A stretch of 64,000 nucleotides of DNA. Origin: Fibrobacter sp. (GTDB lineage: Bacteria; Fibrobacterota; Chitinivibrionia; Chitinivibrionales; Chitinispirillaceae). Location of the stretch: contig JAAYEB010000166.1 of the NCBI GenBank assembly GCA_012728995.1, positions 1-64,000 on the forward strand. Reading direction: 5' to 3'. Both the position numbers and the translations under genes were made by a program. Positions 1 through 64,000 of this stretch are shown one piece after another. Each line of letters starts with the position of its first letter. Within the stretch, counting starts at the first letter, position 1. The notes under the pieces were generated by a model. It did not search any database. It saw only the letters and a program-made list of their open reading frames with translations, and was not told where the DNA came from.

Positions 1-283
1 AGCTTTTATGTTCAAAAAGCAGATAAATATAGGTCATCTTTCCCGAAAGCTGAATACTGTATAATATATCAGAAAAATGTTCAGCCAGTTCCTTGTCTAT
101 ATATGAATCTTTGAGAATTGTCAGTGTCTTGAAATTCAGTTTCCTGCATATATTATCCGGCAGGTATTCCTTAATAAACGAGCCGGCGACCTCTTTTCTT
201 GAAAAAGATTCCTTGAAAAACTTGTCATGTGGATTGAAGAGGGGTTTATCATTATTCATGAATTTAATATAATTCAGCAGCAT
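1..283 (-). CDS. Rpn-family (YhgA-like) PD-(D/E)XK nuclease, C-terminus outside window
   Basis: This is the N-terminal 94 residues of a protein that runs off the left edge. The reverse strand reads from ATG at 283 (a second in-frame ATG is at 259) without a stop. The segment NPHDKFFKESFSRKEVA followed by SYIDKELAEHFSD and YIYLLFEHKS matches the start of Rpn/YhgA recombination-promoting nucleases (the PDDEXK_2 / Transposase_31 group). The SD and EHK pieces correspond to the catalytic Asp and Glu-x-Lys of the PD-(D/E)XK fold. Members of the family are DNA nucleases that promote RecA-independent recombination and often occur as decaying, mobile copies. It cannot be seen whether this copy is intact. 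Confidence 0.85.
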   Translation of the reverse strand, partial: MLLNYIKFMNNDKPLFNPHDKFFKESFSRKEVAGSFIKEYLPDNICRKLNFKTLTILKDSYIDKELAEHFSDILYSIQLSGKMTYIYLLFEHKS

Positions 284-815
284 TTAAAAAGTTAGTGTCT
301 ATATGTGATTAAAGGAGTATACAGTTGATAGTGGGCCGTTGTATCTAATAGTTTTCCGATTATTTGTAATATTTGTATGATTATTTCTGATTGATTTCCG
401 ATTACCTGAAAAACAGTAACTATTCACAGGCTTCCACACGCCCCCAAACTTCAATCTAAACAATGTTTTATTCCTGTTTCGAATTTCGGATTTCTTATTT
501 CGAATTTTTATTGCTATCGCGGGGGGGCGTGTGCGCTCGGCGACCATTATCATATGAAAAAAGTGTTATTTATTTTAGTGGCGTATGCGTTGGGCAGACA
601 AAACAGATTTTAAAAGCATATAATGATTTCCAGATATTTCATAACCGAACAATAATAAAATCCAATACTGAACGTAATAAATTCGACTTTCCAAATTGTT
701 AAGTATCTGATAAAAAAAGGTATACAGGAATTTTATTTGCAATGGTATTAAACTAACGATGTCTGATAGACAACAGGCAAACAATATCATATTAACTTGA
801 ATGGGGGTTTAGAAA
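284..815. other. Long intergenic region carrying a dispersed repeat
   Basis: No convincing gene is seen between the Rpn-type gene and the lipocalin gene. Open frames on both strands are short and composed of simple-sequence translation. The middle (379-547) is one copy of a repeat seen again at 10494-10653. The remainder is AT-rich with no recognised RNA or terminator. Confidence 0.6.
379..547. repeat. Dispersed intergenic repeat, copy A
   Basis: This stretch aligns with 10494-10653. Shared blocks are a GATTATTTCT-type start, ACTATTCACAGG, ACACGCCCC, a TATTTCG/ATTTCG-rich middle, and GTGCGCTCGGCGACCAT at the end. An 11-base inverted repeat, CACACGCCCCC (435-445) and GGGGGCGTGTG (523-533), could fold the middle into a hairpin of about 100 bases. 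No coding capacity is seen. Confidence 0.75.
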
Positions 816-1391
816 ATGCAAACTCTGCTGAGTCGGTGCCGGTATTTTTTACTGTTATCAGGCTCCTTTTTTGCACTTAACATATTTGCTGTTGATGTAA
901 TAAAGGAACTTGATTACGATCAATATTCTGGTACCTGGTACGAAATCGCCCGATTTCCTAACAAACACGAAAAAGGAATGGTCGAGGTCACGTCAACCTT
1001 TAAGCGCCGCAAAGATGGCAGGTATGAAATCATCAATGAGGGGTATAAAGGTTCACGAGGCGGGAAAAAAACAAGTGTCAAAGGTCTTGTGCAGGTTCCT
1101 GATCCGAAAATTGCCGGGAATATGAAAATAAGGGTCTGGTTTTTTACAATCGATTACAGGGTTATTGATGTTGATAAGGAAAACTATGAATATGCACTTG
1201 TCACAAGTGAATCCGACAGATACTTATGGATATTCTGCAAATCTCCGTTTATGGATCCTGATGTATACGAAAAACTCGTTGCCTCAGCAAGAGAAAAAGG
1301 CTTTGATACAGACCGGCTCGAGAGAGTTCCACAGGACGCAAATTGTGCAATTGTAGAACGCCAAAAAGAATCTGGAATTACCGGTTCCTGA
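816..1391 (+). CDS. Bacterial lipocalin (Blc-like), secreted
   Basis: The 191-residue product has a hydrophobic signal segment (about 10-25) followed by the lipocalin signature G39-T-W41-Y-E-I-A-R. A second conserved run, Y-A-L-V-T-S-E, leads into the closing strands, as in Blc/ApoD-type lipocalins that bind fatty acids or lysophospholipids in the envelope. Escherichia coli Blc is an outer-membrane lipoprotein. Here no lipobox cysteine follows the signal segment, so the protein is more likely periplasmic or secreted. The gene stands alone and converges on the START-like gene, ending 6 bases before its stop. Confidence 0.85.
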   Translation: MQTLLSRCRYFLLLSGSFFALNIFAVDVIKELDYDQYSGTWYEIARFPNKHEKGMVEVTSTFKRRKDGRYEIINEGYKGSRGGKKTSVKGLVQVPDPKIAGNMKIRVWFFTIDYRVIDVDKENYEYALVTSESDRYLWIFCKSPFMDPDVYEKLVASAREKGFDTDRLERVPQDANCAIVERQKESGITGS

Positions 1392-1397
1392 CTGCTT

Positions 1398-1919
1398 TTA
1401 CAAAAGAGGTTTACGAGGGTTTTGCGGATCCGCAAAACCCTCTGGTATCTCCTTTATTGTATTTTTGACACCATAAAACTCATTTGCTTCTACTGCAAGT
1501 CTGAATCGTTGAAGATCTTCTTCAATACGATATGAAAAATCGGAACCTAGCATATCCGGTTTGCTGTCGTGCAGAAGCGGAAAGAAAAACTGCAATCGCA
1601 ACTCTAAAAGTGTTGAGGAATCCTTCAATGAGGTTAATATCAGTATTCCTTTGTGAAATATATCCGGATTGTTTTCAGAGTGCCATTCCAGCCTGTTTTC
1701 ATTTTCTTCAACTATCCTTACATCACAGATTACCCGTTCTGTCTGATCTGCCAAAAGACTTGTCCATCGCGAAACATGTGAACTGATATTTATTACATTC
1801 TCCAGAAAGTGAAGAATCCGTGGCAGATTCTCAAAGTTTCTCCAGATCCGCAAAAGGTCTTTTGCATTTTTATGAATTATAATTTTCTTTTGAACCCAAA
1901 TCTCTTTTGGTTCCTGCAT
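1398..1919 (-). CDS. START/SRPBCC-like protein (COQ10-type hydrophobic-ligand fold)
   Basis: The 173-residue protein resembles polyketide cyclase/COQ10-type SRPBCC proteins. It shows an early strand (VQKKIIIHKNAKDLLRIW), the typical R-N-F-E-N-L-P-R segment near residue 27, later strands ending in LLELRLQFFF and a long C-terminal helix around YRIEEDLQRFRLAVE. Such folds bind lipids or other hydrophobic ligands; the ligand here is unknown. AGGGGA lies just upstream of the ATG on the reverse strand. The last codons contain a perfect 28-base palindrome (1415-1442), so the C-terminal tail after the final helix may be sequence-driven rather than functional. Confidence 0.7.
   Translation of the reverse strand: MQEPKEIWVQKKIIIHKNAKDLLRIWRNFENLPRILHFLENVINISSHVSRWTSLLADQTERVICDVRIVEENENRLEWHSENNPDIFHKGILILTSLKDSSTLLELRLQFFFPLLHDSKPDMLGSDFSYRIEEDLQRFRLAVEANEFYGVKNTIKEIPEGFADPQNPRKPLL
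1415..1442. repeat. Perfect 28-base palindrome at a convergent gene junction
   Basis: The left arm GAGGGTTTTGCGGA is the exact reverse complement of the right arm, centred on GGATCC. It sits between the stop of the lipocalin gene and the body of the START-like gene, inside the latter's last codons. As RNA it would form a 12-pair hairpin with a four-base loop on either strand. There is no clear U-run after it in either direction, so it is at best an imperfect two-way terminator. Confidence 0.7.
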
Positions 1920-2059
1920 AATAATTCCCCTGAAGCGTTTATATCAGGGAATAGCAAATAACTTACCAGTGTTTCTGGTCTGTGGTGGTCCATGTTTTGC
2001 GCTCACAAGTGTCAGAAAACGGCAATTCTCTTCCAGGAAGAAAAGGGAGGAAAATATTT

Positions 2060-2905
2060 ATGGAGATGCAGCCGAAACCGTTTGTCTGGCAGATGATTAA
2101 GGAGGCGGTCGAAGTCCATGGCAACAAAACAACTAATATCGCTGTACGCGACTGGATTCTGGAACATTACCCGGGTACAAATGTAAATACCATTCTCAAT
2201 CAGATAATTGTTTGTACAGTTAATCACGAATCCCGTGTTCATTATAAGGAAAACAACAGACCAAGACGATGTGATGATATTTTCGATTTCCTTTACAGGT
2301 CTGAAGCCGGGAAGCTGGAAATGTATGATCCCAGATTACATGGTTTATGGGAAATCGCAGAGAATGAAAAAGGTGTTCTCCTGGTAAAAAAAGTAAATGA
2401 ATCCCGGGAGAATAAAAAAGATGAAGTTTCGTTTGGAAGTGGTTATCTCGAAGGGCATCACTTAAGAACATATCTCGCAAAAAATCTTCACCTGATTGAA
2501 GAAGGGATACAATTATATGTAGATGTTTTTGGTAATGACGGTGTGGAGTATCCAAGTGATTTCGGGCCTATTGATATTTTAGCTATTGATAAGCAGGGAA
2601 GATTTGTTGTAATTGAAATAAAAACAGAACGTTTCACAGATGTTTCAAGTGGACAAATTCTTAAATTTCGAAACTGGGTCCGACGCCACCTGGCTTCCGG
2701 AAATAAAGTCCGCGGTTATCTTATAGGTTCAGAAATTCCTGAACATATCCGTTATTCGCTGGCTGATTGTGATGATATTTACCTTAAGGAATATAACTTG
2801 AGCATTAAACTCAAAGATATTCCCGGTATTTCAGATCTTGATACCGGAAGCGAATCGTCTTCAGAAGTTAGAAGTAATATCAGAAGTTTCGCCCAGACAG
2901 CATGA
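2060..2905 (+). CDS. Orphan PD-(D/E)XK nuclease, NucS/RecB-like, with N-terminal DUF7669-like domain
   Basis: The chosen ATG at 2060 has GGGAGGA upstream; an in-frame start at 1982 would add 26 unconserved residues. The 281-residue protein has two parts. Residues 5-100 (WQMIKEAV...TVNHESRVHY...GLWEIA) resemble the DUF7669-type, probably DNA-binding, domain found ahead of restriction nucleases. Residues 165-255 resemble the NucS/DUF91 nuclease core: D172 in IDILA, E186-x-K188 in VIEIK, and the later Q199 and RGYLIGSEI strand. Nuclease activity is therefore likely. No methyltransferase or other restriction gene is adjacent. Related proteins act in mismatch repair (NucS) or restriction; which applies here is not decided by the sequence. 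Confidence 0.75.
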   Translation: MEMQPKPFVWQMIKEAVEVHGNKTTNIAVRDWILEHYPGTNVNTILNQIIVCTVNHESRVHYKENNRPRRCDDIFDFLYRSEAGKLEMYDPRLHGLWEIAENEKGVLLVKKVNESRENKKDEVSFGSGYLEGHHLRTYLAKNLHLIEEGIQLYVDVFGNDGVEYPSDFGPIDILAIDKQGRFVVIEIKTERFTDVSSGQILKFRNWVRRHLASGNKVRGYLIGSEIPEHIRYSLADCDDIYLKEYNLSIKLKDIPGISDLDTGSESSSEVRSNIRSFAQTA

Positions 2906-3300
2906 TTTCAGGATATCGGAAATGAATCTCTTATACTGCCGGGAGCGCGCTGTCACCAGAATGGTTTTATAGCTGTGTGAAAGTCATGTCAGCCTGGCTT
3001 TTTCGTGGTCAGAATTCGGGGTTGGTATCGGAATCGAGTTATGTAAACAATGAATATAGAATCGATCCCGATCCGGAGTTTCGAGCTACGCCCCCCTCCG
3101 ATTTCGAGCTCATAACACGAAACAAAAACGCATTACAGAACGTTTGATTTAATTCACAATCCGTATTTCGTATTTCTTGCCTCGATTTAATCTTATAGGT
3201 AAATGCAATTCCTCAATATGCCACTTTTGCAAGCGTATTAATAATAGAGATAATATCTGGTATGATACAGTATTTAAACAGAATTTGCGGGAGGGCATTT
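2906..3300. other. Intergenic region with short repeat fragments
   Basis: No gene is seen. A direct repeat TTTCGAGCT occurs at 3079-3087 and 3102-3110, flanking a CCCCCC-rich segment. CCGTATTTCGTATTTC at 3161-3176 matches the simple-sequence core of the repeats at 379-547 and 10494-10653. This looks like a decayed relative of that element. Confidence 0.4.
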
Positions 3301-4197
3301 ATGGCTGCGAAAATTCTAATAACCGGTGCAACCGGAGCGGTAGGCAGGGAATTGGTAAGAGAGCTGGTGCAAAGAGGTAAAAATGTCCGGTGTGGTATTC
3401 ATCAGCATCAAAAATCTGAATACATAAAAATGACCGGTGTTGAAGGGGTATCTCTGGAGTATGGGGATTTTGCAACCATCGACAGGGCTCTTCAGGAAAT
3501 TGAGACAATTTTCCTTTTGATGCCATTTGCCAGAGAACAGGTAGAGTATGCAAGAAGGATGATAGACCGGGCTGCACTTTATGGAGTAAATCATGTTGTT
3601 TATGTTTCGATGTTGGGTGCACAGGAGTATCCGGGTACAAGTTTTACACGTTGGCATTACCGAATAGAGAAATATCTCGAAAAATCATCAATTCCCTATA
3701 CCATTCTTCGACCAAATATGTATATGCAGAATTTTGTTCGTTACGTACAGCCTTCAGGAAGTTTTATCTATCTTCCATTAAATAGTGCACGGGTGAGTTA
3801 TATTGATGTCCGTGATGTTGCATCAGTTGCTGCAGAGATAATACTTGCCCAAAAGGAGCATTTTGGCAATACTTATGAATTAACTGGTCCGGATTCTTTA
3901 ACACTGGATGATATTGCTGATATTCTTACGTCTGTTATTGGAACCCATATCGGGTATATCAATATCTCCACAGAAACAGCTCGTCATATCATGGAAACCC
4001 TTGGAACTCCGCAATGGATGGCTGAGGGGATGTTGGAGTTGTATTCTTTACAGCGAGCAGGCAAACAAAGCAATGTAAGTGATATTACAGAGCAGATTAC
4101 AAACAGAAAACCCAATAATTTTGAACAGTTTGCAAGAGATTATTCAACAATTTTTAAAGCTATTATAGAACATGAGCATCATATCAAAATTAGATAA
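3301..4197 (+). CDS. NmrA-like NAD(P)-binding reductase (atypical short-chain dehydrogenase)
   Basis: The start at 3301 is preceded by GGGAGG at a good distance; an upstream in-frame ATG at 3262 is less likely. The 298-residue protein begins with an NAD(P)-binding strand and glycine loop (KILITGATGAVGRELV). It continues with a domain typical of NmrA/QorB-type SDR proteins (TIFLLMPFAREQVEYARRMI, VVYVSMLGAQE, YTILRPNMYMQNF). The usual Tyr-x-x-x-Lys catalytic pair is not evident. Family members are NAD(P)H-dependent quinone or flavin reductases or redox sensors. It stands alone after a long gap, so the context adds nothing. Confidence 0.8.
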   Translation: MAAKILITGATGAVGRELVRELVQRGKNVRCGIHQHQKSEYIKMTGVEGVSLEYGDFATIDRALQEIETIFLLMPFAREQVEYARRMIDRAALYGVNHVVYVSMLGAQEYPGTSFTRWHYRIEKYLEKSSIPYTILRPNMYMQNFVRYVQPSGSFIYLPLNSARVSYIDVRDVASVAAEIILAQKEHFGNTYELTGPDSLTLDDIADILTSVIGTHIGYINISTETARHIMETLGTPQWMAEGMLELYSLQRAGKQSNVSDITEQITNRKPNNFEQFARDYSTIFKAIIEHEHHIKIR

Positions 4198-4504
4198 GAA
4201 GAAAGGGTTATGTAAGGGGAGTAAAAAATCGGTTTTCAAATAAACAGGAAATAAGGACACCTGTTCAAAATGAATCAGAGGACAGGTATTTGATCTTAAT
4301 GGCTGAAATGAAACTGGTAAAGCGGCTGTTTTTTAAGATTTTTTTTATTTAAATAGCACCTGTTTGGATATACTGTTTTATACATGGAGTCTGCCAGCTT
4401 GAGCGTGGAACACAGGAGTATAATAAAGTCACTGTGCCTGTTTTGAAAATTTATTTTGGACAAAAGTGACATTATAGTATATTTAGTAATTCCATTCGCG
4501 TTCT
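4198..4504. other. Intergenic region upstream of tRNA-Leu
   Basis: No gene or clear terminator is seen. The 3' end holds the likely promoter of the tRNA gene. Confidence 0.5.
4456..4483 (+). promoter_or_regulatory. Probable housekeeping promoter for tRNA-Leu (and possibly mutL)
   Basis: TTGGAC (4456-4461) and TATATT (4478-4483) are separated by 16 bases. Transcription would start near 4490, about 15 bases before the mature tRNA. Confidence 0.4.
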
Positions 4505-4588
4505 GCGGAAGTGGTGGAATTGGTAGACGCGCTAGGTTCAGGACCTAGTGGGTGCAAACCTGTGGGGGTTCGAGTCCCCCCTTCCGCA
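4505..4588 (+). tRNA. tRNA-Leu (anticodon CAG)
   Basis: Acceptor arms GCGGAAG (4505-4511) and CTTCCGC (4581-4587) pair fully, with discriminator A at 4588. The anticodon stem CTAGG/CCTAG encloses loop TTCAGGA, giving anticodon CAG. A class II variable arm and a T arm with GGGGG-TTCGAGT-CCCCC follow. CCA is not encoded. The gene ends 27 bases before mutL. Confidence 0.95.
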
Positions 4589-4615
4589 TAATCCTTCCCT
4601 GCCAGATTCAATACA

Positions 4616-6424
4616 ATGCAAAAAAATACAATAGAAATACTTCCTAAATCGGTCATAGAAAAAATCGCTGCCGGAGAAGTGGTCGAGAGGCCATCATCAG
4701 TTCTTAAGGAACTTGTCGAAAATTCAATTGATGCAGATGCTACTAAAATTGATATAACAGTAGAAGATAGCGGTTTTTCTCTTCTTAAAGTGGCAGATAA
4801 TGGAAAAGGAATGAACAGTGACGACCTTTCGAAATGTTGTCTTCAGCATGCCACAAGCAAGATAAGAAGTGCTAATGAGCTTTTTTCCATTGTGACTATG
4901 GGGTTCAGGGGTGAAGCTTTGGCAAGTATTGCTGCTGTAAGTCGCACCAAAATAGCTTCCAGTAATTCTTCAGATGGTTTGGGGTATGAAATAGCTAATG
5001 ATGGTGGTGTGCAAACATCAATAAAACCATGTCCGCACAACAGGGGTACAACTGTTTCCGTAAGGGATCTTTTTTACAATGTGCCTGCAAGAAAAAAGTT
5101 TATGAAAACCCGTAGAGGTGAACATCTTGCGATCGTAAGGATGCTGGAGCAGTTGGTAATTCCTTTTTCTTCCATCCATTTCACCGTAACTATGGATGGT
5201 AAAAGAATATTTGATCTGCCATCTTCAAATAATCCCACAGAAAGAATCGCCTCTGTGGCAGGTGCACAGTTTGCAAAAAAACTGATAATGTGTCAGGGAT
5301 CGGCTTCAGGTCTTGATGCCCTTGTTTATGTTTCTACTCCTGAGGGGTTGCGTCAACGGCCCCGTTTCCAGAGCTTATATGTTAATTTAAGGAGAATAGA
5401 TAATGATTCTGTATCCTATGCTGTAAAAGAAGCTTTTTCCAAATTTCTGGGATTCAATTACCGTCCTTCATTTTTCTGTTTTCTCGATATTGATCCATCA
5501 AGAGTTGATGTTAATGTACATCCCACAAAGCAGCAGATTAAGTTTGATAATGAAAGGGAACTTTTCGGTTTTGTTTATTCCATTGTAAAAAAAGGGATTT
5601 CCGGGCATATGGAAAAATCAACTAATCCTGTTGCTCAAAATAGGGATCAAACTGGTAACGAACTCCATAAAGATGCTTTTTCGGATGATCAACAGGATCA
5701 GGCCAGTTTTGAGATGTCTGACAGTTTTGAGAAAACTGAAGATAGAGTTTCACAAACAATACTCACGTTTCCATCAATGTCTAAAACCGAAGAAAAAGAG
5801 GTTGACCTTTCAAAAGACAGCAGTATACAATTATCCAGTGTGGAACAGAACTGGGATTTAATCTCCTGTTATCAGATTCATGGGGTTTTTATCCTTGCGC
5901 CTATTAAAAACGGAGTAATCATAATAGATCAGCATGCAGCACATGAAAGGGTTTTATTTGAACAGGCACTTGAAGACATTAAAAGGGGCCGGTCGGCTTC
6001 ACAGCAATTACTGTTTCCTATAGTGGTTGAACTTTCACCTACAGAAAAAGCGGTAATTGAGTCTGGTAAACCATATTTTTCTGCCTTTGGTTTTGATGTT
6101 GATGATTTTGGTGGGCAGGCAGTGTCGATTTCTGCCATTCCTGCGTTTTTAAGAGATAGTGCAGTGGAAGATACTGTAAGGGGTATGATAAAGTATCTTC
6201 TTGAAGGTAGAAATCCTGAAGAATTTATTGAACCTGAACGCAGATTCGCAGCGGCTTTTGCTTGTGGAGCAGCCATAAAAGCCGGACAGAACCTGTCGCA
6301 GGAAGAGATGAATGCTCTTTTGAACTCTCTTTTTTCAGCTAAAAATCCTTATACCTGTCCACATGGGAGACCTACTCTGGTAAGAATTTCGTTGAATGAA
6401 CTGTCACGACGTTTTTTGCGTTAG
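4616..6424 (+). CDS. mutL: DNA mismatch repair protein MutL, endonuclease type
   Basis: The 602-residue protein has the GHKL ATPase N-terminus (KIAAGEVVERPSSVLKELVENSIDA, GFRGEALASI) and a variable linker of about 330-420. The C-terminal dimerisation domain carries the latent endonuclease motif DQHAAHERVLFE beginning at D438, which fits DQHA-x2-E-x4-E. The accompanying A-C-G motif lies near residue 548 and CPHGRPT near 581. These residues are absent from nick-dependent Escherichia coli-type MutL, so this host probably uses MutH-independent, strand-nicking mismatch repair. No mutS is in view. The Shine-Dalgarno sequence is weak. The gene starts just after a tRNA and is followed, 7 bases after its stop, by a STAS protein gene. 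Confidence 0.97.
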   Translation: MQKNTIEILPKSVIEKIAAGEVVERPSSVLKELVENSIDADATKIDITVEDSGFSLLKVADNGKGMNSDDLSKCCLQHATSKIRSANELFSIVTMGFRGEALASIAAVSRTKIASSNSSDGLGYEIANDGGVQTSIKPCPHNRGTTVSVRDLFYNVPARKKFMKTRRGEHLAIVRMLEQLVIPFSSIHFTVTMDGKRIFDLPSSNNPTERIASVAGAQFAKKLIMCQGSASGLDALVYVSTPEGLRQRPRFQSLYVNLRRIDNDSVSYAVKEAFSKFLGFNYRPSFFCFLDIDPSRVDVNVHPTKQQIKFDNERELFGFVYSIVKKGISGHMEKSTNPVAQNRDQTGNELHKDAFSDDQQDQASFEMSDSFEKTEDRVSQTILTFPSMSKTEEKEVDLSKDSSIQLSSVEQNWDLISCYQIHGVFILAPIKNGVIIIDQHAAHERVLFEQALEDIKRGRSASQQLLFPIVVELSPTEKAVIESGKPYFSAFGFDVDDFGGQAVSISAIPAFLRDSAVEDTVRGMIKYLLEGRNPEEFIEPERRFAAAFACGAAIKAGQNLSQEEMNALLNSLFSAKNPYTCPHGRPTLVRISLNELSRRFLR

Positions 6425-6431
6425 GGGCTGC

Positions 6432-7139
6432 ATGATGAAAAAAAAGGATCGGGCAATCAGTGTAAAAATCAATGTCCCGCAGCACTTTTCTGGTTCTGAT
6501 GTAAAAAAACATGCTCAGGAGATTTTACAAACATCTCAGAATCCTGAAAATGCAGTTTTCGTTTTTGACTTTGAAAACTGTCTGCTTGTTGATAGTTCTG
6601 CAATAGGCGCCCTGATTTCACTTACCAAAGAGTGTCGTTCAAAGGGAATTAAATTAATTCTTAAAAATATCAGTAACGATTTATTTAAACTGTTCAGGGA
6701 TACAGGACTGGAAAAAATATTTACAATAGAAAAAACCGGTGTGATAAAAGAAGCTGAAATCGATCTTTTTGACATGTCTTCTGGCACTCAGCTTAGTATC
6801 AAAAAGGAGTTCCTTGGTGATATTTGCATTTTTATCATGAGTGGAGTTATGAATTATCCTTCCGGATCAGACTATTTTAAACAGCAGTTTCTTCTTGCTC
6901 TTAATCAAAGCAGAAAAATAATCCTCGAAATGGAAGGACTTTCTTCTTTTGACAGTCTCAGTATAAGTTCTGTTCTTGGTATGAACAATCTGCTAAAAAA
7001 AACCAGTGGAAATCTATGTATCTGTGGTGCAAATTATATTATCAAAGACATGTTTTTTACACTTGGTATCAATGAAATTGTGCCGATTTTTGATAACAGG
7101 CAACATGCACTGAAAAAATGGAATTCAAGATATGTCTGA
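6432..7139 (+). CDS. Tandem double-STAS-domain protein
   Basis: The ATG at 6432 follows AGGGGCTGC and lies 7 bases after the mutL stop. The 235-residue product contains two STAS-type halves. The first (about 1-105) has VFVFDFENCLLVDSSAIGAL, with the D-S-S of anti-sigma-factor antagonists, then GIKLILKNIS and FRDTGLEKIF. The second (about 112-230) has KIILEMEGLSSFDSLSISSVLGM and NLCICGAN. STAS proteins bind RsbW-like ATPases and are switched by serine phosphorylation; a double STAS could bind two partners or keep one half regulatory. The downstream mtaB start lies inside its last codons (8-base overlap), so the two are probably co-transcribed. Confidence 0.8.
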   Translation: MMKKKDRAISVKINVPQHFSGSDVKKHAQEILQTSQNPENAVFVFDFENCLLVDSSAIGALISLTKECRSKGIKLILKNISNDLFKLFRDTGLEKIFTIEKTGVIKEAEIDLFDMSSGTQLSIKKEFLGDICIFIMSGVMNYPSGSDYFKQQFLLALNQSRKIILEMEGLSSFDSLSISSVLGMNNLLKKTSGNLCICGANYIIKDMFFTLGINEIVPIFDNRQHALKKWNSRYV

Positions 7140-8448
7140 AAAATTAAAGGCCGGATCGGTTGCGGTAAGATCTATCGGATGCAGGACAAACCAGGAAGAG
7201 ATGACTGCATTGAAGTATCAGCTTCAGGATCAGGGTTACAATGTTGTGGAGAACTGTGCTGATGCCGATATTGTGGTTGTCAATACATGTACAGTGACTG
7301 CCTTTACGGAAGTAAAGACAAAAAGGATGATCAAAAAAATCCATCAGCAGGCACCTTTGGCAAAAATTATGGTGACTGGATGTATGGCGCAGAATAAACC
7401 GGATGAATTCAAAACTATTCAGGGAATCAACTGGATTGTTGGAAATACATTCAAAAACAGAATTACATCAATTGTTCAGAATTCTTCAAAAGGTGTTTAC
7501 CATTGTGAATTTGATGAAAACTGGAAAGACTCTCAACCAGAACAGATCCTAATTAAAAAGATTCATCCTGGTGGAAAAACAAGATTTCCTGTAAAAATCC
7601 AGGAGGGTTGCGATTTCGGATGTGCATATTGTATTGTGCCTTCTGTCAGGGGCCCTTCAAGATCTTATCATATGGATCAGATAATCAAAGTCTGTTACAA
7701 TGCTGTTGATGCCGGGTACAAGGAAATCGTTATTACCGGAACCCACATAGGGCAGTTCCGTTACGGACTGGTTAATCTGATAAGAAAAATACTGGAAAAA
7801 AAAGGGGATTTCAGGATCAGGTTAAGTTCACTTGATCCAAGAGATTTAAGCAGTGAATTACTGGAGCTGATAAGTGACAATGAACGTGTCTGCGATCATC
7901 TTCATGTTAGTTTACAAAGTTTAAGCACTCAGGTTCTGAAAAGAATGGAACGTCCTTATGACAGCGTATCAGATCTTGTCGGATTATTAAATGAATTCAG
8001 GGAAAAATGTCCACATGGTGGTTTGGGTGCAGATTTAATTGCAGGTTTTCCGGGTGAAACGGACAAGATGTTTGACACAACGTTAAAAAGAGTTTCAGAC
8101 CTTAATCTATCCTATGCGCATGTTTTCAGGTTTTCTGCGCGTCCTGGTACAAAGGCTTGTAATATGTCTGATCAGATTGATGAAAAAACGAAATCCATGC
8201 GAAGTTCACTGTTGCGTGAAGCTATTGAAAAAAGCAGAGCCTTGTTTATCAGAAACATGAAGAATGTTAAAAAGAGAATAATTGTTGAGTCAGAAAAACC
8301 TTGTCGCGGGTTGACTTCAAATTACATACATGTAGAAATTCCGGATTATGGTAAAGAAAAAAATTCATGGCTTGATGTGAATGTACTTCCTCAAACATGC
8401 GGCCGTTTATTTACAGCCAGGGTAGCAAGTGAGTTTTGTTATGATTAA
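7132..8448 (+). CDS. mtaB: tRNA t6A37 methylthiotransferase (MtaB-like radical SAM protein)
   Basis: The 438-residue protein has the three-part methylthiotransferase architecture. The N-terminal domain carries cluster cysteines C17 (GCRTNQ), C53 (NTCTVT) and C84 (TGCMAQ). The radical SAM core has C160-x3-C164-x2-C167 in EGCDFGCAYCIVP. A C-terminal TRAM-like part follows. The GCRTNQEE start and VPSVRGPSRS segment favour MtaB, which methylthiolates t6A37, over MiaB, which acts on i6A37. The t6A-forming gene tsaD lies 4 kb away. The start overlaps the preceding STAS gene and the end overlaps the next HDOD gene, suggesting a translationally coupled run from mutL onwards. Confidence 0.88.
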   Translation: MSEKLKAGSVAVRSIGCRTNQEEMTALKYQLQDQGYNVVENCADADIVVVNTCTVTAFTEVKTKRMIKKIHQQAPLAKIMVTGCMAQNKPDEFKTIQGINWIVGNTFKNRITSIVQNSSKGVYHCEFDENWKDSQPEQILIKKIHPGGKTRFPVKIQEGCDFGCAYCIVPSVRGPSRSYHMDQIIKVCYNAVDAGYKEIVITGTHIGQFRYGLVNLIRKILEKKGDFRIRLSSLDPRDLSSELLELISDNERVCDHLHVSLQSLSTQVLKRMERPYDSVSDLVGLLNEFREKCPHGGLGADLIAGFPGETDKMFDTTLKRVSDLNLSYAHVFRFSARPGTKACNMSDQIDEKTKSMRSSLLREAIEKSRALFIRNMKNVKKRIIVESEKPCRGLTSNYIHVEIPDYGKEKNSWLDVNVLPQTCGRLFTARVASEFCYD

Positions 8449-9328
8449 AAGTTCCGAATCAGAAGATCTCAGGGGACGTTACCAGCGGGTAATCGAGAAT
8501 ATTGATAATCTGCCTTCTCTTCCTGCAATCGTTACCAAGCTGTTGCAGATCGTAAACTCGGCTGATTCGTCGGCTGATGATGCTGCTGTACTGATTCAGA
8601 AGGATCCGGCATTGACAAGTAAGATGATCCGTCTTGCAAACAGTGCTTTTTACGGAATTCCCAGAAGTATATCTTCTGTTAATAGTGCCGTGGTAATTCT
8701 GGGTTTCAATACTATCAGATCTCTTGTGCTTAGTGCATCTGTCATGAAAATGTTTAGTGGCCCGAAGTATCAGGCTATCAATAAAGAAAGATTCTGGAAA
8801 CATTCTGTAGTATGTGCCATGTGCGCAAGGATAATTGTTCGTTATTTCATGAATATCAGGATGATGGATCCGGAAAGTGCATTTTGTGCAGGAATACTTC
8901 ATGATATAGGTAAACTGATCTTTAATGAGTTTGCTTATGAGGATTATATGGATGCCTGTGAATATGCCAGGAAATATTCTGTACCGCTCATTGAAGCAGA
9001 GAGCAGAATGCTTGGTACCAATCATGCAGAGATAGGAAAAATATTGTCTGATAAATGGGCTTTGCCGCTTGATCTTGAATATTGCCTGGTTTATCATCAT
9101 AATCCGGGTGGTGCAGATAATATTTCAGAGCTGGTTGCTACGGTGCATCTGGCAGATGTCATTGCTCATCAGATTGGAGCAAAACTATGGGATGATGAGT
9201 ATTGTGAAGATGAGTGGGAAAATACAAGGACATTGTTACAAATTACTGATGATGACTTTAAAAAAATAATGAATACAGTTTCCGAAAATCTGGAAAGATC
9301 AGATGAATTCATAAATATTATTACCTGA
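8441..9328 (+). CDS. HDOD-domain signalling protein, first of a tandem pair
   Basis: The product is about 295 residues and is a single HDOD domain. Its helices match the family (LPSLPAIVTKLLQIV, DPALTSKMIRLANSAFYG, SSVNSAVVILGFNTIRSLVLS). It keeps an ILHDIGKL stretch resembling an HD motif and a later H-A-E-I-G. HDOD proteins are regulatory modules tied to signal transduction, motility or cell-cycle control, generally without proven hydrolase activity. GTG at 8429 and ATG at 8441 are both possible starts; both overlap the end of mtaB. No output domain is attached. Confidence 0.85.
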   Translation: MIKSSESEDLRGRYQRVIENIDNLPSLPAIVTKLLQIVNSADSSADDAAVLIQKDPALTSKMIRLANSAFYGIPRSISSVNSAVVILGFNTIRSLVLSASVMKMFSGPKYQAINKERFWKHSVVCAMCARIIVRYFMNIRMMDPESAFCAGILHDIGKLIFNEFAYEDYMDACEYARKYSVPLIEAESRMLGTNHAEIGKILSDKWALPLDLEYCLVYHHNPGGADNISELVATVHLADVIAHQIGAKLWDDEYCEDEWENTRTLLQITDDDFKKIMNTVSENLERSDEFINIIT

Positions 9329-9364
9329 ATTGTCTGATTTGGGGTAATAAACAGCGTTGGAGAA

Positions 9365-10216
9365 GTGGTGGAAAAAAAGGTTTTTGAAAAAGCAGTTAGC
9401 CACTTGCCATCTCTTTCACCGGTAATCCGTCATGTATTATCAGTAATTAGTGATCCTGATTCTTCTTCAACTGACGTTGCCAGGGTATTGAGGCTTGATC
9501 CGGTTATTGCCGGAAAAATCTTAAAGTTGGCAAACTCTGTATATGCCGGCATACCATCAACGGTTTCCTCTTTAAAAAATGCTGTAACTTTCCTGGGGCT
9601 TAAAAGAATCAGTTCTCTTGTTCTCGTTTACGGGTTCAGAATTGATTCAGATTGTTCTGCGATGCCTTTTTCTCTTAAAAGATTTTGGCGTCATTCGGTT
9701 TCTGTTGCATTGGTAGCTGAGTCAATTGCCAGATATTTGAAAAGGTATGGAGTTATTGATACTGATGAAGTCTTTTCTGCAGCCCTTCTTCATGATATTG
9801 GAAAACTGGTTTTAGGGGTAATTTCACCGGAAATGATTTCTTCCAGCCATAACAGGGCATCTAGTGAAACAATTCCTTTTTATCGCGCAGAAGACGAAAA
9901 AATTAACCACATTAATATTGGTGAGAAACTTGCCGAATTTTGGCATCTGCCTGCTGATCTGCAGGCTGCTATTGCAGGACATCACTGGCACATTGTACCG
10001 GATAACTATCTGAAATTACTGTCCATTATTCATATTTCGGATATTATGGTACATATTTTAGGATTCTCTGTTTTTGAGAATGAAATGGTACCTGCGATTG
10101 AGGAGCTTGCATTGCGTGAAATACAACTGCCTATTGAGAGGTTAAGAGTTGTTGTCGATACAGCGTTGGATGATCAGAAAAAAATTGAATCGGTTCTCGA
10201 AATATTTGAGACCTGA
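9365..10216 (+). CDS. HDOD-domain signalling protein, second of the tandem pair
   Basis: The 283-residue HDOD protein is a diverged paralog of its upstream neighbour. It shows the same order: LPSLSPVIRHVLSVI, DPVIAGKILKLANSVYAGIP, AVTFLGLKRISSLVL, ALLHDIGKL and HINIGEKLAEFWHLP. The start is GTG at 9365 or 9368, with GGAGA immediately upstream favouring 9368. It follows the first HDOD gene after 36 bases and ends the co-directional run that began at mutL. Two adjacent HDOD proteins suggest duplication followed by functional division; neither carries a receiver or GGDEF domain. Confidence 0.83.
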   Translation: MVEKKVFEKAVSHLPSLSPVIRHVLSVISDPDSSSTDVARVLRLDPVIAGKILKLANSVYAGIPSTVSSLKNAVTFLGLKRISSLVLVYGFRIDSDCSAMPFSLKRFWRHSVSVALVAESIARYLKRYGVIDTDEVFSAALLHDIGKLVLGVISPEMISSSHNRASSETIPFYRAEDEKINHINIGEKLAEFWHLPADLQAAIAGHHWHIVPDNYLKLLSIIHISDIMVHILGFSVFENEMVPAIEELALREIQLPIERLRVVVDTALDDQKKIESVLEIFET

Positions 10217-10791
10217 ATAGGGGCAATTTTTTTTGATCATCTTGGTTGCAGAGAGCAATGTAATTTTAAAATAAGATGATTGTATGTAGAAAAAATGAAT
10301 AAAAGCTCTCGGAGAAGAAGGACTGGGTGAAGAAGGTCAAAGAATAATTTCCAAATTTCAATAAGAAATCAAATCACAAACAAATTCGAATATTTAAAAC
10401 TCAATTTCACAAAGCCGAATAAAGTGACATTTTATTCTTAATTGTTCAATTCAGTAAAAATTAAAAATTTGTAGTTTCCATCTTATTGTTTCCGATTATT
10501 TCTTATTGATTCTGATTATAAATTGGAACTATTCACAGGTTTCTACACGCCCCTGATATCAGTTGTTATTTTATTTTGGTTCTGTTTCGTATTTCGTATT
10601 TCGTATTTTTAATAGCTGCCGCGGGGAGGAGGGCCTGTGCGCTCGGCGACCATGAAAATCTTTTAACAAATTTCGGGTTTAGCACTTGGGTAATATAAAA
10701 GATAAAAACAAGTATAGCCGTATTGCTCATTATGTAGTTCTTAAATATATTAAGACCGGTTATTAATTAAAACAGGAGAAAAGAATATACT
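10217..10791. other. Long intergenic region before ftsY with a dispersed repeat
   Basis: No gene is seen. The first half is AT-rich with CAAATTTCAATAAGAAATC-type simple sequence. The second half (10494-10653) is copy B of the repeat at 379-547. The last 140 bases presumably hold the ftsY promoter, but no hexamer pair stands out. Confidence 0.55.
10494..10653. repeat. Dispersed intergenic repeat, copy B
   Basis: This copy aligns with 379-547 in the same orientation and over nearly the same length. It includes AACTATTCACAGG, ACACGCCCC (10545-10553), a perfect triple of the 9-base unit CGTATTTCG/TATTT, and TGTGCGCTCGGCGACCAT at the end. The inverted repeat is imperfect here because the right arm reads GGAGGGCCTGTG. 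Confidence 0.75.
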
Positions 10792-11694
10792 ATGAATCTG
10801 TTTACTCGCTTGAAGGAGGGATTAAGTAAAACCCGATCGCAGATTACTTCTATTGTTGGCAGTGACAGCAATTTTGGTGAGGAGTTTTATGAATCTCTCG
10901 AAGAGGCAATGATCAGTGCTGATATCGGTCTGGAATTGTCGCTTGAGATTATTGATCGTTTAAAATTTGAAATCAACTCTTTAAAAATAGATTCAGTTCA
11001 TGAGGCTTATACCATATTCAAGCAAATGCTGGCAAAGGATCTTGATGTTATTAAAATGCCTGAAGAGTTTCCGCCAAAACCGTGGGTAACAATGGTGGTT
11101 GGGGTAAATGGTGTAGGAAAAACAACTACTATTGGAAAAATGGCTCATGAACTTCGCCAAAGTGGTAAAAAGGTGATGTTGGGAGCTGCAGACACATTTA
11201 GGGCTGGTGCAATTGAGCAGCTCAGGATATGGGCACAGCGTACTGAATCTCAATTCGTTTCTCAACATGAAGGGGCTGATGCTGCATCTGTGGCATTTGA
11301 TTCCATTGAAGCTGCAAAAGCCAGGGATACAGATGTCCTTTTACTGGATACAGCCGGACGACTCCATACAAAAGTTAACCTGATGAACGAGCTTCAGAAA
11401 ATTGTAAAAGTTATACGACGTAATACACCTCATGCTCCTAATGAGATCCTTTTGGTCGTGGATGCTACAACAGGACAAAATGCTTTAAAACAGGCAAAGG
11501 TATTCAACGATATTTTGGGAATAACAGGTTTGATTATTACGAAACTGGACGGAACCGCCAAAGGGGGAGTAGCTCTGGCTTTAACCAAAACATTTGGTAT
11601 TCCAATAAGGAAAATTGGTGTAGGTGAAGGGCTCGATGATCTTCAGGACTTTGACCCTATGGATTACGTAAATGCAATGTTTGGCGACATTTAA
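10792..11694 (+). CDS. ftsY: Signal recognition particle receptor FtsY
   Basis: The 300-residue protein has the short N domain (1-85) and the SRP-type GTPase G domain: G1 GVNGVGKT (about 104-111), DTFRAGA, G3 DTAGR from D186, TKLDGTAKGG near 249, and the closing GIGEGLDDLQDFD-like run (here VGEGLDDLQDFD). It lacks the long acidic N-terminal extension of the Escherichia coli protein, as in many bacteria. It docks ribosome-nascent-chain-SRP complexes at the membrane. AGGAG lies 13 bases before the ATG, a longer spacing than usual. Its stop overlaps the end of a small reverse-strand open frame. Confidence 0.97.
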   Translation: MNLFTRLKEGLSKTRSQITSIVGSDSNFGEEFYESLEEAMISADIGLELSLEIIDRLKFEINSLKIDSVHEAYTIFKQMLAKDLDVIKMPEEFPPKPWVTMVVGVNGVGKTTTIGKMAHELRQSGKKVMLGAADTFRAGAIEQLRIWAQRTESQFVSQHEGADAASVAFDSIEAAKARDTDVLLLDTAGRLHTKVNLMNELQKIVKVIRRNTPHAPNEILLVVDATTGQNALKQAKVFNDILGITGLIITKLDGTAKGGVALALTKTFGIPIRKIGVGEGLDDLQDFDPMDYVNAMFGDI

Positions 11695-11843
11695 ATCTTT
11701 TTTCCATACATTTTCTTGACATGAATTTCGGTAATTTCTGTTATTTGTGAAACAGATTTTTCAATCCGTATTAACTGAACCGAAATCATAACAAGAAATG
11801 CTGATAAAAGAGCTGCCAGACAGATAAAAATAAAAAGTATCAT
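11691..11843 (-). CDS. Putative 50-residue single-pass membrane protein
   Basis: A reverse-strand frame of 51 codons starts with ATG at 11843, 5 bases after the tsaD stop and with AGGA four bases upstream. It ends with TAA overlapping the ftsY stop. The product has one strongly hydrophobic segment (residues 2-24, ILFIFICLAALLSAFLVMI) and a short amphipathic, basic tail ending KKMYGKKI. The position directly after tsaD and the filling of the whole gap between convergent genes support it being real. It could still be chance; no family is recognised. Confidence 0.5.
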   Translation of the reverse strand: MILFIFICLAALLSAFLVMISVQLIRIEKSVSQITEITEIHVKKMYGKKI

Positions 11844-11848
11844 AATTC

Positions 11849-12832
11849 CTATAAAGGTGCTGAAGGGTTCATGGTGGGAAATCGCAGTTGTTTTTTTCTG
11901 TATCGATTATATCCAGCTAAAGCAATCATTGCTGCATTATCGGTGCAGAGTTGAGGTGATGGGAAACGGATATCTGTACCGAATCTCTTTTGCAAAGCAT
12001 CTCTGAGGCTTTGGTTGCAGGCAACACCGCCAACAAGAGCAATTCTGCGTATTTTTGTACTTTTTACTGCACTCGCCAGGTTGTTGCTTAGTGAATCTAT
12101 AACCGCTTTTTGAAACGCGAAACAGATCCTGCTTCGGTTTTCATTTATAAATTGGACATTTTTATCTTTAATGAAGTATTTGACAGCTGTTTTGAGACCC
12201 GAAAAACTGAAATTCAAATTATTTGATGAAATACGGGCAACCGGAAAAGTGATAGATTTTTCATTTTGAACCATGGATGCTTCAAGTTCAATAGAACGGC
12301 CGGCCGGGTAGGTGAAACCAAGCATTTTACCAACTTTATCAAATGCTTCACCAGCTGCATCATCTACTGTCTGGCCTAACAGTTCATATTTTCCAGTATC
12401 GTGTACTGTATAAATGGCAGTGTGTCCGCCAGAGACTACAAGGGCAAGAAAAGGAAATGAAAGATCGGGGTTCTCTAAAAGAACAGAAAAAATGTGCCCC
12501 TCAAGGTGGTTTATGCCGGTTATTGGTTTATTGAGAGTTGTGTGAAGACCAAGGGCAAAACTTACTCCAACAAGCAATGCTCCAGCCAGGCCCGGACTAT
12601 CGGTTACAGAAATAAGATCAATATCCTTGATTTTAATATCTGTCTCTGCAAATACGGTCTCAGTAAGATGATCAATTTTCTCAAGATGGGCCCTTGATGC
12701 AATTTCTGGTACAACTCCACCAAACTGGCTGTGTTCGGTCTGTGAGTAGATTCCGTTTTTTATAACAGTAGTATCCCGAAGAATTGCTACTGATGTTTCG
12801 TCGCATGAAGATTCAATTCCAAGAGTAATCAA
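11849..12832 (-). CDS. tsaD: tRNA threonylcarbamoyladenosine transferase TsaD
   Basis: The 327-residue ASKHA-fold protein begins with the typical TLGIESSCDETSVAIL. It carries the metal-binding H109-L-E-G-H113 motif, the nucleotide-binding VSGGHTAIY run and a late G-G-V-A-C-N / D-N-A-A-M-I-A pair. With TsaB, TsaC and TsaE (not in this window) it adds the threonylcarbamoyl group to A37 of ANN-decoding tRNAs. Its product t6A is the substrate of the MtaB enzyme encoded at 7132-8448. It lies 12 bases downstream of the membrane STAS-like gene on the same strand. Confidence 0.97.
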   Translation of the reverse strand: MITLGIESSCDETSVAILRDTTVIKNGIYSQTEHSQFGGVVPEIASRAHLEKIDHLTETVFAETDIKIKDIDLISVTDSPGLAGALLVGVSFALGLHTTLNKPITGINHLEGHIFSVLLENPDLSFPFLALVVSGGHTAIYTVHDTGKYELLGQTVDDAAGEAFDKVGKMLGFTYPAGRSIELEASMVQNEKSITFPVARISSNNLNFSFSGLKTAVKYFIKDKNVQFINENRSRICFAFQKAVIDSLSNNLASAVKSTKIRRIALVGGVACNQSLRDALQKRFGTDIRFPSPQLCTDNAAMIALAGYNRYRKKQLRFPTMNPSAPL

Positions 12833-12844
12833 AAGCTGTTTTTT

Positions 12845-13699
12845 CTATGTTAAAAGTGAAAGTAGTAATGGTCTTTTTTTGATTATATTCATTAATTCAT
12901 TATCGTAGTTAATAAATGAAAGACAGTTGCCCTGAGCAACTGTTAAATGACAGAGCTTTTCAAGATAGTCAAGCTCTTTTTCATATAGAAAATGGATGTT
13001 ATTAAAATCGATAAAAATATGTGTGTTCTTATTCGAATGCAATAAATCTGATAACCGGGACCATAATGTTTTGAAATCAGCATCTTTGTTAAGTTCAGAA
13101 AAAAGGGGTAATGTAACAGGTTCAGATGATAAGTTCTGCTGATCGCTTACCACATCCAGAACATCATTACTGCTTTTTAAATACTCGCTATTTTCGTAAT
13201 CATTAATTTTATTGTCGCTCAAACCAGTTTGTTCCGGTATCTCATAAGTATTTATGTTTTCAGTTTCTTTTTCAGAAATGGACATGCCTTCTGAAGTGTC
13301 ACAATTCCCGTAAAGTGTAGCAGTATCATTATCAGTATCGGGGGTTAAAAGACCTTCTACGGTTTGAATCATGTCGTTTTTATGGCACATTATACTGTTT
13401 TGCTGCTCAAAAGATTGACGTACATTTCTTACAATCTCTATAGATTGTGGGTAGATTTGCTCATGATCTGTTGAAATTTCTGATGAATAGCTTTCTGGCT
13501 TCCCGGGTTCTTGTAATGAATTTTTGTTGTTGTTCTTTTTCAGAAGGTCATACTCTCTGGCTTTTTTCTCTATTTCAAGTTCCAGAGATGTCATTTTGGA
13601 CGATAGCGAGTAAAGGTATATCCAGTCCACAACAGATAAGACAACCGAAAGGGCAACTACAACTGCTATAATAATATAAATCAAATAAAAACTGGGCAT
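12845..13699 (-). CDS. Membrane-anchored protein with C-terminal STAS-like domain
   Basis: The 284-residue protein has one N-terminal membrane helix (about 4-30), a charged coiled-coil (33-58) and a long low-complexity acidic, Ser/Asn/Glu-rich linker (60-200). The C-terminal domain (about 205-284) reads like a STAS fold: a strand IFIDFNNIHFLYEKEL, a helix, GNCLSFINYD and a final helix. The usual D-S serine site is replaced by Y-E-K-E, so switching by phosphorylation is doubtful. It could recruit an RsbW-like ATPase to the membrane. It is 12 bases upstream of tsaD and divergent from the receiver-ATPase gene at 13872. The STAS assignment is by eye. Confidence 0.5.
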   Translation of the reverse strand: MPSFYLIYIIIAVVVALSVVLSVVDWIYLYSLSSKMTSLELEIEKKAREYDLLKKNNNKNSLQEPGKPESYSSEISTDHEQIYPQSIEIVRNVRQSFEQQNSIMCHKNDMIQTVEGLLTPDTDNDTATLYGNCDTSEGMSISEKETENINTYEIPEQTGLSDNKINDYENSEYLKSSNDVLDVVSDQQNLSSEPVTLPLFSELNKDADFKTLWSRLSDLLHSNKNTHIFIDFNNIHFLYEKELDYLEKLCHLTVAQGNCLSFINYDNELMNIIKKRPLLLSLLT

Positions 13700-13871
13700 T
13701 GTTTCCTCATCATGGTTAAAAATTACTATAAAACTGATTTATTATCCAGTTTAGATTATTATACGTTTTTTGTACCATATTTTGTATTAAGTTTTTTTAT
13801 CCTCTTTGGTATGAATATTTAAATATTTATATTGTTACCAGGTTGCTAATTCTTTAATCTGGAAAAAATGA

Positions 13872-14774
13872 GTGAACGATTCTGCAAAATATGAAATTCT
13901 GATAGTAGATGACGAAAAGAAGATTTGTGAAATACTTGGAGAACTGTTCAGGTCTGAGGGGTATATTGTCCGATGTGCATATAATGGAAAAGAAGCAATT
14001 GAGAGCATAAAAAAAAACATTCCGGATCTGGTAATATCGGATATTCAGATGCCACTCATGGATGGGTTTCAGTTGTTCAAGATTATAGATACCAGGTATC
14101 CATCAATCAAACATATTTTAATGACCAGTTATGATGTAGACAGATATATCTCTCTTATTCGTCATTACAACATTGGAAATATTCTGGTTAAAGGATCTGA
14201 ATTCAGCATTACAGAAGTGAAATCCTATGTTGAAACCTTACTGACTGGTAATATTTTTGGTTTACAGCGATATTTTTCTGGAGAAAAACTCCATTCTGTT
14301 TCTTTATGCAGTTATGCAAAAGCCAAAGAGGTCAGTTGCCTGATCAGTAAAAAATTTAAAGGTGAAAAAAATATTTATCTTGAAATAGCAATAGATGAAT
14401 TGATATCAAATGCTTTTTTTCATGGGGTTTTACAATTATCAGGATTACCAAGAGAGCTTTGGCCAGAACATGCTGTGATCGAAACTGACAAAGCTATTAA
14501 AGTAACCTGGGCATATGACAGAGAAAAAATTGGAGTATCAATCGAAGATCCACAAGGGAATCTAAAGAAGAATGACGTTCTTAAATGGTTGGACAGATGC
14601 AGGGCAGAAACGGAAGGTGAAGAACATGGGAGAGGATTTCTGCTGGTACGCAAACTGATAGACAGATTAATAATCAATATTGATCCTGGCAAAAAAACAG
14701 AGTGTATCATTATCCAATATTATAAGCACTGTTCTGCTAACCGAAACAAGCCTCTAATGATACATGAGATTTAA
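13872..14774 (+). CDS. Response regulator with RsbW-like ATPase output (receiver-HATPase fusion), copy 1
   Basis: The 300-residue protein starts at GTG 13872. Residues 5-120 are a complete receiver: D13/D14, phosphoacceptor D57 in VISDIQMP, T85 and K107. A linker with NIFGLQRYFS leads to a GHKL ATPase domain with E175-L-I-S-N180 and a late glycine box HGRGFLLVRKL. This is the anti-sigma-factor (RsbW/SpoIIAB) or HATPase_c_2 type rather than a sensor kinase, since no dimerisation/histidine domain is present. Phosphorylation of the receiver would control a partner-switching ATPase that acts on STAS proteins. A paralog with equivalent key residues lies at 60370-61296. It is divergent from the membrane STAS-like gene. 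Confidence 0.85.
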   Translation: MNDSAKYEILIVDDEKKICEILGELFRSEGYIVRCAYNGKEAIESIKKNIPDLVISDIQMPLMDGFQLFKIIDTRYPSIKHILMTSYDVDRYISLIRHYNIGNILVKGSEFSITEVKSYVETLLTGNIFGLQRYFSGEKLHSVSLCSYAKAKEVSCLISKKFKGEKNIYLEIAIDELISNAFFHGVLQLSGLPRELWPEHAVIETDKAIKVTWAYDREKIGVSIEDPQGNLKKNDVLKWLDRCRAETEGEEHGRGFLLVRKLIDRLIINIDPGKKTECIIIQYYKHCSANRNKPLMIHEI

Positions 14775-14965
14775 TTTGGAATTTGATTCGGGAGCACTGT
14801 GCAGCATTAAATTAGTATTAGATTTTACAATCACACATATATGCAAAAGATACTGAATGTGGGAAAAATTACCTTGTTGTGGTATATCCATTTTTAATAA
14901 AGTGCAAAATATTGTGAATTTAAACACATTATACCCGGCATAATATTTGCTTTAATTTTACCGCT

Positions 14966-15331
14966 ATGGTTGCTATGTTCCATGTCCTAATAATTGATGA
15001 TGATGAGGAGTTGCGGGAGACGTTACGTAAGTCTCTTGCGCGGCTGGGTTGTGATGTAACTGTTTCACCAACTGCTGAACTGGGGATGGATCAACTGAAA
15101 ACAAGAACTTTTGATGCTGTTTTCGCCGCTCTTTGTGTAAGGGATATGGGGGCACGCAGTATTGCAAGATGGGTAAAAAAGAATTCATCAAATACCAAAT
15201 TTTTAATAGTAACCAGTTGGAAAGGGTATCTTGAATCCAATTTGCTGAAACTTGATGGAATTCATGATGTAATTCATAAGCCTGTTAAATTTGGTGAAAT
15301 AAAGGATAAGGTTCTTGAACATCTGGGGTGA
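14966..15331 (+). CDS. Stand-alone receiver domain lacking the phosphoacceptor aspartate
   Basis: The 121-residue protein is a CheY-size receiver. The acidic cluster D11-D12-D13, T83 (IVTSW) and K105 (IHKPV) are kept. The strand that should carry the phosphoacceptor reads FDAVFAALCVRDMGA, placing A55 where Asp is expected. It is therefore probably a pseudo-receiver working by protein contact or by an alternative site such as D60. A second in-frame ATG at 14975 is possible. It lies 190 bases after the receiver-ATPase gene, in the same direction. Confidence 0.75.
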   Translation: MVAMFHVLIIDDDEELRETLRKSLARLGCDVTVSPTAELGMDQLKTRTFDAVFAALCVRDMGARSIARWVKKNSSNTKFLIVTSWKGYLESNLLKLDGIHDVIHKPVKFGEIKDKVLEHLG

Positions 15332-15397
15332 ATGTTTAAAATAAGGTATTGTTCGATACTTTTTTTCCAAAATATTCATTAATTTCTTTAAAAACTG

Positions 15398-15426
15398 TTG
15401 CGCTTAAATGATTTTTTCTATATATT
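15398..15426 (+). promoter_or_regulatory. Probable housekeeping promoter for the small secreted protein gene
   Basis: TTGCGC (15398-15403) and TATATT (15421-15426) are separated by exactly 17 bases. The predicted start of transcription is about 28 bases before the ATG at 15462. Confidence 0.5.
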
Positions 15427-15461
15427 ATAGATATCTGTAAAATTGTATCATGAGGTATTAA

Positions 15462-15677
15462 ATGAATATTAAGAAGCTGTTTTTAATTTTAAGTTTTTGT
15501 GGTGTAGCTTCTTTTGCTCAACCGTCAGATACAGCTTCCAAGCAGGATCTCCAAAAAACAGAAATCAATGATAAAGAACAAAAAGAACAAAATAAAGAAA
15601 TAAAGGGATTAAAAAAATCTCTTATTGTGAATAAAACTCCTACAACCTGGACAAAAATAAAAGATCTTTTTATGTAA
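15462..15677 (+). CDS. Small secreted highly charged protein, function unknown
   Basis: The 71-residue product has a clear signal peptide (MNIKKLFLILSFCGVASFA) with likely cleavage before QPSD. The mature part is about 50 residues, Lys/Glu/Gln-rich (KEQKEQNKEIKGLKK), followed by TPTTWTKIKDLF. GAGG precedes the start. It has its own promoter-like sequence and is followed by a strong terminator, which together suggest a single-gene transcript. No family is recognised. Confidence 0.6.
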   Translation: MNIKKLFLILSFCGVASFAQPSDTASKQDLQKTEINDKEQKEQNKEIKGLKKSLIVNKTPTTWTKIKDLFM

Positions 15678-15705
15678 TAAGTAACAAGAATCTTTTTTTA
15701 ATATT

Positions 15706-15740
15706 GCCCGCTGATGAATTACTCTCAGCGGGCATTTTGT
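15706..15740 (+). terminator. Intrinsic terminator, probably used from both sides
   Basis: GCCCGCTGA (15706-15714) pairs with TCAGCGGGC (15725-15733), followed by ATTTTGTTT. It lies 28 bases after the small secreted protein gene and directly at the stop of the reverse-strand beta-barrel gene. Confidence 0.85.
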
Positions 15741-16520
15741 TTAAGGATTCCAGTCTACATCTGATTTGATCCCGTAAAGTTGCTTTGTTATTGATCCGAT
15801 ACTTACTGAAATGCAGTATTCCTGAATTGGAACTTTTTTTGTGTGGTTTATTGCTGGAGATGCAGAAAATTCAAGTGAAATGAAAAATTTGTTTTCTGTT
15901 ATTTCATTTATGCGGGGTATATAGTCAACAGAGATCCATCCTCGTAAATTATTAACGTTCGAATAAAAATTTTCTTTCCCGGTATAACTCTTATTGTATC
16001 CATGGATAAGATGGAGCTGTGGTCCTGCGGTTATATATCCGAATTTTGGTATATATGCCTGAATACCGATTATACCTGTTCCGTCATACCCTCTATAATG
16101 TGCATCAAACCTGTTTTTTGAAGAGAATATTGTTGCCTGCACAATGGAGGTAAATCGGAACAAATCATGTAAAAACTGAGGTGAAGAAATTTTAAGGTGA
16201 GCACCCCCGGAAAAACCATATTTACCATGAAAAACTGCAACAGTATCAAGACCTGTTATATAACGATCTACTTCAATTTGTGTTGTGCCTAAATTCAAAC
16301 CGATTCCTAAAAATGATAAAGGTGTATATTCAATGCGAGCTGTGAATCGATTAAAAATTGCTGCAATCTCTTTATTGGTGATTGTATATCCACCAAGATG
16401 ATATGCACCCCCTACGGAAACCCGTGCTTTTGGGAAAGCAACCGCCGGATTTGCCAGATTGGAAGCATGAACTGAAACTATGGCACTAAAGAGCAAGAAA
16501 ATAAATAAATGTTTTTTCAC
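15741..16520 (-). CDS. Secreted beta-barrel-like envelope protein
   Basis: The GTG at 16520 is chosen because it opens a signal peptide (VKKHLFIFLLFSAIVSVHAS) and lies 5 bases after the stop of the upstream Ig-like gene. A longer frame to 16598 would add residues encoded inside that gene. The 259-residue protein has many short alternating strands with glycine and aromatic residues (RVSVGGAYHLGGY, FLGIGLNLGTTQIEV, YGFSGGAHLKIS) and ends in Asn-Pro rather than the usual terminal aromatic residue. An outer-membrane beta-barrel is likely. Tight coupling to the Ig-like gene suggests that the two act together at the cell surface. Confidence 0.6.
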   Translation of the reverse strand: MKKHLFIFLLFSAIVSVHASNLANPAVAFPKARVSVGGAYHLGGYTITNKEIAAIFNRFTARIEYTPLSFLGIGLNLGTTQIEVDRYITGLDTVAVFHGKYGFSGGAHLKISSPQFLHDLFRFTSIVQATIFSSKNRFDAHYRGYDGTGIIGIQAYIPKFGYITAGPQLHLIHGYNKSYTGKENFYSNVNNLRGWISVDYIPRINEITENKFFISLEFSASPAINHTKKVPIQEYCISVSIGSITKQLYGIKSDVDWNP

Positions 16521-16525
16521 AATTT

Positions 16526-19500
16526 CTAATCCCCACTTACAATTGGAAGTATCAGTTGTTCCGGAGTTTCGGTTACTATTCCCTGTGCTTCTGCCCATAT
16601 CATTACCTCAATTTTCATTGCATCAGATTGCCCGTATATTATTTTGTTAGTTGCTACACCGTCTTTGGTTTCAATGGTACGGGTGATACTGACCGCTGTG
16701 TTGGGATCAAGCAGGCCGTTACCATTTGCATCAATGTCCACAATATTTAAGTTCGCATAAATTGCGTCCAAAGAGTCCAATGTGGCAAAATCAGATGAAT
16801 CCTTAGCATTTCTAATTTCTGGATAGTAGTAAAAGGCAGAGTCGGTCAGAAGTCTTGTATAGGCTGCCAGATAAACAGGATCTCTGAGAGGTTCTATAGG
16901 ATCAAAGTATCCGTTTTTATTTAGATCTATTAGTTTAGATCTACCGTTTACGATAATCGTTTTTTCTACTGGATCGTAAAAACAGTATTGGCGTATTCCA
17001 TCACCGTTGATATCTTCAAAAGCTGGACCCAGTTCAAAAATACCATCCCCGTTTACATCTTCTCCACGGTTCGCATATCCATCTCCGTTGCGGTCTTCAC
17101 CTGGATCGAGTTTAAAATTATCATTAAAATCTTCAAAAGGAAGCACTTCAAAAACAGTATCAATATTATTTATGCTGTTTTCATCAATATTGATCTTGAA
17201 TATTTCATTGACAACTCCGGATATTTTAAGGCTGAATGTAACTTTGGTACCATCCACAACCGGATTGCCGTTTATATCTGTCACAATCGCAGCGCATGGA
17301 AGCACAAAAGTTCCGTCATTTGGATTTTCACCTTTCAGGACATTCGTAGCTACTGTTATATATTTGGGAGGACCTGCAATGGTGAATTTAACAGTATCGG
17401 ATAAAATAGAAGAATTAAAATCACCTGCAGCAATCCAGACTTGTCGGTGAAAACTGGGAATTTTACCGGCTACAAGATATGTAGTAGCCGATCCGTCATC
17501 ACTTGAAATCACAACCGGTGGATCGAGGTGTTCGCCACCACCGGGACCATTAAGAATATTAAATGAGATCCGTTCATCTTTTACTCTGTTTCCAAATTTA
17601 TCAAAAGCAACTGCAGTGATTCTGGCACGATCACCATTAGTAGAAATGACTTCAGGGGTTCCATTCAGTTCTATATAAGCAATTTTGTTTGCCCTGAAAT
17701 AGAGCTGGAATGATCCGTTTGTTACTTCTGATGATTTTCTGGCTAGAACGGAAATTGTTGATGTTGTTGCAAAATGTGGATTACGAGCAGTAAAAAATGC
17801 CTTGCCATTATTGTCTGTATTAATTGTTTTCGCAAATATGGTATCCATTTTACCTGCTGTTACACAGATTTCAAGAGTAGCATCAGGTACAGGTGTTTTT
17901 TTATCTCCTTCAAGATAGGTTACAGAAAACCTGGTTGAATCGGTACTGTCTGCAACGCAACTTTGGCCTGGAACTGTATCTATTAGTAATATGTTGGAGG
18001 AATAATTAATGAGAGCATAGGCTTGTGTACCAGCAGCCGAGATTGTGATTGTATCTATCCCTGAACCGGTTCCGAATATTCTGCATCTGGCTTCACCTCT
18101 GCTGTTGGTGTTTGTATCGGCAGATATGATTTTTGTTGCATCAAGCTTTTTTGAAAAATTTACCGGTTCACCGGAAATTGTCTTTTGAGCTGCATCCGCA
18201 AGCATTATCACAACCGTTGATGTATCTTTGCCATTATGACTTATACTCTGAGGGCTGGCTGTTGCAGTCATGGTTACGCCTGTGAATTCAACAGGTATGG
18301 ATTGTATCTTTGTTGGATCACTTTCTAAAACGGCTGTAACTGTTGCAACAATATTCCTTCTGTCGCTTCTGAGATATGCCTCAGCTTTTCCGTCAGAGTC
18401 AGTTTGTGCCTCTGATATAATTATTCCGGCAGTAGTAGAGAATGAGATCATGTCTCCCACAACCGGATTGCCATTTTTGTTTTTTATATAAACAATAACC
18501 GGCGATTTACTTACTCCATCAGCTGGTATGGCTTCAGGTCCCTGAATCACCATTTCTCTGGTTGTAATATATTGAATGGTGGTATCGGCAGAAGCGTAGC
18601 CGTTAGTGTTATCAAACGCGATCAATTCAAGTCGTAATCTACTTTCATGTGCAAGTGGCAAAATTGTAAAAGTACATTTTCCGAAAGCATCGGTTTTTTG
18701 AGACTGGGTTTGGGATGTATCGTCATTGTTTGCCGTTAAATAATTTGCTGTAAGCTTGATTATTCTGTTTTTAAGTGGTGTGCCTGAATTGTCTGTAAAA
18801 ACTGCTTCAATTCGTGAAGTATCTATTGTTCCAGTCTGAAGCACAGTTTTATTGAGGGAAATGGAAAGAGAGAGATTCGAGACATTTAGCTGCAATATTG
18901 ATTCGGTTCCTGATGATGAGATTTTCAGGGTATTGGAACCATTTTTAAGAGCTTTAATATATGCTAATGCTCTACCTTCGTAATTTGTACTGGAATCTAC
19001 AGAAATTATTTGTAATACAGAATCGTCTGGTTCTGTAAAAGTGTAAAAAACCGCTGCTTTTGCAACATCATATCCGGATGCATTGATAAGATTAGTTGTG
19101 ATTACAGCCGTATCTCCAATAATCAGATTCGTTTTATTGACCGAAACAGACAGTTTCATTCCTTTAAAAATGACTTCAATTTCATCACTAAGAGTTTGAT
19201 CAGAAACCAGGTATGCTGTAATGTATGCAGTATCGTTGATATTGGAACTCACCAGAGTAGCTTTTGCAATTCCATCAGGTCCTGTTATGCTCTGTCCCGA
19301 ATTTTGGGGATTGGAGCCATCACCAATAATGATACCGGCAGTTGTAATAAACTGAATATATTCGCCTGCAAGTGGATTATGATTTGGATTCAAAACTCTT
19401 ACAGAGATATCTGTAACATCTTCTCCATCCGCTTTGATTATACTTTTTTCGGGTATAGCTTCAATCAGTTTTTGAATTTTATCCGGAGTATTGGTAACTT

Positions 19501-19894
19501 CGATTTGTATTGTAGTTTCAACTCCGTTTGATTTGAATGTCAGATCAATTTTTCCTGCAACAGTATCTGTAAAATGAAAGAGCGCACGTCCATTTTCATC
19601 AGATATTGCAGTTGTATTGACCATTTTTCCTCTTGAACAATAAGCGGTTATAACCTCTTCGGGTATTGGTTGTACGGGATTCTGGTTTTCATCAACAAGA
19701 TTTACCCGAATGGTAATTGTATCACCAATCAATACAAATGCTCGTTCGGTATTGGCAAAAATTGATAGTCTGGTATTGGGTATTATCGGAGGAGAAGTAA
19801 TACCGGGTTCCCCGTTATCATCATTAATCGTACAGAATAGACCCAGAGATATGATGAGTACTGTTGTCCACTTCAGGTGGATTGTGTGCCTCAC
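16526..19894 (-). CDS. Giant surface protein with repeated bacterial Ig-like (Big_1/invasin-type) domains and EF-hand-like calcium sites
   Basis: The 1122-residue protein has a signal segment ending LGLFC; the Phe before Cys makes it a poor lipobox. At least eight repeats of roughly 95-105 residues follow. Each has the Big_1 pattern of a strand near SVNKT/NADGVS, a G-D-T or D-T-S turn, and a closing (D/G)x-G-x-A-x-(A/F) strand such as TDSDGKAEAYLRS. Residues about 925-970 contain several D-x-N-x-D-G calcium-type loops (EDRNGDGYANRGEDVNGDG), with further DLNKNGYFDP and DANGNGLLDP loops nearer the C-terminus. Such proteins form rigid surface stalks for adhesion or envelope linkage. It is first in a two-gene unit with the beta-barrel-like gene. 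Confidence 0.85.
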   Translation of the reverse strand: MRHTIHLKWTTVLIISLGLFCTINDDNGEPGITSPPIIPNTRLSIFANTERAFVLIGDTITIRVNLVDENQNPVQPIPEEVITAYCSRGKMVNTTAISDENGRALFHFTDTVAGKIDLTFKSNGVETTIQIEVTNTPDKIQKLIEAIPEKSIIKADGEDVTDISVRVLNPNHNPLAGEYIQFITTAGIIIGDGSNPQNSGQSITGPDGIAKATLVSSNINDTAYITAYLVSDQTLSDEIEVIFKGMKLSVSVNKTNLIIGDTAVITTNLINASGYDVAKAAVFYTFTEPDDSVLQIISVDSSTNYEGRALAYIKALKNGSNTLKISSSGTESILQLNVSNLSLSISLNKTVLQTGTIDTSRIEAVFTDNSGTPLKNRIIKLTANYLTANNDDTSQTQSQKTDAFGKCTFTILPLAHESRLRLELIAFDNTNGYASADTTIQYITTREMVIQGPEAIPADGVSKSPVIVYIKNKNGNPVVGDMISFSTTAGIIISEAQTDSDGKAEAYLRSDRRNIVATVTAVLESDPTKIQSIPVEFTGVTMTATASPQSISHNGKDTSTVVIMLADAAQKTISGEPVNFSKKLDATKIISADTNTNSRGEARCRIFGTGSGIDTITISAAGTQAYALINYSSNILLIDTVPGQSCVADSTDSTRFSVTYLEGDKKTPVPDATLEICVTAGKMDTIFAKTINTDNNGKAFFTARNPHFATTSTISVLARKSSEVTNGSFQLYFRANKIAYIELNGTPEVISTNGDRARITAVAFDKFGNRVKDERISFNILNGPGGGEHLDPPVVISSDDGSATTYLVAGKIPSFHRQVWIAAGDFNSSILSDTVKFTIAGPPKYITVATNVLKGENPNDGTFVLPCAAIVTDINGNPVVDGTKVTFSLKISGVVNEIFKINIDENSINNIDTVFEVLPFEDFNDNFKLDPGEDRNGDGYANRGEDVNGDGIFELGPAFEDINGDGIRQYCFYDPVEKTIIVNGRSKLIDLNKNGYFDPIEPLRDPVYLAAYTRLLTDSAFYYYPEIRNAKDSSDFATLDSLDAIYANLNIVDIDANGNGLLDPNTAVSITRTIETKDGVATNKIIYGQSDAMKIEVMIWAEAQGIVTETPEQLILPIVSGD

Positions 19895-20007
19895 AAATAA
19901 CCTCCTTTATATTATTTTCAAACTTTTTCAGACCTGTGGAACAAAGATTATTTTCTTTTCAATTATATGGTTATTAATTTGGAAAAATCAATGACTAAAA
20001 CTATACT

Positions 20008-21381
20008 TTGAACGTTATTCAAAATGGATACAAAAGAAAAAAACGTTTCAAAGGGACGATAATAGATTCGAATATGACTTGCGGCATTAAAATCCGTTCC
20101 ATTTCAAAAAAATCTCCGTTTTTCAGTTCTGGCTTGCGTAAAGGTGATCGTATCCTGCAAATTAACGGAGAGAGAATTTGTGATGATCTGGATTTTATGT
20201 ATTATTCTGCTGAAGATTTTCTGGATATAATTGCAGAAAAAAACGGGAAAACATCTCAATTTTTCGTTCCGAGAGAAGAAGGCTGTTTTAATGAACTGGA
20301 ATTTGATGAATCACCGATCAATACATGTAAAAACAGGTGCATTTTCTGTTTTATTGATCAGATGCCTCCTGGTTTGAGAAAAGGGTTGTACATCAAAGAT
20401 GAAGATTTAAGGCACTCTTTTCTAAATGGCAATTATGTTACTTTGAGTTCAGCAACCAGTGATGATCTTGAAAAAGTTGCAAAAATTGGATTGTCACCAC
20501 TTTTTATCTCTGTGCATGCGACTGATACAGATATACGAAATCGTATGCTAAGGAATAACAAAGCTCCTGCCATTCTTGAACAATTGAAATTTTTGGAGGG
20601 TTCAGGAATACGTTTTCATACTCAGATAGTATTGTGTCCCGGGTATAATGATGGAAAAGTGTTGAAAAAAACTATCTGTGATCTGTTCAATTTTAAAAAT
20701 TCACTTCTCTCTGTAGCTATAGTTCCTGTGGGATTAACCCGTTTTCGCAAATCCAAAATCCAGAATGTTAATCAGGATATCGCTCTGAAAGTATGTAATG
20801 AAATCAATGCTTTAAGTGATAAGTATCTGATTCGTGATGGAGTCAGAAAACTGTTTCTTGCTGATGAATTTTTTATTAAAGCTGATTTGCCGATACCAGT
20901 TGATTCTTATTATGAAGATTATCCTCAGATTCAAAATGGAATAGGCCTTGTCAGACAATTAATGGACCAGGCAGCCTTTTGCAAAATAGATGCAGTTAAA
21001 GCAAAAAAAAATATTGATAGGGATAAAAAACTTGTATTAACTTCAAAATCAGCATACCCCTTTTTGAAAAGAATAGTATCTGATTTCAAGAATTCTTTTC
21101 CTGAATTTAATACTTCGGTATTAATGGTCGAGAATAGTTTTTTTGGTGATTCGGTAACTGTTGCAGGTTTGTTGACAGCCGCGGATGTGATTAAAACATT
21201 AAAAAAATCGCCACAAAAAAACAATTATGAAAAAATCATACTTCCATCTGTTATGTTTAACTATGCAGGTTTTACTCTGGATGGTTATTCTGCAAAAAGA
21301 TTGAGTCGTAAAACAGGATATGAGATAAAAACTGTAAATTCGCTTGAAGAACTTGTGTTTAAAAGCAAATACTATAAATAA
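20008..21381 (+). CDS. DUF512-family radical SAM protein with PDZ-like N-terminus
   Basis: The 457-residue protein (TTG start at 20008; ATG at 20074 possible) begins with a PDZ-like domain (SKKSPFFSSGLRKGDRILQINGE). The radical SAM core follows, with C107-x3-C111-x2-C114 in NTCKNRCIFCFIDQMP. The C-terminal DUF512 part has FIKADLPIPVDSYYEDYPQIQNGIG. This is the TIGR03279 family, widespread in Clostridia, Cyanobacteria and others. Its substrate is unproven; a role in membrane or ribosome-linked modification has been suggested from neighbours. It is divergent from the Ig-like gene and co-directional with rluB. Confidence 0.88.
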   Translation: MNVIQNGYKRKKRFKGTIIDSNMTCGIKIRSISKKSPFFSSGLRKGDRILQINGERICDDLDFMYYSAEDFLDIIAEKNGKTSQFFVPREEGCFNELEFDESPINTCKNRCIFCFIDQMPPGLRKGLYIKDEDLRHSFLNGNYVTLSSATSDDLEKVAKIGLSPLFISVHATDTDIRNRMLRNNKAPAILEQLKFLEGSGIRFHTQIVLCPGYNDGKVLKKTICDLFNFKNSLLSVAIVPVGLTRFRKSKIQNVNQDIALKVCNEINALSDKYLIRDGVRKLFLADEFFIKADLPIPVDSYYEDYPQIQNGIGLVRQLMDQAAFCKIDAVKAKKNIDRDKKLVLTSKSAYPFLKRIVSDFKNSFPEFNTSVLMVENSFFGDSVTVAGLLTAADVIKTLKKSPQKNNYEKIILPSVMFNYAGFTLDGYSAKRLSRKTGYEIKTVNSLEELVFKSKYYK

Positions 21382-21429
21382 TGGTCTGAAAACAGATCAG
21401 AATATCACTTAGCCCAGGGGACAGTTCAA

Positions 21430-22197
21430 TTGACACGGATTAATGATAATGGAGAAACTTTAAGGCTTAACCGATATCTGGCACAATGTGGGTTAGGTTC
21501 ACGGCGAAAAGCTGATGAGCTTATCAGCACCGGGCACGTTTATGTAAATGGAAAACGGGTTACAGAAATGGGTGTAAAAGTTTTACCTGGCAGAGATATT
21601 ATAGAATATCACGGCAAACAGGTAAAACCGATTCGAAACCTGGTTTATTATGCTTATAATAAGCCGGTAAATGTAATAGTTACAAAAAATGATCCGCAAA
21701 AACGTGAAACTGTTTACGATGCATTGAAAAAAAAGAAAATTGATGTGGAACACCTCAATTATGTAGGGCGTCTGGATTACAATTCCGAGGGTTTATTATT
21801 GCTTACCAATGATGGCGATTTGATACATTCTGTTACCCATCCGCGGTTTAAAATAAAAAAGGTATATAGAGTGAAAATTATGAGGAGATTGTCATCAGAA
21901 GAGATTGATATGTTAATCGGTGGAATTGAGTCTGATGGACAGATTCTTCATGCAGCTTCAGTGAGAGATGTTTCTCAGCCTGCTTCTGATAGGAAACAGT
22001 TCTGGTATGAAATTGAATTATTTGAAGGTAAAAATCGCCAGATTCGTAGAATGATGAAAGAATTGAGTGTGGGGATAAGTCGGTTGCGTCGAATCCAGTT
22101 CGGTTCTGTAAAACTTAATAACCTTGTTTCAGGTGACATTCGTACTTTGACAGAAAAAGAAGTCGCAGCACTGAAAAACTGTGGATATAAAAGGTAA
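21430..22197 (+). CDS. rluB: Ribosomal large-subunit pseudouridine synthase, RluB/RsuA family
   Basis: The start is TTG at 21430 with AGGGG nine bases upstream. The 255-residue protein has an N-terminal S4 RNA-binding domain (LRLNRYLAQCGLGSRRKADELI, GHVYVNGKRV) followed by the RsuA-family catalytic domain with GRLDYNSEGLLLLTNDG. The catalytic Asp is D116. KNRQIRRMM is the conserved late motif. RluB makes pseudouridine 2605 of 23S rRNA in Escherichia coli; RluE, RluF and RsuA relatives share the fold, so the exact rRNA site is inferred from overall similarity to RluB. Confidence 0.88.
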   Translation: MTRINDNGETLRLNRYLAQCGLGSRRKADELISTGHVYVNGKRVTEMGVKVLPGRDIIEYHGKQVKPIRNLVYYAYNKPVNVIVTKNDPQKRETVYDALKKKKIDVEHLNYVGRLDYNSEGLLLLTNDGDLIHSVTHPRFKIKKVYRVKIMRRLSSEEIDMLIGGIESDGQILHAASVRDVSQPASDRKQFWYEIELFEGKNRQIRRMMKELSVGISRLRRIQFGSVKLNNLVSGDIRTLTEKEVAALKNCGYKR

Positions 22198-22448
22198 TGT
22201 GTTCATTTTTTGATTTAAGAGGTTCACATTAATATTTTAACAGTATATTTTCGATAATCAGGAAAATTGCGATCAAGAGTTGTCCCTGGAGCAGTAGAAG
22301 ATATCTTATAAAGAGATATGTTCACAAATTGCAAAAATGCTCATGGTCACATTTTGTTGAAACGCAAAAATAACAGACATCTCTTGCAGGTGTAACTCTG
22401 GTCGTTTTGTTCAGACAAAGTTAAACGGTTATAAGGAGGAGGAGTTGT

Positions 22449-22898
22449 ATGAAACTTGCAGTATTGATTAATTTAATCGTTATGTTAGTCTTTCCTCTTT
22501 TTGTCAATGCCCAGATGGGGATGAAATTCAGAGGAAGTGACGGATGGGGGATTCAGAGTCAATATGAAAGATTCTTTAACAATTATAGCCTTAGCCGGTA
22601 CTATGGCAAAATTACTGAAATTGATACTATAACCCCAATGCAGGATATGGGGAGTGGAATACAATTGAAACTTAAGGGAGACAGGGAAGAATATATCGTA
22701 CATTTAGGGCCTGCATGGTTTATTATTCATCAGGATATGTCTTTGGGTATTAACGAAACTGTTGAAATAAAAGGATGCAAGGTTGCAATTAATGGTAAAC
22801 CGGTTATTATGGCAGCAGAATTGAGACGAAAAGATAATATTTTGTATCTCAGAGACCAGGATGGAATTCCATACTGGTCTATGTGGAGAAAAAAATAG
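22449..22898 (+). CDS. Secreted OB-like protein of unknown function
   Basis: A very strong Shine-Dalgarno (AAGGAGGAGGAG) precedes the ATG. The 149-residue product has a signal peptide ending VNA before QMGM. The mature part reads as a small beta-barrel: GKITEIDTITPM, GIQLKLKG, EEYIVHLGPAW, ETVEIKGCKVAINGKPVIMAAEL and LRDQDGIPYWS. Proteins of this type, often labelled DNA-binding or OB-fold, occur in many sediment bacteria; the export signal argues against a DNA role. Its TAG stop directly abuts the stop of convergent argA, with no terminator between. Confidence 0.65.
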   Translation: MKLAVLINLIVMLVFPLFVNAQMGMKFRGSDGWGIQSQYERFFNNYSLSRYYGKITEIDTITPMQDMGSGIQLKLKGDREEYIVHLGPAWFIIHQDMSLGINETVEIKGCKVAINGKPVIMAAELRRKDNILYLRDQDGIPYWSMWRKK

Positions 22899-24254
22899 TC
22901 ATTCTGAATGTAATGAAGCTTTATTTTCAGATAATTGATAACGGAGAATGCGGGAGTTTCTTTTTCTGTTAAAATCCTGTTGTTTCGAAAGTGGCAGATC
23001 AGTCATTGTTGCAGGTGTAAAACCTAATTGAATAAACCAGTCTGAAGTTTGTGTTGTAAGTACAAAAACAGCTTTGTGATGCTGTTTTGCTGCTTTCTCC
23101 ATTAAATATGAGATTACCTTTTTGCCAATACCAAGATTGGTATACATCTCGTCAACGACTATTGCTGCAATTTCACTTTGACCATCAGGGTATTCGTGAA
23201 GAGCTCCGCAAGCATGTATCGTTCCGTCTACTTCATATACAACATAATCATTTACTTTTTTTTCAAGATCTGAAGCTGTACGGTTAACAAGAATCTGCTG
23301 TTCAATAGCCGGTTGCATCAGACGTAGCACATCTGCAATATCGGGAATTTTCATAGGTCGTATGTTCTCATGCTGATTGGAATAGATCATTGTACCGAGA
23401 CCTCTGTTAGAAAAGATCTCTTTCAGTATCAACCCTTCAGAACTTCCATCTATAATATGTACTCTTCTTATTCCTTTGCTACAGGCACGTATTGCAAGTG
23501 AAACCAGTTCAAGCTGTTCATTGGGTAACATGCCGGAATTTAATTCAAGAAAGTGTGCTGCCTGGGCTATCGAAAGCTGTGTAATTATTTTGTCACTGGA
23601 TACATAAATATCTTCCGGTATTTTAAAACCATTGATACTTATACCGCTTCGGTTTGTAAGAAAAAAAAGTTTTGCTGCTTTAAGTTCCACGCCTATCGTA
23701 TATGCAAGTTCATTTGATGAAAGATTGTAAGGTTTTCCTTTTGCGTTCCATCCAATATTGGGAAAAATTGGAATAAGACCATCTTCAATTACATTTTTTA
23801 AAATGTCAGTTTGTAACCGTTCTACCATTCCGGAGCTCTGGTAATCGATCCCATTTCGAACACCAATGCTTTTTGCGCGAACCCAGTTTCCGATAACAGC
23901 GTTGGTATCATGCTCAGCCAGTAAAGTCATTAAATTATTTGATACATCGAATGCAGCCATTTTAATAAATGGGATAGTATCCGGTTCAGAAATGCGTATG
24001 CCAGAAACTGATCGGCATTTCTTATTATAGGTTTGAAGGATGTCATTGATTCTGTTTCGCGCACCAGGTACTAAAACAATCCGGATTCCCATTTTATGAA
24101 GCAAGACCAGGTCTTTTACAAGAATAGGAAAATAAGGGCTTGATACCAGAGTATCATCAATCTTGATTACAAATATCTCATTTTTGTATCTATTGATATA
24201 TCCGAAAGCCTGACGAATTATTTCAACCTGTTCTTTCAGTCTGCTTTTATCCAT
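22899..24254 (-). CDS. argA: Amino-acid N-acetyltransferase (classical N-acetylglutamate synthase, ArgA type)
   Basis: The 451-residue protein is a two-domain ArgA. The amino-acid-kinase-like domain (about 1-290) has IDDTLVSSPYFPILVKDLVLLHKMGIRIVLVPGA in its N-terminal third, plus GLIPIFPNIGWN and the HIIDGSSEGLILKEIFSNRGLGTMI boundary. The C-terminal GNAT acetyltransferase domain (about 300-440) has YVVYEVDGTIHACGALH, EIAAIVVDEMYTNLGIGKKVISYL and DWFIQLGF. It makes N-acetylglutamate, the first step of arginine synthesis, and is usually inhibited by arginine through the kinase-like domain. No other arg gene is near. Confidence 0.93.
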   Translation of the reverse strand: MDKSRLKEQVEIIRQAFGYINRYKNEIFVIKIDDTLVSSPYFPILVKDLVLLHKMGIRIVLVPGARNRINDILQTYNKKCRSVSGIRISEPDTIPFIKMAAFDVSNNLMTLLAEHDTNAVIGNWVRAKSIGVRNGIDYQSSGMVERLQTDILKNVIEDGLIPIFPNIGWNAKGKPYNLSSNELAYTIGVELKAAKLFFLTNRSGISINGFKIPEDIYVSSDKIITQLSIAQAAHFLELNSGMLPNEQLELVSLAIRACSKGIRRVHIIDGSSEGLILKEIFSNRGLGTMIYSNQHENIRPMKIPDIADVLRLMQPAIEQQILVNRTASDLEKKVNDYVVYEVDGTIHACGALHEYPDGQSEIAAIVVDEMYTNLGIGKKVISYLMEKAAKQHHKAVFVLTTQTSDWFIQLGFTPATMTDLPLSKQQDFNRKRNSRILRYQLSENKASLHSE

Positions 24255-24563
24255 TCTTTCTTATCCAATCATTAAATCTGTAATTATAAACTTATCATAA
24301 AAAAGGCAGTTTTTCGAGCCTGGTTTTCATCAAATACGAATATGCTGATATTTGTATTAAAGAAAAAATCAGTTAAAATTAATTGTACTCTAACCGGAAT
24401 TTGCCGGTATTTATAAATAGAAAATAAAATATGCACCAGAAGTTTGTGTAACAGGCAGTTATTAAAACCTGATTATAAGCTGGGTAATAATACCTGTGTG
24501 GGAAAAGCTATTATTCTTTAATTGACCTTGCGATAAAGGTAATACTATGTTATACTGAAAGTT
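24255..24563. other. Divergent intergenic region between argA and the transporter-led gene run
   Basis: No gene is seen. TTGACC at 24522 and TATACT at 24551 resemble promoter hexamers, but 23 bases separate them. TACTAT at 24543 gives a 15-base spacing. The promoter of the six-gene run is therefore not assigned. Confidence 0.4.
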
Positions 24564-27173
24564 ATGAGAAATCAGGAATTGAAATTCAGTTATGGTATGA
24601 TGTTTCTGGTTTTAATGTTTTGTTTTGCTGCTGCAATATTGGGAGACAGCACAACAGAAGCGTTACTTTTAGCTCATTTTGATACCAGAATTGTTGCATC
24701 CATGTTTTTATTTAATGCAGCTTTTCTGTTTTTAATATCCGGAATGATTATTCCTGTTATAGACAGAATAGATCGTGGTATTTTATTTCAGACAGCTCTT
24801 CTGGTACATGTGTCGATATTAATAGTTATCCGGTTTCTTCTTTATTTAAATCTGGAATTCCTGTATCCGTTTCTTTATTCTTATGCATATATTACAAAGC
24901 TCCTTTTTTTTCTTCTTTTTTGGACTCTTGTAAACGATCTTGTTGATTCCAGAAAAGCTGCAGGTTTATTTCCCCGGCTTGCTGCTGGCGGAACTTTAGG
25001 AGCAATAGGTATATCTTTTTTTATTACGTGGTTCATGAACTTTTTTCAGGTTCAAAATCTCTTTTATATTTGGAGCGCACTTGTTTTCTGTGTTTACCTT
25101 CTTTTTATTCCGGTAAAAAAAAGAAGCTCTGGAATTCATTTTAAAGTCAATCGGGATCGAATTGATCCTCAGGTTAAAAGTATCAATTCATTATTGGATG
25201 GTATTAAACTGCTTAAGATGGAACCAATGTTGGGTCATATGTCGTTTCTGTATGGCCTGATCTTTTTTTTGCTGGTAATACAACAGTTCTATTTTTATTC
25301 TCAGATAAAAACAGCTTTGTCGGAAGCATCACAGGTTGCTTCTTTTCTGGGCTGCTTTAACGGTGTAAGTATGACAGTAACAATCATTTTACAGCTTATG
25401 ATAGCCGGCAAGGTTATCAGCCGTTTAGGTTCGACACGTTCAATGCTTCTGCTTCCTGTTATTCTGGTTTTCAATTACATTGCCATGTTATTGATATCGG
25501 CTGGAATTAGTCCGGGTGCAATTTCTTTATTTGGAGTTACGGTTGTTGGAATGGGTCTTCGTGTTGCATTTTTTGATTCATTTTTTTCGCCAAACTTTCA
25601 GATCTTTTTTTCCAGTTTACCACAGGAATTCAGGGGAAGGGGAAAGTTATGTATCGAGGGGATAATAAAACCGGTTTCGATCATTATTGCTGGTATATGG
25701 ATTATTAGAGTTATGCCTGTTATTACTGATCGGATCAATTTCTACATTCTTGCAGTATTATCCTGTATTGCGATATTTGAATCCTGGCGATTAAGATCAA
25801 AATATACAGAAAGTTTGATAATGTATTTTTCCGGATACGTTGGAAAAAGGAGTAATATTCTTTTTAAGCAATTAAAGGTATCTGGAGAACCTAATTTTTC
25901 AGCAATGGTAAATGAAAAACTGAAAAATGAGGATTTTGTTGTTAAAAAGTTCATAATTGAATTCCTCGCTGATTCTGCAACCGATGAAGCAGTGTCGATT
26001 CTTGATGAGAATCTTGGAAACAGAGACCCGCGGGTGAGAGCGTCAGTTCTTGTTGCACTGGGTAAATTAAAAATTGAAAAATCAAAAAAACATATTATCG
26101 CATGTTTATCAGATCCGGATCAACGGGTCATTGCTAATGCTGTAAGTGCATTGTGTCGGTATAAAGATCCTTCATTGAAGAAATACATTGAACCGTTTAT
26201 GAACAGTCATCATAGAAGAGTTCGTTCTGATGCCATGATAGCACTTTGGCCTTTTTCTGATGCAAAGAAAAAGGAATCTATTTTAAATGAACTTGAACAC
26301 GAATTGTTTGATTCTTCAAGTACACCGGCAAGGATCAGCAGCAATTTATATGTATTGGGAGAAATTGATGGCAGGAGATCATTGAAGATTCTGAATCAGT
26401 ATCATTTATGTAATAAATGTGGCTATGACAATCAGATGGTTTTTGACCAGATGGTAAATGCTCTTTCAAAAAAAAATGATATATCGGCTATGCATACATT
26501 ACTTGAGATTGCAGTGGATTCTGGTAGAAAAAGGCAGATGGTTATTAAAGGCAAAATTGCACACTTTTTTAAAATGAACCCAGAAGTGATTTTAGGTTTT
26601 CTTAATGAAAAATCCTGTCTTAAAAGGAATTTGATTATTCAGGCTGTTTCTGAAATGCCTGAAGATTTAATTAAAAAAATCAGGCCTGAATTAAAGGAGA
26701 TTGCGTCAGAAGAGATGTTTCAGTTGAAAAGGAATATGGATGTATTCAGCAAAGTGTCTGGATATAAAGGTACAGAACTGTTTTGTTATTCATTAATGGA
26801 AGAATACATCGAAACTGAAATAAAAAGTTTACTTTTTATTGCATCTTTAATTGATAAATCAATGAAATTGAAAACTTGTATTTTACAGGTTTTCAACAAG
26901 GATGCTTATGCGCGCGCAAATGCTTTTGAGATGATGAACAATACCGGATTTTTAAAGCTGAATCGATTGATTATAAAAATGATGGAAAAGAAAGAACGAT
27001 TATTATCTATGGTTAATCATTCTGAAATACCTGAGCCAAAATTGTATTCTATTATTAAAAGGTTTATAGATTATGAAAACAGGTGGGTGGCAAAATGTGC
27101 TGATTTTAGTTTGCATAAATTTGCAGAATATGTATCGCAATCAGGCGATTCTGGTTTGTTAAATCTTAATTAA
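24564..27173 (+). CDS. NTT/MFS-like membrane transporter domain fused to HEAT repeats
   Basis: The 869-residue protein has about 11-12 hydrophobic helices in residues 10-410, arranged like the ATP/ADP translocase (Npt/NTT) branch of major facilitator proteins (FWTLVNDLVDSRKAAGLFPRLAAGGTLGAIG). From about 430 on it is soluble and built of helical pairs with HEAT signatures (NLGNRDPRVRASVLVALGKL, LSDPDQRVIANAVSALCRY, HHRRVRSDAMIALWP). The adjacent cyclic-nucleotide-binding gene may supply a regulatory domain for it. Transport substrate is unknown; nucleotide exchange is only one option because free-living bacteria also carry such NTT-HEAT proteins. It heads a six-gene run with gaps of 30-42 bases. 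Confidence 0.8.
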   Translation: MRNQELKFSYGMMFLVLMFCFAAAILGDSTTEALLLAHFDTRIVASMFLFNAAFLFLISGMIIPVIDRIDRGILFQTALLVHVSILIVIRFLLYLNLEFLYPFLYSYAYITKLLFFLLFWTLVNDLVDSRKAAGLFPRLAAGGTLGAIGISFFITWFMNFFQVQNLFYIWSALVFCVYLLFIPVKKRSSGIHFKVNRDRIDPQVKSINSLLDGIKLLKMEPMLGHMSFLYGLIFFLLVIQQFYFYSQIKTALSEASQVASFLGCFNGVSMTVTIILQLMIAGKVISRLGSTRSMLLLPVILVFNYIAMLLISAGISPGAISLFGVTVVGMGLRVAFFDSFFSPNFQIFFSSLPQEFRGRGKLCIEGIIKPVSIIIAGIWIIRVMPVITDRINFYILAVLSCIAIFESWRLRSKYTESLIMYFSGYVGKRSNILFKQLKVSGEPNFSAMVNEKLKNEDFVVKKFIIEFLADSATDEAVSILDENLGNRDPRVRASVLVALGKLKIEKSKKHIIACLSDPDQRVIANAVSALCRYKDPSLKKYIEPFMNSHHRRVRSDAMIALWPFSDAKKKESILNELEHELFDSSSTPARISSNLYVLGEIDGRRSLKILNQYHLCNKCGYDNQMVFDQMVNALSKKNDISAMHTLLEIAVDSGRKRQMVIKGKIAHFFKMNPEVILGFLNEKSCLKRNLIIQAVSEMPEDLIKKIRPELKEIASEEMFQLKRNMDVFSKVSGYKGTELFCYSLMEEYIETEIKSLLFIASLIDKSMKLKTCILQVFNKDAYARANAFEMMNNTGFLKLNRLIIKMMEKKERLLSMVNHSEIPEPKLYSIIKRFIDYENRWVAKCADFSLHKFAEYVSQSGDSGLLNLN

Positions 27174-27210
27174 TGACCACATCACAGAACAACCAGAGGA
27201 AGAGATAAAT

Positions 27211-27702
27211 ATGGATGAAAGATTGTCCTGCAACTTACTCGAAAATGTGTTGATCTTGAAAGAATGCCGGTTATTCTGTAATGTTAATACAAGTGAATTG
27301 CGTGCCGTTTCGCAAATAGCTCAAGAAGTATTTTTCGATAAGGGGCAGTGTATTATAAAAGAAGGCGAGAAAGGTAATTCTCTTTACCTGATAAAATCAG
27401 GGCAGGTACAGATGTTTCAGAAATCAATAAAAACAGGAGAATCGTTAAAAAAGGAAATACTTTATAGTGGGGATTGTTTTGGTGAGATGGCTGTAATAGA
27501 TGAGGAAATCCGGACAAAAACAGCTGTTTCAATGGGGAATTCTATCATGCTCAGAATAAACAGGGATGATTTATATAACACTATTCAGCTATATCCATCT
27601 ATTGGAATAGAACTTTTTTGCAGGATTGTTAAAATGATATATAAAGAAAAACAATATCTCGAAAAGTTAATAGGCGACAGGCAGAATATGGAATCTGTCT
27701 AA
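27211..27702 (+). CDS. Free-standing cyclic-nucleotide-binding (CAP_ED) domain protein
   Basis: The 163-residue protein is essentially one cNMP-binding fold: CRLFCNVNTSELRAVSQIAQE, GQCIIKEGEKGNSLYLIKSGQVQMF and SGDCFGEMAVIDEEIRTKTAVS. The last run is the phosphate-binding cassette; the usual Arg of R-T/S-A is present as R-T-K-T-A, so ligand binding is plausible. There is no DNA-binding helix-turn-helix, unlike CRP/FNR regulators. It lies 37 bases after the transporter-HEAT gene and 30 bases before a lipoprotein gene. It probably regulates the transporter-HEAT protein by direct contact. That is inference. Confidence 0.85.
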   Translation: MDERLSCNLLENVLILKECRLFCNVNTSELRAVSQIAQEVFFDKGQCIIKEGEKGNSLYLIKSGQVQMFQKSIKTGESLKKEILYSGDCFGEMAVIDEEIRTKTAVSMGNSIMLRINRDDLYNTIQLYPSIGIELFCRIVKMIYKEKQYLEKLIGDRQNMESV

Positions 27703-27732
27703 TTTGAGTCTTTCTTGTAAGCAGTAGAATGT

Positions 27733-29166
27733 ATGGCCTTTGCACTTATAATGATTACAGGTTTAATTTTGTTTGCCTGTGCTCCAGTGAACATGGATGT
27801 TTATGTTCATATGATGCACAATCAGGAAATTTATCTGCGTGAAGAAGTCGTACCAGCTTTTGAGGCTGAAAACCGTGTGAAAATAGATGTAAGACATTAT
27901 GAATTAACTGATAGATTACATGAGATACTTGGAGATGACAACGTGAAACCGGCGCTTGTTAAAATTCCATTCGACAAAAGTGCAGCTTTGATGCAGAAAA
28001 ATATTTTGATGCCTCTTGATTCTATTATATCTGAAGAGGATCTTGAAGAATTTAAAAAGGAATACCTTTTGATGTCTTTGGGAGCATTGGACGGAAAACA
28101 GTATCTTGTACCTAGAAAATTCGAAACAAGAATAATGGTTTTTTGTAAAAGTAAGGTATCTGAAGCGGTATTGATTTGGCGTGAATACAGGGATCAGATC
28201 AGTACGGAACTAAAAAAATATAATGGATATGGACTCCCCGACACATATTTGCTTGAAGAGGACCCTGAATCATGGGATTATTATGATATTTTTGTAGTTG
28301 GGTGGATTTGGGCTAACAGAACGTATTATGGTAAAAAAATGGCGAGAATTGCTCACAGAGGCCAAAACTACTCAGGTACATCATTACGGATTATTGATCG
28401 GGTTTTCCAGTTAAATGGAGATATTTCTGAGGTTAATTCGATGAAAGGGGATGGAGTTATTGATGCTTTTTATTGGGAAGCTGTTTATGTTTCAGCTGGT
28501 ATCTTTAATCCGCAAATGTGGGAAAAAAGATGGGCCGGGAATGAAATCTGGCAGGGGTTTGGCAGAGGTGAAGTCTTTCTTTCATTTATGACACAATTGG
28601 ATTGTTTTTTTATTCATGGAACTGGAAAAGATGGTCTGAATGGTTTTCTTGAAAATCCCGATGATATGGGAGTGGCAACTATGCCTGTTGGTTGCTCCAT
28701 GGAATTAAATACAGAAAAAGGTGTTCCCAGACGTATCGGAAAAAAGACCATTTCAACAGGAGGATGGTGGTGGGGAATTCCAAAAAATAGCCCTGCGCCT
28801 GCGGCATCATTTAAATTTTTATCTTACATAACAGGTGTTTCTGCTCTGATTCAGGAGAGTACAAGGTTTGGAATGATTCCGGTAAGAAAAAATGTTCTTG
28901 AAGATATACAAATGTTATTCGGTGGAATGTGGATTTCTGATATCTACAATGTTTCTTTAAAACAGCTAATGCATAATGGGAATGTTACTATTGGTTCAGA
29001 TGCTGCTTTTGAAAAAATTTCTTCATTATATCTGGAGGCCTGGAATGATATTGTTGTAAATCGAAACTGGTCTTCAGATAAAATGATTCCATCAAGGGAG
29101 TATATCAGTAAGTTGTTAGATACTAAATATGGACAGAAAATTACAGAAATGGCATCCGTAAAATAG
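27733..29166 (+). CDS. Extracellular solute-binding lipoprotein (family 1 type) without a permease
   Basis: The 477-residue protein has a signal peptide with lipobox L13-F-A-C16, although its n-region has no basic residues. The fold is that of ABC-type sugar-binding proteins: YLREEVVPAFEAENRVKIDVRHYELTDRLHEIL, KPALVKIPFDKSAALMQKNILMPLD, FLSFMTQLDCF, GWWWGIPKNSPAPAASFKFLSYITG and FGMIPVRKNV. No ABC permease or ATPase is encoded nearby. It sits between a cNMP-domain gene (30 bases) and a TPR gene (36 bases). It may act as a ligand sensor at the membrane rather than in import; that is inference from context. Confidence 0.82.
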   Translation: MAFALIMITGLILFACAPVNMDVYVHMMHNQEIYLREEVVPAFEAENRVKIDVRHYELTDRLHEILGDDNVKPALVKIPFDKSAALMQKNILMPLDSIISEEDLEEFKKEYLLMSLGALDGKQYLVPRKFETRIMVFCKSKVSEAVLIWREYRDQISTELKKYNGYGLPDTYLLEEDPESWDYYDIFVVGWIWANRTYYGKKMARIAHRGQNYSGTSLRIIDRVFQLNGDISEVNSMKGDGVIDAFYWEAVYVSAGIFNPQMWEKRWAGNEIWQGFGRGEVFLSFMTQLDCFFIHGTGKDGLNGFLENPDDMGVATMPVGCSMELNTEKGVPRRIGKKTISTGGWWWGIPKNSPAPAASFKFLSYITGVSALIQESTRFGMIPVRKNVLEDIQMLFGGMWISDIYNVSLKQLMHNGNVTIGSDAAFEKISSLYLEAWNDIVVNRNWSSDKMIPSREYISKLLDTKYGQKITEMASVK

Positions 29167-29202
29167 CTGAAACAAGAATAATTAAAAAGTGAAGCTTGGT
29201 TA

Positions 29203-30681
29203 ATGGAAAAAGACACATATAAAAAGGATGAGCAGGATATAGAGGTATTGCGTGAATTGTATTCTGCAGGTCAGAGGGACAAAGAAACTGTAATGAATCT
29301 TGCTCAGTATTATACCAATCGTGGCTGGTATAATGAAGCTATTGATATTTTAAAAGATGCTATTGCAAACCACTGTGATGATTATATGCTGCTGCTTGAA
29401 TATGGCAATACCTGCTTCAGACGAAAAGATTATAAAACAGCAGTCGAATCGTTCAGAAAAGTAACTGAATTAAAACCTCAAAGTGTAGAGGGATGGAATA
29501 ATCTTGGCATTGGGTTGATACAAATTGGAGATTTTGAGGCTGCCAGGGAGGCTTTCAGTAAAGTTCTTCAGATTGAACCTCAAAATCCCGGTGCATTAAT
29601 GAATGTTGGAAACTGTTTTTACAACAGCAGGGATTATGAAGAAGCACGAAACTTTTTTAAGGAGGTCATCAAGCTTAAACCGGATTTTACTGATGCATGG
29701 TTTAATCTGGGTAATACATTTATTGAATTGGAAGATTATGGTCAGGCCAGAATCTCATTTGAAAAAGCTCTGAACTATGATCCAGATTTTTTTTCAGCAT
29801 TGAAGAATTTAGGCTTTGTATATGATAAAATGGAATTATGTAATGAAGCAGAAAACTGTTATCTGAAAGCGATCGAAAAGTGTAAAGCTGATGCTGCAAT
29901 CCGGGTTAATCTCGGAAACCTTTATCTCAGGCAGAAAAAATTCGATGATGCCAGGAGGTGCTTTTTAAAAGCTGTCAGACTTGCTCCTTACAATACAAGT
30001 GGATGGATGGGGTTGCGTTATCTTGCACTTATAAAAGGAGATTTGAATATGTTCGTAAGGGCTACACTGGCGTCACTTCCAAGGCTTAGTGATGAAATAC
30101 TGGCCCAGAGCATTGAAATCCTTTACGAATTTAATCAGTTGTCAAAAGCCGAAGAGATACTTGCACAGGCCGATCGTCTTGGCAGAACTGCAGATCTGCT
30201 TGATCTTCAAAAATTGCTGATAGCTCAGAAAAAGAGGAGTGATACAGAGGAAACCGCAGATATTTATAAAAGATTGTGTAACGTAACTCAGACCGATACA
30301 ATCAGAAAAGGGTTGGCCCGATATGCACTGGAAAAGGGATTACATGATCAGGTGATCAAATATATTCAGAGTATGGAAAATCCGGACGATGCTGCATACG
30401 GCTTGATTTGGCGTGCATTTCTGGCAAAAAATGAGATATCTAAGGCAAAACAGCAAATACAAAACTATATTAAAGAAAATCCTGAAAGTTATGATTGCTG
30501 GTTTCTTTTGGCAAGAATTGAAGCGTTGAGAGGGCATAGAATTCGCGCTGAAAGATTTCTGGTTCGTGCATTGGAAAATGGATTTACTAATCTGGAGGAA
30601 CTTAATCAATATTCCGATTTAAAGGAAATATTTGATTCTCTTGCTCAATCATCAAAAGACAGGCTTCTTGAATGTCATTAA
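29203..30681 (+). CDS. Tetratricopeptide repeat protein
   Basis: The 492-residue soluble protein has at least seven consecutive TPR units between residues 25 and 290 (WYNEAIDILKDAI, YKTAVESFRKVTELKPQSVEGWNNLG, FEAAREAFSKVLQIEPQNPGALMNVG, YEEARNFFKEVIKLKP). A second, more diverged helical part runs to the C-terminus. No signal peptide or membrane segment is seen, so it is cytoplasmic. TPR arrays scaffold protein complexes; here it may link the lipoprotein/transporter genes upstream with the regulator genes downstream. Confidence 0.9.
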   Translation: MEKDTYKKDEQDIEVLRELYSAGQRDKETVMNLAQYYTNRGWYNEAIDILKDAIANHCDDYMLLLEYGNTCFRRKDYKTAVESFRKVTELKPQSVEGWNNLGIGLIQIGDFEAAREAFSKVLQIEPQNPGALMNVGNCFYNSRDYEEARNFFKEVIKLKPDFTDAWFNLGNTFIELEDYGQARISFEKALNYDPDFFSALKNLGFVYDKMELCNEAENCYLKAIEKCKADAAIRVNLGNLYLRQKKFDDARRCFLKAVRLAPYNTSGWMGLRYLALIKGDLNMFVRATLASLPRLSDEILAQSIEILYEFNQLSKAEEILAQADRLGRTADLLDLQKLLIAQKKRSDTEETADIYKRLCNVTQTDTIRKGLARYALEKGLHDQVIKYIQSMENPDDAAYGLIWRAFLAKNEISKAKQQIQNYIKENPESYDCWFLLARIEALRGHRIRAERFLVRALENGFTNLEELNQYSDLKEIFDSLAQSSKDRLLECH

Positions 30682-30723
30682 AAAAAATTACAGGTTTAAA
30701 GGTAAAAGAAAGGCGGTTATGAA

Positions 30724-31866
30724 ATGAGAAGAGTAGATCGCATTCCTGAGTCAGTTTTCGGAATGGAAAACAGCTCGATTGATTCGAACCGTTTTTACTC
30801 GATTCTTCTTGATGCAAAAGCGGCTGCTGTATCGGAGAATATGTGTGATATTGCAGATAAGCTGCTTTTGAATGAAAAAGAAAATGCAAAAATTGCTTTG
30901 GATCAGCTATGGAATCTGAAAAAAAATCTGACATCAGAGAGCAGCAAAACGCTGGATTTATTAATCAACTATTATCAGGAAAAAATGGACATTCTTCGTA
31001 CCAAAGAGGAACAGATCAAGAAAGTGAGTATGGATTCACGAAATCTCCTCGAGGAAAAACGCAGGCGTGATGAAGAAGTTGCATCAATAAAACAGCAGAT
31101 CCTTGAATGTACAAAAGAACTTGAGATTTTGAATTCGAAACTGCAAACTTTGAGAACAAAGGAACAGGAACTTTTACTTATAGAAAAGCAGCTTAAATGT
31201 GAACTTGATAAAAATGAAAATGAAATTGTAAACGGATTGTATGAGATTATTTTAAGTCAGAAAAATGAATTGGGACAATCGGAATGCGAAATTAATGAAG
31301 AAGCAGCAGCAGATGATGTTAAAAGGGATGATGTTGTCAAAAATGAGTTCGATTCTCCACAGGTTGAGTACAAAGAACCTCAGATTCTGCAGTCAGAAAT
31401 TATCGATAACTTCAACATTACAAAGAAAATAATTGAGCCTCCTGTTTTCCCGAAATCTGTGGTTAAAACAACCAAGGGCAGAATAATTGGTGAATATTAT
31501 TATGATAACAGGGTGTATAAAAATGAACGCCATTATATTTTCAACAGCAGGTTCTTCTGTGAGCATCTCTCAAACAACATCAAACTTCTAAGACAGAGGT
31601 TTAACCAGACTGTATATTCTGAAACCATCCAGATGATACAGGATGCATATAAGCGGGTTTCTGAGAATGTTAAACTGCATTTTGAAATTGCTACAAATGA
31701 AGTTTTGAATGAAAAATCATTAAAGCAGCTATGGATTGATTCTAAAAATAGATCAATAGATGAAATGGAGCGATTTTGCAACCGGTTAAATGCAAAAATC
31801 GGAGTTTTAGGTGTAAATTACAATGCCATGCTGATAGAACAGATGAAACGGTGTACAGAAAACTGA
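30724..31866 (+). CDS. Coiled-coil protein of unknown function
   Basis: The 380-residue protein has no recognised family. Residues about 55-190 form a long charged coiled coil (KEEQIKKVSMDSRNLLEEKRR). An acidic, low-complexity stretch (195-240) follows. A C-terminal globular part (about 250-380) is rich in aromatic and basic residues, with GRIIGEYYYDNRVYKNERHYIF and helices to the end. No signal peptide or membrane helix is seen. It lies 42 bases after the TPR gene and overlaps the start of the membrane AraC-type gene, so it is likely made together with both. Confidence 0.6.
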   Translation: MRRVDRIPESVFGMENSSIDSNRFYSILLDAKAAAVSENMCDIADKLLLNEKENAKIALDQLWNLKKNLTSESSKTLDLLINYYQEKMDILRTKEEQIKKVSMDSRNLLEEKRRRDEEVASIKQQILECTKELEILNSKLQTLRTKEQELLLIEKQLKCELDKNENEIVNGLYEIILSQKNELGQSECEINEEAAADDVKRDDVVKNEFDSPQVEYKEPQILQSEIIDNFNITKKIIEPPVFPKSVVKTTKGRIIGEYYYDNRVYKNERHYIFNSRFFCEHLSNNIKLLRQRFNQTVYSETIQMIQDAYKRVSENVKLHFEIATNEVLNEKSLKQLWIDSKNRSIDEMERFCNRLNAKIGVLGVNYNAMLIEQMKRCTEN

Positions 31867-32606
31867 TTTTCAATATTCTGAAAACGATAATTTTGCTTTT
31901 GTCAGTATCTATTATTCTCTCTGCAGATACTTTGCCGACAAATGACAGTGTTTCCAGGTCGGAAAGTATTGATTTTGCAGATAATTCGAAAGAAACGGAT
32001 ATCCCGAAAAGTTCGGAAGCAGATGAGTCCGATCTGAACAAAAAAAGAAATCCAGCATTTATAAAGCAATACTTCCAGAAATTTTTACATAATTCTGTTG
32101 AAAATCTAAAAGGTTTTACTGAAAAAATCAAAACACTGCGTCACTATGGTGTAAAATTAATTGTTTTGCTTGTTTCTGTGACTGTAATAATTGCAACATT
32201 GGTTTTTTATATGCAGAAACAGGATCGGGTCCGTTTTTTGACAACCACTCGCTTATCAGTTATGGATAAAGAGGTACAGAGGGCTTGCAGACTGATTGAA
32301 CGTAAGTTTACAGACCGTAGCCTGACTCCTGAAGTGGTGTGTGGTGAACTGGTTACAGGAGAAGCTTTTTTGCAGGCACTTTTTAAAAAAGAACTGGGAA
32401 TGAGTATAGAGGATTTCACAAATCAGGTCAGGATAAACAGAGCCAGAATTATATTAAACAGGAATCGGGAGGCAGATACTGATGAGCTGGTTTACGAAAC
32501 CGGTTTTAAGGATACAGAAGAATTTTTGAATGCTTTCAACAAAATAACAGGAGTCAGTTTCGAGTCGTTCAGAAATAGTATCAGAATGGAAACTGAAGTT
32601 ATCTGA
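31851..32606 (+). CDS. Membrane-anchored AraC-type DNA-binding protein
   Basis: The chosen start is GTG at 31851, inside the end of the upstream gene; it opens directly onto a hydrophobic segment (IFNILKTIILLLSVSIILSA). The product is about 251 residues. A 70-residue polar linker and a second membrane helix (LIVLLVSVTVIIATLVFYM) follow, then about 125 cytoplasmic residues. The last 100 match the double helix-turn-helix of AraC/XylS proteins (ACRLIERKFTDRSLTPEVVCGEL, FKKELGMSIEDFTNQVRINRARIIL, YETGFKDTEEFLNAFNKITGVSFESFR). It would place a transcription factor at the membrane, last in a run with a solute-binding lipoprotein. Exact start is uncertain. Confidence 0.7.
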   Translation: MYRKLIFNILKTIILLLSVSIILSADTLPTNDSVSRSESIDFADNSKETDIPKSSEADESDLNKKRNPAFIKQYFQKFLHNSVENLKGFTEKIKTLRHYGVKLIVLLVSVTVIIATLVFYMQKQDRVRFLTTTRLSVMDKEVQRACRLIERKFTDRSLTPEVVCGELVTGEAFLQALFKKELGMSIEDFTNQVRINRARIILNRNREADTDELVYETGFKDTEEFLNAFNKITGVSFESFRNSIRMETEVI

Positions 32607-32911
32607 TCTTTAAAATTTTTTTATGATTTTCTTTCTTTTTGCTACAGTAGATGCTTACACAAGAAATGATTGGAAAAAAATTGAAGTATCAGATACTCTG
32701 AATATGGTTTTTTAGGGGCAGATTGGTAAAAGGCTACACAAATTTTATTGTATACTGAAAGACTTTCATTCACTTGCAAAAAAAATAAATCAGATCAAAC
32801 CGGGAGCATGAATCGGATCTATTGATTTAGTTTGCTTAAACGGTTGCTAAAAATCTATTTTATCGCTTCTGAACAATATTTTATTATTAATATTTTGTAC
32901 AGGCTTATTTT
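32607..32911. other. Intergenic region upstream of tRNA-Pro
   Basis: No gene or clear terminator is seen in this AT-rich stretch. Possible promoter-like sequences are present but no hexamer pair has good spacing. Confidence 0.4.
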
Positions 32912-32985
32912 CGGAGTGTAGCGCAGTCTGGTAGCGCACTTGGTTCGGGACTAAGTGGTCGGAGGTTCAAATCCTCTCACTCCGA
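32912..32985 (+). tRNA. tRNA-Pro (anticodon CGG)
   Basis: Acceptor arms CGGAGTG (32912-32918) and CACTCCG (32978-32984) pair, with discriminator A. The anticodon stem CTTGG/CTAAG encloses TTCGGGA, giving anticodon CGG. The T arm GGAGG-TTCAAAT-CCTCT follows. CCA is not encoded. Confidence 0.95.
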
Positions 32986-32995
32986 TTTAAAATTT

Positions 32996-33040
32996 AAAAG
33001 GCTTTAAGTCATTTAAAAAAACTGATTTAAAGCCTTTTTT
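32996..33040 (+). terminator. Intrinsic terminator of tRNA-Pro
   Basis: AAAAGGCTTTAA (32996-33007) pairs with TTTAAAGCCTTTT (33026-33038), and the right arm continues into a T-run. It begins 11 bases after the tRNA. Confidence 0.85.
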
Positions 33041-33163
33041 GTTAAGCTTACTGTAATGAGAACAAGAATACAACAGTAAAGTACAAGCTGTAGGATTTGG
33101 TGTCTCTTTAGGGTGTGATTATGTTGATCGACTTCCTGGTAAAGAAGAGGTGGGGTAAACTAC

Positions 33164-33958
33164 ATGTGTAACAAGCATTTATTAAATTCAGAATCTCAAA
33201 ATCCTCTTTTTTTGGCAGAAATGAGTTACAGACAGATAGAGGAACATTTAAAACGCATTCCCTGTCTGGTTGTACCGCTTGGTGGTTTGGAAACTTACGG
33301 GAAAAGTGGAATGCTTGGATCTGCCGGAATTTGTAGTTCCTTCATCTGCCGGGAATTGTCTTCAAGGTTGAATGTAATATGTGCACCGGATATTTATTAC
33401 AGTTGTACCGGAGCATTCAAAGCTTTTCCTGGTTGTGCATCTATTCACCACAGCACTTTTATCAATTTTTTGATGAGTATATGCCATGGTTGGTTGTTCC
33501 AGGGGTTTAAAAGAATACTGTTTATAAATTCGATTCCTGAAAATAATAAACATATTGATATTGTTGCACAAAAAATTAATCGATTGAAAAAAGAAGATTA
33601 TATAGGCTATTTTGACTGGCAGAATAATAAGAGTATTGGGTCGTTTATTTCAAAACATATTTCATCAAATGAGCTTGGGCGATCACAGAAGTCAATACTT
33701 TCTATGGCTGCGTTTCTTAAGCCAAAACTTTTTTCGGAATTTAATGACAATGAATCATACAGATTACCGGATCGGGGAGTTTACAAAAGATGGGAAAAGA
33801 GGGGAAGGGATCCTGTAAAATTCAGGAAACTGTTTCCGTCAGGAGGTACTTCAGAAGATCCATTGGGGTATGATTCTTCTTTTGGAGAGGAACTGTTTGG
33901 ATATATATTAGAAATTCTGGAACAGGAGTACTCATCATTTTTAAAGATTAATCCTTAA
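33164..33958 (+). CDS. Creatininase-family protein with degenerate metal site
   Basis: The 264-residue protein has the creatininase/creatinine amidohydrolase order: FLAEMSYRQIEEHLKRIPCLVVPLGGLE, ICAPDIYYSCTGAFKAFPG, IHHSTFINFLMSICHGWLFQGFKRILFIN. Key positions are changed. The usual E-x-H-G near residue 45 is E-T-Y-G, the following L-G-T-D is L-G-S-A, and the N-G-H-G-G-N loop reads N-S-I-P-E-N-N. Two or more metal ligands are therefore missing and amidohydrolase activity is unlikely. It is directly followed (1 base) by two M16 peptidase genes, with which it is probably co-transcribed. Confidence 0.72.
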   Translation: MCNKHLLNSESQNPLFLAEMSYRQIEEHLKRIPCLVVPLGGLETYGKSGMLGSAGICSSFICRELSSRLNVICAPDIYYSCTGAFKAFPGCASIHHSTFINFLMSICHGWLFQGFKRILFINSIPENNKHIDIVAQKINRLKKEDYIGYFDWQNNKSIGSFISKHISSNELGRSQKSILSMAAFLKPKLFSEFNDNESYRLPDRGVYKRWEKRGRDPVKFRKLFPSGGTSEDPLGYDSSFGEELFGYILEILEQEYSSFLKINP

Positions 33959-33959
33959 A

Positions 33960-35273
33960 ATGCTTCATAAAATTACCGAGAAAACTCTCAGAAACGGGCT
34001 TAAGCTTGTTTATTTAAACAAGCCACAGGCACCTATAGTAGCAACACAGGTTTGGTATAAGGTGGGAAGTATATGTGAGAGAGATGGAATTCGTGGGATT
34101 TCACATGTACTTGAGCATATGATGTTCAGAGGGTCGGATAATTACAGGTCGGAACAGCATGCTCAGATGATAAATGAGGTAGGTGGAAATTGCAATGCTT
34201 TTACAACCGAGGATGTTACAGCTTATATAAACAGTGTTCCCCGTGATTCGCTGGATCTTGTTCTTGCGCTTGAAGCGGATCGTATGGATAGATTAACATT
34301 GGATCCTGATCTGTTTGAAACTGAACGAAAAGTGATAATTGAAGAATACCATACGTATTTGAATAATCCTGTTGCAAAAGCAGTTCTGGAATTTCGGGAG
34401 GAGTTTTTTAGAGGTCATCCTTATGCTATAAGTCCGCTTGGGACATTGAATGATCTTAATTCAATGACTGTGGAAGATTTAAGGCAATATTATTCTAATT
34501 GGTATTCTCCGGATAATGCAGTTTTGGTAATTGTTGGTGATTTTGATGAGGATGTAATAGAGGATAAGGTTGAGCGAATATTTGGTGAAAAAAAACAGAG
34601 AAATATTGAAAAGCGTCAATTAGAGTTTGGTGATCATCTGTATGCTCCAGCAAACAGGATGGTTCATAAGGTAAAATTTGATGTTCCGATCCTGATGGTT
34701 GGATATCCTGCACCGCCATCATCCAATAAGGATGCTATTGCTCTGGAAATTCTTCAAATGGTTGTTTCTGGTGGTGAAAGCAGCAGGATTCATAAAGAGA
34801 TTGTAAGAAAAGAATCTCTGGCTGTTATGGCAGGCGGCATAAATAATTTGTTAAAAAGAGCAGGGATGTCCATGTTTTTTGCAGCTTTTACACCTGATAT
34901 CCCGGTCCGGAAAATTGAAGCCGCATTGAAAATGCAGATAAATCGTATCAGGAACGAAGGTATAAATGCTCAGGAAATGGAAAAGGTAAAAAATACTGTT
35001 TTAACAAATCATACATTTGAGCTTTATTCGGCAGAAAATATATGTCACCGTATCGGTTTTAGTGAATGTATTGAAGGAAACTATTCTCTGTGGGTTAAAA
35101 GATTGAATACTCTGAAAAATATAGATACTGGTGAATTGACTGAAATCGCAAGAAACTACTGGAAAAATGAATCTTGTCATGTATTATATCTGAAACCTGA
35201 AAAAACCAATCTGTTTTTATTTGCAGCGGGTTTGTTTCGTCGATTCTTTAAAAGAGCTTTTGGAAGGGATTGA
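33960..35273 (+). CDS. M16-family zinc peptidase (active subunit)
   Basis: The 437-residue protein is a pitrilysin/processing-peptidase-type M16 protease with the inverted zinc motif H49-V-L-E52-H53 (SHVLEHMMFRGS) and the downstream Glu-rich helix FETERKVIIEEYHTYLNN. A C-terminal M16 half follows (FDVPILMVGYPAPP, VVSGGESSRIHKEI). No signal peptide is seen, so it is probably cytoplasmic unless exported another way. It pairs with the next gene, which lacks the zinc motif, as in two-subunit M16B enzymes. Confidence 0.93.
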   Translation: MLHKITEKTLRNGLKLVYLNKPQAPIVATQVWYKVGSICERDGIRGISHVLEHMMFRGSDNYRSEQHAQMINEVGGNCNAFTTEDVTAYINSVPRDSLDLVLALEADRMDRLTLDPDLFETERKVIIEEYHTYLNNPVAKAVLEFREEFFRGHPYAISPLGTLNDLNSMTVEDLRQYYSNWYSPDNAVLVIVGDFDEDVIEDKVERIFGEKKQRNIEKRQLEFGDHLYAPANRMVHKVKFDVPILMVGYPAPPSSNKDAIALEILQMVVSGGESSRIHKEIVRKESLAVMAGGINNLLKRAGMSMFFAAFTPDIPVRKIEAALKMQINRIRNEGINAQEMEKVKNTVLTNHTFELYSAENICHRIGFSECIEGNYSLWVKRLNTLKNIDTGELTEIARNYWKNESCHVLYLKPEKTNLFLFAAGLFRRFFKRAFGRD

Positions 35274-35274
35274 T

Positions 35275-36603
35275 TTGGAACAGAAATACAGATTTCCCCC
35301 AGTCGACGAGTATAGTCTGGAAAACGGGTTAAAAGTTATCCTTTTACCAGACAGGGAGCAGGATGGTCTTCTAATTACTCTTCAGCTGCCTTTTGGTAAG
35401 TTTAGTGATATTTGCGGTAAGGAGGGTATTTCTGAGCTTACCTTGAATCTTTTACAAAAGGGAAGCGGTAAATATACCGCTGAGGAGATTTCGGATAAGC
35501 TCGAAAACAGGGGCGTTTCAATTTTTTCTGATGTAAGTGAAGAGTTTATGAGAATCGGAATCCGGATGCTCTCGAAATTTGTGGATGAGATTTTTCCGGT
35601 ATTCTGGGAGATGGTTTATAAACCAGAGTTTGATAAGAGTGAATATAACAGGTTAATGCGTGAAATGGTCACTGCACTGAAAGCAGAAATAGTTGATCCT
35701 CATATTATTGCAAGTCATCATTTCTATAAACAGTTGGCAGGTTCTCAACATCCGGCTGGTCGTTTTGTTTCACAAGATACTCTGAAAAAAATCAATTTTA
35801 CAGATGTCGTTTCTTTCTACAGGGAGAGCTTTAGACCTCAAAACAGTACCCTTGTAGTTGCAGGAAATTTCGTTCCCCGTGATTTTAAAAATAAGTGGAA
35901 CAAATTACTTCTCGAATGGAAGGGAAACGGCAGAAGTCAGGTCTGTTATGCATCATCGATTGAACCTGATCGCAAAGCTATTCGTTTAATAGATAAGCCG
36001 GATTTGACCCAGACTACAATAATTGCAGGTCATCCTGTTTTGGGTGAAGTCAATCCTCTGAGAAATCAAATTATCCTTGCCAATTACATTCTTGGGGGTG
36101 GAAATTTTTCATCAAGGCTTATGGCCAAAATAAGGTCTGTATGTGGGAAAACTTATGGGGTTAATTCTCAAATTATCTCAGAAAGGGAATTTGGGGTATT
36201 TCGTATTGCTACTTCAACACAGAATAATCATGTTGGAGAGGTAATGGCAATAATCATGGAGGTATTCCAGGAATTTTGTGAGCATGGGATTGAGGAAGAA
36301 GAACTTGAGAAGGCTAAAAAATTTATTACCGGTAACATGGCTTTTCAGCTTGAAGGAATAAGTAACCTGGTCGAAAAAATTCTGTGGTTGCAATATCTTG
36401 AACGTCCATATTCTTATTTGGAAAATTTTAATGAATTAATCTCTGAGATTAGTCTTGATTCGGTAAATTCTGCGATAAAAAAGACTTTTTTCTATGAAAA
36501 ATTAACGGTTGTTACTGTGGGTAAAAGAGTCGAAATTGAAGAAGATTTAAAAAAGTTTGGTACTGTAAAGAACTATTTTTACAGAAATAAAATCAAAGAC
36601 TAA
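35275..36603 (+). CDS. M16-family peptidase homolog without zinc motif (partner subunit)
   Basis: A TTG start at 35275 with GGAAGGG six bases upstream is preferred; it lies just after the stop of the active subunit. The product is about 442 residues with two M16 halves: EYSLENGLKVILLPD, GKEGISELTLNLLQKGSGKYTAEEI, then IIAGHPVLGEVNPLRNQIILANYILGGGNFSSRLMAKIR split across the second half. Where the partner has H-x-x-E-H this protein has S-E-L-T-L-N, so zinc cannot be bound. The R/Y substrate-binding region near GGGNFSSRL is kept. It is the expected non-catalytic half of a heterodimer. Confidence 0.9.
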   Translation: MEQKYRFPPVDEYSLENGLKVILLPDREQDGLLITLQLPFGKFSDICGKEGISELTLNLLQKGSGKYTAEEISDKLENRGVSIFSDVSEEFMRIGIRMLSKFVDEIFPVFWEMVYKPEFDKSEYNRLMREMVTALKAEIVDPHIIASHHFYKQLAGSQHPAGRFVSQDTLKKINFTDVVSFYRESFRPQNSTLVVAGNFVPRDFKNKWNKLLLEWKGNGRSQVCYASSIEPDRKAIRLIDKPDLTQTTIIAGHPVLGEVNPLRNQIILANYILGGGNFSSRLMAKIRSVCGKTYGVNSQIISEREFGVFRIATSTQNNHVGEVMAIIMEVFQEFCEHGIEEEELEKAKKFITGNMAFQLEGISNLVEKILWLQYLERPYSYLENFNELISEISLDSVNSAIKKTFFYEKLTVVTVGKRVEIEEDLKKFGTVKNYFYRNKIKD

Positions 36604-36684
36604 AAATATTGAATGCAATGAAGTGGCTTTTGAATAGAGGTTCCTTTCTTTCTCTTTCCATAAAATTTTACTATATTAATTTAC

Positions 36685-37212
36685 ATGGTTTCTGTTGTTT
36701 TAAGTTTGGGAAGCAACCTTGGTAACAGGGGAATTAATATCGGGAGAATGGTTTGTGCTCTTGAAAAAATACTTGTTCTCCCTTTGCGTAAGTCGTGTTT
36801 GATGGAAACTGAGCCGGTTGGTGTTTTTGAGGATCAGCCAAATTTTTATAATCTTATAATTTATAGCGGTTATAAATCGTCTCCAGAGAGATTGCTTTTG
36901 GAATGTAACGAAATCGAGCTTATGATGGGTAGAGACAACAAAAAAATGCTTGCACCAAGGATTGCAGATATTGATATACTTTTGTACGGCAATATGAGTA
37001 TGAAAACTGAATCTCTTACGATTCCTCACCCGGCAATTCTCCAAAGGCGGTTTTGCATTGAAGGTTTGAATCAACTTGTACCGGACTGGGTTATCCCTGG
37101 AAATGGTAAAAAAATTAATCAGTTTCATAATAATATGAAGCCTGAGTTGAAAAATCAAAAAATCCGATTTTTGGAAAATTTAACACAGGATCAATTTGAT
37201 GGCAGAAAATGA
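36685..37212 (+). CDS. folK: 6-hydroxymethyl-7,8-dihydropterin pyrophosphokinase (HPPK)
   Basis: The 175-residue protein matches FolK: VVLSLGSNLGNR at the start, the METEPVGVFEDQPNFYNLI segment, the catalytic R-I-A-D-I-D-I-L-L-Y run carrying the two magnesium-binding aspartates, and IPHPAILQRRFCIEGL. It transfers pyrophosphate from ATP to the pterin in folate synthesis. No folP or folB is adjacent. Its end overlaps the start of the deoxynucleoside kinase gene by 14 bases, a pairing seen in several bacterial groups. Confidence 0.95.
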   Translation: MVSVVLSLGSNLGNRGINIGRMVCALEKILVLPLRKSCLMETEPVGVFEDQPNFYNLIIYSGYKSSPERLLLECNEIELMMGRDNKKMLAPRIADIDILLYGNMSMKTESLTIPHPAILQRRFCIEGLNQLVPDWVIPGNGKKINQFHNNMKPELKNQKIRFLENLTQDQFDGRK

Positions 37213-37921
37213 CACCAAACTCTCTTCACGAATAAACTACCTTTGTATTGAGGGTGTTATAGGTGCCGGTAAAACTTCATTGAGTTATCTGCTTGCAGAA
37301 AGATTTAATGCAAGGGTGATACTGGAGGAGGCAGAAGAGAATCCGTTTCTTTCAAAGTTTTATGCAGACCGTAGAATGTTTTCTTTTCAAACGCAGTTAT
37401 GGTTTCTGGTCTCTCGATATAAACAGCTATCTGTTATGATTGCGCAACAGGATCTTTTTCACCAGGTAACTGTCAGTGATTATATGTTTGCAAAGGATAG
37501 AATTTTTGCCAGTGTAAATCTTGAAGAAGATGAACTAGGTTTGTATAATAACATTGCAAGAGTCATGGAGACCACAATACCTCAACCTGATCTGGTTGTA
37601 TATCTTCAAACTTCTACAGATGTGCTGTTGAAACGGATAAAAAAAAGAGGACGTGTATATGAGCGTAATATAGATCTGGATTATCTGGAAATATTGAATC
37701 AGGCATATAATCACTTTTTTTTCCACTTTACAGCTGCTCCGCTCTTGATTATCAATACAAATGATCTGGATTTTGTTAATAACAATGAAGACCGTGATGA
37801 GGTAATTGAACAGATTGTATCTGCGAAAACGGGAACTACTTATTATCGTCCCATGAATTCGAAGGATAAGATTCTTGTTGAGGAACGCAAAAACGCAAAA
37901 GCGAACAGTGATAATAAATAA
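37199..37921 (+). CDS. Deoxynucleoside kinase family protein
   Basis: ATG at 37199 has AGGA eight bases upstream. The 240-residue protein has a P-loop (IEGVIGAGKTSL), a helix EEAEENPFLSKFY, the D-Y-M-F-A-K-D-R region resembling the DRS/ERS motif and an Arg-rich lid (LLKRIKKRGRVYERN). It resembles bacterial dNK-type salvage kinases that phosphorylate deoxyadenosine or deoxyguanosine. The nucleoside specificity cannot be read from the sequence. It is translationally coupled to folK and 14 bases ahead of panC. Confidence 0.9.
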   Translation: MAENDTKLSSRINYLCIEGVIGAGKTSLSYLLAERFNARVILEEAEENPFLSKFYADRRMFSFQTQLWFLVSRYKQLSVMIAQQDLFHQVTVSDYMFAKDRIFASVNLEEDELGLYNNIARVMETTIPQPDLVVYLQTSTDVLLKRIKKRGRVYERNIDLDYLEILNQAYNHFFFHFTAAPLLIINTNDLDFVNNNEDRDEVIEQIVSAKTGTTYYRPMNSKDKILVEERKNAKANSDNK

Positions 37922-37935
37922 TTTGGGAGATTGAC

Positions 37936-38793
37936 GTGAAAATTGTTAAATCAGTGGCAGAGATGAAAAATCTTTCACTTACTTATCATAAATGTGGTCA
38001 GACTATCGGATTCGTTCCAACAATGGGAGCATTGCATGAGGGACATGTTTCTTTATTGAAGATCGCCAGACAGAACTCAGATATTACTTTAATGAGTATT
38101 TTTGTAAATCCGACTCAGTTTGGTCCTCAGGAGGACTTTGAAAAATACCCCAGAGTTTTTGAACAGGATTGTGCAAAAGCACTTGATGCGGGATGTGATG
38201 TACTATTCGCTCCAACAGTTTCTCAAATGTATCCAGATGGTTTTTCTACTTATGTTTCTGTTGAGGGAATAACTTCGAAGTTATGCGGAATTAGCCGCCC
38301 GAACCATTTCAGAGGTGTTACAACGGTTCTTTTGAAATTCTTTAATATCGTTGAACCTCAAATCGCGGTTTTTGGGCAGAAAGATGCACAGCAGGTGTTA
38401 GTTATAAAAAGGATGGTACGGGATTTGAACTGTCCGATAAAAATTTTAACAGGTCCAATAATTCGTGAACCTGATGGTTTTGCAATAAGTTCAAGAAATA
38501 AATATCTGACCGAAAAAGAGCGTAGTGAAGTACCGCAGATATTTGAGGGTCTGAAAAAAATCATGGAGGTTTATGAGAATGGAGAAAAAAAAGCAGGAGT
38601 CCTTAAAGAAATTTTGTTAAATAAATACCACAGTTTAAAACATATAAAAATGGAATATGCAGATATTGTGGATTTTGAAAATCTAAAGCCACTTGAAATT
38701 CTCAATACACCATCCCTTGTCGCTGTCGCATGTCGTACAACTGAAAGTAAAACCAGACTTATAGACAATATCGTATTAGGAGGTGTTCTGTGA
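37936..38793 (+). CDS. panC: Pantothenate synthetase
   Basis: The start is GTG at 37936 with GGGAG upstream. The 285-residue enzyme has the nucleotidyltransferase signature GFVPTMGALHEGH (H34-x-x-H37), SIFVNPTQFGPQEDFEKYPR, FGQKDAQQVLVIKRMVRDL and the S-S-R-N ATP-binding segment. It condenses pantoate and beta-alanine with ATP to make pantothenate for coenzyme A. panB and panD are not in the window. Its stop overlaps the GTG start of the GH13 gene (GTGA). Confidence 0.97.
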   Translation: MKIVKSVAEMKNLSLTYHKCGQTIGFVPTMGALHEGHVSLLKIARQNSDITLMSIFVNPTQFGPQEDFEKYPRVFEQDCAKALDAGCDVLFAPTVSQMYPDGFSTYVSVEGITSKLCGISRPNHFRGVTTVLLKFFNIVEPQIAVFGQKDAQQVLVIKRMVRDLNCPIKILTGPIIREPDGFAISSRNKYLTEKERSEVPQIFEGLKKIMEVYENGEKKAGVLKEILLNKYHSLKHIKMEYADIVDFENLKPLEILNTPSLVAVACRTTESKTRLIDNIVLGGVL

Positions 38794-40064
38794 GTAAAAA
38801 TACAAAAATCCCTATGATTTACAATCTCTTTCCACGACATATTCCTACTATTGACAAATGGTCTGATTCAATTGATCACATAAAAGAAATGGGGTTTAAC
38901 TCCATATTTATTAATCCTTTTCATGAAACCGGTTTTTCCGGGAGCCTGTATGCGGTCAAGGATTATTATAAGTTAAACAACCTGTTTTTAAAAAAGGGGA
39001 GTGATCCTGCCGATTTGTCTCCTTTAAAGAAGTTTGTTCAAAATTGCAAAAAGAGAAACATTCACCTTATTATGGATCTGGTAATTAATCATACTGCTGT
39101 TGATTCAGTTTTAACTGAAACTAATCCGCAATGGTTCATTTATGATGAATCAGGGAAAATAAAAAATCCTTTTGCAATAGATCCTGCTAATCCGGGTAAT
39201 GTTACTGTATGGGGAGATCTTGCAATAATTAATAATGAGAACAGGGAAGTCTGGGATTACTGGAACAATCTTGTCAAATTTTATCAGGAACTTGGAATTG
39301 AGGGATTCAGGTGTGATGCTGCTTACCAGGTACCGGCTTCACTTTGGGAGATGCTGATTTCATCAGCTAAAAAAAGAAATGATAATGCCTGTTTTTATGC
39401 TGAAACATTGGGGTGTCAGATTGACCAGATTGAAGCTTTGGCAAATGCCGGATTTGATTACCTTTTCAATTCGTCTAAGTGGTGGAATTTCGATCAGCCA
39501 TGGGCACTTGATCAGCATGCTGGAAATAAACGAATCGCACCTTCAATCTCTTTTCCGGAATCTCATGATACAGAACGTCTTGCCAGTTTACATCCCCATT
39601 CCATTGAAGTGCAAAAACAAAGATATGCTTTTGCAGCTATGTTTTCTGAAGGAATAATGATACCGATGGGATATGAATATGGCGCTAAAACAAGAATGGA
39701 TGTAGTTAATGGTACGCCTGATGATGTAGACAAACCGAAGTATGATCTTTCTCGGTGGATAAAACAGATAAATGATTTCAAAATTAAAATTGCGGTTTTA
39801 GGTGAGGAAGGAAACTGGCGGCCTTTATGTGAATATGGATTACCATATCTTTTTCTCGAGAAATCGTCTAATAAAGGCAATAGGCCTATTTTTGTCTGTA
39901 TAAATAAAAACCAGACAGGAGATACTGTGGTTGAAGAATGGATGATTCCATCCGAAATAAAACAGTGTTCAAAAGCATTTTCCATGCTTGAATCTGATAT
40001 ACATGAAGAAGAAATGCCTGAGGCATTTTCTCTTGATCCTGCTGATCTGGTTTTATTTATGTGA
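38790..40064 (+). CDS. GH13 (alpha-amylase family) glycoside hydrolase or transglycosylase
   Basis: The 424-residue protein is a cytoplasmic (beta/alpha)8 GH13 enzyme with all three catalytic carboxylates: D176 in GFRCDAAY, E205 in FYAETLG and D260 in ESHDTER. The N-terminal part (MGFNSIFINPFHETGFSGSLYAVKDYYKLN and DLVINHTAVDS) is typical. No carbohydrate-binding module or signal peptide is seen. The compact length and motif set recall maltosyltransferase/GlgE-like or sucrose-type branches more than secreted amylases; the substrate is open. Translational coupling to panC is unexpected for a sugar enzyme. Confidence 0.85.
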   Translation: MSKNTKIPMIYNLFPRHIPTIDKWSDSIDHIKEMGFNSIFINPFHETGFSGSLYAVKDYYKLNNLFLKKGSDPADLSPLKKFVQNCKKRNIHLIMDLVINHTAVDSVLTETNPQWFIYDESGKIKNPFAIDPANPGNVTVWGDLAIINNENREVWDYWNNLVKFYQELGIEGFRCDAAYQVPASLWEMLISSAKKRNDNACFYAETLGCQIDQIEALANAGFDYLFNSSKWWNFDQPWALDQHAGNKRIAPSISFPESHDTERLASLHPHSIEVQKQRYAFAAMFSEGIMIPMGYEYGAKTRMDVVNGTPDDVDKPKYDLSRWIKQINDFKIKIAVLGEEGNWRPLCEYGLPYLFLEKSSNKGNRPIFVCINKNQTGDTVVEEWMIPSEIKQCSKAFSMLESDIHEEEMPEAFSLDPADLVLFM

Positions 40065-40224
40065 ACAGGTTTGCGCATCTCTGGACTAATGAAATGTAGA
40101 TATGGAAAAACCATTCATAATGCAAGATACTGAGAATGAAATGTTCTTTAAAACCTGTTTTTGTTTTGCCTGAGAAAATTGGTTGAGACAAATGACCGGT
40201 GCTGGTTTTTGAAGGGATTAATGA

Positions 40225-40737
40225 ATGAACAGGGCGTTGTTTTTGGACAGAGATGGAGTAATAAACAAGGATGTATCTTATCCTCACAAACCAGAACAGA
40301 TTGTATTTGTTGAAGGGATTTTTGACCTCTGCAGGAAAGCAGCAGACAGGGGATATTTGCTTGTAGTAATAACAAATCAGGCTGGAATTGCTAAAGGATA
40401 TTTTTCAGAAACTGATGTAGAAAACCTTCATAAATGGATGGGGTACAAATTTAAGGAACATGGTTTAAAAATATCAGCCTTTTATTTCTGCCCATTTCAC
40501 CCTGAGGGTGTTGTAGAAAAATACAGAAAAAAATCCGATTGTCGAAAGCCATCACCCGGAATGTTTATAAAGGCTGCTCAGGATTTAAATATTGATTTGA
40601 AACGATCTCTGATGGTGGGTGATAAAATGTCAGACCGTATAAATCTACCAGAACTAAAATGTATTATAATAAAAAGTCGTTATACTGACAAGAATTATGA
40701 TGTTGAAACATTGTCTGATATAGAAAAGTTTTTATAG
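40225..40737 (+). CDS. gmhB: HAD phosphatase, D-glycero-D-manno-heptose-1,7-bisphosphatase type
   Basis: The 170-residue protein has the DxDxT/G-like HAD start FLDRDGVINKD (D8, D10), VVITNQAGIAKGYF, and the C-R-K-P-S-P-G-M and VGDKMSDR motifs of the GmhB/HisB-N subfamily. GmhB removes the C7 phosphate in ADP-heptose synthesis for lipopolysaccharide core. The zinc loop is altered: C89-P-F-H92 and S104-D-C106 replace the usual C-P-H and C-x-C, so two of four ligands appear changed. Activity on heptose is probable but not certain. It stands alone. Confidence 0.8.
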   Translation: MNRALFLDRDGVINKDVSYPHKPEQIVFVEGIFDLCRKAADRGYLLVVITNQAGIAKGYFSETDVENLHKWMGYKFKEHGLKISAFYFCPFHPEGVVEKYRKKSDCRKPSPGMFIKAAQDLNIDLKRSLMVGDKMSDRINLPELKCIIIKSRYTDKNYDVETLSDIEKFL

Positions 40738-41271
40738 TTTTTTGGCAGCATTTCCTTTGTTACTTCAAAAAATGTTGCATAATATTTCGATATGGAAAAA
40801 GAAATCTTCTGTTAATCGATATCCAAATGATAGTGTTTGTTATTAACAGTATCGGCATATTCGGACTATATATAATAAACCACCTGTGAAATTTCTGCGT
40901 GTGCTTGATTACTGTTGATGTGACATGGCTTTTTGTATCCCGAAAAGCATTTTGTGCAGTATTGTTCGGGTAGTTTCTGTTTTGAGCGGATGTAAGCGTT
41001 TGCTTTAAGTTAATTATTCGTTTCTATTCAGGAAAAGGGAATCTTTTCAAAAGAAAAAAACAATAAAAACATAAGCAGTGCGAAAAAAAATATTATCAAA
41101 ATGGAGACAATTATTTGATGATGAAAGTGAGGGATTGGCAATTGGTGTGCAAAAAAGGTTTCATGCTCTGTGAATGTCACTTTCTTATCCAATATCCGCG
41201 AAAAAGATTCTCATAAAAGAATCATTACCATATAGATTTTTATCAGATTATGTTTACAGGGAGGACGAGTC
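40738..41271. other. Long intergenic region
   Basis: No gene, RNA or terminator with convincing support is seen. The strand upstream of 41272 ends in GGGAGG, the ribosome binding site of the next gene. Short frames such as the 32-codon one near 41120 look like chance. Confidence 0.4.
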
Positions 41272-43710
41272 GTGCAAAAGAAACTGGATAAAGCAGCAAT
41301 CAGAACAGTTTTCGGTAATGTCTGGTTTTATGTTTTATTGTTATTTTTATTAACAATAATCGTTTTTGGACAGTTTATATTTTCGGACAAAATGCTTTTT
41401 GCCTCAGACCAGATTAATTCATTTGATGCAAGAGTGCTTTTAAAGACCTCCATTGAAAAATTTAAACAGTTTCCGTTCTGGTTTAGTTCCCGTTTAGGTG
41501 GTATGCCTTCTATTGATGCGATGTTTGGCGATGCTTTATATCCTCTATCATTAATTGTAAATCAAATTTTTTCGATACCACGGGCGATTGGTATGAAGAT
41601 GGTTTTGCATGTGTTTATGGCTGGAGTATTCTTTTTTCTTTTATTGAGAAAAGGGTTTGGAATGTCACCTTTTATCTCATTTGTTGGTGGCTGTTTTTAC
41701 ATGTTCAATCCGCAGTTTATTTCACATGTTTATCCTGGTCATGATGGCAAGATGTTTGTGATTGCATGGCTTCCATTTATTATCTGGCGACTGAAAATTC
41801 TCATGGACTTACCAAATATATTAAATGTTACACTGGTGAGTTTCGCAATAGGCATGATCATTTTAACGTCACATATTCAGATGACCTATTTTGTATTATG
41901 GGGAATGTTCTTTTATTGGATGTTATCTGTAATATTGGCAATTTATCAGCAAAAGAACAGAAAAAAAGCAATAAATATATCTATCGCATTTTGGGTATCG
42001 GTGTTTACTGGTTTAGCTATCGGGTTGATTCAGTTTCTTCCGTCATTTATGTATGTCAGAAATGCTTATTCTGTCAGAGGGGTGGAAAAGGGATTCGAGT
42101 TTGCTACTTCGTGGTCTTTACACTGGCCAGAGGTGTTTTCCTTATGGATACCTGAATTTGTAAACTCACTTGATTATTATTGGGGTCAGAACGCCTTTAA
42201 ACTGAACACTGAATATACCGGGGGAGTTGCTTTACTTTTAGCTGTGCTTGCAATAGTTTCACGTCCAAAACCATGGCGAATTTTCTGGGGTGCTTTCTCA
42301 ATTTTTGCATTATTATATTCATTGGGAGCACACACTCCGATTTTTCACATAGCTTATTATATAATACCTGGTGTAAATAAATTCAGGGCTGCCAGCATGT
42401 TAATGTTCTGGTTTTCATTTGGAGTAATAATTCTGGCAGTATTGTTTTTAAAGGATATAGTGAGTGGAAAACTTTCGAATCTGTCTGAAACTGACCAAAA
42501 AAAATGGACTAAAGGAATTTACATAGCACTTGGATGCTGTTTTCTGGTTACAATTTTATTTTCCATGAAGGGGTTTGTTGAGACAATTTTCGGGTCTGTA
42601 CTTATGCAAACAGGTAAAAACAGAGCATTTGAAGCTAACTTTTCTACAAACTTTGTGCCATTTCTTTGGTTGTGGCTGTTGTTTTGTTCTTCAGTACTAT
42701 TTTTGCTACTTGGGGTCATAAAAAATAAAATCCAGCCACAATTATTTGTTGCTGTAGTTTTCATTTTCGGAATGATAGATATAATCAGGGTCGATCTGTT
42801 TCAGAACAACAGAGTAAATAACGAAAGTGGGTATATAAAAGTTATTAATCCGTCTCCTTATTTCAGCAGTGATCCTGTACTTACAAAGCTCAGTGAAGAA
42901 ATGAATGAAGCTCCGTTTAGATGCTTTTCACTTCCCGGGTCGTTACCGAAAAATGGTGCAGGTATTCATAATCTTGAAGGTATTGACGGATTTCATGATA
43001 ACGAACTTAAATGGTACAATGAGTTCAGAGGAGGGAATCAAAGCAGCAATTATCTTAATTCATTAATAGATTTTGATGCAAACAGGCAGCCTTTTTTAAG
43101 CCCCGAGAAATTGTCTGAAGGGAATGCATTTCTCAATATTGCCAATGTAAAATATTTGCTGGTACGATCGGGAAGTGGATTGCAGGCAATAGAGAATAAA
43201 AATGCTATCGGAAGAATCTCATTTGTATCGGAATATGTAGTTTCAGATACACTGAATGCAATTGATGTACTTTCGAAAAGTGATCATGATTACCGAAATA
43301 CTATCTTGTTGTATGAAGAACCGGAAAACTTTAAAAAAATGGATAAACCGTTTGTTGGCAAAGAATTCTCTGTAAGTTGGGAAAAATACACTCCTAATTA
43401 CAGAAAAGTTAAAGTAAACATTCCATCAAATGGATTCTTACGAATAGCTGAAACTTATTATCCAGGTTGGAGAGTGAAAATTGATGGAGAAGATGTTTCT
43501 ATTTACCAGGCAGACGTAGCATGGATGGGGGTAGAAGTTTCTCCTGGTGAGCACGTTGTTGAAATGAGCATTAAGTCGATTTGTTTTGATAAAACATTAT
43601 GGGTATCGGGAACTCTAATTTTACTGATTGGTATATATTGGACTGGAATCGGATTTGTTGCATTAAAACGTAAACGTACTAAACCGGGAACCGGAACTGA
43701 TAAAACTTAA
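41272..43710 (+). CDS. YfhO-like multi-pass membrane protein
   Basis: The start is GTG at 41272 with GGGAGG upstream. The 812-residue protein has about 12 membrane helices in residues 20-500 and a soluble C-terminal part ending with one more helix. Features of the YfhO/GT-C-type family are seen: FASDQINSFDARVLLKTSIEKF after the first helix, FWFSSRLGGMPSIDAM, the YPGHDGKMFVIAWLPFI segment, and the late FLRIAETYYPGWRVKIDGEDV, VEVSPGEHVVEM. YfhO proteins act in polymer glycosylation or teichoic-acid modification in Firmicutes; in diderms the role is unknown. It precedes a convergent flippase-like gene. Confidence 0.82.
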   Translation: MQKKLDKAAIRTVFGNVWFYVLLLFLLTIIVFGQFIFSDKMLFASDQINSFDARVLLKTSIEKFKQFPFWFSSRLGGMPSIDAMFGDALYPLSLIVNQIFSIPRAIGMKMVLHVFMAGVFFFLLLRKGFGMSPFISFVGGCFYMFNPQFISHVYPGHDGKMFVIAWLPFIIWRLKILMDLPNILNVTLVSFAIGMIILTSHIQMTYFVLWGMFFYWMLSVILAIYQQKNRKKAINISIAFWVSVFTGLAIGLIQFLPSFMYVRNAYSVRGVEKGFEFATSWSLHWPEVFSLWIPEFVNSLDYYWGQNAFKLNTEYTGGVALLLAVLAIVSRPKPWRIFWGAFSIFALLYSLGAHTPIFHIAYYIIPGVNKFRAASMLMFWFSFGVIILAVLFLKDIVSGKLSNLSETDQKKWTKGIYIALGCCFLVTILFSMKGFVETIFGSVLMQTGKNRAFEANFSTNFVPFLWLWLLFCSSVLFLLLGVIKNKIQPQLFVAVVFIFGMIDIIRVDLFQNNRVNNESGYIKVINPSPYFSSDPVLTKLSEEMNEAPFRCFSLPGSLPKNGAGIHNLEGIDGFHDNELKWYNEFRGGNQSSNYLNSLIDFDANRQPFLSPEKLSEGNAFLNIANVKYLLVRSGSGLQAIENKNAIGRISFVSEYVVSDTLNAIDVLSKSDHDYRNTILLYEEPENFKKMDKPFVGKEFSVSWEKYTPNYRKVKVNIPSNGFLRIAETYYPGWRVKIDGEDVSIYQADVAWMGVEVSPGEHVVEMSIKSICFDKTLWVSGTLILLIGIYWTGIGFVALKRKRTKPGTGTDKT

Positions 43711-43756
43711 TAAAACAAGAATCTTTTTTGGGATGATGCGTTTCGGCTGAAATGTT

Positions 43757-43788
43757 AACAGTACTTGTTTTGAATAACAGGTACTGTT
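43757..43788. terminator. Hairpin between convergent genes, possible two-way terminator
   Basis: AACAGTACTTGTT (43757-43769) pairs with AACAGGTACTGTT (43776-43788) with one G-T pair. The 3' flanks are AT-rich but without a clean T-run, so termination strength is uncertain. Confidence 0.5.
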
Positions 43789-43889
43789 TAAATAAGCAGA
43801 GTTTTTATTTTATCGATTTTTATTTATCTTTTTCATGTATAATTGTAACCTCTCGATTTCAAGACAAGGGTATACTCAGAGTGTCTGTC

Positions 43890-44888
43890 TTAATTTTTTA
43901 GATCAGCCGTTACCTGTTCTCTGCTCTTTTTTTTAACAAATCCATATAGTATCGGAACAGCACCGATCAGCTTGATAAAGATGGATAAATTACTAATAAT
44001 AATATAAATACCCAGTTCTTCATTAGATAAACCGATATGTTTAAACATAAGTGCAACCAGAGTTTCCCTTACCCCTATACCATTGGGTGTGAAAGGTTGG
44101 ATCATACTCACCAGTTCTATAAGTGGAATAAAGGCCATGCATTCAGCAATATATTTTGCGTCGGTTATTCCAAATATGACGAAGATTATTCCGGCCAGTA
44201 AAAAAAACTGCATTAGTGATGTTAATACTAATACAAGTGAAAGCTCCTTAATTTTGGTTCGATATTGATAAATTCCTTCTTTTAAATTTCCCAGCCAGTG
44301 GATAATCTTGTTGTGTTTATACGAATGCATAAGTCTGCCGACAGGACGGGTGAAACGTTTGGTGAAAGAGATCGTTACAAGAAAGGTAATCAGGATAAAA
44401 AGCAGTATTAAAATTTGTGTAACAAAATCAGGTAAACCGGATTTAGAAATAATTAATAAGCCTGAGAAAGATACGATAAAAGAGATAATTGTGGTTGTAA
44501 TTTTACATATCCATGCTGCGCTCCAGCTTATTATTGACCCTGTTTCTTTTGTAACAAACAGGGTCCTGACTACTTCTTGAGCCGAGCCATTTGGAAGTAC
44601 CAGGGAATAAAAATGAGAACTGAAATGATATGACATTGAGCGTAAAAAAGAGAGTTTTTTACTAAACGCGTGCAGAAGTACCCACCAGCGTGTACCTTGC
44701 AGAAAAGTTACAATAAGATTTGCAGTCAAAAATACAGGAATAGTCCACCATTCAACCTTTTTTATTGCAGGAAGGAGCTCTGAAATTTCTATCTGTTTAA
44801 AAATCCAGATAAATGGTATAATCAGGACTGCAATTCTAAGCAGATGGAAAGCAAGTTTTTTATATCGGTAAATCATAGTATATTTCAT
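43890..44888 (-). CDS. Lysylphosphatidylglycerol synthase TM-region / UPF0104-type flippase-like protein
   Basis: The 332-residue protein has about eight membrane helices and the conserved pattern of this family: LQGTRWWVLL after helix 2, then SYHFSSHFYSLVLPNGSAQEVVRTLFV, and a late FTPNGIGVRETLVALMF. It corresponds to the flippase half of MprF or to AglD-type proteins; the synthase half is absent. A role in lipid or lipid-linked sugar movement is likely. It converges on the YfhO-like gene and is divergent from the phasin-like gene, about 150 bases away. Confidence 0.88.
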   Translation of the reverse strand: MKYTMIYRYKKLAFHLLRIAVLIIPFIWIFKQIEISELLPAIKKVEWWTIPVFLTANLIVTFLQGTRWWVLLHAFSKKLSFLRSMSYHFSSHFYSLVLPNGSAQEVVRTLFVTKETGSIISWSAAWICKITTTIISFIVSFSGLLIISKSGLPDFVTQILILLFILITFLVTISFTKRFTRPVGRLMHSYKHNKIIHWLGNLKEGIYQYRTKIKELSLVLVLTSLMQFFLLAGIIFVIFGITDAKYIAECMAFIPLIELVSMIQPFTPNGIGVRETLVALMFKHIGLSNEELGIYIIISNLSIFIKLIGAVPILYGFVKKKSREQVTADLKN

Positions 44889-45035
44889 CTAAAATACGTT
44901 CAGATTACTGTTTTCGAAATATTAAAAAAATTATTTTGGTCTTATATGGAATATGAAAATAATTCAATGGTATCAGACGCATTATTTTTTACATCAGAAA
45001 AACCATCAGATAACGTTAAAAGAACAGGAGGCAGT

Positions 45036-45332
45036 ATGTTAGAAATGTTCAAAAAAACTCTATATGCGACAGTCGGATTGGCTGTAATGACCAGAGAAAA
45101 GGTAGAGGAATTTGGTGAAAAAATCTCGCGGGAAATGAAAATGTCTGAAACAGAAGGCAGAACATTTATAGATGAACTGGTAAAGAGATCTGAGGAAACA
45201 AAAGTAGCTATGGATAAGCTGATTTCTGAGCGTATTGAAGCCATTTTGAAAAAATTGGATATTCCTTCACGCAAAGAGTTCGCAGATCTGGATATAAGGG
45301 TAAGGAAACTGGAAACAGCGGAAAAAAAGTGA
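45036..45332 (+). CDS. Phasin-like small coiled-coil protein
   Basis: ATG at 45036 follows AGGAGG; the frame is open further upstream but without conservation. The 98-residue protein begins with a short hydrophobic helix (FKKTLYATVGLAVMTREKVEEFG) and continues as a charged coiled coil (RTFIDELVKRSEETKVAMDKLISERIEA is its middle), ending in a helix RKEFADLDIRVRKLETAEKK. This is the pattern of phasin/poly(hydroxyalkanoate) granule-associated proteins. No polyhydroxyalkanoate synthase is nearby, so granule binding is not implied. Its stop overlaps the GTG start of the UbiB-like gene. Confidence 0.7.
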   Translation: MLEMFKKTLYATVGLAVMTREKVEEFGEKISREMKMSETEGRTFIDELVKRSEETKVAMDKLISERIEAILKKLDIPSRKEFADLDIRVRKLETAEKK

Positions 45333-47017
45333 AGGGAACAGGGTACAAAAAGAAAAGTTATTATCGCCATATTAGCAGATATGGTGAGATAATTTCTGTT
45401 CTGGTAAAATACGGATTCGGTGATCTGCTCTCAAGGATCAATCTTGAGAAATATTTGAGTTTTGGAAATAAAGTTTTTAAAATACGTCGTAAAAAAAAGA
45501 TCGAAGAGATATCACGCTGGGATAGAATTCGTTTTGCAATTGAAGAATTGGGACCGGCATTTATAAAACTTGGTCAATTTGCCAGTAACAGGCCAGACAT
45601 ATTACCAGCTGGTTTAATTGAATCTCTGGAAAGACTTCAGGATTCCGTTGTTCCATTTTCTGGTGATGAAGCGGTTGGGATAATTGAAAAGGAGTTTGGT
45701 TTACCGGTTGAAAAAATGTTTCACAGGTTTTGTAAGGAGCCATTTGCATCAGCTTCAATTGCACAGGTCCATCGTGCAGAATTAATGAATGGTAAGGAGG
45801 TTGCAGTAAAGGTTCAGCGACCTCGTATAGAGTCAATCATTGCTATTGATCTTGAAATAATGTATCATCTTGCTTCTCTTATCGAAAAGCATATCCACGC
45901 CGCAGAAATATATAACTTAACCCAATTGGTTGAAGAGTTTGCTGGTGCAGTTCAGAAAGAGCTCGATTTTACAATCGAGGCACTGCATATAGAGCACTTT
46001 ATAAATAATTTTAGTGATGATAAAACGGTTTTTATTCCTGAAGTCTATCATAACTACAGCAGCAGGAAAGTGATAACGACTGATTTTGTAATAGGAATTA
46101 AGGTTAGTAATGTTAAAGGGTTACTTGAAGCAGGGCTTAATCCTAAACTGGTTGCTTCCAGAGGTGCTGACATTATTCTAAAACAGATTTTTTTCTTTGG
46201 TTTTTTTCATGCAGATCCTCACCCGGGTAACATTCTGGTTAAAGAGGATAACATTATCTGCTTTCTTGATCTGGGAATGACTGGGATTATTACGCCAACT
46301 TCAAGGGAAAAGCTTAGTCTGATAATTTTAGGTATTGTAGAAAAGAATCCACGTAAAATTGTCAAGGTACTTTATACAATGTCTGATATCCAGAAAGAGA
46401 ACAGGGAAGATCTTGAGTATGAGATTGCTGAACTGATTCAGGAATATAGTTCACGGTCTCTGCGAAATATTAACATTGGAGACGTTCTTCATCGGCTTTC
46501 CAGGATACTGTCAGTGCATCAGTTAAGGGTAATTCCGGGCTTTTATCTGCTTGTTAAAGCACTGGTAACAATTGAGGGAATTGGTTACAGATTAGATCCT
46601 CAATTCGACTTTATGGCACATTTAAAACCATTTGCTTCCCGTTTGATACGTGAACAGCTTAGTCCGATTCATCTGGCGGATCTGGGTTATGGTTCGCTCA
46701 TAGATTTATTTTATTTTGCAAGAGATTTTCCTTCTGAAGCAATGGATGTTTTTCAACTCGCTAAATCCGGCAAAATGAAATTTGTGTTTGAGCATCAAGG
46801 GTTGGAACCTGTTATGAGAAGGTTTGATAAATTTGTCAATAGAATTGTTTTTGGTCTGGTATTAGCATCACTTATAATTGGTTCATCTATTGTTGTTTTA
46901 TCAGATATGCCACCCAGATTATACGGGCTGCCGGTGATTGGTATAGCAGGTTTTATAGCAGCGGCTATTATGGGTTTTTGGCTTCTTATATCTATTCTTC
47001 ATCATGAAAAGATGTAA
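45329..47017 (+). CDS. UbiB/ABC1/AarF-family atypical kinase
   Basis: The 562-residue protein (GTG start overlapping the previous stop) has the KxGQ motif in FIKLGQFASNRPDILP, the Ala-rich nucleotide loop FASASIAQVHRA, the lysine strand KEVAVKVQRP, catalytic FHADPHPGN and metal-binding FLDLGMTG. Two membrane helices close the protein (about 510-555). UbiB proteins have ATPase activity and are needed for ubiquinone or other isoprenoid-lipid handling. No ubiquinone or menaquinone genes lie here. Coupling to the phasin-like gene suggests a membrane- or lipid-surface partner. Confidence 0.93.
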   Translation: MKGTGYKKKSYYRHISRYGEIISVLVKYGFGDLLSRINLEKYLSFGNKVFKIRRKKKIEEISRWDRIRFAIEELGPAFIKLGQFASNRPDILPAGLIESLERLQDSVVPFSGDEAVGIIEKEFGLPVEKMFHRFCKEPFASASIAQVHRAELMNGKEVAVKVQRPRIESIIAIDLEIMYHLASLIEKHIHAAEIYNLTQLVEEFAGAVQKELDFTIEALHIEHFINNFSDDKTVFIPEVYHNYSSRKVITTDFVIGIKVSNVKGLLEAGLNPKLVASRGADIILKQIFFFGFFHADPHPGNILVKEDNIICFLDLGMTGIITPTSREKLSLIILGIVEKNPRKIVKVLYTMSDIQKENREDLEYEIAELIQEYSSRSLRNINIGDVLHRLSRILSVHQLRVIPGFYLLVKALVTIEGIGYRLDPQFDFMAHLKPFASRLIREQLSPIHLADLGYGSLIDLFYFARDFPSEAMDVFQLAKSGKMKFVFEHQGLEPVMRRFDKFVNRIVFGLVLASLIIGSSIVVLSDMPPRLYGLPVIGIAGFIAAAIMGFWLLISILHHEKM

Positions 47018-47190
47018 GTTTTGCATAAACTGCAAAAACTCTTTGTACATACAGATACATTCTTCTATTTTGACTATTTTAAAGTATATCGAATAAAACG
47101 GATCGTACAAATCTGGAGTATACTATAATTTTTAATTTTTTTATAACACTTCATAAAAGCATTTTTGATCCGGCTTTTTATAGAATCGTA

Positions 47191-47976
47191 ATGATTCTTC
47201 CCAAAAAAAGAGTCGTTATTTATCTCATTGAGCTGCTTTTATTCACAAGTCTTTTGTCTGGATTAGCTCAAACATTCTATATCACACATCCTGAAAGAGG
47301 AATATCTGGTTATCTTGAAGCTGCATTATCGGGTATTGAAATTAAAAGCGGAGTGCTTCATTCAGAAAAAAAACTGCCATATGCTATCCCTTCATATGTA
47401 GTTACACCATTATTGAACTCCTTGTTTGGGGTACCGGTTATTTTTAGTGAAAATATTGATTCAATTTTAATTATAGATACAACCAGATTCCAGGATCACA
47501 AGTATAAAATACCAGTTATAATCGTTAAATCCGATCATGTCAGATTTATTTTGAACAAAAGAACTGATGTCAGTATTCCATACAGGAACCTGCTTTTAAA
47601 TAAGGACAATCTGGTTTTTAATGCAGAAAATATAAGAGATTTCCTTTTAGCTAATTTTGTAAGTATTTTTTTGTGTTGTTTATTCTTCAATAATTTTCAG
47701 AATCTTTTTTTAATACTGTTCAGTATATTTTTTTTGGCAATAGCAGCATTTATTTTCAGAATTGAGAAGGAACGGAAATACCTGGATTATTTCAAGATTG
47801 CTTGTTTTGCAGTATCTCCTATATGTGTAGGGATAGTATTGATTGCATTATCTGGAGTTAAAATCGCATGGATATGGCATATTCTGATCTTTTTTTCTAC
47901 TATAGTAATGTTTAGAGCTATTGTTGCATCGGGAACAAATAATACAACCAAGAGAGAGTCAGAGGACAACTTATGA
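47191..47976 (+). CDS. DUF1189-like membrane protein
   Basis: The 261-residue protein has one N-terminal membrane helix (9-28), an extracytoplasmic region (30-150) and three or four further helices (about 152-250). The order, with YVVTPLLNSLFG, SILIIDTTRF and a cluster of C-terminal helices, resembles DUF1189 proteins, which are linked to envelope stress and maltodextrin sensing in Firmicutes. Assignment is by architecture and weak similarity. The end overlaps the next gene by 4 bases (ATGA). Confidence 0.55.
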   Translation: MILPKKRVVIYLIELLLFTSLLSGLAQTFYITHPERGISGYLEAALSGIEIKSGVLHSEKKLPYAIPSYVVTPLLNSLFGVPVIFSENIDSILIIDTTRFQDHKYKIPVIIVKSDHVRFILNKRTDVSIPYRNLLLNKDNLVFNAENIRDFLLANFVSIFLCCLFFNNFQNLFLILFSIFFLAIAAFIFRIEKERKYLDYFKIACFAVSPICVGIVLIALSGVKIAWIWHILIFFSTIVMFRAIVASGTNNTTKRESEDNL

Positions 47977-48851
47977 TATTGAGTATTGAACAGAAAAAAG
48001 GTGATCCGCTTTATTTATATGGAAAGATTACAGTTTATGCTAAAATTGATATAGATCCATCAGAACTCATTTCAGTTAAACATCCTGTTGCTTCAATGGT
48101 TCATAACAATCTTCTTGTTGCTCAGGGAAATTTTAAAGATCAAAGCAGCTTACGAGACTTTCTCAAATCGGAAATGGGTGTTTCCATGGAAGAGGGGTTG
48201 GAAGAAGGATTGGCAGACTTACTAGAAAAAATGGATGGACTAGAAGGTGCTTTGGACCCTCAGAAACTGAAAGACCGACTTGAAAACTTAAGTGAATTTG
48301 AAGAATTTATTCCTACACCAGCTAAAATCGTTCCCTTCCATACTGAAGAAGAAATTTTGAGTCAGGAGGGAGATGTCTATTATACAGGAGTTTTTAAAAA
48401 TATTGGTAATGCAGTACTAAGCGTTAACGCGATACCTATTCTGTATCAGGCTCGATTTAAAGAACAGGAAATTCAGAAAGTTCGAAATGAAATTGAGTTA
48501 TTGATTTCACAAATTGAAAGAAATGAAACTGTAATAGAAACATTTAAAACTCCTGGTATTGATATTGAAGAAAAGCTGGTTAGAAATTTTATCCCGAACA
48601 TGCTTTACTCGCGTATGGAACCGAAATCATTTCAAAAAACTACACAACAGTTTCGTTCTTTTATGAGTGGTTATAAATTTATGGATGATGTAGATTCGAT
48701 TATAGCTATTATCAGCAATAATCATGAAATGTCTTCAGATGATTATAAACTATTGGAATTATACGCAAAAAAAATTGCATCTGTTAAAAATGAAGATTTT
48801 GGTGCTGCTGAAAATTACAATCGCGAGATTCAAAAACATAAAAAACACTAA
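47973..48851 (+). CDS. Unknown protein with UVR-like C-terminal motif
   Basis: The 292-residue soluble protein is not recognised as a whole. Residues 1-60 and 100-160 look like beta-rich segments (GKITVYAKIDIDPSELISV, VYYTGVFKNIGNAVLSVNAIPI). An acidic helical stretch lies between them (MEEGLEEGLADLLEKMDGLEGAL). A C-terminal helical part ends with YAKKIASVKNEDFGAAENYN, which resembles the UVR motif of UvrB and McsA (two helices around E-D-F-x-x-A). It is translationally coupled to the DUF1189-like gene. No function is proposed. Confidence 0.55.
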   Translation: MILSIEQKKGDPLYLYGKITVYAKIDIDPSELISVKHPVASMVHNNLLVAQGNFKDQSSLRDFLKSEMGVSMEEGLEEGLADLLEKMDGLEGALDPQKLKDRLENLSEFEEFIPTPAKIVPFHTEEEILSQEGDVYYTGVFKNIGNAVLSVNAIPILYQARFKEQEIQKVRNEIELLISQIERNETVIETFKTPGIDIEEKLVRNFIPNMLYSRMEPKSFQKTTQQFRSFMSGYKFMDDVDSIIAIISNNHEMSSDDYKLLELYAKKIASVKNEDFGAAENYNREIQKHKKH

Positions 48852-48926
48852 TACCGGATTTTTTGTAGATATGGTATATTTTTCTATATTATCGGTATTA
48901 TTTACAAGAATTACTTTCTAAGTATT

Positions 48927-49652
48927 GTGATAAAAAATCCTAATGATATTGTCGATTGTCTGGTAACAGATTTCCTTGATGTGTTGAGGGAAAATCTTAT
49001 CAGTGTTATAATGCATGGGTGTGCTGTTTCACATGAGTTTGTTCCGGGAAAGTCCATAATTTCTATTTCGGTGATATTATCTGATTTGTCTGTTGAGATA
49101 GTTCAAAAATGCGTCCCTGTGCAGACATATTGGAAAAAAAAAGGTGTTATTGTATCTTTTTATTTTACACCTGAGTTATTGAGGAAATTACAATATACTC
49201 ATCCTGTTGAGCTGTTAAACATTAAAAATAACTATAGGGTGTTGTATGGTGATGATCTTTTCAGCAAAATGGAATTACAGAAAAATTTTATTATTTTACA
49301 GTGTGATCGGGAACTTAAATCTGTTTCGATGAGTTTAAGATCCGATTTCATCAATATATTCAGAAAAGAAAAAAAGATAAAATCTGTTTTAATGACACTG
49401 TTTCCCCGATTGCTTCCTCTTTTTTGTGCTATCCTTATTACAGTGGACAGGAAAATGTGCAGAAGTGAATCAGAAATTATTTCTGGTATTGAGGATCTTT
49501 GTGGTTTGGGGATATCTGCATTATCAGATCTTTTTTATGATAATCAAAGATTTAAAAACCAGAACCTAAATTTACTAATTCGTTTTGTTGAAGCGATAGA
49601 TAAAATTGAATGTTTTGTTAATCAAATTAGAGAAAATCAGACAGAAAGTTAA
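48927..49652 (+). CDS. Nucleotidyltransferase-fold protein, probably inactive
   Basis: The 241-residue protein (GTG start at 48927) resembles MNT-type nucleotidyltransferases followed by a helical domain. The segment NLISVIMHGCAVSHEFVPGKSIISISVIL lines up with L-Y-G-S-A-x-G-x-F-x-P-G-x-S-D-I-N-x-x-V-x-L. The G-S is G-C and the catalytic D-x-N/D is replaced by I-S-I. Downstream, FYFTPELLRKLQYTHPVELLNI and RVLYGDDLF match the same group. Catalysis is therefore unlikely. It lies 14 bases ahead of the hybrid histidine kinase gene. Confidence 0.6.
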   Translation: MIKNPNDIVDCLVTDFLDVLRENLISVIMHGCAVSHEFVPGKSIISISVILSDLSVEIVQKCVPVQTYWKKKGVIVSFYFTPELLRKLQYTHPVELLNIKNNYRVLYGDDLFSKMELQKNFIILQCDRELKSVSMSLRSDFINIFRKEKKIKSVLMTLFPRLLPLFCAILITVDRKMCRSESEIISGIEDLCGLGISALSDLFYDNQRFKNQNLNLLIRFVEAIDKIECFVNQIRENQTES

Positions 49653-49666
49653 TGAACAAATAAATT

Positions 49667-51328
49667 ATGCATCATGATGTATTACTTCTATCTCGTATTA
49701 TCGAATACATTCCTGTTGGTATTGTCGTGATTAAAGCCGACTGTACTGTTTATTATGCAAACCTTTTGGCGGAACAGTTATTTAATTGTGCCAGAAACCA
49801 ACTATATGGGAAAACTCTTGATCATTGTGTCTCCGGCTTTAATATTCATCTGTCATGGGGAGATATCCTTGAAAGAATTTTTAAAGGAGAACTTAATGAA
49901 GTCAGTGTCATTCTTGAACCAGTAGACAGAGATGTGTTGATATGTAAACTGGATGTCTTTTATGTGGGAGGTGATGAAAATCAACAGAATACCACAATCG
50001 CCCTAATGTTCAGAGATATTACTCAGGAAGAGCATATTGCTGAACAGATCGAGAAAAAAAATCTTGAAATGGCTAAAATGAACTCTGAGCTTATCCGATC
50101 CAATGCAGAGTTAAAAAAAGTTTCTGAAATGAAATCAAATTTCCTCAGTATCGCTTCTCATGAACTAAAAACGCCGCTTACCTCAATTAAGGGGTACTCT
50201 GATATTATTATTGATAACATGAAGGATAAAATTGACAGTGGCGTATTCAGAATGATAGAGAGTATAAACCGGGCTGCTGATCGTCTTCATAAAGTTGTGA
50301 ACAGCATTCTGGATGTAACACGAATTGAACAAAAGAGATTGAGACTTAAACCGGAAATGCTCGATCTAAAATCTGTGGCAATGGATTGTCTGGATGAACT
50401 TTCACAGTTTTATATAAAACGAGGAATAAAATTCCGTTGTGATTTCAATGATAATATGCCACTGTTTTATGGTGATAAAATGAGAATGCAGCAGATGTTT
50501 ACAAATCTGTTCAGTAACGCAATAAAATATTCACCGGATAATTCTTTTATTGATGTAGTACTTTTTCCGGAAAATGAGGACAGAATACATCTGGTTGTTA
50601 AAGATTATGGAATCGGTATTGATAAAAGTGAACAGAAAAATATCTTTGATGCTTTTTATGAAATCGGAAGTGCTTATCGTCACAGTACTGATTATACAAA
50701 ATTTATGGGTGGGGGAAGCGGACTCGGCTTATCAATTGTTAAAGGCGTGATAGAACGGCATGGCGGGCGTATATGGGTCGAAAGTGATGGCGCCAAGGAA
50801 AATGAGTTTACAGGGAGTGAATTCCATGTTGTATTGCCAGTGCAGTCTGAAATCAGTTGGGATGATGACGAAACCAAGGCATTGATAATTGAAAGAGTGG
50901 AAGATAACGAAATAATGGATACCAATGAACAGACTGATTTAAAACCAACTATTTTATTTATTGATAGTGATAAGGAGGCTATCGAAATTGCACGTATGGT
51001 TCTGGAAATCGCTTTTGACATTATTGTAGCAGAAACCGGAGAAACCGGTTTGACCCTTGCATTTGAACATAAACCATCTGTAATACTTATGGATTCATAT
51101 TTGCCCGGTTTGGATGGATACAGAATCTGCCGGATCTTAAGATCTCAGGAAGAAACCCGTGATGTACCGATTGCATTCTTTTCGGCTGGTACTCAAAATG
51201 ATGAAATACAAAAATGTTTTGCAAGTGGTGCTGATGATTTTATTGTTAAACCATTCAGTGGCAGAGAACTGGTTGACAAAATCTGGCGGCTTTTAATGAA
51301 GAAAAAAGAGGAAGAAACCTTTAAATAA
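49667..51328 (+). CDS. Hybrid histidine kinase (PAS - HisKA - HATPase - receiver)
   Basis: The 553-residue cytoplasmic protein has a PAS domain (about 8-125: IIEYIPVGIVVIKADCTVYYAN), a short coiled coil, HisKA with H165 in SHELKTPLTSIKGY, and a HATPase domain with TNLFSNAIKYS, DYGIGIDKSEQ and GGSGLGLSIVKG. A C-terminal receiver (about 430-550) carries phosphoacceptor D476 in VILMDSYLPGLDG. No membrane helix is present, so it senses a cytoplasmic or protein signal. It is the last gene of a run starting at the DUF1189-like gene. Its phosphotransfer targets are unknown, but receiver-ATPase fusions in this window are candidates. Confidence 0.95.
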   Translation: MHHDVLLLSRIIEYIPVGIVVIKADCTVYYANLLAEQLFNCARNQLYGKTLDHCVSGFNIHLSWGDILERIFKGELNEVSVILEPVDRDVLICKLDVFYVGGDENQQNTTIALMFRDITQEEHIAEQIEKKNLEMAKMNSELIRSNAELKKVSEMKSNFLSIASHELKTPLTSIKGYSDIIIDNMKDKIDSGVFRMIESINRAADRLHKVVNSILDVTRIEQKRLRLKPEMLDLKSVAMDCLDELSQFYIKRGIKFRCDFNDNMPLFYGDKMRMQQMFTNLFSNAIKYSPDNSFIDVVLFPENEDRIHLVVKDYGIGIDKSEQKNIFDAFYEIGSAYRHSTDYTKFMGGGSGLGLSIVKGVIERHGGRIWVESDGAKENEFTGSEFHVVLPVQSEISWDDDETKALIIERVEDNEIMDTNEQTDLKPTILFIDSDKEAIEIARMVLEIAFDIIVAETGETGLTLAFEHKPSVILMDSYLPGLDGYRICRILRSQEETRDVPIAFFSAGTQNDEIQKCFASGADDFIVKPFSGRELVDKIWRLLMKKKEEETFK

Positions 51329-51363
51329 CATGGACTATTATTATACGATTAGTGTCTCTCTTT

Positions 51364-51454
51364 CGTGGAGGATCGAAACACAACACAGGGCCATTGTGGT
51401 GAACTCTGCAGCAGTTGCCCGTGTGTGGCAAGGTGATACGGAATATCCTCCGCG
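51364..51454 (+). ncRNA. Candidate small structured RNA (no known family)
   Basis: A closing stem CGTGGAGGAT (51364-51373) with ATCCTCCGCG (51445-51454) encloses two hairpins: CACAA/TTGTG (51379-51383 with 51394-51398) and TTGCC/GGCAA (51415-51419 with 51427-51431, loop CGTGTGT). The strand is a guess. It matches no riboswitch, SRP, RNase P, tmRNA or 6S signature that I recognise. Confidence 0.3.
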
Positions 51455-51649
51455 GTAAGCTTAAATGTTTAAACAATTATTATAAAGCTAAACTATTACT
51501 ACTGCTGCCTGAAAACCGGGTGGTATTATTAGTCGACTTCAAGTCAAGAATGTATTCTCAGTTAAATTATCCTGAACAAACTTGATAATTGTATTTTGAT
51601 GAAAAATTTAATGATACCTGTTTAACAACCAATTTGAGTGTTTAAAAAT

Positions 51650-51683
51650 AAAAACGGGAAAAGAAAACTCTTTTCCCGTTTTT
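51650..51683 (-). terminator. Intrinsic terminator, symmetrical
   Basis: AAAAACGGGAAAAG (51650-51663) pairs fully with CTTTTCCCGTTTTT (51670-51683). The A- and T-runs let it work on both strands. It lies 24 bases beyond the stop of the reverse-strand SH3-like gene. Confidence 0.85.
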
Positions 51684-51707
51684 ATTAAAATTCGCTTAAC
51701 TGTAGAT

Positions 51708-52169
51708 TTACTTAACCTGTCGTTCGATTGTTTCTTTATCTACATTCTCTCTTAATGCATCTTTAAATGATCGGTCCAGGTTAATTGGATCTGCATTAGG
51801 ATCATCAGTATCCATAATATAAACAGGAGTTGGATTATCCAGGTAACCAACAACTTCAGCGTTATCAAAGACAAAGGTTTTGCTTTTACCGGTAGCAACA
51901 ACGAGACGTTTCTCTATCCATCCATTATCTCCTGAAGGTCCTTCTACCTTATAAAAACGGCCTTTTTCGTCTTTAACTATGAGCCTGTCTTTTGTTCCTA
52001 CAGTAAAAATTGGTTCTTCATATACTTCACGTGTCTGATTCTTATAAACTCCCACATTATCTTTATTTGGAGTAACATATTTTTGCGCATGAGCGGTTGA
52101 AAAAATTGCTACTGTGAATATTATTAATAATGGCAACGTATTTAAACGCATAAATCGACTCCTTTTCAT
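51708..52169 (-). CDS. Secreted SH3-like protein
   Basis: The 153-residue product has a signal peptide ending TAHA before QKYV. The mature part has a bacterial SH3-like small barrel: KDNVGVYKNQTREVYEEPIFTVGTKDRLIV, GRFYKVEGPSGDNGWIEKRLV. An acidic tail (VYIMDTDDPNADPINLDRSF) follows. SH3-like domains of this kind often bind cell-wall peptides. An alternative start at the seventh codon would shorten the signal peptide. It is a single-gene unit with its own terminator. Confidence 0.7.
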   Translation of the reverse strand: MKRSRFMRLNTLPLLIIFTVAIFSTAHAQKYVTPNKDNVGVYKNQTREVYEEPIFTVGTKDRLIVKDEKGRFYKVEGPSGDNGWIEKRLVVATGKSKTFVFDNAEVVGYLDNPTPVYIMDTDDPNADPINLDRSFKDALRENVDKETIERQVK

Positions 52170-52294
52170 TTCTTTACCCCTTTGAGGGATTGTGTTCTTC
52201 CCTTAAGTATAATAAATTCTGCTTTTGAAAGCAATTATAATTATAATATAAAAAAAACTTCACTAACATTGGTAACTATTTTTAAAAAAAAGTT

Positions 52295-53740
52295 TTATTT
52301 ATAACAAAAATCCATATCTTTTGCTGCCTTAGTTTCATCAAGACGCCCTACTGGAGTTGTAACAGGTGCTTTTTTGAGATCCTTTGGGTTTTTAGCCGCC
52401 GCATTTGAGATTTCAATCATTGCAGAAATAAATTGATCAAGTGTTTCTTTGCTTTCTGTTTCAGTAGGTTCTATCATTAATGCTTCCTTTACGATAAGCG
52501 GAAAATAGATAGTTGGGGGATGGAACCCCTTATCAATCAAAGCTTTGGCTATATCTAACGCATGTATGCCATTTTCAAGCTGTTTTTTGGCACTGAAAAC
52601 GGTTTCGTGCATACAAATATGATCATAAGGAAGGTCATAATAACTTTTGAGCGAATTCATGACATAATTTGCGTTCAGAACTGCATTTTCACTTGCTTCA
52701 CTTAACCCGGCAGCTCCCTGGATAAGTATATAAACATATGCTTTAAGACAAACTGAAAAATTACCGTAAAAAGGTGCGATATATCCTATGGAATCTTTAT
52801 AATTATAATCCAGTCTGTAAATACCATCATCGCATTTCCTAATACGAGATATCGGCAAAAACTGTTCCAGATGTTTTTTGACACCTACGGGACCTGCTCC
52901 CGGACCACCACCACCATGGGGAGTAGCGAAAGTTTTGTGAAGATTTAAATGCATAACATCAAAATTAGCATCACCAGGTCTGAATTTACCCATTATAGCA
53001 TTGAGATTTGCACCATCATAATAAAGCATTGCATCATATTTATGAGCAAGAGTGGCAATTTTTTCTATTTCCGGATTAAATAAGCCCAATGTATTGGGAT
53101 TTGTCATCATTATGGCGGCTGTTTTTTCATTGATCAGGGATTCCAGTGAACTGATATCCAGTATTCCTCTTTCATTTGTCGGTATTGACTTCACTGAATA
53201 ACCTGCAATGGAGGCACTGGAGGGGTTTGTTCCATGTGATTCGTCTGGAATAAGAACTTCTGTTTTTTGGTTGCCCTTATGATTATGGTATGCTGCGATT
53301 AACATCATACCAGTAAGTTCACCATGTGCACCTGCCATAGGCTGAAGAGTAAAAGCATCCATCGCGCAGATTTCACACAACAGAAGTTCGAGATTATGCA
53401 AGACTGCAAGTGCGCCCTGGGTGTATAATTCACCTTTGTTTTGTTGAGCAAGTAATGGGTGTATTGAAGAAAAGCCATCCAGTGCTGCAATTTTTTCTGT
53501 TATTTTGGGATTATATTTCATTGTACAGGAACCCAGCGGGTAAAAGCCTGAATCTACTCCAAAGTTTTTACGGGAGAGTTCTGTAAAATGACGGACTATA
53601 TCCAGTTCTGAGAGTTCACAAAGCTCTGCGGGCTCGGATCGTGTATATTTATCTGGAATTTCATGGTGGAGAGGAACATCACTGACCGGGAGTGTAACAC
53701 CTTTTCTTCCTCTGATTGATTTTTTGAATATTATTGACAT
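52295..53740 (-). CDS. gcvPB: Glycine dehydrogenase (decarboxylating) subunit 2
   Basis: The 481-residue protein is the C-terminal half of split P-protein. The PLP-binding lysine is K269 in NLHKTFATPHGGGGPGAGP. FGVDSGFYPLGSCTMKYNPK, MAGAHGELTGM and DESHGTNPSSA are also diagnostic. With GcvPA it decarboxylates glycine and passes the aminomethyl group to lipoyl-GcvH. Its start overlaps the end of gcvPA by 10 bases. It is the last gene of gcvT-gcvH-gcvPA-gcvPB; dihydrolipoyl dehydrogenase is not in the window. Confidence 0.97.
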   Translation of the reverse strand: MSIIFKKSIRGRKGVTLPVSDVPLHHEIPDKYTRSEPAELCELSELDIVRHFTELSRKNFGVDSGFYPLGSCTMKYNPKITEKIAALDGFSSIHPLLAQQNKGELYTQGALAVLHNLELLLCEICAMDAFTLQPMAGAHGELTGMMLIAAYHNHKGNQKTEVLIPDESHGTNPSSASIAGYSVKSIPTNERGILDISSLESLINEKTAAIMMTNPNTLGLFNPEIEKIATLAHKYDAMLYYDGANLNAIMGKFRPGDANFDVMHLNLHKTFATPHGGGGPGAGPVGVKKHLEQFLPISRIRKCDDGIYRLDYNYKDSIGYIAPFYGNFSVCLKAYVYILIQGAAGLSEASENAVLNANYVMNSLKSYYDLPYDHICMHETVFSAKKQLENGIHALDIAKALIDKGFHPPTIYFPLIVKEALMIEPTETESKETLDQFISAMIEISNAAAKNPKDLKKAPVTTPVGRLDETKAAKDMDFCYK

Positions 53741-55068
53741 ATATTTTCCTCCAGCAACATTGCAAACCGGTTTATTTCATTTATGGTTCTTTTTTCTGTA
53801 ACAGCAATCAGAAGGCAGTTTTCCATTTCGGGGTAATAATTACCAAGTGGTAAACCGGCTGAAACACCCTGTTCAAGCATTTTTTCAAAAACAGGTGTAG
53901 TTTTCACAGGAAGTTTAACTGTAAATTCGTTAAATACAGGTAAAGAATCCATAACTTTTACACCAGGGATTTTCTTTATTGTTTCCATGGCATAATGAGC
54001 TTTGTCAACGCAAAGAGAAGCCAGGTCACGAATTCCCTTTTTACCCAGTAAGCTCAGGAAAATATGTGCCCGTATAGCACATAGTGCCTCATTGGAACAG
54101 ATGTTTGATGTAGCTTTTTCGCGTCGAATATGTTGTTCTCTTGCCTGAAGCGACAACACAAATCCTTCACGGCCATGGTTATCGACTGTTCTTGAAACAA
54201 TACGCCCTGGCATTTTTCGGACGAACTCTTTTCTGGTAGCCATAAAACCAAGGTATGGTCCACCAAAAGATAGGGGGATGCCAAGTGACTGACCTTCTCC
54301 GGTAGCAATATCAAAACCTTGTTCACCTGGAGTTTTAATAATGGCTAAAGCAACAGGGTAGACAGACTGAATCGAAAGAATTCCCAAAGATTTACATTTT
54401 TCTACAATATCAGAATGGTCATCAATAAACCCGAAAAAATTGGGGTTTTGCAGGATAATAGCAGCGGTATTTTTATCAAGGACAGAAAAAATATTTTCTC
54501 TGTCACACAGGCCAATTCCCTTACCGGTTTCAACCAGCTCTAAAGAAAGGTTGTTTGCATATGTTTTTAACATTTTCCTGTAAACAGGATTAACGCTGAT
54601 ATCGACAATAATTTTTTTTCTGCCAGTTATGTGTGTTGCCATCTGAACCGCTTCATATAACGCTGTACCACCGTCATACAAAGATGCATTTGAGACATCA
54701 AGATTTGTAAGACGGCAGATGTCGGTTTGATATTCATATGTTGCGCAAAGGGTTCCCTGAGAAAGTTCTGGTTGGTATGGAGTATAGGCAGTATAAAATT
54801 CACTTCGAGAAACAAGAGCATCTATGGCTGCGGGAATAAAATGGTCATAAAATCCTCCACCTAAAAAACAGGTTAGGTCTGAACCATTTTGAGCAGCTAA
54901 ATTTTTAAAAAAAGACAGGATTTCCAGTTCCGATTTAGGTTCAGGAATAGAAAAGGATTTTGGTGCAAGATTTTGTGGAATATCCCTGAAAAGATCATTG
55001 ATTGAGTCCACATGGCAGGTTTTAAGCATCTCAATTTTCTGATCTGCAGTGTTTGAAATAAAACTCAT
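53731..55068 (-). CDS. gcvPA: Glycine dehydrogenase (decarboxylating) subunit 1
   Basis: The 445-residue protein is the N-terminal half of split P-protein: FLGGGFYDHFIPAAIDALVSRSEFYTAYTPYQPELSQG spans the start, with YDGGTALYEAV, GEGQSLGIPLSFGGPYLGF and REQHIRREKATSNICSNEAL later. The first run is exact for the family. It lacks the PLP lysine, which is in GcvPB. Split P-proteins are typical of many anaerobes and thermophiles, whereas most Proteobacteria have a fused GcvP. Its start overlaps the gcvH stop by 4 bases. Confidence 0.97.
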   Translation of the reverse strand: MSFISNTADQKIEMLKTCHVDSINDLFRDIPQNLAPKSFSIPEPKSELEILSFFKNLAAQNGSDLTCFLGGGFYDHFIPAAIDALVSRSEFYTAYTPYQPELSQGTLCATYEYQTDICRLTNLDVSNASLYDGGTALYEAVQMATHITGRKKIIVDISVNPVYRKMLKTYANNLSLELVETGKGIGLCDRENIFSVLDKNTAAIILQNPNFFGFIDDHSDIVEKCKSLGILSIQSVYPVALAIIKTPGEQGFDIATGEGQSLGIPLSFGGPYLGFMATRKEFVRKMPGRIVSRTVDNHGREGFVLSLQAREQHIRREKATSNICSNEALCAIRAHIFLSLLGKKGIRDLASLCVDKAHYAMETIKKIPGVKVMDSLPVFNEFTVKLPVKTTPVFEKMLEQGVSAGLPLGNYYPEMENCLLIAVTEKRTINEINRFAMLLEENICQ

Positions 55069-55448
55069 TGTTCGTTCTCCACAAAATTATCATACGAAGC
55101 AGCATCCATAAGTGTTTCGTACTCTTCTTTATTATAATCACGAAGTTTGAAAATCCATCCTTTGTCGTATGGATCGGTATTGATTTTTTCCGGAGATGAT
55201 TCGAGGTCGTCATTAATCTTTGAAACAACACCACTTACAGGTGAAAAAATGTCGCTTGCAGCTTTTACCGACTCTATTACTGCACATTCACCTTTTTGTG
55301 CGACTTTTTGACCTGTTGACGGTAATTCAACAAAAGTAACATCTCCAAGAGATTCCTGGGCATGATCAGTAATTCCAACAACAGCCAGATCACCTTCAAT
55401 TTTAATCCACTCGTGTGTTTTGGTATATCTGCGATCTTGTGGTGTCAT
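55065..55448 (-). CDS. gcvH: Glycine cleavage system H protein
   Basis: The 127-residue lipoyl carrier has the typical RYTKTHEWIKIEGDLAVVGITDHAQ start (family match over the first 30 residues), the lipoylated K62 in VIESVKAASDIFSP, and LESSPEKINTDPYDKGWIFKL. It shuttles the aminomethyl intermediate between the P- and T-proteins. It starts 22 bases after gcvT. Confidence 0.97.
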   Translation of the reverse strand: MTPQDRRYTKTHEWIKIEGDLAVVGITDHAQESLGDVTFVELPSTGQKVAQKGECAVIESVKAASDIFSPVSGVVSKINDDLESSPEKINTDPYDKGWIFKLRDYNKEEYETLMDAASYDNFVENEQ

Positions 55449-55470
55449 TATGTATCTCCTTTTTATAAGA

Positions 55471-56562
55471 TTACAGAAAGTTTTTTATATCTTTGCGACC
55501 AGTAGCCTGTTTGTAGAACGGAAGAGCTTCAATATAGCCTTTGAGTTTATCACCTCGCTCTGTTTTGATAATTAACTCACTGGATAGTTGTTGACTATCA
55601 ACAATATACCCGAGAGCGCAGGCGCACTGTACTGATGGGCAATAACTGCCGCTTGTAATATAACCGGTTCGGGATCCATTTTTGTCAAATATCAGATCTC
55701 CCTCTCTGGCACTTCTACGGCCATCAAGTTTAATTCCGACAAGTTTAAGCCGGTTTTTGGATTTGTCTAGAACGATTTGTGAGCCAATAAATGGTTTTTC
55801 TGATATGGCGCGAGCAGCTCCGCTTGATGCTGCATTTGTTTTTTGATTTAATTCATGACCATATAAAGAAAAACCCATTTCAAGCCGAAGTGTATCTCTG
55901 GCACCAAGGCCAGCAGCAACAGCACCGTTTTTAAGGCATTCGTCCCATAATTCCAGGGCACAATCCGGTGTACAATAAACTTCAAAACCGATTTCACCTG
56001 TATAGCCAGTTCTGCTTGTAAGAATTTTTTCTCCGTGATAATAATTATACTTGAAATTATAATATTTCATGTCATCGACACGTTCACTCATCAGTTTTTG
56101 GAACAGTTTTGCAGATTGCGGGCCTTGAATATCAATTTTTGCAGTTTTTTCAGTAAGGTTTTCGATCACTGTTCTTTCTGAAATATGGCTTGAAATCCAT
56201 TCAAAATCAGTTTTTTCGGTAGATGCATTAACTACCATAAAAAACTCATTTTCAGAAATTCTGTATAAAATCTGGTCATCAATCACACCACCATTTTCAT
56301 TACAGATAAACCCATACCTGCAACGTCCGGTTTTTATATCTGAAACTGAACAGGTTAAAATTTTTTCAAGATCATTAACTGCAGTTTTACCTTTAATGAC
56401 AAATTCACCCATGTGGCATGTATCAAATATTGATACTCCGTTTCTTGTCGCGTTATGTTCCTTGATGATACTGCTATATTGAATGGGCATAATGTAACCG
56501 CCAAAAGGAACCATTTTGGCTTTTAATTCAATATGTTTTTCGAAAAGCACTGTTTTTCTCAT
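55471..56562 (-). CDS. gcvT: Glycine cleavage system T protein (aminomethyltransferase)
   Basis: The 363-residue protein starts with FEKHIELKAKMVPFGGYIMPIQY and has the signatures GVSIFDTCHMGEF, SRTGYTGEIGFEVY and ARDTLRLEMGFSLYGHEL. It transfers the methylene group from aminomethyl-GcvH to tetrahydrofolate, releasing ammonia. It is the first gene of the operon. The upstream region (56563-56825) shows no glycine-riboswitch core. TTGTAT and TCTATA, 17 bases apart on the reverse strand just before the start, are a weak promoter candidate. Confidence 0.97.
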   Translation of the reverse strand: MRKTVLFEKHIELKAKMVPFGGYIMPIQYSSIIKEHNATRNGVSIFDTCHMGEFVIKGKTAVNDLEKILTCSVSDIKTGRCRYGFICNENGGVIDDQILYRISENEFFMVVNASTEKTDFEWISSHISERTVIENLTEKTAKIDIQGPQSAKLFQKLMSERVDDMKYYNFKYNYYHGEKILTSRTGYTGEIGFEVYCTPDCALELWDECLKNGAVAAGLGARDTLRLEMGFSLYGHELNQKTNAASSGAARAISEKPFIGSQIVLDKSKNRLKLVGIKLDGRRSAREGDLIFDKNGSRTGYITSGSYCPSVQCACALGYIVDSQQLSSELIIKTERGDKLKGYIEALPFYKQATGRKDIKNFL

Positions 56563-56715
56563 AATTTAATCCAGTATTCAATATATAGAATAAAAACAGT
56601 TTTAAAATACAATATGGTGAGAATTTAATAAAGATATCTATCCGGAACCGGTGTGGGTATCATAAAAAACTTTTTATGGATAAGATTTGGCATACAATCC
56701 TTGTATATGAGATAG

Positions 56716-56760
56716 AAAGGCAATTCAGGAATAAATAATGTTCTTGAATTGCCTTTTTTT
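56716..56760 (+). terminator. Strong hairpin with T-run between gcvT and the DJ-1 gene
   Basis: AAAGGCAATTCAGGAA (56716-56731) pairs over 16 positions with TTCTTGAATTGCCTTT (56741-56756), continuing into a T-run on the forward strand. The genes on both sides lie on the reverse strand, where the hairpin is followed only by TTTC, so it probably ends the DJ-1 gene transcript less efficiently than it would a forward transcript. Confidence 0.7.
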
Positions 56761-56825
56761 CAGGCTTTGCCCGTCAAGTCAGGTTATGACCTTATGTTAT
56801 GAGCTGTTACTTTAGGTTATTTAGC

Positions 56826-57368
56826 TCAGTACAGTATGGATGTTTTGATTTTATCTGAAAATTCAGAATTTTTAAGATAAGAGATTATCTCCAGAGAAAA
56901 AGGTATAGCGGTTCCTGGACCCCGACTTGTAATGATATTGGCATCCTTAATCACCGATTTATTTTCTGTTGTAATGGATCCGTGTAAAGAACTTTCAAAA
57001 CCGGGAAAACAAACAGCCTTTTTACCTTCAAGAATACCTGCTTTGCCAAGCACTGATGGAGCTGCACATATTGCAGCACAAAGAAGTCCTTTATTGAAAC
57101 TTGATTTGACAAGATCTATGATTTTTGAAGAGTTTGCAAGATTTGTAGTTCCTGGCATTCCGCCTGGCAAAATTATTCCATCATACTCCTTATCGAAAGA
57201 ATCAAGTAGATTATCTGCATGGACTATAACATCATGAGCGCCATTGATTTCAAGTGAATCGAGTCCTAAAATGGTTACTTTAATTTCTGCACGACGAAGC
57301 AAATCAATAACTGTTATAGCTTCAATTTCCTCAAAACCATCAGCCAGTATTGTGATGACATGTTTCAT
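56826..57368 (-). CDS. DJ-1/PfpI (ThiJ/YajL) family protein
   Basis: The 180-residue protein has the DJ-1 marks: the conserved Glu in DGFEEIEAIT near residue 14, GIILPGGMPGTTNL, and nucleophile C101 in LLCAAICAAPSVLGKAG. Family members act as protein deglycases, chaperones or glyoxalases under redox stress; function cannot be assigned more narrowly. It lies upstream of the gcv operon on the same strand with a hairpin between, so it is probably a separate transcript. Confidence 0.93.
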   Translation of the reverse strand: MKHVITILADGFEEIEAITVIDLLRRAEIKVTILGLDSLEINGAHDVIVHADNLLDSFDKEYDGIILPGGMPGTTNLANSSKIIDLVKSSFNKGLLCAAICAAPSVLGKAGILEGKKAVCFPGFESSLHGSITTENKSVIKDANIITSRGPGTAIPFSLEIISYLKNSEFSDKIKTSILY

Positions 57369-57594
57369 GGTAAGCCTCCTGTAATTGTTAAATAGAGTCG
57401 TTAATCATATTGATAACCATACAATAAAAAGATTTATCTATATTTATGCAGCAGAATTCCAAAAACATATGGTCAGACTTTACATTTTTTGCAGGGAATC
57501 CTTTTTACATACAGCGTTTTACAAAATACTCAAATACGATTTATTGTATGCCATGTTTGTTGTGCATTCTGGATTAACCGGACACTTCATTGTT

Positions 57595-57924
57595 TTATTC
57601 ACAGAACTTGCAAAATTCTTCTTCAGTATAATAAATAGAGATCAGGTGGTCAAAACCAACTATCGAGAAAACGTCTGCAATGTATTTATCTGGTTCGAAA
57701 ATGACCAGCTTACCCCCTTTATTCTGAAGTCGTTTATGGAAATTGGTTAAAATAGTTAAAGCACTGGAGTCAAGCAGAGTCGTTTTTTTCAGATCAACGG
57801 CAATCCACAGATTTGATTCATTGCTTTCAAAAAACATTCTGATATCAGTAATGTTTTTGAGGACAAATTTTCCGCATACAGCTATTATAAACCATTTTCC
57901 GAATCTGCGGGTATTGATTTCCAT
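57595..57924 (-). CDS. STAS-domain anti-sigma factor antagonist
   Basis: The 109-residue protein is a single STAS domain: FIIAVCGKFVLKN, WIAVDLKKTTLLDSSALTIL, with S53 or S54 as the expected phosphorylation site, then GGKLVIFEPDKYIADVFSIVGFDHLI. It matches SpoIIAA/RsbV-type antagonists. The natural partner is an RsbW-like ATPase; the nearest candidate is the receiver-ATPase fusion at 60370-61296. It lies alone on the reverse strand. Confidence 0.88.
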   Translation of the reverse strand: MEINTRRFGKWFIIAVCGKFVLKNITDIRMFFESNESNLWIAVDLKKTTLLDSSALTILTNFHKRLQNKGGKLVIFEPDKYIADVFSIVGFDHLISIYYTEEEFCKFCE

Positions 57925-58176
57925 TATTTAAGCCTTTTAGATACAGATATAATAAATCTCACAATTATTCAGAATAATGTTTAAAACAGGTTTTCTGTCT
58001 CTTTATTCTATAGGCTCCGGAGAAACATGTTGAGGCTTGCTCAACGGATTCGCTAATATCAGGTCAAAATCAGTATTTAATTTCCACACTATCATTTTGT
58101 AACTTTTTAAATATTTCCTGGTACAAATATTACCTGATATATAAATTATATAAAGATAAAAACATTGATAGGCATT

Positions 58177-60306
58177 TTAATTAAATTTTTTATTGTGAAC
58201 AGTTTGTACCCCAATATGTACCTGTGCTGGTATGGGTATTATCTTTAAATTCTGGAAATTTCCAAATGAAATCAGTGTATCTGCTGTATTGAAACTTACC
58301 CGTGAGCTTTGGCCCTTGACTTCAAATCTACACCCACCAGATTCCCAACAAATTTTAACAGTATAGTTTTTCTCTTTTGTATTTGTATGATATACATACG
58401 ACAGTGTATCATTTTCAGATAACTGATAAATCCTTTTTGTATCGAAACCTGTTGAGTGGCTTTTATCAGTTTCTCTGGTAATAAGGAAAACTTTTTCTAT
58501 GAAAGTTCCATTGTTATGGTGCATCCATGGAGTAAGCAGGTATTTGCAGGTATTCGCAAATTTCTCATTGTCACCCTGATATGTTAACCATATCCCGTTA
58601 TGGGGCCAGCAGATTGCAGATAATGATACATTTTTATCGTAGAAACGTACTACTTTTACATCAGTGTCCGCTTTTTTTAATAAAATGATAATTGAAAAGC
58701 ACGAAAGAAATATTGGTACACTCCATTTAAGGATTCTTACAAAATGTTCTTTACTGGCTGTTACCAGAAGGCATAGAAAAACTGCATAGATAATTATCAA
58801 TTCGGGAAAGGGAGCACTGAATTTGAGTTCGCTCCATTTCAAGCGGGAAGAAATTTTTGTCAGGAAAATAAGAAAGTCCAGGGCAGAAGAACAGAGAATT
58901 TGGGGTAAAATATAGGATGCAGGAAAAACCGGAAAAACAAAATACAGAATTAATGCTATAAAAAAAGCCCACATGCATACTGTCATGACAGCTACAGCTA
59001 CAATATTGGCAAAAATACCAGATATAGAGATTGTTCCGAAATGGTATAAAAGAGCCGGGGCAGTACCTAAAAATCCACATATGGAAATATAAAGCCCTGT
59101 TTGTATTTTTGTAATCAGGAAGTTGAACCCGGGAGAAGGAACCCGAATATAAAACCGCTCAAAAACAGGAGTTATTGTAAGTATACTAAAGGTTGCGAAA
59201 AACGAAAGCTGATATCCAGGTAAAAACAGACTTTGTGGAGAAAAGAGTAACCAGGCAGTTCCAGCAAGTCCAAGAGAGTGTAAAGGATAATTTTTTTTCT
59301 GAAATAGAAATGAAAGTATAATAAGACTGACCATAATAGTAGCTCTGAACAAAGAAGGTATAAGGCCTATAAAAAACAGATATAGCCATAGAAATAATAT
59401 GGAAAGTAACAATTTGAACCTTTTGCTCAATGGAAATAATGATAAGAAAGCATAAGCAGCAGTGATAAACATTCCTGCATGAAGACCTGAGATTGCAAGC
59501 AGATGGTAGATTCCACATTTGCGAAAGGCACTTTTGATCTGAGGTGTTAAATCATGTTTATCACCCAAAAAAGCAGATTTTAAAACAGCCTTATGATCCG
59601 GGTTCGTAAAGAAGTCCAAAAAGGTGATTACTTTCTTGCGGAAGGTGATCGAAATAAAAGAAATAAATGAAACTCTCTTTTTGTCAACAAATAAAGAATC
59701 GGCATATATAACTGCACTGATATTACTTGCATTCATATATGTTGCTTCATCAAATGCATAAGGGTTGATCTGTTTTTGTGGTAATTGAATTTTTCCATTT
59801 ATCTTCAATACATGATTGAGCGATGGAGCAGTTTTACTTTTACAAAGTAATGTTTTAGATTTCAAGATACCAGATTTATCACTCGCAACAAAAGGTTTTT
59901 TAATATGAAAAGTATAATGGTTGTATTTTTTTATAGGGTATGATGTACAAACAGCAGTGATTTCATAACTTGATCCATTTTTGTTGAGTTCTGACAGGAA
60001 TTCTGCCAGGCGCAAATTGCTCTGTTCCCTTATTACACAAGTTATGATTGCCAGGAAGAAAAAACTTAACAGTCGAATTACCTTTTTGCGGAACAAAACA
60101 CCACAAAATAAAGAAATCGTTGCAAAAGTTCTAGAACTGATGTAAAATATATCATATGAAATAAATGAAAATGATTGGGGTATTTCAAGTGAATAAGCAA
60201 CCCATATACCCGCTGAAACCGCAAGCCAGCTTAAAAAAGCCGGATAATTGATCCAGAGGATTAGTTCAGGGAAAAGGGCATGAAAAATTCCGAAATGACT
60301 CTTCAT
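58177..60306 (-). CDS. comEC: ComEC/Rec2-type DNA uptake protein with degenerate C-terminal domain
   Basis: The 709-residue protein has N-terminal helices, a DUF4131/OB-like region (about 100-210), and the multi-helix competence domain with the hallmark HLLAISGLHAGMF near residue 270 and PSLFRATIMVSLI. About 130 residues after the last helix correspond in position to the metallo-beta-lactamase domain of other ComEC proteins (VKVVRFYDKNVSLSAICWPHNGIWLTYQGD). The zinc-binding H-x-H-x-D-H is not present; ITRETDKSHSTG stands where it should be. The channel part looks complete. Nuclease function, if any, must come from elsewhere. Confidence 0.88.
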   Translation of the reverse strand: MKSHFGIFHALFPELILWINYPAFLSWLAVSAGIWVAYSLEIPQSFSFISYDIFYISSRTFATISLFCGVLFRKKVIRLLSFFFLAIITCVIREQSNLRLAEFLSELNKNGSSYEITAVCTSYPIKKYNHYTFHIKKPFVASDKSGILKSKTLLCKSKTAPSLNHVLKINGKIQLPQKQINPYAFDEATYMNASNISAVIYADSLFVDKKRVSFISFISITFRKKVITFLDFFTNPDHKAVLKSAFLGDKHDLTPQIKSAFRKCGIYHLLAISGLHAGMFITAAYAFLSLFPLSKRFKLLLSILFLWLYLFFIGLIPSLFRATIMVSLIILSFLFQKKNYPLHSLGLAGTAWLLFSPQSLFLPGYQLSFFATFSILTITPVFERFYIRVPSPGFNFLITKIQTGLYISICGFLGTAPALLYHFGTISISGIFANIVAVAVMTVCMWAFFIALILYFVFPVFPASYILPQILCSSALDFLIFLTKISSRLKWSELKFSAPFPELIIIYAVFLCLLVTASKEHFVRILKWSVPIFLSCFSIIILLKKADTDVKVVRFYDKNVSLSAICWPHNGIWLTYQGDNEKFANTCKYLLTPWMHHNNGTFIEKVFLITRETDKSHSTGFDTKRIYQLSENDTLSYVYHTNTKEKNYTVKICWESGGCRFEVKGQSSRVSFNTADTLISFGNFQNLKIIPIPAQVHIGVQTVHNKKFN

Positions 60307-60369
60307 CTGATTTACCCTTTTTTAAAATATAAATTACATTCTGTTTAGTTCAGAAGAAAATGTTCTGTA

Positions 60370-61296
60370 ATGGATAATTCTGAAAGATCAATTCTTGTTA
60401 TTGATGATGAAAATGGTATCAGGGAAATGATCTGTGATTATTTGAGTGAAATTGAGGGATACAGTGTTTACAGTGCTTCTAATGGAGCTGATGGACTTGA
60501 CATACTGAAAAATAAAAAAATTGATCTGGTACTTTCTGATATCAACATGCCGGGGATGAAGGGGTTTGATCTTTTTAGAGAAATCAAAGAATTATATCCG
60601 TTGGTAAAAAGGGTATTAATAACAGCTTATAATGTCGAAGAATACCTGGATCTGGCGCTTTCGCATGGTATAGGAAATATTTTTGTAAAAACGAGCCCGT
60701 TTAATTTTTCTGAATTGTCCATAACACTTAAAAAACTCCTTGAAGAAAATATTTTTGGTCTTAATCACTATTTTTCCGACAATGCAGAGTGTATGTGTTT
60801 CAAAATAAGGAGATCAAAAAAATTAGAAAAGGATGTCTGCAGAATAACTTCATTTATTGGAAGTAGAGCCCAGATAAATAAGCTTGAACTGGTACTTGTG
60901 GAATTGCTTACCAATGCAATATTTTACGGTATCTGCAATGAACAATCGGCTCATAAAGAATACTGGGAGCATAATTTTGTTCTTCCGGAAGATAAAGCGA
61001 TAACAGTCGTAGCAGCCAAAGACGACAAAAAATATGGCATATCAATAACTGATACTGGTGGCAGGTTGAAAAAAAATGATGTTCTTTATTGGTTGAACAG
61101 GCAGATTGCCACAGATCAGAATGGGTTACCTTTGGGATTATATGATTCACATGGCAGAGGTTTTTTTATTGCACGAAAATACATAGACAGACTTATTATT
61201 AATATAAATCAATCTTGTAAAACAGAAATAGTCATGATCAATTATTACTCCGATACATATAAAGGTTTTAAACCTCTCTACATAAATGAGCTATGA
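60370..61296 (+). CDS. Response regulator with RsbW-like ATPase output (receiver-HATPase fusion), copy 2
   Basis: The 308-residue protein is a paralog of the 13872-14774 product. The receiver has phosphoacceptor D57 (VLSDINMP), T85 and K107 at identical numbers. The linker NIFGLNHYFS matches NIFGLQRYFS. The ATPase domain has E178-L-L-T-N182 and SHGRGFFIARKYIDRLI. Both paralogs end with K-P-L-x-I-x-E-(I/L). Its own substrate is probably a STAS protein; the one at 57595-57924 is closest. Its stop overlaps the start of the RluA-type synthase gene by 4 bases. Confidence 0.85.
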   Translation: MDNSERSILVIDDENGIREMICDYLSEIEGYSVYSASNGADGLDILKNKKIDLVLSDINMPGMKGFDLFREIKELYPLVKRVLITAYNVEEYLDLALSHGIGNIFVKTSPFNFSELSITLKKLLEENIFGLNHYFSDNAECMCFKIRRSKKLEKDVCRITSFIGSRAQINKLELVLVELLTNAIFYGICNEQSAHKEYWEHNFVLPEDKAITVVAAKDDKKYGISITDTGGRLKKNDVLYWLNRQIATDQNGLPLGLYDSHGRGFFIARKYIDRLIININQSCKTEIVMINYYSDTYKGFKPLYINEL

Positions 61297-62234
61297 AATT
61301 TACATCAAAAGTTCCACCCAATATTCCTGAAAAAACTGCTATAGAAAACTATCTTGCAAATAGATTTACATATCACAATATTGAAGAATGGCAGAATATA
61401 ATAAAATCCGGGTCTGTTCAAAGAAATGGCGTCTTAGCATTACTTGAAGATACTGTGATGCCGAATGATGAAATCACATACGATCCTGGAGAATTTGAAG
61501 AGCCGCCCGCAAACCTGTCGTATAAGATCATATATGAAGATGAGTGGTATATTGGAATAGATAAACCTGCAAACCTTTTGGTGCACAGGGCTGGTCGTTC
61601 TTTTAAAAACAACTTAATTTACCAATTAAGATATGTTCATAATCCACGATTTCCAGAGTCTCACACTGTCCACAGGCTTGATCGTGATACAAGCGGCGTA
61701 GTACTTGTCGCTAAAAGTTGTGAATCCTGTGCGAAATTATCACAACAGTTTGCTCAAAAATCTCTGGAAAAAGAGTATGTTGCGCTAGTTCACGGAAAAT
61801 TTGATACATCAATAAAAAGAATAGATTTACCTTTAGGGAAAGCTGTTAGCTCTTCAATACCATACAAATATCAAATTGATCCCAAAGGCAAACCTGCTTC
61901 AACACTGGTTATTCAAAGTGTTATGATCGGTAATTCATATTCATTACTGACCTTACATCCGCTTACCGGACGAACTCATCAGATACGAATTCATCTGGCT
62001 GCGGTTGGAAACATTATTGTAGGTGATAAACTGTATGGTATGGACGAGAAAACTTATCTTAAATGGCGGGAATCACCTTCTGAATTTACATCTGAACTTA
62101 TGATCAACCGTCATGCCCTGCATTGTAGAATGCTCTCTTTTATACATCCCTATTATGGCAAAAGAGTTGTGATTGAATCTGAAACAGCATCTGATATGAA
62201 AAAACTGATAATGAAATTGAAAAAGGTGAAGTAA
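61293..62234 (+). CDS. RluA-family pseudouridine synthase
   Basis: The 313-residue protein has an S4-like N-terminal region (residues 1-65) and the RluA catalytic domain: YIGIDKPANLLVHRAG, HTVHRLDRDTSG with catalytic D130, EKEYVALVHGKF, and HPLTGRTHQIRIHLAAVGN. It could be RluC/RluD-like (23S rRNA) or a tRNA/rRNA enzyme of another branch; the target base is not decided. Translational coupling to a receiver-ATPase gene is probably historical rather than functional. Confidence 0.92.
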   Translation: MKFTSKVPPNIPEKTAIENYLANRFTYHNIEEWQNIIKSGSVQRNGVLALLEDTVMPNDEITYDPGEFEEPPANLSYKIIYEDEWYIGIDKPANLLVHRAGRSFKNNLIYQLRYVHNPRFPESHTVHRLDRDTSGVVLVAKSCESCAKLSQQFAQKSLEKEYVALVHGKFDTSIKRIDLPLGKAVSSSIPYKYQIDPKGKPASTLVIQSVMIGNSYSLLTLHPLTGRTHQIRIHLAAVGNIIVGDKLYGMDEKTYLKWRESPSEFTSELMINRHALHCRMLSFIHPYYGKRVVIESETASDMKKLIMKLKKVK

Positions 62235-62253
62235 TATTGCAGATGATAAAAGA

Positions 62254-62279
62254 AAACGGGATCATTAAAGACCCCGTTT
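62254..62279. terminator. Hairpin between convergent genes
   Basis: AAACGGGATC (62254-62263) pairs with GACCCCGTTT (62270-62279) with one mismatch. It lies between the RluA-type gene and the HU gene; the following T-run is short. Confidence 0.5.
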
Positions 62280-62286
62280 CAAAGCA

Positions 62287-62631
62287 TTACTTTTTTTTCT
62301 TTTTCGCAGGTTTTTTTGCTGCGACTGGTTTTGCTGCTTTTTTAGAGACTCCAGAAACAGAGTCTTTAGCAGCTTTTGCTACCCGGAATTTGACGACTTT
62401 TTTTGCAGGAATTTTAATCTGCTCGCCAGTAACGGGATTTCTTCCTTTTCTAGCTTTACGCTGAACTACTACAAGTTTCCCAAGACCCGGCAATGTAAAA
62501 CCGTTCTTGGCTTCCTTATAAGCCAGTTGAGCGATAGAGTCCAGAAAAGACTTAACCTGCTTTTTCGTGAGCTGTTCGCTTTCAGCCAGCTTCGCGATTA
62601 TTTGAGACTGCGTCAGGCTTTTACCTGCCAT
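62287..62631 (-). CDS. HU-family DNA-binding protein with histone H1-like basic tail
   Basis: ATG at 62631 follows AAGGAG; an upstream GTG would add two residues. The 114-residue protein has the HU/IHF fold (QIIAKLAESEQLTKKQVKSFL, FTLPGLGKLVVVQRKARKGRNPVTGEQIKI is the DNA-binding arm region, seen here with the N-P-V-T-G tip). From about residue 85 it ends in an Ala/Lys/Pro tail (KKAAKPVAAKKPAKKKKK) like histone H1 tails. HU with such tails occurs in several phyla and compacts the nucleoid. A reverse-strand promoter lies at 62683-62712. Confidence 0.93.
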   Translation of the reverse strand: MAGKSLTQSQIIAKLAESEQLTKKQVKSFLDSIAQLAYKEAKNGFTLPGLGKLVVVQRKARKGRNPVTGEQIKIPAKKVVKFRVAKAAKDSVSGVSKKAAKPVAAKKPAKKKKK

Positions 62632-62682
62632 GCGCACTCCTTCTGTTGAGACAAAGTGGAAAAGAACAATAACTATGTATCA

Positions 62683-62712
62683 ATTATAAATCAGTGCTTG
62701 ATCCGCTGTCCA
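62683..62712 (-). promoter_or_regulatory. Probable housekeeping promoter of the HU gene
   Basis: On the reverse strand TGGACA and TATAAT are separated by 18 bases. The predicted transcription start is about 45 bases before the ATG at 62631. Confidence 0.5.
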
Positions 62713-62807
62713 GTGAATTCAACAAAAAACTTATTTTTTAGTAACTTTTTAGATTCAGTAATAAATATCCGGTCGTATACGAATCCTGTTTGGCATATAG
62801 ATTTTAC

Positions 62808-62836
62808 TTGGTTGTGAATAGTATAATGTATATTTT
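62808..62836 (+). promoter_or_regulatory. Possible promoter of the HTH-EIIA gene
   Basis: TTGGTT (62808-62813) and TATTTT (62831-62836) are 17 bases apart, about 40 bases before the start at 62875. A TATAAT lies inside the spacer and is an alternative -10 with a poor -35. Confidence 0.35.
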
Positions 62837-62874
62837 ATAGCCAAAAATACAGGTTCACAAAGCATGGATGTGTT

Positions 62875-63525
62875 ATGAATAATGAGATTATGACATTAAG
62901 CGAGGTTTCAAAGTACCTTAGAATATCACAGAAAACCCTGATTCAATGGGCACTTGATAAAACAATTCCTTGTTGTAAATTAGATGATGAATGGCGATTT
63001 AAACGGAATGAAATTGAACAGTGGGTTGAAAAACGGTTTTCGAACAGAACAGAAACTACAAACAGTATAGTGCTGTTAAAAAAAGTTCTGGATCCAGGAC
63101 ATGTAAAAATCATGAATGCACAAAATAAAAACGAAGCACTGCAGGCACTTATAGATATTTTGCATATAGCTGCCGGGCTTAAAAAACGCAGCGAACTGGA
63201 AGAGGCGATTTATCATAGAGAAAAATTGATGAGCACCGGTATTGGACTTGGTGTTGCAGTACCTCATGTAAGGCTTGCATCTATTAAGACTATGCGTATG
63301 GCAGTTGGTATAAACAAGATCGATATTACGGATTATGAATCCCTGGACAATCAGCCTGTAAGAATTATTGTTATGGTTGCAGCAGGAAAAGGACAACACC
63401 AGGAATACATCAGACTACTTGCTTCACTTAGTTCAATTTTAAAGCAAACCCGAATACGAGAAAAACTGCTCGAAACAGATGACACAAATTTTATTTACAA
63501 AGTTTTGACAGGAAATGAAAACTGA
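62875..63525 (+). CDS. Helix-turn-helix protein fused to PTS EIIA (fructose/Ntr type)
   Basis: The 216-residue protein has an excisionase/MerR-like helix-turn-helix (residues 4-55: MTLSEVSKYLRISQKTLIQWA, DDEWRFKRNEIEQWV) and a PTS EIIA-type domain (about 65-214). Its phosphorylatable histidine is H131 in GVAVPHVR. No sugar-specific EIIB/EIIC is present, pointing to a regulatory PTS (PtsN-like) role, possibly controlling transcription by histidine phosphorylation. Its TGA stop overlaps the ATG of the antiporter gene, suggesting control of ion transport, as PtsN does for potassium systems in Proteobacteria. Confidence 0.88.
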   Translation: MNNEIMTLSEVSKYLRISQKTLIQWALDKTIPCCKLDDEWRFKRNEIEQWVEKRFSNRTETTNSIVLLKKVLDPGHVKIMNAQNKNEALQALIDILHIAAGLKKRSELEEAIYHREKLMSTGIGLGVAVPHVRLASIKTMRMAVGINKIDITDYESLDNQPVRIIVMVAAGKGQHQEYIRLLASLSSILKQTRIREKLLETDDTNFIYKVLTGNEN

Positions 63526-64000
63526 TGGAATTTCATACTAGTATTATTCTGATTTTGGGAATTGGAATTCTTGGCGGTACTTTTGGTGCTGTCATTTTTC
63601 AGCATCTGCATATTCCACAGGTAATCGGATATATTGCAGCAGGGCTCATTATAGGAGAGAGTGGTTTTAAAATTGTAACGCAGACAGATATTCAGAATTT
63701 ATCTCAGTTTAATTTCTTTGCTTTGGGAATAATAGGGTTTCTTGTTGGTGGAGAACTTAATTTCGAAACCCTGAAAAAATACGGCCGACAGTTTTCAGCG
63801 ATTCTTATCGGAGAAGGTATTACTGCTTTTCTTTTTGTCAGCATTTCTTCTGCTGCTGTAATCTATTTTGTATACCCGGTTTTTCCCGTTGCAATTGCTG
63901 CGGGTATCGTGTTTGGTGCAATTGCTTCTGCTACAGATCCTGCCTCAACAATGGAAGTTTTATGGGAGTATCGATCAAGGGGTATTTTAACAACTACTAT
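63525..64000 (+). CDS. CPA-type cation/proton antiporter, N-terminal part
   Basis: The gene runs off the right edge after 158 codons. The visible part has about five membrane helices: an N-terminal helix, HIPQVIGYIAAGLIIGESG, FFALGIIGFLVGGELNFE, a helix after RQFSAILIGEGITAFLF, and FPVAIAAGIVFGAIASATDPAS. The last contains the ion-site motif A-T-D-P of CPA1/CPA2 exchangers. It is coupled to the HTH-EIIA gene by TGATG. Whether a TrkA-N or other regulatory domain follows cannot be seen. Confidence 0.88.
   Translation, partial: MEFHTSIILILGIGILGGTFGAVIFQHLHIPQVIGYIAAGLIIGESGFKIVTQTDIQNLSQFNFFALGIIGFLVGGELNFETLKKYGRQFSAILIGEGITAFLFVSISSAAVIYFVYPVFPVAIAAGIVFGAIASATDPASTMEVLWEYRSRGILTTT

Follow-up and report, generated by a model that had tools for sequence, protein, structure and literature searches.

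A conserved six-gene run of Chitinivibrionia pairs a split NTT-HEAT-cNBD protein with a solute-binding lipoprotein and a possible membrane-docked scaffold

Membrane proteins of the NTT-HEAT type, with a cyclic-nucleotide-binding domain (cNBD) either fused to them or encoded by a neighbouring gene, have been described in free-living bacteria, and control of transport by cAMP has been proposed for them (Major, Embley and Williams 2017, PMC5381601). In the plastid ATP/ADP translocase AtNTT1 adenylate transport requires the four charged residues K155, E245, E385, and K527. Mutants of K155 lose ADP binding, and the E245K mutation nearly abolishes exchange (PMC4256464; PMC3306366).

The locus described here resembles the free-living bacterial proteins in that a gene for an NTT-HEAT protein (g1) precedes an unfused gene for a cNBD (g2) and in that a paralogue is a three-domain fusion. 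It differs in its partners, a solute-binding protein (SBP), a TPR protein, a coiled-coil protein, and a protein with an AraC-type domain, none of which appears in the part of PMC5381601 drawn on, and in the adenylate-exchange residues, which are mostly absent from g1. An earlier note on this DNA knew of no described system with such genes. The g1-g2 pairing is already known; in a limited literature search neither the conserved six-gene set nor its connection to an SBP was found, and nor were the families of g5 and g6.

The window, i.e. the whole stretch of 64,000 nucleotides that was analysed, corresponds to contig C94 in a draft genome (G000) that totals 4.97 Mb. Six open reading frames, all on the + strand, span positions 24564-32606 and have the following features:

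24564..27173, + strand: g1, NTT-fold membrane protein with C-terminal HEAT solenoid, 869 aa
g1 residues 1 to about 422, + strand: NTT-fold membrane half (profile and AlphaFold model)
25668..25670, + strand: K369 of g1, equivalent to AtNTT1 K527 (profile alignment)
g1 residues about 445-859, + strand: HEAT solenoid (Pfam HEAT_2)
27211..27702, + strand: g2, lone cyclic-nucleotide-binding domain, 163 aa (Pfam cNMP_binding)
27478..27525, + strand: phosphate-binding cassette of g2, FGEMAVIDEEIRTKTA, in which Gly-Glu and Arg are conserved (alignment)
27733..29166, + strand: g3, SBP_bac_8-type solute-binding lipoprotein, 477 aa (lipobox Cys16 at 27778-27780)
29203..30681, + strand: g4, cytoplasmic TPR protein, 492 aa (Pfam TPR)
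30724..31866, + strand: g5, coiled-coil protein without a family, 380 aa
30943-31272, + strand: long coiled-coil helix of g5, residues 74-183 (predicted model)
31453-31860, + strand: conserved C-terminal domain of g5, residues 244-379 (predicted model)
31851..32606, + strand: g6, membrane protein with AraC-type (HTH_18) domain, GTG start at 31851; first hydrophobic (signal) segment 5-23, periplasmic stretch, membrane helix 103-121, cytoplasmic HTH_18
32355..32384, + strand: first recognition helix of g6, TGEAFLQALF, residues 169-178 (23 orthologues)

The first five genes are separated by 37, 30, 36, and 42 bases, and g5 and g6 overlap, so that the arrangement read in the earlier note, six co-directional genes with gaps of 30-42 bases and one overlap, is indeed present. 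The overlap amounts to 16 bases with the GTG start of g6 and to 91 bases with the first TTG (31776). We preferred the GTG because it gives MYRKL..., matching the starts of the orthologues (MxRKL...); a start at the TTG appears unlikely. Overlaps of 16-19 bases between g5 and g6 are found again in many genomes. Scans for promoters and terminators gave counts at chance level only.

Neighbourhoods of homologues were gathered from 81 to 168 Fibrobacterota genomes and annotated with custom profiles. The whole order g1-g2-g3-g4-g5-g6 lies on a single contig in six genomes from four families of Chitinivibrionia (G000, G002 in f1; G027, G032 in f5; G025 in f3; G028 in f6), and judged by these contigs its recurrence far exceeds chance. 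As the order is shared at a protein identity of only about 33-60%, the run is, on comparative grounds, a real and vertically kept operon. In G033 the genes g1-g4 follow each other up to the contig end. Four further genomes (G001, G011, G017, and G024) have g2-g3-g4-g5 together and g1 elsewhere, which places the break between g1 and g2; in the first three of them the split-off g1 adjoins argA, a gene that is divergent and upstream of the run in many genomes. A contig scan with g5 as query gave matches only in Fibrobacterota. The earlier note had looked to a conserved order in relatives as one check of its proposal and had held that scattered homologues would speak against it. The order was found as described, and scatter is confined to g1, split off in one genus and in G024, and to the absence of g1-g3 from several genera. 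A mirror-tree correlation was also considered as evidence for interaction and dropped: the unrelated neighbour argA correlates equally well, and therefore the rate correlations show vertical inheritance only.

Pfam matches above the cut-offs were obtained for HEAT_2, cNMP_binding, SBP_bac_8, TPR, and HTH_18. Thus, of the families named in the earlier note, HEAT, CAP_ED, SBP_bac, TPR, and AraC HTH were recovered by Pfam, and NTT/MFS was not, since a single-sequence search with g1 gave no match to it. The NTT assignment was nevertheless borne out by other means. A profile of the membrane half of g1 matches the solved NTTs CpNTT1/AtNTT1 (E 3e-7), and the AlphaFold model of g1, which has moderate confidence in the membrane half, has AtNTT1 as its top PDB match (E 2.4e-6, TM 0.68 by target). 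By profile and model, the membrane half of g1 has the 12-helix NTT fold.

g1 is thus like the plastid and Chlamydia ATP/ADP translocases AtNTT1 and CpNTT1 in the fold of its membrane half and unlike them in its charged residues. At the sites equivalent to K155, E245, and E385 it carries T, K, and Q, and only K527 is kept; operon-type g1 proteins in general have T/A, K/N/R, and Q at these three sites and K at the fourth. The sites of E245, E385, and K527 were positioned by profile alignment and that of K155 by visual comparison of the N-terminal motif. A role of g1 as ATP/ADP exchanger was considered and rejected on account of the residue loss at three of the four essential sites; to judge from these positions g1 is probably not a nucleotide exchanger.

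The g2 cassette has the Gly-Glu...Arg arrangement of a cNBD, and its phosphate-binding Arg is kept in 24/24 sequences. One class III cyclase is encoded in the genome. The genome also contains a paralogous locus (L092) in which g1-type and g2-type sequences are fused. Measured against this fusion, g1 and g2 represent the known NTT-HEAT-cNBD protein split into two chains, g2 being its detached C-terminal domain. The cNMP-binding partner for g1 envisaged in the earlier note is supported by the fusion and the invariant Arg, and g2 can be regarded as a candidate cAMP- or cGMP-binding partner.

The lipobox Cys16 of g3 is nearly invariant among orthologues. A single-sequence phmmer search with g3 against PDB gave no match, and a g3 profile retrieved distant SBPs only; the ligand is probably a sugar or another organic solute. 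With its SBP_bac_8 lipoprotein and a paralogous SBP in the locus mentioned above, the run recalls carbohydrate ABC importers (SBP + MalFGK), but differs from them in that no permease or ATPase gene lies within 24564-32606. g3 is thus the lone solute-binding lipoprotein of ligand-binding type noticed before. Further lone SBPs of the g3 family, without permeases and in varied neighbourhoods, were seen at L192, L193, L194, L195, L196, and L197, and in G032 (L131, 6267-9874) a lone SBP with 43% identity to g3 lies two genes from a HAMP/MCP signalling protein.

The paralogous locus, locus II (G000:C396, L092, 5132-12783), encodes a 1064-aa NTT-HEAT-cNBD fusion and an SBP with 37% identity to g3, together with a MalK-type ATPase and a pair of BPD_transp_1 permeases. 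Next to locus II, relatives carry TonB/ExbB/ExbD-type genes and a gene for an outer-membrane-like protein.

g4 is a TPR protein by Pfam, with neither a signal peptide nor a membrane helix predicted, and g5 has the coiled coil expected of it. g5 matched no Pfam family. Its model combines the long helix with a compact C-terminal domain predicted at high local confidence, and a fold search with the model gave no PDB match at E<=0.001. With 44-67% identity to orthologues, g5 ranks among the better-conserved proteins encoded in the run. Next to a g5 homologue, families f10 and f9 (L156, 271-4245; L157, 6773-10539) have genes that by reading are apparent DNA topoisomerase VI subunits B and A. In G031 (L121, 9087-13907) g5-g6 are followed by ExbB/ExbD-like genes, a gene type that adjoins locus II elsewhere.

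The HTH_18 match of g6 (2e-12; 47.7 bits, cut-off 33.6) is significant, and the domain is closest to solved domains of the AraC/YesN type. Over 23 orthologues the first recognition helix follows the pattern T-G-x-A-[FY]-L-[E]-A-L-F, in which Thr, Gly, Ala172, Ala176, and Leu177 are invariant or nearly so. At the positions that we take to be equivalent to the DNA-reading residues W42, R46, and Q45 of MarA, g6 has Ala in 23/23 and in 21/23 sequences and mostly an acidic residue, respectively. The mean net charge of the domain is -1.5, compared with +3.6 in 13 AraC-type domains of other proteins, taken from these genomes and from PDB, over stretches of somewhat unequal length. The membrane-proximal motif RFLTTTRLS-[IV]-[ML]-D-K is conserved as well, and one Cys and one Glu are invariant. 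This pattern fits a protein contact better than DNA reading. g6 has probably lost the ability to read DNA and its role as a transcription factor appears doubtful, although the loss of the usual reading residues may still be compatible with unusual DNA contacts. The periplasmic stretch is of low complexity and variable in length and composition; by its make-up it is not a sensor domain.

One-component and hybrid membrane regulators with an AraC-type HTH share with g6 the domain on the cytoplasmic face, but g6 has no sensor domain and has lost the DNA-reading residues. RodZ crosses the membrane once and has a cytoplasmic HTH that is not used for DNA reading. By analogy g6, likewise single-pass with a cytoplasmic HTH, could dock to a cytoplasmic filament or scaffold; its HTH is of the AraC type and the domain order is opposite, and no homology is claimed.

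Many relatives have a periplasmic transglutaminase-like gene X after g6, followed in several by a creatininase gene and two M16 peptidase genes. Gene X, intact or decayed, was not found after g6 here (window 32606-33164) and is missing from the genome; Rfam found only a tRNA-Pro after g6. This tRNA-Pro(cgg) lies at 32911-32986, between g6 and the creatininase gene. Elsewhere in the window two paralogous response-regulator proteins whose C-terminal half is ATPase-like (13872-14774 and 60370-61296) and a tandem pair of HDOD-like genes (8429-10216) were recognized by reading.

Among relatives from family to order level the gene content is nested: g1 and g2 are found only where g3 is present, g3 only where g4 is, and g4 only where g5 is. 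Some cells of the underlying gene-content table are contig breaks, and there are exceptions. Genomes of family f7 have g1-g2 without an adjoining g3, and G041 (L105), from a further family (f9), has g1-g2-g3 beside priA, without permeases and without g4-g6. Where the contigs are adequate, g1 and g2 are retained or lost jointly. The genes g4-g5-g6 occur without g1-g3 in genus g10 and in G007, only g5-g6 are left in G031, and only g6 in G003. g4 and g5 are adjacent in 30 loci and their pair also occurs in family f11; in f8, a large family that is probably Fibrobacteraceae, no g5 was found at the thresholds used. By this distribution g4-g5 is the oldest core of the run, and the run as a whole is layered or modular, the triad g1-g2-g3 recurring elsewhere and g4-g5(-g6) persisting without it. 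Since g4-g5(-g6) is retained where g1-g3 are missing, the scaffold part appears independent of the ligand- and cNMP-related part.

We tentatively favour, at somewhat less than even chances, the explanation that the run consists of two linked layers, a cNMP-linked, SBP-associated unit g1-g3 on an older membrane-docked scaffold g4-g6 to which it was added. The lipoprotein g3 would capture a ligand in the periplasm and hand it to g1, a non-exchanger NTT-fold membrane protein that would act as receptor or transporter. The cytoplasmic HEAT arm of g1, together with the separate subunit g2, would tune g1 to the cyclic-nucleotide level. g4 and g5 would dock to the membrane via g6, whose AraC-type domain would have turned from a DNA reader into a protein-docking module; the products would be in physical contact and the two layers coupled. 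Two observations run counter to parts of it. The g1-type/SBP pair of locus II comes with a complete ABC importer, so that g1 may be accessory rather than the path taken by the ligand, and the f7 genomes keep g1-g2 without g3 adjoining. The stronger version, in which g1-g2-g3 represent a new SBP-dependent class where the SBP feeds an MFS/NTT-fold transporter or transceptor via the HEAT/cNBD arm, tethered to the scaffold by an HTH-docking membrane protein, is improbable at present.

The earlier note had proposed a relay instead, in which g3 and g1-g2 sense ligand and cNMP and signal through g4 and g5 to g6 as a membrane-bound AraC-type transcription factor. The significant HTH_18 domain, related to AraC and YesN and on the cytoplasmic side of the membrane helix, would suit such a relay, as would the conserved gene order. 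Its proposed end point, however, has invariant Ala or acidic residues at the reading-helix sites, a well-conserved but non-basic domain surface, and a variable periplasmic part, and its scaffold survives in genomes without the proposed sensors. We consider the relay quite unlikely. A different objection to the two-layer explanation is that g3 could simply serve the MalFGK-type importer of locus II and widen its ligand range. g3 is paralogous to the locus II SBP, whose neighbours include an ATPase and two permeases, and it belongs to a group of operon SBPs (type I, SBP-I) that, where it evolves slowly, is nearly always accompanied by the locus II permease in the genome. This permease is missing at a threshold of E 1e-30 from G005, G008, G014, G024, and G033, G014 having a distant match of 31% only. 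In G005, G008, and G014 (97-98% complete) SBP-I is long-branched in the tree, which is in line with such a role; yet these three genomes and G024 (90% complete) do possess SBP-I, which means that g3 can be retained without that importer. SBP-I adjoins g4 in G005 (at a contig break, argA-linked), G008, and G014. No permease adjoins the f9 triad, nor are permeases found beside several further lone SBPs of the family, and SBPs of the operon and of the permease loci (type II) form separate groups in the tree. Service to locus II therefore seems a rather unlikely role.

It could finally be that transporter-like g1-g3 and housekeeping coiled-coil/TPR genes g4-g6 are unrelated cassettes on a shared transcript. 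The isolated occurrence of g1-g2-g3 in G041, of g1-g2 in f7, and of g4-g5-g6 in genus g10 and G007 agrees with this, and the nested loss is consistent with an added-on upstream unit. On the other hand, an order kept in four families at low identity, with tight gaps and overlaps, points to more than a short-lived neighbourhood, and SBP-I is next to g4 wherever it and its linkage were visible. On balance we hold two unrelated cassettes to be a rather unlikely explanation.

NTT-HEAT-cNBD proteins are widespread, occurring in cyanobacteria, chlamydiae, and oomycetes, and are without known function. With g5 the run contains a conserved protein family lacking any annotation. The g6 family, if our reading is true, would exemplify an AraC-type domain retained for a purpose other than DNA reading. 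The steady association with an SBP, with or without ABC permeases, together with the loss of the exchange residues, suggests that at least this branch of the NTT-HEAT-cNBD proteins may act on an SBP-delivered ligand and not on nucleotides.
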